Source: a virus. From it: 22,843 nucleotides of DNA. The notes beneath the pieces were generated by a model. The model was not told the DNA's origin. It searched no databases and saw only the letters and a list, made by a program, of their open reading frames with translations. Made by a program: the position numbers and the translations under genes. Position 1 is the first letter of the stretch, and each line of letters opens with the position of its first letter. The DNA is taken from IMG/VR virus record IMGVR_UViG_3300001351_000057, positions 1-22,843 of that record; one strand, given 5' to 3'. Below are positions 1 through 22,843 of this stretch, piece by piece.

Positions 1-3000
1 CGATCTTCAAGCGGACGATCTTCAGCATTATAATCTCTAGCCCAGAGCATTGACCAATCTCTTTGACTTGGCTGACCACCTTCATTAAACATCATGCGCT
101 TATCTGTCTTATCAAACGTACTAGCATTGATAGATTTGTACTGCTCAGGTCGGAATAAGATATAAGAGCCGCTAGTTCTTTCCCCTTCTAGCGAAGGCTC
201 AACCATGTTGCGATACTTAATAGAATCGAAACGCATATCCTCTAAAAACTTTTGTAGCTTTTTAGTTAACGTCACTTGACGCAAGCTGGTTGTTATTAAC
301 TGCTCTGAACTGTTAAAGATGTCAGGGAGAGAAGGCACTTCTAAAGCTTCAACCATCAGTGCATTTAATCTCTTTTGGAATTTCTCAGGTATCTTTCTAC
401 CAGTACCAGCTACGATAGCATCTATAAGTTGATTAGATGCTGAAGTCAGTAAGGTTTCTGCTGACCAGTTAGCAGCGTCTGTAGGGAAGACCAACGGGTT
501 CTTAACGTTCACATAGCCTTTCATTATACTAACGTTAGGCATATCACTAGAAGGCGGTAAGTCCATTGAGCCTACTTGATCTAATTCATCTGGAGTTATG
601 TTCTCAAAGTCTACATCTTCCATAGTCATTCCTTCACGACGAGCCTGCTCATCTGCAAAGAACCTATCCATTTCAGGACGAGCAACCTTTGGATCGCCAG
701 AGCCGGGAATTGACAAAGTGTCTTCCGCTCTACGATCATTAATTCCTTTAGCTGCCATGTAGTTTGCTTGGCCTTCAGTACCTACGTGTACACCCATTTC
801 TCTTGGAGATACAAACGCTACTTCAAAGTCTTTTTCTGCGAAGTCAGAGATGCCTCGGAACTTAGGAGTCTTTTCAATAGATGATGCTAGGTAAGCGTCG
901 AGGTTTTTAAGCCTTGCATCTTCAGCGATTCCGCTTGCTTGACCCACTTCTGTTCGAGGTGAATCAGCTTGCATAGACTTTAAAGTTGTCATAAGTTCAG
1001 AATTATCAGAATTGTTAGCAATGTAGTTAGTTATAATCTTTCTTCTACCCTCATCGGTAATGTCCTCAGAAGGTATAAACTTACTATTCCTAGCAAAAAT
1101 ATCTATAATATCTTCTAGTCCTTGCACCTCTTCTAACTTATCTATAGATGCTAACGAGCTTACGTGCGCTTTAGATGCTTCACGGACTTCCTCTAGATAA
1201 AAAGCAATGTCTGTGAACAAGCTTTGGTCGGGATCAAATTCTTCTCCCATCTCAGCTTGGTAATTGAAATCGTCTATCTCTTCTTCGGTATACCCACGAG
1301 AGACTTGGAAGTCTTCACCATATTCTCCATTACTCTTTGCCTGTATATCTAAAGTTTCTTTAGAATAAGGCTTGACATCCATATCCTTTTCTCGTAAAAT
1401 AGTCTTTATACTTAACGCTATGTATTCCTCAAGTTCTTCTTCACCGCCAAACTCATCTGCTTGAGAGCCAGCAATAGCTCCAAAATCAGCGTCGTCTGGA
1501 CTATAAGACTGACCAAATACCTGTCCTTCATCAGCGTTTAAACCTGCATTTGTTTTTATGTCATCGATAGCACTGTTAATTAACCTCGGATTTAAAATAC
1601 CATCTGTCGCATCGTTAACAGTTTCAGCTAAATAGCCTGACAGTTTCACGGCTCCCTTAGTCACTACCGAGCCAACACTAAAACCTTGACGCTCTGTTTT
1701 CTTAGGGTCAAGCTCATCCATAAAAGCTGAACCTGCATCTTCGTTATAGGGTCTACCTGTCATTTTATTTATACGCTCATCAGGCTCAGTCGGCGCATTT
1801 GGAATGTTAACCTCACCGCCTTTATTAAACTGTTGGCGACTTACATTATATTCGAACTCAGGTAAGAATCCTTTTAATCCTTTATCTTGTTCTTTCAACA
1901 TGGCTCGATACTTACGCATGTTTTCAGGGCCAGCTACAGTAGTGCCCGCTGCATAGAAAGGAATCTTAGTGCCTAATACTTGATTATATTTACCGTAAGC
2001 TATGCCTAAAGCGTCTGTAGCTAAAGGGCCGAAAGGTGCAGTAGCATAGCCAGTAATAGTACCTGAATACTTTGCAGCTTCGCTGGCTCGTTGTAAATTA
2101 TCAAACAACATACCGTTACCACCCCAACGTTTTATAGCTGCAATACGAGCCTCTGTGGGAGTCGTGTCTCTTTCACTAGCGCCGTTACTGCGGTAGAAGT
2201 TAGTCATCCGAGCTGTTTCAGTCATTAACAAGCCAGCCATTGCCAGCTTAGGTACGTTACGTCCTGCGTCTTTTGTTACAGCTTTGGCAGCCCCTTTAAG
2301 AACTGTGTTTGTAAAAGCTGCTGGGTAGCCTAGCAGTTGAAAAGCTATTGAAGTTTTAGGGTTTGAATGTAGTAGAGGTTTTAAACCCGACATTGCAGAA
2401 GGTTGTAATATTACTGAGTTAGTATATCGTGCAGCGCCACTCATCATGTCCTCATAAAAGGGGTCTTCTTTTAACCCACCTTTCTTTAACCACACAACAG
2501 CTTTATCAGGGTCAATGTTTAGTTCCAACAGTTCGCCTCTTAAAGTTTCCATGCGTCGTGTCATTGGTTGATTGCCGTGAGCTGCAAGCTTCCCTATGTT
2601 TTCGTTGATTAAATTTTTACCGCTTGCAAACGTAGTTGTTTGAACAAACTTAGTCCACTGATCTAGGAAGTTCATGCGGAAAAACTTATTGCTTACTTTC
2701 TGCATGGTTTCTGACGCTAAGTCATCGCCAGCTAGACGGTTTCCCATTTGAGCTTCAGCTTGCTCCATTGCAATACCGTGTTTCTTTAACTCTCGGAAAG
2801 CTTCATTGGCGGTTAAGCCATGTTTAGTCATAAGTTCAGAATGTAAATCGCCCGTTACTTTTTTAAAGCTCAATTCAGAAGCCTCAGCAAAACCTTTAAC
2901 AGAGTTTAACACTCCAGCCTTACCGATGTTTATAAATACTTCTGTGATACTACCTATAGTAGCTAAAGGTAATAAAGCTAGACGTGTTCCTAACGAATAC

Positions 3001-4982
3001 CCATCGGCTGCCGTCTGCATTTTTGAACCGTAACGCTCCATGTTCTCACCAGTAGCAGACCTATAAAGTTCTCGGATTTGCTCACGCTCTATCTTATTTA
3101 AAGTTTTTCCAGCCACTTTCATTTCTTTTACAATAGGGTTAATCCATTGACTCATGAATTCTTTTTCATTAGAAGCTAATAAGACTTTCTTTTTAGCTAA
3201 AGCTTTACCGGCTTGATAGTTATAGTCTAGTACAACATCCATTAAGTCAGTATTTAAAAATTCTGTAAATATAGAATCATCTTCAAATGTAAACTTACGT
3301 TTTGATGCAAAGAACTGTCCACCTGAACCACCATCAATTTGATTTTCAATGTCTAACATGCTTTCTGTGATACGCTCTGCTTCAGCTACATTTTTAGCCT
3401 CTCCAGATTTTACTAGGAGTTCTTGGAAAGCGTCAGGGTTTCTGTCAATAGCTTTCCTGTCCCACATGCGAGGAATATAGTTATCTATTTTATTAGCTAT
3501 TACACCTTCTGAGTATAATTGATCACCAATTGTTTTAAACAAACCTTGAATTTTCTTACCTGCAATACCTATTTCTTTAGGCACACCTTTAAAGTTTCCA
3601 CGTATTGCTTGGTTTAATAAATCATTAACCTCATCTGACACATTGCCTTTGATACTGTTCAAAGATAAAGGCTCTACAATTTTTAAGTATTGAGTAGTAA
3701 AACCTCCAGTGTACCTAGCTTGTGCTTCGCTAAGATCCATCCCAATACGCTCTTTAGTTTTTCCAAATCCTTCTGCAAACTCATGGCTAAAGCGTGTTTG
3801 TAATGTCTTAGCTGTATTAGAGTATTTAGTATAGGGAGTTAAGACCCCAGCACTTTTACCGAAAAAATTACCTGTCAAGTCTGTGGCAAATTGCCAAACA
3901 CTAAAAGCTAATTTATTCTTAATGAATTTTCCAGTAGCTCCTGACTTTAAGGCTCCAGTTACTACTGATTTAAACTCTTCTTTTGTAACGTCCCCGCCAC
4001 CTATGTCGTCTACAAAATCGTTGACAACATTATCTATGTCTACGTCTTTCATGTTTAGCACAGACCCTTCAGGGCCTTCTAATAAACGATCAGCAGTGTT
4101 AATGACTTTGCTGCCGCTGGCTGGTATCCATTCACCTTCAAGACCTTCATCAAACAACACCATACCTTTGCTTTCGCTCATTACAGGTGCGTCGTCTAAA
4201 TCTCTAGCTAGTCTATCGGTAGCATATTTACTAACTACTTTACCTATCCCGTAAGAAAGCGCACCACCAATGGCCGCACCAGACACAGCCGCCGTAGCTG
4301 CTTGACCTAAATCAATACCGTCTTTACGTTCTCCAATTTCAACCTCAAGATCTTGAACCGCTAAGTCTTGGATGCCTGAAATAGCACCTGTATAAGCAGC
4401 AGTGCTTTTAATAGGGTTGGATGATGCTTTAGCTAACACTTTAGCAAGTGCTGCTTTAACTCCAACACGTACAGAAGTCTGAGCCGCAGCGCCTCCTATG
4501 TTACCGAATATTAGAGAAAGGGCAGTCGGGAGTGTTTCAAAGTTAGCTAGTACATCTGTGCCGTAGTCTTTAGCAGCGTTAAGCGTTTCTTTTGTTCCTG
4601 TAACTTCAGTTTCTTCCCACTTGGTTCTAAGATCTCGATAGGCTTTTTTAACGTTTTCAGGTGCGTCAGACAAAGCAGCAGCTTTACCAGCCACAGAAGT
4701 GATACGTAAAAAATCATCACGTAAAAACTCGGCAGGGCCTGCATCACTATCAAGCATCTTAGTTGCAAAGTCTTGATGATCAGCTAAGTAAGTTGTTAAG
4801 ACATCATAATCCTTAACGACTGTAGCATTATTTTCAAAGTCCGTTACTGTATTACCTTCGTAAGAAGTAACTTTATCTAGTTCTTCTTCTGACAGTAAAG
4901 GCTTATAAGATGTTTCATCAAACGAACTCATGCGAGCGTGAGCTGCTTCAATTCTACTCAAAAAAGTATCTTGTTCAGACAT
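1..4982 (-). CDS. Giant virion/ejection protein with C-terminal ADP-ribosyltransferase-like domain (partial)
   Basis: The frame is open from the ATG at 4982 to the left edge, giving 1660 visible codons and no stop, so the C-terminus is missing. A GGAG site lies about 9 bases before the ATG, inside the end of the upstream gene, whose stop is 3 bases away. The protein is mostly helical and polar, with glycine-zipper-like hydrophobic stretches around residues 110-145 and 225-250 and others further on. Around residue 1055 is a GGEV sequence followed by EPDERINKMTGRPYN, which I recall from large proteins of marine podoviruses. Residues about 1372-1628 look like an ADP-ribosyltransferase domain. 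Size, position at the end of the structural operon and large helical neighbours suggest an internal protein ejected with the DNA, in the place of T7 gp16. I see no lysozyme or transglycosylase motif in the visible part. The virion location is inference; the domain call rests on motifs only. Confidence 0.8.
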   Translation of the reverse strand, partial: MSEQDTFLSRIEAAHARMSSFDETSYKPLLSEEELDKVTSYEGNTVTDFENNATVVKDYDVLTTYLADHQDFATKMLDSDAGPAEFLRDDFLRITSVAGKAAALSDAPENVKKAYRDLRTKWEETEVTGTKETLNAAKDYGTDVLANFETLPTALSLIFGNIGGAAAQTSVRVGVKAALAKVLAKASSNPIKSTAAYTGAISGIQDLAVQDLEVEIGERKDGIDLGQAATAAVSGAAIGGALSYGIGKVVSKYATDRLARDLDDAPVMSESKGMVLFDEGLEGEWIPASGSKVINTADRLLEGPEGSVLNMKDVDIDNVVNDFVDDIGGGDVTKEEFKSVVTGALKSGATGKFIKNKLAFSVWQFATDLTGNFFGKSAGVLTPYTKYSNTAKTLQTRFSHEFAEGFGKTKERIGMDLSEAQARYTGGFTTQYLKIVEPLSLNSIKGNVSDEVNDLLNQAIRGNFKGVPKEIGIAGKKIQGLFKTIGDQLYSEGVIANKIDNYIPRMWDRKAIDRNPDAFQELLVKSGEAKNVAEAERITESMLDIENQIDGGSGGQFFASKRKFTFEDDSIFTEFLNTDLMDVVLDYNYQAGKALAKKKVLLASNEKEFMSQWINPIVKEMKVAGKTLNKIEREQIRELYRSATGENMERYGSKMQTAADGYSLGTRLALLPLATIGSITEVFINIGKAGVLNSVKGFAEASELSFKKVTGDLHSELMTKHGLTANEAFRELKKHGIAMEQAEAQMGNRLAGDDLASETMQKVSNKFFRMNFLDQWTKFVQTTTFASGKNLINENIGKLAAHGNQPMTRRMETLRGELLELNIDPDKAVVWLKKGGLKEDPFYEDMMSGAARYTNSVILQPSAMSGLKPLLHSNPKTSIAFQLLGYPAAFTNTVLKGAAKAVTKDAGRNVPKLAMAGLLMTETARMTNFYRSNGASERDTTPTEARIAAIKRWGGNGMLFDNLQRASEAAKYSGTITGYATAPFGPLATDALGIAYGKYNQVLGTKIPFYAAGTTVAGPENMRKYRAMLKEQDKGLKGFLPEFEYNVSRQQFNKGGEVNIPNAPTEPDERINKMTGRPYNEDAGSAFMDELDPKKTERQGFSVGSVVTKGAVKLSGYLAETVNDATDGILNPRLINSAIDDIKTNAGLNADEGQVFGQSYSPDDADFGAIAGSQADEFGGEEELEEYIALSIKTILREKDMDVKPYSKETLDIQAKSNGEYGEDFQVSRGYTEEEIDDFNYQAEMGEEFDPDQSLFTDIAFYLEEVREASKAHVSSLASIDKLEEVQGLEDIIDIFARNSKFIPSEDITDEGRRKIITNYIANNSDNSELMTTLKSMQADSPRTEVGQASGIAEDARLKNLDAYLASSIEKTPKFRGISDFAEKDFEVAFVSPREMGVHVGTEGQANYMAAKGINDRRAEDTLSIPGSGDPKVARPEMDRFFADEQARREGMTMEDVDFENITPDELDQVGSMDLPPSSDMPNVSIMKGYVNVKNPLVFPTDAANWSAETLLTSASNQLIDAIVAGTGRKIPEKFQKRLNALMVEALEVPSLPDIFNSSEQLITTSLRQVTLTKKLQKFLEDMRFDSIKYRNMVEPSLEGERTSGSYILFRPEQYKSINASTFDKTDKRMMFNEGGQPSQRDWSMLWARDYNAEDRPLED
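99..869 (-). other. ART-like domain encoded within the giant ORF
   Basis: This segment encodes residues about 1372-1628. In order it shows TPKFRG and a short spacer, then GVHVGTEGQA (H at 1399, GT at 1401-1402), then the strand YVNVKNPL at 1490-1497, the RFDSIKYRN strand, and SGSYILFRPEQYKSI (Y at 1607, E at 1613, Q at 1614), ending in a STFDKTDKRMMF tail. This order (H-x-GT..QA, a 'VKNPL' strand, 'FD.I.Y.N', 'SYI.F.P.Q.KS', then a Thr-Phe-Asp ending) is what I know from ADP-ribosyltransferase domains of phage and plasmid polyvalent proteins. A long helical insert (about residues 1505-1570) separates the second and third motifs. Which residues are catalytic is inferred from motif position. 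Confidence 0.7.
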
Positions 4983-4985
4983 TAA

Positions 4986-6881
4986 TTATACTCCGGGAGT
5001 TGCGTTAATAAGTTCGAGATAGCGTGTGTAAGCATCACCTGCGCCTTCTGGAATGTAACCGTTTGTTCGTTCCATTTCGTCTTTTATCTTAGACCGTAAG
5101 TTAAGTAAGTTTTTTTCACGTCTTGCTTTCATTTTAACAGAAGCCCTATCTCCTTGACGCTCTATCGTAGTTACTATTTGATTATAGTCGTTAATGTAGT
5201 TTGAGGCTTTCTTTTTGGCTGCACTATAAATAAAGTTCTGTTCAGCTAGTGATTGCAGCTCGGCGTATGTCTTAGTTGATGCTGTAGCTGGTGGTGGTGT
5301 AACTGTTGGTGGTGTAACTGTTGGTGGTGTAACTGATGGTGGTGTAACTGGTGGCTCAAGAATAGAGTTTAGACTTGCTAGAGCTTCAGGGTTATTTTTT
5401 AACAAGTCAGTTATTCTAGCTCGTCCTTCATCACTAAGGGGGCCATCATAAGCTTCTATGTTATTTGCATACTCGGCCATAAAAGATTTTTTAACTTTTG
5501 CGTTGTAGCCAACTGAGCTAGTACGATTTTTTTCTAACTCTGTAACAGCTACATAAGCTAGAAGTGGATGGTATCCAGCACCGCCTGTGATTAAATTATT
5601 TTTACCTTGAATACGAGCGCCAAAACCTGTTTCATCTATCATGCCAGAAGCGTTAAGTACGTGCATTTTAGTTGCAATTTCTTCAGCTTGTTTAGCTGTT
5701 GTGTTGCCCATTGACTGTAAAGTATTTTGCGTGATTAACATCTTGCTATAAATATCATTGGCTGTCACTTTAGACCTGTCTTCATCAGTTGAGCCATTAA
5801 GTAAAATCGTAGCGTATCTCCCTAACACATCAACATCTTCTACAGTTGAATACTGAGCTACGTTAACTTTATGTTGCTCTACCTGATCTGTATTTTTTTT
5901 AAGGTAAGCAGCCGCTTGTTGAGTATAGGTTAAATCCGTTTGAGTTACTTCTATTTGAGAATCAATGTCAAAGAACGATAAAGCTCCAGTTGCGTCTTTT
6001 CGTTGTATAACGCTTTTGTCTACAGTCTTAGGTGCTTCACCAATTACACCTGTATCAACAGGGACTTTTATTGTAATAACTTCAGTGCTCACAGTGGCAA
6101 TGCTCATCTTTTTACCAGCGTCTGTCCACTCTTGAATTTTAGACTGTGCTAAAAAGGGTTCTAGACCCATGCGTCTAAGCTCTCCGTAAGCTTTAACATT
6201 TTCAGAGCTTTTCATAAGGTCATTTGCTTTGACGCTATTATCCAAAGGATCTCCATCCTTATTAAATATACCTTTAAATTTACGCAAAAGTGCAGTACCT
6301 ATGTTATCGCCTCTTTGAGCTACTAAAGCATCAGTGTATGCGCTTGCGCCTTCTTTACCGACACGCTCTAGAAGCATTCTGTCTTGTTCGGCTGAGCTTT
6401 TATAAAGTTTTTTAAGTTCTGCTCCTGCTCTAAGACTTTCATTATATAAAAGTTTTTCTCTTTGACCTGCATTATATGTGTCGGGGATAGCGGCGTTAAA
6501 AGAAGGCGTTATCGTCGCTAAAGCTTTAGAGCGCCAGAATTCATCTTCACCAGCCTCGTGAACTGAAGCTAGGTTTCGATCATTAGTGCGGCCAGTAGCG
6601 CCGCTAAGCGCACTCTTAAACTTTATGTTATTATTTAAAACTTCTTGTTTTTGCAAAAAGTTTTCAGTCGAAGACTTCACCAAAGCATTGCCAATACCTA
6701 ATATAGCTTTTGCTCCATAACCATAAAGCAACTGACGCTTCTCCCGTTTACGGGCATCCCTAGCTTGTTTATCTCTATCTTTTTTATACGCAGTGTATTG
6801 ATCATCTCTACGCTGTCTCGTGCCTGCTAATAAAGATTCACCAAATGCTGTAATGTCTTTTCGTTTACTCAAGTCAGTCAT
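4986..6881 (-). CDS. Probable internal virion protein, 631 aa, with TVTPP repeat linker
   Basis: No enzyme family is recognised. The N-terminus (about residues 1-50) is very basic and charged, with clusters of Lys/Arg and Asp, and is followed by a hydrophobic Gly-rich stretch near residues 52-70. The middle is a long helical, polar region. A proline-threonine linker near residues 510-535 repeats TVTPP, and a short basic helical tail of about 95 residues follows. An AAAGGTAT ribosome-binding site precedes the ATG, and the stop lies 3 bases before the giant ORF, so the two are likely translated together. Its place among large helical proteins after the tail genes suggests an internal or ejection protein; function is inferred from context only. 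Confidence 0.8.
   Translation of the reverse strand: MTDLSKRKDITAFGESLLAGTRQRRDDQYTAYKKDRDKQARDARKREKRQLLYGYGAKAILGIGNALVKSSTENFLQKQEVLNNNIKFKSALSGATGRTNDRNLASVHEAGEDEFWRSKALATITPSFNAAIPDTYNAGQREKLLYNESLRAGAELKKLYKSSAEQDRMLLERVGKEGASAYTDALVAQRGDNIGTALLRKFKGIFNKDGDPLDNSVKANDLMKSSENVKAYGELRRMGLEPFLAQSKIQEWTDAGKKMSIATVSTEVITIKVPVDTGVIGEAPKTVDKSVIQRKDATGALSFFDIDSQIEVTQTDLTYTQQAAAYLKKNTDQVEQHKVNVAQYSTVEDVDVLGRYATILLNGSTDEDRSKVTANDIYSKMLITQNTLQSMGNTTAKQAEEIATKMHVLNASGMIDETGFGARIQGKNNLITGGAGYHPLLAYVAVTELEKNRTSSVGYNAKVKKSFMAEYANNIEAYDGPLSDEGRARITDLLKNNPEALASLNSILEPPVTPPSVTPPTVTPPTVTPPPATASTKTYAELQSLAEQNFIYSAAKKKASNYINDYNQIVTTIERQGDRASVKMKARREKNLLNLRSKIKDEMERTNGYIPEGAGDAYTRYLELINATPGV
5293..5352 (-). 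repeat. 15-bp tandem repeat, four copies, coding for TVTPP units
   Basis: On the plus strand the unit GGTGGTGTAACTGTT occurs at 5293-5307 and 5308-5322 unchanged. Copies 5323-5337 (ending GAT) and 5338-5352 (ending GGT) differ in the last two or three bases. The period of 15 keeps the reading frame, so copy number could change without a frameshift. The encoded Pro-Thr linker probably forms an extended, flexible spacer between two helical domains of the 631-aa protein. Confidence 0.9.
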
Positions 6882-6893
6882 TATTTTATACCT

Positions 6894-7508
6894 TTAAACT
6901 TGTGGAGGGGCCATTAAACTTTCTTGTTGCGCCGGAGCTTCTGCAACAGGAGCTTCTGTAGGAGCCATAGAACTGGGTGCGTCTTCTTTAGGTGGTAGCT
7001 TTTCAATGTCTTTACGCATTTCATCTGTAAGAACATTAGCTGGAATATTACCAGACTCAGATACTTCCATCATTTCTCGAATACGTTCTTCTTGGAAAGA
7101 GACACCTAGTATTTCTTCTTCGTCGTCTTCGTCATCCATTTGACCTTGGTAGACTACGAATTGAATATCAGCTTTTTCTGCTAAAGCTATTAACATGTAA
7201 GCTGCTGGCTCGATTAACATAATCATTAAGTCAGGGTTCCATAAACCTTGTTGGAAACCTTGTTTCAGGATTATTTGTACAACGTCCATCACAGGGACAC
7301 CGTTCTCTAACGACTCCATCAAACTTACATAGGCTACATCTTCTATCATTTTTACCCATAAGTATTCCGAAGCTTGGTGAAAGTCTACAAACTTCGGAGG
7401 CTTTTCAAACGGCATAGGATTCTCTGGGTTGTTAGTTAACGACTGGCCGGGAATTGGACGGCTAGTTGATATTTGTTGCTGCTGTAACTGTGCTTTTAAA
7501 TCTGCCAT
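6894..7508 (-). CDS. Acidic 204-aa virion-associated protein of unknown function
   Basis: The N-terminus is Gln-rich and disordered (LKAQLQQQQ), then comes MPFEKPPKFVDFHQASEYL and a helical core (about residues 35-120) with hydrophobic helices such as the one around LIEPAAYMLIALAEKA. A very acidic patch, DDEDDEEE, follows near residues 125-132, and the C-terminus is Pro/Ala/Glu-rich and probably disordered. I recall similar 'PFEKPPKF..F.EASEYLW' proteins in marine phage genomes, annotated only as hypothetical. The ATG follows an AAAGGTAT ribosome-binding site, and the genes on both sides are 11-12 bases away. It may be a chaperone-like or core protein for the ejection proteins beside it; that is inference. 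Confidence 0.8.
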   Translation of the reverse strand: MADLKAQLQQQQISTSRPIPGQSLTNNPENPMPFEKPPKFVDFHQASEYLWVKMIEDVAYVSLMESLENGVPVMDVVQIILKQGFQQGLWNPDLMIMLIEPAAYMLIALAEKADIQFVVYQGQMDDEDDEEEILGVSFQEERIREMMEVSESGNIPANVLTDEMRKDIEKLPPKEDAPSSMAPTEAPVAEAPAQQESLMAPPQV

Positions 7509-7520
7509 TAGTTAATACCT

Positions 7521-8573
7521 TTATGCTGTTGTTATCTTTGCTGGTCGATACATAGCGTTCATGTTCTGCCCATACGTGTTATATTGCTGCGCTGAATAAC
7601 CATAGTTACTAGGTGCTGGAGCTTGCTGTAAAAACTGATTAGCGTTTATTTGAGTTGAATATCCTTGAAGAGTTTGAGCTTGGATTACTTGTGCGCCGCC
7701 AAAGCCTGTGTATCCTTCTTCAACTGCTACAGCTTCTTCTGGGTCGCCGTAAATAACTTTATCTAGTTCTCCTGTAAGGTAGTTCTCGACGTACTGTTCA
7801 GGTGCCGAGCTTACAGTATCTTTAACGCCCTTTATAGCGCTATCTTTAGCAGACGTATAAACGTTACCAGCGAAGTCTTTACCTTTACTAAGTAGGCTTT
7901 GCTTTGTAGTCTTTGCGCCCTCAATAAGTGCCGACTGCTGAGGGTTTGGAGTACTGAAGAAGTCTGTCTTTGGTGGTTGCTTAATAAAGCTTTGTGCGTT
8001 ATTGATTGGATCACCAAAAATATCAGCGGGGTTAGAATCTTTTACATAATTAAATGCAGTGTTCAACTTTTCAATCTTTTCTTGCGAGGACGTTAAGTTT
8101 TGAAACCTTGACTCACTTCCAAAACTTTTACTGAATGCAGAGTCTCCGCCTCCAAAAAAGTTTGATGCTGCACCGTCTACTTCGAAACCCATTTTTTGTG
8201 CGGCTGTTTTAGAAAACTCAACAATGGTATCTCGCACACCTGCCGTGGCATTTTTCATAACCCTACCAGTAGACTTAACTGTATTAGCAGCAAAAGTAAA
8301 TAGGCTATCTAGTCCTTTAGGTACAAGACCTTCTGCCCCGAAGAGAGCCTTAGCGCCGTTAATAATCCCATTACCTAACGCAGCCCCCACTCCCGGAAGG
8401 AACGTCATAACTCCTAAAGCCCCCGTTGTCTTAAACTTGCCCATGAAGTTTCCTTCACCTTTAATTATCTTAACTATACCTTTACCAACATCTTTAGCGA
8501 TCTTCACAGCCGCTTTAGCCCCTTTGACTGCTATTTTACCTGCACTTTTTGCAAACTTCCAAATATCAAACAT
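7521..8573 (-). CDS. 350-aa probable membrane-active ejection protein
   Basis: The first 40 residues form a Lys/Ala-rich amphipathic helix with repeated KxAK/KxAVK spacing (KFAKSAGKIAVKGAKAAVKI and onward), like a cationic membrane-active peptide. A hydrophobic Gly-rich stretch follows around residues 48-80 (GALGVMTFLPGVGAALGNGI). The rest is polar, with Ser/Gly and Asn/Gln/Tyr-rich low-complexity sequence at the C-terminus. The start is supported by an AGAGGA site about 7 bases before the ATG. Genes for other large internal proteins flank it at 12-23 bases. Small membrane-inserting proteins are known among podovirus ejection proteins (T7 gp14), so a similar role is a reasonable inference; no homology is claimed. 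Confidence 0.8.
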   Translation of the reverse strand: MFDIWKFAKSAGKIAVKGAKAAVKIAKDVGKGIVKIIKGEGNFMGKFKTTGALGVMTFLPGVGAALGNGIINGAKALFGAEGLVPKGLDSLFTFAANTVKSTGRVMKNATAGVRDTIVEFSKTAAQKMGFEVDGAASNFFGGGDSAFSKSFGSESRFQNLTSSQEKIEKLNTAFNYVKDSNPADIFGDPINNAQSFIKQPPKTDFFSTPNPQQSALIEGAKTTKQSLLSKGKDFAGNVYTSAKDSAIKGVKDTVSSAPEQYVENYLTGELDKVIYGDPEEAVAVEEGYTGFGGAQVIQAQTLQGYSTQINANQFLQQAPAPSNYGYSAQQYNTYGQNMNAMYRPAKITTA

Positions 8574-8596
8574 ATTTATATCCTCTTAATTTTTTA

Positions 8597-11500
8597 TTAT
8601 AAATCAAAGCTTTCAATAACTTTTAAAAGACTTGATGCTGTAGCCACACCACCTGAAGCGTAAGCACCCTCATTAGAAATTACAGAAGTGATAAGTTGTA
8701 CTTTCCGCTGTTGATCATTTTCAAAGTTGTTATTTGCATGAGTACCTTCATCTCTAAATTCCTGCCATAGTTGCGTATGCTGCGCTATATCTAAATTGAA
8801 ACTATTGGAAATGTTTAATCTGTTGGCATCATTCAAAGCTGCTGTATCAGCAGTGTTTGCATTTCTACGCCACGTAAGATCACCCTGTTGAATAGTTTGC
8901 GCATTAGAAGCGTTCCATTGATCTCTACTATTTTGCATGTTAGCATTAAATCTTTCTGTCTCAGAAATTAACGAAGCATTAGCTATTTCTGCTTGTAGTT
9001 GATTGCCCGCATTCTCAGCGTTTACTTTGTTTGCTTGCTCAGCATTAAATCGTGCCATCGTGTCTGTTTGAGTAACGTTAAACTGGTCTATCTGTGTAGC
9101 TAAACTAGCCATGAATTCATTAGTCTGGTTTTCACTTGTAGCGTTAAACTGTGCTGCCGCATTAACCGCTGAGGTATCGTTAAGTAACGCTTGGTGTTCT
9201 TGTTGTGACGCTAACATATTAGCTTGTTGAACATTCGTTAAATTAGCTAAGTCTGTTTGTAAGAAAGCGTTTGCATTTTGTGCTGCAAGCTTAGCGTTCT
9301 TGTCTAAGTTAGCTACGTCCATTGAAGCCTGTGAAGCCGCATTTTGAAGGATGGCTGTGTTCTTAGCGTCAAAATCTGCTAGAGACATTGTTTGCATAAA
9401 CTTACTATTTGTAATTTCAATCTGTTCTGCCGCACTAAACTTAGCTAAATCAATATTGGCTACGGTTGTTGCGTTTGTAACTGCACGTTGTTGATCAGCA
9501 TTTAACTGGGCGATCCCCATGTTGCTTGCGATGTCGGCAGCTTTTAAATTTGTTTTTAGTTTAGCATCTAAGTTAGCCAGTTCTGTTTGTTGTGCAGCGG
9601 TTAAGTTATCTGCACTTGCGTCATTACGAGCTTGTAAGTTTGCCATTCTCATCTGTTGTTCATTAGACATATTAGCTATGTCCATCGACTGCTTTAACTC
9701 AGCGTTCTTAGACAAGAATTCTGCCGCAACGTTCATTTCTGCAAGCTTTCTTTGGTTATCAGCAGACATATTATCTCTGTCCGACTGCGCTTCAAACTCT
9801 AAATTAGCAAGAGTCATTTGCTGTTCGTTGCCTAAGTTCAACGCCATTGTTTCTTGTTTGTTTCTATTGTTCTGTTCAGCAGTGCGTTGACGATTTTCTA
9901 AGTTAGCTAAACGTGTTTGTTGTTCTTGATTAGCTGTAGTAATAATAGATTCTTGCTTAAAAGTTCCTTGAAGCTTTTTGAAGTCATTAGCCATAGATGC
10001 TGTTTGACTAGCGGCTGTTTGTTGATTAGCTAAGTTATTCATGCGTCGATCCATGTCTAACGTAGCGGTTGTAATATTTGCCTGTTGTTGATTGTCTAAA
10101 TTCTGAGCAGCTCGTTTCTGTAAAGCGTTAGCATTGTTTTCTGCAATAGGCATAGCGCTTTGAATAATAGCATTGAAGAGCGCATCTCGTCCTACCGTCG
10201 AAACACTTAGACCTCTTTCGGCCATCATTGCGTTCACTTTATCTACAGCCGGTCTTGCCCATACAGGAGTCTTGCCGCCCTCTAATGCGCCTAACAAGCT
10301 TTCAATCTGTGAAGACATTAAAGCTTCTTTAGGTAAAGCGGCAATAGCTGCCTTAACTTCTACAGGAGCGTTATCTAATTGTGCTACTACTTTTTCAGGA
10401 TCGTCTAGAATAGCAGTTGCAACTTTCGGAGGTAGCTCACCTACTTCTGCAAGCATATCAACTGCAACGCCCTGAGCGGCTTCGCCTTGCACTGGACGAG
10501 TTCTAGTGATTTCGTAGCCTAGTGTATCTGTAATCTGTGTTGCTTCACCTGTGCTATAAGTATCATCTGTAATAGCTTCACGAGTATTAGCTTCGGCTTC
10601 TGGAGTTGCTGAAACAGTAATTTCTGCACCCGTCACAGGGTCTACCATAGACTTTAAATCCATCTCAAACTCTGGCGCTTCTGCCATCCCAGCCGCTTCA
10701 GCTTCGGTGTCTCTCTCCGCTGTGGTTGCTGTGGTGGTAAGTGTAGCGTCATCTACAGATGCTAAAGATCCTTCGCTTACTTCGCCTACAGCAGCTTTAG
10801 GGCCTTTGTAATCTGCTTCAGCTAATGTCTCTGCATTTGTTTTTGCTGTAATTGTTTTAGTTTCTAAAGTTTTTGCAGCCGCTGCCGTGCCTGCCGCTCC
10901 CGCTGCCACTGGTGCAAGCGTATTAGGAGATACTAATTGATCCTCTGTGAGTTCAACCTCGTCCATATCTTTTAGTTTAACGACATCCTTAGAGTCGGTG
11001 ACTAAAGTTTTATCTGTTTTAACTACACTCTCTGTAGCGTCTGGCACTGTAGGCGTTGTAGGTCGTCCATTTGCGTCAACCTCTGGTCGTTCACCGCCTA
11101 AGTCTATAGTCGTTACACCTGCATTTTCTGCCATGTCTGAGTCTCCAACATCTTCTGATGTTTGTTCGTTTACGTTAAGAGCGTTTGTAGCGGAGGTTAC
11201 TGTACCTCCAGTTACGATTGTATTATCTGATGAAGCTGTACCGCTGCCGCTACTTACAGTTCCGTTAAATCCGATATTTCCAGAACTATCATAATTACCT
11301 AAATTTAGGTTCGTAGTGATTTGTGACGTGTCTGGTATATAAGTATCTGACCCGCCCGTAAAGGTTGAAGGTATGCCGGATATGGTGTTACCCGCAGCAT
11401 CATATAAGTTCATGCCCGACTGGATCACGTCACCCACTACGGGTAGTCCTGTCATAGCGTTGAGTACCACACCTGTAGCTTGCCCAACAGCGTCGGTTTT

Positions 11501-12076
11501 AGCGCCCTCTACAAAACCCATTTTAGCTAGTGCGCCTTTTGAGATGCCGTAGTAATCTCCAGCTAATGCGCCTATTGCTGCTCCTGTTACAGCGGAAACA
11601 AAAATACTTTTAGCTGAATCCCAGACAACAGAGGTCAAGCTTGGTTTTGTTACGGAATCTAATCCCTCTTGTGTTGGGGCGCTTATATCTAAATTTAATT
11701 GATTAGAAGTTAAATCAATATTACCGTCATTAGTCTTAGGTGACGTAGTTCCCTGCGTGGTAGCAACGGTTGACGTAGTTTCGGGAGAAGAGCTGAAAGT
11801 TGACTGCTGCGTTAGAGGCTGATCATAGTATCTTAATATAGCCTCTCTCTGGTCAGCGGTCTTGCCTTCTAACATAGTATATTCAAATCTACCTTTGCCG
11901 CCAGAACCTCTTGGGTTTGAAGTCCAGTAGTTTTGTCCTGTTTGATTCTGATTCCACCCTTGAGGCCCTGTGCCACCGCCACCACCTCCGTACCCGCCCG
12001 GTGCAAAACCTTGACGTTTAGCTTTAAGTTTCTTTAAAACCTTTTTAGTGTTTCTTTGGCTACGTTTATTGCTCAT
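8597..12076 (-). CDS. 1159-aa virion protein with a C-terminal undecapeptide-repeat array
   Basis: The protein has four visible parts. Residues 1-60 are basic then Gly/Asn/Gln-rich and probably disordered. Residues about 149-190 hold a hydrophobic Gly/Ala segment (VSAVTGAAIGALAGDYYG) that could span a membrane. Residues about 270-640 are acidic, Thr/Ala-rich and mostly polar. From residue 648 to about 1131 the sequence is an array of 11-residue units with Asn (or Asp/Gln) at position 1, often Leu/Ala at 2, and Ala/Phe/Gln at 11. The last 28 residues are outside the array. The start overlaps the glycosyltransferase stop by 4 bases (ATGA) and has an AAAGGTAT site. The composition and location fit a large internal or ejection protein, but a fibrous external role cannot be excluded. 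Confidence 0.85.
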   Translation of the reverse strand: MSNKRSQRNTKKVLKKLKAKRQGFAPGGYGGGGGGTGPQGWNQNQTGQNYWTSNPRGSGGKGRFEYTMLEGKTADQREAILRYYDQPLTQQSTFSSSPETTSTVATTQGTTSPKTNDGNIDLTSNQLNLDISAPTQEGLDSVTKPSLTSVVWDSAKSIFVSAVTGAAIGALAGDYYGISKGALAKMGFVEGAKTDAVGQATGVVLNAMTGLPVVGDVIQSGMNLYDAAGNTISGIPSTFTGGSDTYIPDTSQITTNLNLGNYDSSGNIGFNGTVSSGSGTASSDNTIVTGGTVTSATNALNVNEQTSEDVGDSDMAENAGVTTIDLGGERPEVDANGRPTTPTVPDATESVVKTDKTLVTDSKDVVKLKDMDEVELTEDQLVSPNTLAPVAAGAAGTAAAAKTLETKTITAKTNAETLAEADYKGPKAAVGEVSEGSLASVDDATLTTTATTAERDTEAEAAGMAEAPEFEMDLKSMVDPVTGAEITVSATPEAEANTREAITDDTYSTGEATQITDTLGYEITRTRPVQGEAAQGVAVDMLAEVGELPPKVATAILDDPEKVVAQLDNAPVEVKAAIAALPKEALMSSQIESLLGALEGGKTPVWARPAVDKVNAMMAERGLSVSTVGRDALFNAIIQSAMPIAENNANALQKRAAQNLDNQQQANITTATLDMDRRMNNLANQQTAASQTASMANDFKKLQGTFKQESIITTANQEQQTRLANLENRQRTAEQNNRNKQETMALNLGNEQQMTLANLEFEAQSDRDNMSADNQRKLAEMNVAAEFLSKNAELKQSMDIANMSNEQQMRMANLQARNDASADNLTAAQQTELANLDAKLKTNLKAADIASNMGIAQLNADQQRAVTNATTVANIDLAKFSAAEQIEITNSKFMQTMSLADFDAKNTAILQNAASQASMDVANLDKNAKLAAQNANAFLQTDLANLTNVQQANMLASQQEHQALLNDTSAVNAAAQFNATSENQTNEFMASLATQIDQFNVTQTDTMARFNAEQANKVNAENAGNQLQAEIANASLISETERFNANMQNSRDQWNASNAQTIQQGDLTWRRNANTADTAALNDANRLNISNSFNLDIAQHTQLWQEFRDEGTHANNNFENDQQRKVQLITSVISNEGAYASGGVATASSLLKVIESFDL
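8684..10135 (-). repeat. About 44 units of a 33-bp (11-aa) coding repeat
   Basis: Residues 648-1131 of the 1159-aa protein split without gaps into 44 units of 11 residues. Examples are NLGNEQQMTLA, NLTAAQQTELA, NANAFLQTDLA, NVTQTDTMARF and NAEQANKVNAE. The register is strongest for the first 38 units (8882-10135) and looser after that. DNA identity between units is low, so the periodicity is in the protein. A period of 11 fits hendecad coiled coils (three turns of alpha helix), so a very long helical rod or bundle is the likeliest fold. This is inference. Confidence 0.85.
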
Positions 12077-12939
12077 TTATATACCTTTAATTCGGGGAGT
12101 ACAGTATCTACATGTAAGTAATTTAAGTTTTCCATTTGTCGTATTTTTGTTAAGTATATTTTAAGCCAATTAAAGTCTGTTAGGTTATTTGTCTCTTGAC
12201 TTAACACTCCAAAGCTGGTATAATTATATATATAAGTTATGGGGTTTTCATTATAAGTATACATCTTTAAAGTATTTATAAGGGCTTCATGCTTTAATCT
12301 TAACATTTGTAAGGCATCTTCACCTATCTTTACATCCTCATCAAACTTAAACTTAGCCGCTTCTTTACTAAACCAAGTTACTCTACACTGGATCTCATTA
12401 CCTTCACTATACTTCTTTTGCGTTATAAAATATTTCTGCCTCCAGAGAGCGTAACGTAATGCTTTCTGATGGCCGTAACCTTGTTCATTCTTTAGTCTTT
12501 CGTAACAAAAATCTTTAATTAGATCTTTATAATTTACAGTAAACATTTTCGTAGCTTTACCGTCAACCATGCTCACTTGATTCTTTAAACAAACTGCGTC
12601 AGGAGGAGACTTAGAAGCTGCTATGTCTTTATAAACTTTAACGCCCTGTGGAGTTAAATAATCATCTCCGTCTACTAAGACACAATAATCATTATCAGAA
12701 GCTAGAAAAATATCAAGGACTGAGTTTTTGCCTTTAGCTGGTGTGCCGTTGCTTTCAGTGATATAGTATTCTAGCTCGTTCTTTTTACAATAACTCTCAG
12801 CTTGTTGAACGTAGTTGACATCTAAGCTGTTAATGATAACTACAGTGTCCTCTATTGGGATGTTGCTGTACTCTGAACTATTGTGTCTTTCTAAATCTTT
12901 TAAACCTTGTGAAGTTAATACGTAGAATTTAACTCTCAT
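12073..12939 (-). CDS. GT-A fold glycosyltransferase (family 2-like)
   Basis: The 288-aa protein has a GT-A pattern: an alternating beta/alpha N-terminal half, a TPAKGKNSVLDIFLA segment (residues 66-80) where family 2 enzymes have a nucleotide-sugar loop, then YCVLVDGDDYL with the DxD-type metal site at 90-93 (D90, D92, D93). A GEDAL motif (E207, D208) fits the catalytic Glu-Asp seen later in these enzymes. It would transfer a sugar from a nucleotide sugar to an unknown acceptor. It starts in an ATGA overlap with the holin stop and ends in an ATGA overlap with the 1159-aa gene, so it is fixed in the late operon. The substrate cannot be told; host surface glycan or a virion protein are both possible. 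Confidence 0.8.
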   Translation of the reverse strand: MRVKFYVLTSQGLKDLERHNSSEYSNIPIEDTVVIINSLDVNYVQQAESYCKKNELEYYITESNGTPAKGKNSVLDIFLASDNDYCVLVDGDDYLTPQGVKVYKDIAASKSPPDAVCLKNQVSMVDGKATKMFTVNYKDLIKDFCYERLKNEQGYGHQKALRYALWRQKYFITQKKYSEGNEIQCRVTWFSKEAAKFKFDEDVKIGEDALQMLRLKHEALINTLKMYTYNENPITYIYNYTSFGVLSQETNNLTDFNWLKIYLTKIRQMENLNYLHVDTVLPELKVYK

Positions 12940-13115
12940 TTGTTCTTAAATAGTTTTTGAACAGTATCTGACTCATAAATTCTAATACCTAACCAGATAA
13001 TTGTAAATACTGACGCTGTAGGGGGTAGCCACGATGCTAATGCCAATACACCTGTTGAGGCGGCTGCAACATCAATTACTTCTTTTACTGTTTCTGGGTC
13101 TGGTATTGAACTCAT
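12936..13115 (-). CDS. Holin, T7-type small class (59 aa)
   Basis: The protein starts MSSIPDPETVKEVID, then has a hydrophobic stretch AASTGVLALASWLPPTASVF and TIIWLGIRIYES, and ends in a basic tail, KLFKNK. Two short membrane segments (about 16-30 and 33-46) joined at a Pro-Pro turn, and the WLGIRIYES..VQ ending, match the T7-like holin superfamily II as I know it. Holins form membrane lesions that time lysis. A longer frame starts upstream at 13157, but the ATG at 13115 has an ideal AAGGAG site 6 bases before it, so I choose that start. The stop overlaps the glycosyltransferase ATG. Confidence 0.85.
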   Translation of the reverse strand: MSSIPDPETVKEVIDVAAASTGVLALASWLPPTASVFTIIWLGIRIYESDTVQKLFKNK

Positions 13116-13121
13116 TTTAAA

Positions 13122-13127
13122 CTCCTT
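13122..13127 (-). promoter_or_regulatory. Ribosome-binding site that sets the holin start
   Basis: The minus strand reads AAGGAG here, followed by 6 bases and then the ATG at 13115. The alternative start at 13157 lies inside the preceding gene and would add 14 residues unlike other holins of this type. Confidence 0.8.
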
Positions 13128-13626
13128 ATACAATTTCGAATTGAAGTAGACAATCATCTACATGGGCATCCATTAACTCTTTAGACACTAATGAAAACAA
13201 ATCATCTCTATTATAAGAAGCGTTAATTAAATCTACATCGCTTTCTTCATGTCTCGCCCAACACTGCCAGAACTGCAACTCTTTACCTGTCATATAAGAA
13301 TGTATAGCGGGGGCTAGTTCTTCCCAAGTTTTATCAGATAAATTTAGACTTGTGTGGAATTTAGTTGTCGAAGGAACAGCCGACAAGTAACCTACAGTTG
13401 TTTCAGTATCTGTCTCAATAATCTTAAAAGTTCTTAAAGGCAATAACATGTCTGAAAATTGAGCTTTAACTCTTTTCAATCTTTCTTCGGGATCGCTTGC
13501 CGGTACGTTTTCATGTTCTAAAACACTTTCAAACCTTAACATTTTACACAGTTCTGTTTCATTTTGATAATATACTTCTTCAATAAAAGCATCATCAACA
13601 CTTGTTTCTAGTTCTAGTTTAAGCAT
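13126..13626 (-). CDS. Unrecognised 166-aa protein
   Basis: I do not recognise this soluble, acidic protein. It opens MLKLELETSVDDAFIEEVYY, has a central strand-like TVGYLSAVPSTTKF region and two tryptophans in FWQCWARHEE, and ends in short hydrophobic segments. No membrane segment or signal peptide is visible. The ATG overlaps the upstream stop by 8 bases and has an AAAGGAG site about 9 bases before it. The stop lies just before the holin start, whose ribosome site partly overlaps it. In this place T7-like phages may carry fibre assembly or lysis accessory proteins. The fold could resemble the acetyltransferase-like T7 gp13, but I see no acetyl-CoA motif, so function is open. Confidence 0.8.
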   Translation of the reverse strand: MLKLELETSVDDAFIEEVYYQNETELCKMLRFESVLEHENVPASDPEERLKRVKAQFSDMLLPLRTFKIIETDTETTVGYLSAVPSTTKFHTSLNLSDKTWEELAPAIHSYMTGKELQFWQCWARHEESDVDLINASYNRDDLFSLVSKELMDAHVDDCLLQFEIV

Positions 13627-14377
13627 AAGATGCTACTCCTTTAAAATACGCCAGTATAGTTTCAGTGTCGCCAACGTCTATGTCTGCATTGATGCGGTCT
13701 AGATTGAAAGCAGTTGAGGCTAGAGCGCCTACCCATCTTATAGTTCCAGCGTCATAGCAGGACGTAGAAGTGCAACTACCTACTGACACACTACTTTCAA
13801 CTTTGTCGTTGTACTCGTCAGTCCCAATAGCGGGACGGTAAGAGTTAGTTGCTGGTGTATCGGCTATATAGTACAAGCCGTCGGACAACAGTGGCGCTCT
13901 TAATAATTTACCAAATCTAAACTCTACTTCGCCAAACCCTATTTGACTAGAAAAATTAAAATCAAAAGTTGAGTCACTGGGCTGATATTCAGGTATTCTT
14001 CCCATTTGAAGATAATTCGGGCCGCCGCCAGTGTTTGCATTATACCATATGTTAGGTATCTTCTTTGGAGTAGTTGACCAGCCAAGAGTACCACTGCCAG
14101 TAATACCAAACATCCACGTAAGATCATTGTTTGAGGTTACACCATACGTCTCCGTTGTGGGCTGAGCAATCCCATACTCACTACTAATGTTTTCAGCAAA
14201 GCCTTGATTAGATATGGTGCTCTCTGTTGGAGTGTTGTTGTTATTTACACGATAACGAGTTCCATAATTAGTTGCTCCCCCGTAAGCCCAAAATGTAAAT
14301 GTATATTTAATAACTTGTTGAGTTCCAGCAGGAAAATAAGGATGCTGGCCCGCTAATACAGACATTGATGTTTTCAT
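13619..14377 (-). CDS. 252-aa probable fibre-associated or receptor-binding protein
   Basis: The protein is rich in Asn, Gly, Ser, Thr and Tyr and looks beta-rich, with many short strands (TFTFWAYGGATNYGTRYR, FRFGKLLRAPLL, GLYYIAD). It has a CTSTSCY pair of cysteines near residue 205. No known domain is recognised. It begins one base after the tail fibre stop, so it is translationally coupled to the fibre gene, as fibre tips, chaperones or adhesins often are. The start at 14377 is kept because GGAAGTGAG lies before it; a second Met four codons in is possible. A role as a tail-fibre partner or tip is inference. Confidence 0.75.
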   Translation of the reverse strand: MKTSMSVLAGQHPYFPAGTQQVIKYTFTFWAYGGATNYGTRYRVNNNNTPTESTISNQGFAENISSEYGIAQPTTETYGVTSNNDLTWMFGITGSGTLGWSTTPKKIPNIWYNANTGGGPNYLQMGRIPEYQPSDSTFDFNFSSQIGFGEVEFRFGKLLRAPLLSDGLYYIADTPATNSYRPAIGTDEYNDKVESSVSVGSCTSTSCYDAGTIRWVGALASTAFNLDRINADIDVGDTETILAYFKGVASYA

Positions 14378-14378
14378 A

Positions 14379-17300
14379 TTAAGTTAACTCACTTCCGATA
14401 ACAATAAACTTATTATATAGGTCACTCATTGCTATGATTTCACAAGAGCCAAAAGCGTTTAAATGCACATAGCCTCCAATAGCTGATGTTGTTTTAGACC
14501 CGTTCACGTAACGGTCTATTGTGTGACCGGCAGGCGCTTTAATTTTTAGTGGTTGTGTGTCTGTATTTATAATAGTCCAAGATGTTTTAGCTATGACCGA
14601 GGTCGAGCCGGGGTTAACGTTAACTATAGTGGGGAGGTCAAAAGTTCTTAGGCTCGAAGAACTACCGAAGAGGATCCTTTGATTCTTATATAAAACCATG
14701 GCGCTCATTCCAGCGCTCTGTGTTGTTTCCGATGTAGTCATAGGAGCTGTTATGCTGTCTATAGCTAATGTGCCTGTTACTTCCATTCCCTGAGCATCAA
14801 GCGTTATTGATTTACCGCCTGCACTTAACACAAGATTTGCTTGGTTATTAGTTAAATTAGTAATAGAGCTTGTAATAGTAGCATACTTGTAATCGCTACC
14901 GCCTGATAACCTACCCCAATACTCTGTAGCCCCTAATACGTCATTGTTAGCAGGGCTTGCACTCTTACGTAAGTATTTAACACGGGGAGCCGCTAATGCG
15001 TTAGTTCTATCGCTAACAATTGAGAGAGCTGTATCAGGATCAACAGAGCTTAAATCAATCGTTAAAGCATCTGTAAAAGTTTTATTACCTGACATAGTTT
15101 GGTTGCCGGATGTTCTGACAACAGTAGAATCTACTGCGACATCATTACTATTTGCAGTGATACCGCTCCCTCCAACTACGTTCAGCGTGACACTCCCAGA
15201 AGTGCCTCCGCCAGTTAACCCATTCCCAGCACCAACTGCGGTAATGTCACCCACATTATTTGTCGCATCAGAAGGGATGTTTGTTAACTTAGTAAATAAT
15301 CCAGCAGTCATTATACCATTAAGAGTTGCCGACGCAGTGGCTACAGAAATTTCAGGAGTAGTTCCACCTGTCGATGATATAGCTCCTGTACCTGTGACCG
15401 ATGTCAATGTACCGGCAGCAAGGTCTAAGTCATTACTAAAAGATGATAAAGGAATTGCTGAAGGGGCTATTTTTCTAGTGCTTGTTCCAACTACAGCAGC
15501 AAATGCAGCCACTGTGCCTGTAGAATCTACTAACTCGCTAAGATTTAAAGAGATACTAGGTGTAGTTCCACCTGAAGAAGTCGTGCCTGTCCCACCGCCT
15601 ACACTTGTAACTGTGCCTTCGTTGGCTGTAAAGTTAGTATCATTATTAAACCCTGTAAGATTAATGCTCCCCTTTGCAATTTTAAATTGAGAGCCATTAT
15701 CTCGAACAACTACAAAAGAATCGGCATCGCCGTCAGTAGTGGTAGCGTCTAGAGACGTTAAACTTAAAGAAATTTCAGGGGTAGTCCCACCTGTCGATGC
15801 AATAGCGCCAGTTCCTGTAACCGCTGTAACTGTACCTGCATTAGTAGTGAAGCCTGAATCGTTTTCAAAATAACTAATTTGGATCTCGGCTGCCCGCTTG
15901 CGAGAGGCCACTCCACCGTTATCTAAAACAAACTCAGTATTATCGTTAATAACGGCGGTCATATCTGTGAGTTCAGTGAAGTCCAGCTCAATATCGTCAG
16001 CGTTAGCTTTAATACCTTTACCACCAACAACCGTTAAAGTCGCTGTACCTGTAGTTGCCCCACCTGTTAAGCCGTCACCCGCTGTTATTTCTGTGATGTC
16101 GCCAGCACCTAAGTTAGCTACTGTAGCGTCTACATAACCTTTAACGGCCTTGGCAGTCGCTATGCTATCATGATTAGATGAAGTACCATCCACAATGTCC
16201 TCATCTACAGACGTTATAGCAGTAGAGTTGTTTAATACTAAACTGTTTGTATTAGCTGCGGGTACTGTTAGAAGATTTGAAGATGGGTTATATGTTAAAT
16301 CGCCGTCTACTAGAGATGGTAAGTTACCTGACGTTGCGCTTGCAAGTGTGATATAGTAGCTTGCATCTGTGTCACTCGCTCCTGTAACTGCAATGTTAGC
16401 AGCGTTGGTAGAATCGGTAGCGTTAGTTGCGTTGGTTGCATTGGTTGCGTTAGTAGAATTCACAGCGTTTGTAGCGTTTGTCACGGTAGTTCCAACAATG
16501 ACATCGTTGAGGCTAGTGCCATCTACTGTGATAGCGTCTGCCTCTAATGTTCCGTCTACGTCTACATCGCCTGACACATTTAATGTTGCTGCATCTAGTT
16601 CGCCGGTTAGTGTAATGTTTCTAAAGCCTGTGATGTCTAAATCTGCATCTACAACAACCGCTTTGCTCGCAGCGACTGTGCCAGCCGTTACACCGTCAAT
16701 TGTTTCAAGCTCTGCTTCGCTAATGTCTGCACTTCCAATTACAAAAGATCCACCAGTAATGGCCCCTGTTGTAGTTAATGTATCGGCTTCAACAAGCCCT
16801 ATTACGTCTATGCCTGCGCTATCAACGGTTAAAGTATTGACATAAGCGTTACCAGTCTTACGAACAAAAAACTTTAATTTACCCTCTTCTTGATCATCAA
16901 GAATAACTGGAGATTCTGCTCTCATATAAGCGTAGGTTTCATCGACTTGTTGATCGTTATGCCCTTGAAAAACTATTTCAGCTAGTTGGTTATCAATAGA
17001 CGCATCTTCATTGCTTCTCAATGTTAACTTTGGCTGAGCGCTTGCGGTGTCTGAGTTGCTTGTAATAGTGATCTGATCTTCAAAAGAAGCTGTGCCAGCA
17101 ATAGTCGCAGTGGCAGCAGACAGTGCGCCTGTTACCGTAGCACTATCGACATACAAGTCTTTAAAGCGCTTAGCGGTTGTACCGAGATCTACGTCACTAT
17201 CTACGCCCGGTTCAATAACACCGTCAGCTATCGTTAGCTGTAATTCAGCAGCAGAAGAAGCGTTAACATAAAACTTTAATTTGTTGTCTGAGTCGTCAGC

Positions 17301-17489
17301 TAAAAACTGGTTATAGAAATTAGCGCCGCCTATTTTTGTAAGGGGTGAACCACCACCTACAGTACCGTCGTGCGAATGACCTGTTGACGCACTGAAAGCC
17401 GCATCAATTTCACCATACTCAGTATTGAAAGGGGCTGCTGAAATTACAGTACCGTCTGTAAAAGTTATATTTTTCGTGTAACCTGCCAT
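14379..17489 (-). CDS. Tail fibre protein, 1036 aa
   Basis: The N-terminus contains NTEYGEIDAAFSASTGHSHDG followed by GSPLTKIG, a start typical of podovirus fibres that attach to the tail, and SDVDLGTTAKRFKDLYVDSA, a common phage-fibre strand motif. The middle is beta-rich, with Asp/Thr/Ala repeats, a NAT triplet run (about residues 340-360), two GLTGG modules and three GTVTxVxGTG modules. The C-terminus (IDRYVNGSKTTSAIGG and onward) looks like a compact beta tip. It starts four bases after the nozzle gene stop, with AGGAG spanning that gene's end. Fibres trimerise and bind host surface glycans or proteins; the receptor here is unknown. Length is well above T7 gp17 (about 550 aa), mostly through repeats. 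Confidence 0.9.
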   Translation of the reverse strand: MAGYTKNITFTDGTVISAAPFNTEYGEIDAAFSASTGHSHDGTVGGGSPLTKIGGANFYNQFLADDSDNKLKFYVNASSAAELQLTIADGVIEPGVDSDVDLGTTAKRFKDLYVDSATVTGALSAATATIAGTASFEDQITITSNSDTASAQPKLTLRSNEDASIDNQLAEIVFQGHNDQQVDETYAYMRAESPVILDDQEEGKLKFFVRKTGNAYVNTLTVDSAGIDVIGLVEADTLTTTGAITGGSFVIGSADISEAELETIDGVTAGTVAASKAVVVDADLDITGFRNITLTGELDAATLNVSGDVDVDGTLEADAITVDGTSLNDVIVGTTVTNATNAVNSTNATNATNATNATDSTNAANIAVTGASDTDASYYITLASATSGNLPSLVDGDLTYNPSSNLLTVPAANTNSLVLNNSTAITSVDEDIVDGTSSNHDSIATAKAVKGYVDATVANLGAGDITEITAGDGLTGGATTGTATLTVVGGKGIKANADDIELDFTELTDMTAVINDNTEFVLDNGGVASRKRAAEIQISYFENDSGFTTNAGTVTAVTGTGAIASTGGTTPEISLSLTSLDATTTDGDADSFVVVRDNGSQFKIAKGSINLTGFNNDTNFTANEGTVTSVGGGTGTTSSGGTTPSISLNLSELVDSTGTVAAFAAVVGTSTRKIAPSAIPLSSFSNDLDLAAGTLTSVTGTGAISSTGGTTPEISVATASATLNGIMTAGLFTKLTNIPSDATNNVGDITAVGAGNGLTGGGTSGSVTLNVVGGSGITANSNDVAVDSTVVRTSGNQTMSGNKTFTDALTIDLSSVDPDTALSIVSDRTNALAAPRVKYLRKSASPANNDVLGATEYWGRLSGGSDYKYATITSSITNLTNNQANLVLSAGGKSITLDAQGMEVTGTLAIDSITAPMTTSETTQSAGMSAMVLYKNQRILFGSSSSLRTFDLPTIVNVNPGSTSVIAKTSWTIINTDTQPLKIKAPAGHTIDRYVNGSKTTSAIGGYVHLNAFGSCEIIAMSDLYNKFIVIGSELT
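15346..15870 (-). repeat. Three related fibre modules (GTVTxVxGTG...STGGTTPxIS)
   Basis: Three stretches of about 100 bases, near 15346-15440, 15550-15650 and 15769-15870, encode related modules: an acidic lead with N-D, then GTVTAVTGTGAIASTGGTTP or close variants, then EISLSL. About 110-120 bases of unrelated sequence separate them. They look like duplicated beta modules in the fibre shaft. Confidence 0.75.
16401..16483 (-). repeat. 9-bp repeat coding for Asn-Ala-Thr triplets in the fibre
   Basis: The plus strand shows imperfect repeats of GCGTTGGTT, read on the minus strand as Asn-Ala-Thr units (NATNATNATNATDSTNA). The period of 9 preserves frame. The units mutate by single bases, and the run is broken in the middle by Ser/Val changes. 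Confidence 0.8.
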
Positions 17490-17492
17490 TCT

Positions 17493-19103
17493 TTATCTCC
17501 TGCCTGCGGGAACGTAATCTATGAAGAAGCCATTGATTCGATATGAACCGGCCTGATCGTTATTTGATATAGTGAAATTTGCTGTATGCCCACTGCCTTG
17601 GACGGGCTGTCTAACCATTGGATCTCCAATGCCTCCAAAGGCTCCAGCGCCTACCCCTGAGCCAAAAGTAGCTGTCCCAAAAAGGGAAGGGAGTGGGATC
17701 GTTGTTAGCTGATAAGCTGGGGGCTGTGGAGATTCTACTGAATTATAATCATATTTAATAGATAGTGTTGGGGCTACAGTGCTTTCTGGAGTCACAGAAA
17801 TTTTTACATAATGTAAAGTCTTTCTGCTTCCAACGTCTCCGAAATCATAAAAAGGTGTTACATACTTCGAGTTAATATTGAAAGCAGCACCGTTCTTATA
17901 AAAAGAAGGGCCTATATCATGACTATATACGTATCCGTTTTTATCTCCGTGGAAATAAACTTCAACATTAGATAAATCAAGATTCGATACAATAGCGTGA
18001 GCTTGGATACCTTCAGTTTCTGACCACTCAAAACCGTTCTTAGTGAGTGTGCCTATAATACCCTTTGAAGTTGCAATGTCTTCTCCTTGCCCCGCATAGA
18101 ATATTCTATACTGGTTCTTGTTTCGGATCACCGTTGACGTTACAATATAATTATTTATAGTTTTGGCAAGTTGAGAAAACAAAGGCTGAACAGGTCTACT
18201 AATAGCTCCTAGCTCAACGTCACCAATTCTTGCTGTACCCGCTACAGTTCGGATTCCATCAGGGCTTAGGAATACTAAGTCACCACCAATTTCTTGAACG
18301 CTGTGCTGAGCAATGCAGCCAACATTTTCAGTAATAGGCTTAACCACTAAAGCGTCAGCATTATTTATATTTGAAAGTTTATGTATGCTGTTTTTACAAA
18401 AAATAATAACGTCATCACGGAAACTTCTTAGGGCAACAACAGGCTCAGACACCTGAACGCTTATGCCCGTCCCTGTGAAAGTTGAAGGTAATAATACACC
18501 GCTTGTATAAACAACGTTATCAATAGCTGCTACGTAACGTGTTTCGTGAAATGTTGCAGCTTGTGGAGCGCCAGCACTCTGGACTTGAAACGTATGTCCA
18601 TGATATGACAAATCAGTTACGCCGCCAGTGCCTGTAATTTTAAAAAGAAAAGGAAGGTTGTTTCCGTCCGTAATAATAATCTCACCATACTGCCCAACGT
18701 TCATGAAAGTAAACTCAGGCTGAGCTGTGCCTGCTCTAGTCTCTTCAGATAGAGCATCCCACGCTGTCTTACTATAAGTTGTTGACTGCTGCCCGTCTTT
18801 ATTTATTTTAACCCACGCAGTTCCATTCATAGTGAAAAAATAATCAGTTTGTGTGCCATTGTCCACTACCGCAGCGATTAAACCTCCTGCATAGGAACAA
18901 AGACCCAAGATACGATTATCACCGTTAGGTCGAGTATTCCCAAAAGGGGTGTACCCGTTAACACGACGATAGCCTGAGTCCGAGTCAACTTCAAAGTTAA
19001 CTAGCTCTGTAGCTACACCAGCGGTTGCTAGAGCAGCTAGTTCATTAGTGTTTGTATTCAAACCGCCTTGACATACAAAACCGAAAGGTTGCGAGGCAGC
19101 CAT
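17493..19103 (-). CDS. Tail tubular protein B / nozzle protein (T7 gp12-like)
   Basis: The 536-aa protein starts MAASQPFGFVCQGGLNTNTN, then has NFEVDSDSGYRRVNGYTPFG, a pattern I know from podovirus nozzle proteins. Further on are repeated strand patterns such as GLIAAVVDNG, GEIIITDGN and RDDVIIFCKNSIHKLS, as expected for a beta-propeller-like tail nozzle. The size and order directly after the gp11-like gene fit. It forms the distal part of the short tail, through which DNA leaves and to which fibres bind. The start shares a TAATG with the stop of the preceding gene. Confidence 0.85.
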   Translation of the reverse strand: MAASQPFGFVCQGGLNTNTNELAALATAGVATELVNFEVDSDSGYRRVNGYTPFGNTRPNGDNRILGLCSYAGGLIAAVVDNGTQTDYFFTMNGTAWVKINKDGQQSTTYSKTAWDALSEETRAGTAQPEFTFMNVGQYGEIIITDGNNLPFLFKITGTGGVTDLSYHGHTFQVQSAGAPQAATFHETRYVAAIDNVVYTSGVLLPSTFTGTGISVQVSEPVVALRSFRDDVIIFCKNSIHKLSNINNADALVVKPITENVGCIAQHSVQEIGGDLVFLSPDGIRTVAGTARIGDVELGAISRPVQPLFSQLAKTINNYIVTSTVIRNKNQYRIFYAGQGEDIATSKGIIGTLTKNGFEWSETEGIQAHAIVSNLDLSNVEVYFHGDKNGYVYSHDIGPSFYKNGAAFNINSKYVTPFYDFGDVGSRKTLHYVKISVTPESTVAPTLSIKYDYNSVESPQPPAYQLTTIPLPSLFGTATFGSGVGAGAFGGIGDPMVRQPVQGSGHTANFTISNNDQAGSYRINGFFIDYVPAGRR

Positions 19104-19873
19104 TAAACAAATCTCACTCTGTCGTCTTTAAAGTAGGAAGGTGTAGGCTCAATAAGATTAGAACGCATTGAATCTAATCCTTTTTTATAATCATCTAGAG
19201 CAAAAGAAGCTGCTTGGGGATTATCTTTGAATTGCCAAATATAATATCTAGCTCGTGCTAATAACACAGAACTATACATTTCAGGGAATACAATTACGTC
19301 TGAAGAGCTTACTAATTTTTCGGGGAGTGTCCAAGCTGTGAACCATACTCGATACACTTTATCAGGGATAGGACTTAATCCTACCTTACGTGCGTCAGGG
19401 CTTCTGATAACACGAGAAGGCTCGCCATAGACTTGGCTACCTGCATCATCTAGGTTTTCACGAATTCGGTAATGATCTTTCCATTCTTCTGTAGTAGTGT
19501 ACCGCAAGTTACATGCTGAGTAAGGAGCTGTCTCCCCTGCCACACCTACGGTTGTTAAGTAGAAAGTGTCCCAATCTACAGAACTGTAATCTGTTTTGAT
19601 GTTAGAGCTTGAAGGCTTTAACTCATAAAATCTTTGTCCAGCAACTGTCTCTACATATACGTTACCGTACATAGGATCAGTTTCACCGCTTTCGCCCAAT
19701 GCTAAAAAGGGCCACTGTGGTTCTTGGTTTATAATATCGAAGTAAGCACGATTGACTGAATCTTTCACGTACTGCTGTAGTCCCAAAGCTGATGAGAAAT
19801 TACCTACGCTTAACGCTACTTCGTTTAACTCACGAAGAAGTTCATTAGTCAAATCTAAATATGATGTTGCCAT
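19103..19873 (-). CDS. Tail tubular protein A / head-tail adaptor (T7 gp11-like)
   Basis: The 256-aa protein opens MATSYLDLTNELLRELNE and continues with a helical part (FSSALGLQQYVKDSVNRAYF, INQEPQWPFLA), like podovirus tail tube A proteins that form the ring between portal and nozzle. Its gene order (after the capsid gene, before the nozzle gene) is the T7 order. The ATG lies right after the stop of the 54-aa gene, with GAGGAA about 6 bases before it. A strand-rich middle (YGNVYVETVAGQRFYEL) and helical C-terminus (FKDNPQAASFALDDYKKGL) fit the family. Confidence 0.85.
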   Translation of the reverse strand: MATSYLDLTNELLRELNEVALSVGNFSSALGLQQYVKDSVNRAYFDIINQEPQWPFLALGESGETDPMYGNVYVETVAGQRFYELKPSSSNIKTDYSSVDWDTFYLTTVGVAGETAPYSACNLRYTTTEEWKDHYRIRENLDDAGSQVYGEPSRVIRSPDARKVGLSPIPDKVYRVWFTAWTLPEKLVSSSDVIVFPEMYSSVLLARARYYIWQFKDNPQAASFALDDYKKGLDSMRSNLIEPTPSYFKDDRVRFV

Positions 19874-20038
19874 TTACTTTTCCTCGGTAGTTTTTTGTTC
19901 TTTCTTTTTAAAGATTGCATCCCAGTTGTCATCAAAGTTCTTTTTAGATTCTCCAGCATATGCTGAACTTCCAACTTTAATTACTTTGCGCATCTTCATC
20001 CCTAATGGTTGGGTTGGTGAACCTAATATATTAGACAT
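19874..20038 (-). CDS. 54-aa conserved-context protein of unknown function
   Basis: This ORF begins MSNILGSPTQPLGMKMRKVI and ends in a Lys/Glu-rich tail (FKKKEQKTTEEK). The ATG at 20038 follows AGAGGTATTAAA, a good ribosome site, and the stop abuts the ATG of the gp11-like gene exactly. The N-terminus has no clear membrane segment, and it is strongly charged in its second half. Position between capsid terminator and tail genes suggests a small virion or assembly protein, but I do not recognise it. Confidence 0.7.
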   Translation of the reverse strand: MSNILGSPTQPLGMKMRKVIKVGSSAYAGESKKNFDDNWDAIFKKKEQKTTEEK

Positions 20039-20058
20039 TTTAATACCTCTAAAAGATT

Positions 20059-20078
20059 GAGGGGCTTTTACACCCCTC
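20059..20078 (-). terminator. Terminator-like hairpin after the major capsid gene
   Basis: The minus strand has GAGGGG, an 8-base loop TGTAAAAG, and CCCCTC, a perfect 6-bp GC-rich stem, followed by AATCTTTTAG. The U-run is short, so it may act as a weak or partial terminator, similar in place to Tphi after T7 gene 10. It could also protect or process the capsid mRNA. Confidence 0.6.
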
Positions 20079-20099
20079 GCACTATTTTTACATATCAGC

Positions 20100-21089
20100 T
20101 TAGATAGTAGACACGTATGCTTTAGCTAACGCTTCTGGACGAAGCACCGCTGAACCAAATACATGTAAGCCACGACAGATGTCGCCAAAGCTATCCTGAT
20201 CACGTAAAACTTCAGTGTTCACAATAGTTTGTGCAGTAGCTGTAGCAGATACATGACCAGCCAAGATCTGATTAACCTGAAGACCCTGAGTAGCAGCCGG
20301 ACAGTTATTAGACTTGTACATGTCGAAGCCACGTAACTTACCAGAGCTTACTAGACCGTTACGGATTGAACCTTGACCAGCGTTAAAGTCTACTGACATT
20401 AACTTAGAACCAGATTGGCTCAACTGCTCGTAGAACGCAGGTGGTGCAACAAAGAAGCGACCTTCTTCTGGAACGTTCTGCTCGTCAAGAAGACGGGCTA
20501 AATGCGCCATAACGTCAAGAGGATCAACTGCTACGCCACCAGTACCACCGATGTCGATTGGTTTGCTGTTAGCTTCTGCTAATAGAATTGAATCTTCATC
20601 AGCGTCAGCGTCCGCACCTAGAACGTGATCAGGTGCCGATGATGATACGCCAGCGAACATTTGAGCCAAGACTGCTGAGTCATACGTATCTTTTAAAGCA
20701 TAAGCAGCAGATGATGCAGCTACTTCTTTCCAGTTTACGTGAGACATTTTACTTTCAATGTCATCAACAACAAACTTAAAAGATTTAGCTTGGTTGACAA
20801 CAAGAGAAGTTACTTCATCTTGAATGTATGCTTGCGGTACAACTTTACCACGAGTGTAGTCTTCGATTGCAATTGTTGGTTCTTTGACGATCTTTACAGA
20901 ATCACCAAAACCAGCGATGTCGCCTTCGTAATCAGTGTTAGTGATAGCTTCTACTACAGAAGATTTACGGAAGAAGTTAAGAACTTTCTTACTATAAATT
21001 TCTGGTAAAAAGTTATTACCGTCTGTGTTTGATGCGCCACTATCAAAGTTACTGTTAATGCCTGCGCCTGCTGTTTCAAATTTAGCCAT
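20100..21089 (-). CDS. Major capsid protein (HK97-fold type)
   Basis: The 329-aa protein reads MAKFETAGAGINSNFDSGAS, then FLPEIYSKKVLNFFRKSSVV, YEGDIAGFGDSVKIVKEP and IEDYTRGKVV, which is the usual N-terminal layout of an HK97-fold coat protein of podoviruses. Residues after about 190 hold an AHLARLLDEQNVPEEGRFFV segment typical of the coat's A domain. It builds the icosahedral shell. The ATG has a strong AGGAGT site about 10 bases before it. It lies between the scaffold gene and the tail genes, as in T7, and a hairpin follows it. It lacks any sign of an Ig-like decoration. Confidence 0.92.
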   Translation of the reverse strand: MAKFETAGAGINSNFDSGASNTDGNNFLPEIYSKKVLNFFRKSSVVEAITNTDYEGDIAGFGDSVKIVKEPTIAIEDYTRGKVVPQAYIQDEVTSLVVNQAKSFKFVVDDIESKMSHVNWKEVAASSAAYALKDTYDSAVLAQMFAGVSSSAPDHVLGADADADEDSILLAEANSKPIDIGGTGGVAVDPLDVMAHLARLLDEQNVPEEGRFFVAPPAFYEQLSQSGSKLMSVDFNAGQGSIRNGLVSSGKLRGFDMYKSNNCPAATQGLQVNQILAGHVSATATAQTIVNTEVLRDQDSFGDICRGLHVFGSAVLRPEALAKAYVSTI

Positions 21090-21125
21090 GATTATATTAC
21101 TCCTAAAAGAAAAAAATATTTAGAA

Positions 21126-21965
21126 CTAACGCACTCGGCCTTCCATGACTGCACGATCAATTTCTTGTTCATGCTTGTCATATTCATCCATACTTAGAGC
21201 GTTAATTTCCCGTTTTGTCCAAACTCTAGCTTCCTTAGTGTCTACGTTTGTTGTTTTAGTAGATACCATATCAGCAGCAGAGCCTGTAGGTCGTGACGCT
21301 TTAGTCTGACGTTTACCTTTAGTAGAGATACCGGCTTCCATTTTATAAAGATCAATAGCTTTAACTGCCAGTTGTACATTATCTGGGTTATCATAAATCC
21401 AACCTTGAATTGCTTCAGGTTGTTCTTTAGCCCATTGGTGAAAAGAATCGTCACCTCGAATGTCTTCGAAGTCAGGATGTCGATCTCGTAAAGTTTCCTC
21501 AGCTTCTCTCCGTGATATAGTATTTTCACGCTCTTGGAGCATGTCCAACTTACTTTGGAGTGCTTTAGTTTGTTCCTCAGATTTCATATGAGCAACAGTT
21601 TCTACGGTATCAAACAGATCAGGATATTGGTTTCTAAACGCTTCTAAATCTTCTGCGGTTTTTAACTGGACTTTTGGAGCAGTGCTCTCAGTCGCAGCTT
21701 GCAGTTCTAATTCTCGTTGTTTAAAACCTGAAACCTTTTCATCATAATGTTTCTTTAAGTCATCGTATCGCTTTTTATAATTGGTTCTTTGTTTTTTCTC
21801 AGGAGCTGATTCTTCAAGGGCCTCATCGGGGGTGGCTTGAGGTGCTACTGGGCGTTCAAAGAACAAACCGTCTGCTGTTTCCATAGTGCCTTCATCTGGC
21901 GTATGCCAAGACTTTTTAGCGTTATATGGATTTGCAGTTGTTTCTACTTCTTGTTCGTTAGACAT
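21126..21965 (-). CDS. Capsid scaffolding protein
   Basis: The 279-aa protein is acidic and helical. It has coiled-coil-like charged helices (about 56-90 and 128-160), a HPDFEDIRGDDSFHQWAKEQ motif at about 163-182 that I know from podovirus scaffolds, and a basic C-terminus with RVWTKREINAL. The gene directly precedes the major capsid gene, with 36 bases between. Scaffolds guide coat assembly and leave the head. The C-terminal basic helix is usually the part that contacts the coat; that is family knowledge. The start has TAGGAGAG about 6 bases before the ATG. Confidence 0.88.
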   Translation of the reverse strand: MSNEQEVETTANPYNAKKSWHTPDEGTMETADGLFFERPVAPQATPDEALEESAPEKKQRTNYKKRYDDLKKHYDEKVSGFKQRELELQAATESTAPKVQLKTAEDLEAFRNQYPDLFDTVETVAHMKSEEQTKALQSKLDMLQERENTISRREAEETLRDRHPDFEDIRGDDSFHQWAKEQPEAIQGWIYDNPDNVQLAVKAIDLYKMEAGISTKGKRQTKASRPTGSAADMVSTKTTNVDTKEARVWTKREINALSMDEYDKHEQEIDRAVMEGRVR

Positions 21966-22095
21966 ATTGTCACTCTCCTATTGGGGCTTTTTGTCTTTCA
22001 AGGTGGCTGTTCAGTTAGCTAAACACAACAGGGTCTTGAATTAAAAGGTGGCCTCTAGGTTAAATTTTGATAAGGGGCTAAGGGTCTAGGTAGCC
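21966..22095 (-). promoter_or_regulatory. Control region upstream of the scaffold-capsid genes
   Basis: These 130 bases are the longest non-coding gap in the window. On the minus strand they hold, in order: the end of a stem-loop that overlaps the upstream stop, an AT-rich run, the 8-mer GCCACCTT, a 7-bp hairpin, a second GCCACCTT and the scaffold ribosome site. I see no convincing sigma-70 or T7-type promoter, but the layout suggests a promoter or RNA-processing site that raises scaffold and capsid output. Confidence 0.45.
22008..22025 (-). other. Short hairpin with CUAA loop
   Basis: The minus-strand RNA reads UGUUUAG, CUAA, CUGAACA: a 7-bp stem with one U-G pair and a 4-base loop. It sits between the two GCCACCTT copies. 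It is not followed by a U-run, so it is more likely an RNA structure than a terminator. Confidence 0.5.
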
Positions 22096-22100
22096 TTATC
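22069..22100 (-). terminator. Stem-loop overlapping the stop of the 197-aa gene
   Basis: The minus-strand RNA has GATAAGG pairing with CCTTATC (7 bp) plus CTA with TAG across a 2-base bulge, closing a 10-base loop. The stop codon of the upstream gene lies in the 5' arm. The following sequence is AAAATTTAA rather than a U-run, so a terminator is weak and an RNase III-type processing site is an equal option. Confidence 0.45.
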
Positions 22101-22689
22101 GGTTATAAACACTTGGGGTTCTATTAGCTGAGATCATTGTTCTTTTAATGTCTCGGTTAGTGTCCTTTACTTCAGATACCCCATTAGCTTTTTCGCTATA
22201 AAGAGGGTCTTCAGTTAGACCGCCAAATGCTTTCTTGGTTCGACCACCTTGTTCATCAAACGTGCGTTCCGCCTCATCCATCATTAGTTGGAGGTTTTCT
22301 GCACCGATTAACTCGACAGCCTTTGCGGTGAATACAAACTCACCTTCCGATAACCTAGCTGGTATCGAATCTGATACTCCAGTACCGATCCCTTCTACGG
22401 AACCTTCACCAGAGAATTCTGCTGCAACGTCTAAGACTTTATCAAAGACCATTGCTAATTCTGCGTTGCTTTCTAAAGCTTCTGAAAGCATGTCTTGCTC
22501 TTCTTCTGTGAGAGCTTCACCTAGTACGAAGTCTTGGAAAGTATCTTCCATCGCCTCGTCAGGTAGCTGAGAGGCTTCTGCTGCTTCTTTTTCATCTTCA
22601 GGAATATTATCGTAAGTATCTTCTAATTCCATTTCAGGTGTAGTGAGCATTGAACCTTCATTATATTTAACTTTCATTTTATCTTTCAT
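22096..22689 (-). CDS. Acidic 197-aa protein with SDSIPARLS motif
   Basis: The N-terminal half is very acidic and probably disordered, with Glu/Asp-rich helices (EDEKEAAEASQLPDEAMEDT). Residues 99-140 contain EGIGTGVSDSIPARLSEGEF followed by TAKAVELIGAENL, a recurrent small motif in marine phage proteins of unknown role. The C-terminus is basic (KDTNRDIKRTM). It starts one base after the stop of a tiny ORF, with AGGA before it, and lies between the portal and scaffold genes. It may be a head-assembly or portal-associated factor; that is inference from position. Internal Met codons 5 and 14 are weaker starts. Confidence 0.8.
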   Translation of the reverse strand: MKDKMKVKYNEGSMLTTPEMELEDTYDNIPEDEKEAAEASQLPDEAMEDTFQDFVLGEALTEEEQDMLSEALESNAELAMVFDKVLDVAAEFSGEGSVEGIGTGVSDSIPARLSEGEFVFTAKAVELIGAENLQLMMDEAERTFDEQGGRTKKAFGGLTEDPLYSEKANGVSEVKDTNRDIKRTMISANRTPSVYNR

Positions 22690-22690
22690 G

Positions 22691-22780
22691 TTATTGTGTC
22701 CTGTTCTTAGCTTCAGAAACTTGATCTTTAAGTGTCTCTAGATTAACCAGAGAATTCACTCTCCCCTGCCTGCGGTACAT
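22691..22780 (-). CDS. Possible tiny ORF (29 aa) overlapping the portal end
   Basis: This frame reads MYRRQGRVNSLVNLETLKDQ and ends EAKNRTQ, with a stop one base before the next gene's ATG. The frame stays open to the right edge of the window (50 codons in all), so the start could be further upstream or a GTG near 22804. A GGAA lies before the ATG at 22780, a weak site. It overlaps the portal frame by about 35 bases. The tight coupling with the next gene argues for a real gene; its length argues for caution. Confidence 0.45.
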   Translation of the reverse strand: MYRRQGRVNSLVNLETLKDQVSEAKNRTQ

Positions 22781-22843
22781 TTCCTGTTCCGATGTTGCCG
22801 CCACCAGTGCCTGTAGCTCCAAGGTCTTGAGGTTGTTCAGGTG
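22743..22843 (-). CDS. Portal protein C-terminus (partial)
   Basis: Thirty-two codons are visible before a TAA at 22745-22743. They read PEQPQDLGATGTGGGNIGTG and then NVPQAGESEFSG, a Gly/Pro-rich disordered tail of the kind that ends podovirus portal (head-tail connector) proteins. The order just before the scaffold region supports the call. The rest of the gene lies outside the window, so this is inferred from context and composition. Confidence 0.55.
   Translation of the reverse strand, partial: PEQPQDLGATGTGGGNIGTGNVPQAGESEFSG

Follow-up and report, generated by a model that had tools for sequence, protein, structure and literature searches.

The locus raises the question of whether a giant podovirus protein, encoded at one end of the 22,843-base linear IMG/VR virus record analysed here (the whole stretch, hereafter the window), carries an ADP-ribosyltransferase (ART) domain into the host cell at infection and whether this domain acts as an enzyme there. 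The initial annotation had described an ORF of more than 1660 codons, whose residues 1372–1628 (window 99–869) bear ART motifs in a fixed order. All of this was confirmed in ORF 4982..3 (−), in which GVHVGTEGQA, YVNVKNPL, RFDSIKYRN and SGSYILFRPEQYKS..STFD follow one another in that order (Table 1). As most complete relatives with a fused ART are 1805–2577 aa long, the window has only part of the giant protein.

Table 1 Positions of the giant ORF, its parts and its upstream neighbour in the window
Feature	Position	Strand	Description
Giant ORF	3..4982	−	At least 1660 codons, truncated by the window edge; virion-type (ejection) protein bearing C-terminal modules
N-terminal virion part, residues 1–1061	1800..4982	−	Homologous to LUZ24-type PaP4_053 and to PHROG virion structural families
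Linker FNKGGEVNIPNAPTEPDERINKMTGRPYNEDAGSAFMDE	1700..1830 (approximate)	−	Joint at which relatives have the C-terminal module attached, on an ORF of its own or missing
ART-fold domain, residues 1372–1628	99..869	−	Related to ART-PolyVal by sequence; putative R-H-S active-site configuration
R1376 codon, FRG, strand 1	855..857	−	His in canonical ART-PolyVal, tankyrase and A-4L gp27
H1399 codon, GVHVGT, strand 2	786..788	−	Invariant (42/42)
E1595 codon, NxxE	198..200	−	Invariant (42/42); also in canonical ART-PolyVal
S1606 codon, front of strand 5	165..167	−	Invariant (42/42); expected acid absent here and one residue earlier
Second GG linker MMFNEGGQP and start of C-terminal module	3..98	−	Continues into SLT-like region in the 86%-identical L005
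Upstream neighbour, 631 aa	4986..6881	−	Internal-protein block; kept beside the giant ORF in relatives; no known family

With the window domain alone, the Pfam family ART-PolyVal (PF18760) was matched weakly (E 0.011–0.015, 16.5–17 bits, below the cut-off of 31.2). Relatives were gathered stepwise from IMG/VR and 42 distinct domains were aligned; the resulting family spans 24–98% identity, has 13 invariant columns and retains all of the motifs given above. At a threshold of E ≤ 0.01, ART-PolyVal was matched by 15 of the 42 domains, the strongest match having E 5.7e-7; a second recurring family was not seen. Using hhalign, the 42-sequence profile was compared with five canonical ART-PolyVal members (99.2%, E 7.6e-20), with a score of 128 for the real pair and of at most 8.7 for 30 column shuffles run as control. 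An independent polyvalent protein (L039), which scores above the ART-PolyVal cut-off (37.2 bits as a fragment, 52.9 bits as the whole ORF), has the elements PREMGVH.GT..QA, Y...NPL, G[FY]DSI.Y.N..E and SYI.F in common with the window clade and was also matched when compared alone with the 42-sequence profile (98.1%, E 1.2e-13). Direct searches of PDB sequences with the domain or its profiles gave chance matches only. A weak match of the Pa223 tunnel protein to the ART region (E 0.53) was taken as chance.

Motif order and core are shared with ART-PolyVal, the Tox-ART-HYD2-like ARTs of phage polyvalent proteins (Iyer et al. 2017, PMC5512222). The common core comprises strand 1, G.H.GT..[QA]A, Y.N.KNPL, G[FY]DSI.Y.N..E, SYI.F.P.Q.K and a TFD-like tail, and the window domain likewise sits on a large multidomain phage protein near virion genes. 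Judged by these sequence comparisons, residues 1372–1628 are an ART-fold domain related to ART-PolyVal, and the polyvalent type first proposed for it was upheld by the shuffle-controlled profile match and by the family members that match PF18760.

Structure prediction with AlphaFold2 gave a pLDDT of 39.5 when 9 close sequences were supplied; 42 diverse sequences were needed for a model with a pLDDT of 81.6 and a pTM of 0.79. In this model, helical inserts occupy about residues 40–110 and 136–214 of the domain. Foldseek ranked chain B of 9k3a (‘Cyanophage A4 pre-ejectosome’) first among PDB entries, with an E of 0.29 that is weak when taken alone; upon re-alignment to the model, this chain reached a VIA Z of 5.9 over 141 residues, and tankyrase ART domains reached Z 5.1–5.9 over ~105 residues. 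These two were the non-helical families spanning residues 1–248, nearly all other rows covering the inserted helices only. In the viral library BFVD, five matches were found at E ≤ 0.001 (best 8.9e-7), and the sixth was a named ART-PolyVal-like protein. All structural Z values were below 8 and level with helical bundles in the match list; as proof of the fold they are insufficient alone, and the ART assignment is carried by the profile evidence described above. HMM–HMM comparison and structure prediction had been suggested at the outset as a check, and their outcome was divided: the ART-PolyVal profile match spoke for the proposal, the structural matches of the model to A-4L gp27 and tankyrases were weak, and the catalytic residue set expected with it was not recovered.

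Chain B of 9k3a is gp27 of Anabaena phage A-4L (cyanophage A4), a protein of 1717 aa annotated as ‘tail protein’. Its gene (L112, 20116–25269 (−), NC_024358) encodes, at residues 1422–1600, an ART-like domain with H1426-Y1448-D1586 on which the annotation is silent. LYHGT, GSGTYFSKS and DTTLVINP lie in the aligned stretch, and the sole Pfam match of gp27 is ART-PolyVal, at a weak 12.9 bits. Like the ejection-type protein of the window, gp27 of the podovirus ejectosome carries an ART-like domain, and it is the window domain's top PDB match; unlike the window clade, it keeps the H-Y-D set, and sequence similarity between the two is undetectable.

The active-site register was inferred from alignment end points, on which two unrelated templates agree. 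Domain residue 5 (R1376 of the giant protein) would lie on A-4L H1426 and on tankyrase H1031/H1184. Position 234 would fall on A-4L D1586 and residue 235 immediately behind it, at the place of tankyrase E1138/E1291; the tankyrase residues named are catalytic. R5 was chosen as the strand-1 residue because the A-4L and tankyrase structural alignments both start at residue 1, with the model strand at 3–7. In hhalign, strand 1 is put in another register, at the edge of the local alignment.

At position 5, the place of the strand-1 catalytic His (.HG[TS]) of ART-PolyVal, Arg was found in 40/42 sequences, Asn in 2/42 and His in 0/42, and the His is present in 5/5 canonical members. The strand-2 position is His in 42/42 sequences of the window clade and in 5/5 of the canonical GxHxGT subgroup; the published strand-2 Tyr of ART-PolyVal is absent from the window clade, and the His of the GxHxGT subgroup is retained. 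Position 234, the strand-5 acid just before SYI, is Tyr in 23 of the 42 sequences, Glu in 3 and Asp in 1, and its equivalent is D/E in 5/5 canonical members. Glu24, His28, Asn221, Glu224, Ser235 and Gln243 are invariant in all 42. In this alignment, the window clade is read as R-H-S and the canonical GxHxGT subgroup of ART-PolyVal as H-H-[DE]; the family itself was described as H-Y-D (Iyer et al. 2017, PMC5512222). Relative to ART-PolyVal, the window clade is set apart by its strand-1 Arg (40/42), the lack of a strand-5 [DE], scores below the Pfam cut-off in the window domain and the helical inserts. The expectation that His, Tyr and Glu/Gln share one pocket had to be given up: the His of GVHVGTEGQA appears to stand where strand 2 would have its Tyr, YVNVKNPL probably does not supply the catalytic Tyr, Arg replaces the strand-1 His and the strand-5 acid is missing. 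Three ART clades have been named, H-H-h, H-Y-[EDQ] and R-[ST]-E (PMC7955679), and the R-H-S set therefore puts the window clade outside all three. Measured against R-S-E, the strand-1 Arg is present, His stands in strand 2 where Ser/Thr would be expected, and no acid occurs at the start of strand 5.

Replacement of the catalytic H, Y and D of ART-PolyVal by Arg, His and no acid counts against an enzyme. A domain that has kept fold and ligand pocket and no longer transfers ADP-ribose, its ligand being NAD+, a different nucleotide or a peptide (so as to sequester ADP-ribose signals, for instance, or to dock a host or virion protein), would account for the strand-1 change from His to Arg in 40/42 and for the lost strand-5 acid, both of which canonical relatives keep as H and [DE]; pseudoenzymes without His and Glu exist, such as PARP13 (PMC7955679). 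Against such a loss of activity, R5, H28, E224, S235 and Q243 are strongly conserved among relatives at 24–38% identity, and all three residue types occur in active ART clades, Arg in R-S-E and a strand-2 His without acid in TRPT1 (PMC7955679). The dN/dS ratio of the window versus relatives, 0.14–0.18 for the ART domain, likewise opposes it; the virion part has 0.13–0.15, and the ART domain is therefore not decaying. The invariant H28, N221, E224, S235 and Q243, together with R5 in 40/42, argue for a retained ligand site. Because each residue type occurs in an active clade, an enzyme stays the leading reading, and the inactive binding domain is a strong rival that we hold to be possible and somewhat doubtful. 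A bolder version of the enzyme reading, in which an undescribed ART clade with an Arg-His-Ser/NxxE site is a swappable cargo ejected by marine podoviruses and transfers ADP-ribose to an unusual acceptor, such as phosphate as in the non-acidic H-H-h enzyme TRPT1/KptA, and not to a protein side chain, is unlikely. Macro-domain partner genes were searched for in 27 related records and none was found.

The carrier was characterized by its N-terminal part. Residues 1–1061 matched PHROG virion structural families, with phrog_6958 in 6/6 relatives tested, and the N-terminal part was aligned with Bruynoghevirus PaP4_053 over ~290 residues (hhalign 97.3%, E 2.6e-11). PaP4_053, annotated as ‘phage particle protein, similar to LUZ24’, is homologous to this virion part; it differs from the window protein in its length of 1055 aa and in having neither an ART nor another recognised C-terminal module. 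The gene upstream of it, PaP4_054, is the Pa223 periplasmic-tunnel ejection protein (PDB 9nxo). Among PDB sequences, no match to the giant protein was found. Packaging of the giant protein in the virion is a prediction well supported by homology, and its placement in a block of internal-type virion proteins, as initially annotated, agrees with the PaP4_053 and PHROG matches and with the solved podovirus pre-ejectosome protein that carries an ART-like domain.

Several neighbours were also inspected. The 631-aa upstream neighbour and a 1159-aa ORF were each compared with the Pa223 tunnel protein as possible homologues, and no relation was obtained for either. The 1159-aa ORF (window 8597–12076 (−)) lies in the internal-protein block, has long repetitive NLxxQ-type stretches and no family match, and is a candidate elongated ejection or core protein. 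A 288-aa ORF in the structural block (window 12073–12939 (−)) has a glycosyltransferase-like look (VLVDGDDY motif) and no PHROG match. For the virion part, a likeness to the hydrophobic stretch at the C-terminus of polyvalent protein L039 was likewise examined and found unsupported.

To collect related loci, the virion part served as seed for a scan that covered the + strand of the loci after orientation. Some of the loci nearly duplicate one another, and an ART was called absent only where at least 2.5 kb of downstream sequence was available. Among 75 loci, 47 have the ART fused, 14 have it on the following ORF and 14 have none; 5 further loci were cut. In ten separate-ORF cases, the ART ORF always comes immediately after the virion-type ORF, the two ORFs overlapping by at most 23 bases or lying less than 80 bases apart. 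ART-less proteins mostly retain the PDERxNK linker and then end or bear other modules. Fused, next-ORF and absent loci together with the kept linker therefore mark the ART as optional cargo at a fixed attachment point, and the earlier picture of an ART built into the ejection machine as a fixed part was abandoned. In L090, the virion ORF and the ART ORF, which are in different frames, share 23 bases at the GG linker (5897–5919); normal coupling, a frameshift site or an error in sequencing could each explain this. At module boundaries of these giant proteins, a [FYM]xxGG motif recurs (window 1700–1830 and 60–100 (−), L021, L008, L025 and others; for example FNKGGEV, MFNEGGQ and C-terminal FAEGGLV), often with PDERxNKxTGxPYN alongside; the motif marks the points of fusion and fission and might act as a signal for processing or attachment.

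The module following the ART differs among relatives, being a Pesticin-type lysozyme, an SLT-like region, LysM or others. In L058 (8769–9605), whose ART is 98% identical to that of the window, a Pesticin-type lysozyme (82 bits) follows, and in L005 an SLT-like region (16 bits, below cut-off); this is a clean swap of wall-hydrolase modules. The last residues of the window resemble the L005 type. The architecture of polyvalent proteins, with a virion part, ART and Pesticin, SLT-like or LysM module, was thus encountered in relatives, the window ending before its own last module.

The covalent fusion to an ejection-type protein in 47 loci, and the ordered ART-like domain of A-4L gp27 within the pre-ejectosome model, could also be explained by a domain that is a part of the ejectosome channel or core without any host target. 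We consider this improbable, given a module that 14 related loci lack and 14 encode on a separate ORF, and C-terminal modules that are freely swapped (Pesticin-type lysozyme versus SLT-like region). Stand-alone ART ORFs and the position in the late structural block would in turn suit a module that acts in the producing cell, for instance in lysis or against host defence, rather than after injection, its virion fusion being incidental; with the ART persistently joined to the virion-type protein or encoded right beside it in the 61 ART-positive loci of the set, this is the least probable of the explanations weighed. The lack of a covalent joint to the virion protein in some relatives also counts against an injected cargo.

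A second ART-PolyVal domain, above cut-off and with a strand-1 His (LFHGA), was noted in the record of L023 (IMGVR_UViG_3300025132_000119) as L027, 157–1842 (−). It forms the N-terminal fusion partner of what looks like a homologue of window ORF 22096–22689 and adjoins a portal-like gene, and the phage may have two ARTs.

By major capsid protein, the nearest cultured relatives of the window are the pelagiphages HTVC115P (56%), HTVC103P and HTVC104P, which are not among the records matching the giant protein's listed hosts. No isolated phage with the window ART clade was found by tblastn of the phage collection with window, L021, L025, L085 and L097 queries, and a genome_contigs scan gave no confirmed relative; the lineage of the clade consists mostly of marine uncultured podoviruses.

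Virion-carried ARTs of other phages offer comparisons. The prototype polyvalent ART, the virion RNA polymerase of Roseovarius Plymouth podovirus 1 (CBX87992), is also a giant podovirus virion protein with ART-PolyVal; it differs in its N4-like RNA polymerase and peptidase-like region, its strand-1 His (YHGT) and its being another virion protein. T4 Alt is injected and modifies RNA polymerase, as has been demonstrated, and the window domain is proposed to resemble it as a virion-carried ART acting early. Alt belongs to the R-S-E clade (PMC5512222), in contrast to the R-H-S set of the window, whose injection and any RNA polymerase target would be conjectured by analogy. Virion-embedded polyvalent ARTs, those of podoviruses included, have been predicted to be injected (PMC5512222, PMC9503650), and this kind of protein is already published. 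In our literature search, no paper linking ARTs with podovirus ejectosomes in the present sense was found; as far as this search shows, novelty lies in the clade with its altered active site, in its uncultured lineage, in its fusion, separation and loss beside an ejection-type protein and in its connection with a pre-ejectosome of solved structure.

Our preferred reading, to which we assign a probability of about 0.5, is that an ART-fold effector is optional C-terminal cargo on a podovirus ejection-type protein, which is packaged, injected and acts early as an NAD+-using transferase on a host molecule. The giant protein would travel in the phage head and be expelled when infection starts; the peptidoglycan hydrolase or LysM module that neighbours the ART at the C-terminus would aid wall crossing, and the ART module would reach the host interior. 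There it would most likely bind NAD+ and, at an early stage of infection, pass ADP-ribose on to a host molecule by means of the unusual R-H-S site and the invariant Glu of NxxE. The family tie, the conservation, the selection, the attachment or proximity to a virion-type protein and the optional presence are established by the data, and packaging, injection, NAD+ use, transferase chemistry and target are deduced from them and from homology.

ARTs have been reported in ~3% of podoviruses and are mostly tied to contractile-tailed phages (PMC9503650). The window and its relatives represent a lineage of marine podoviruses whose ejection-type protein has an ART joined to it or encoded beside it, and the solved pre-ejectosome of the isolated phage A-4L, with its matching H-Y-D domain, makes the injection of ADP-ribosylating effectors by short-tailed phages directly testable. 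The altered active site is a natural test of which residues are required for ART chemistry, and the domain may be an enzyme of a type not yet described that is injected to tamper with the host, or else a relic that only binds.
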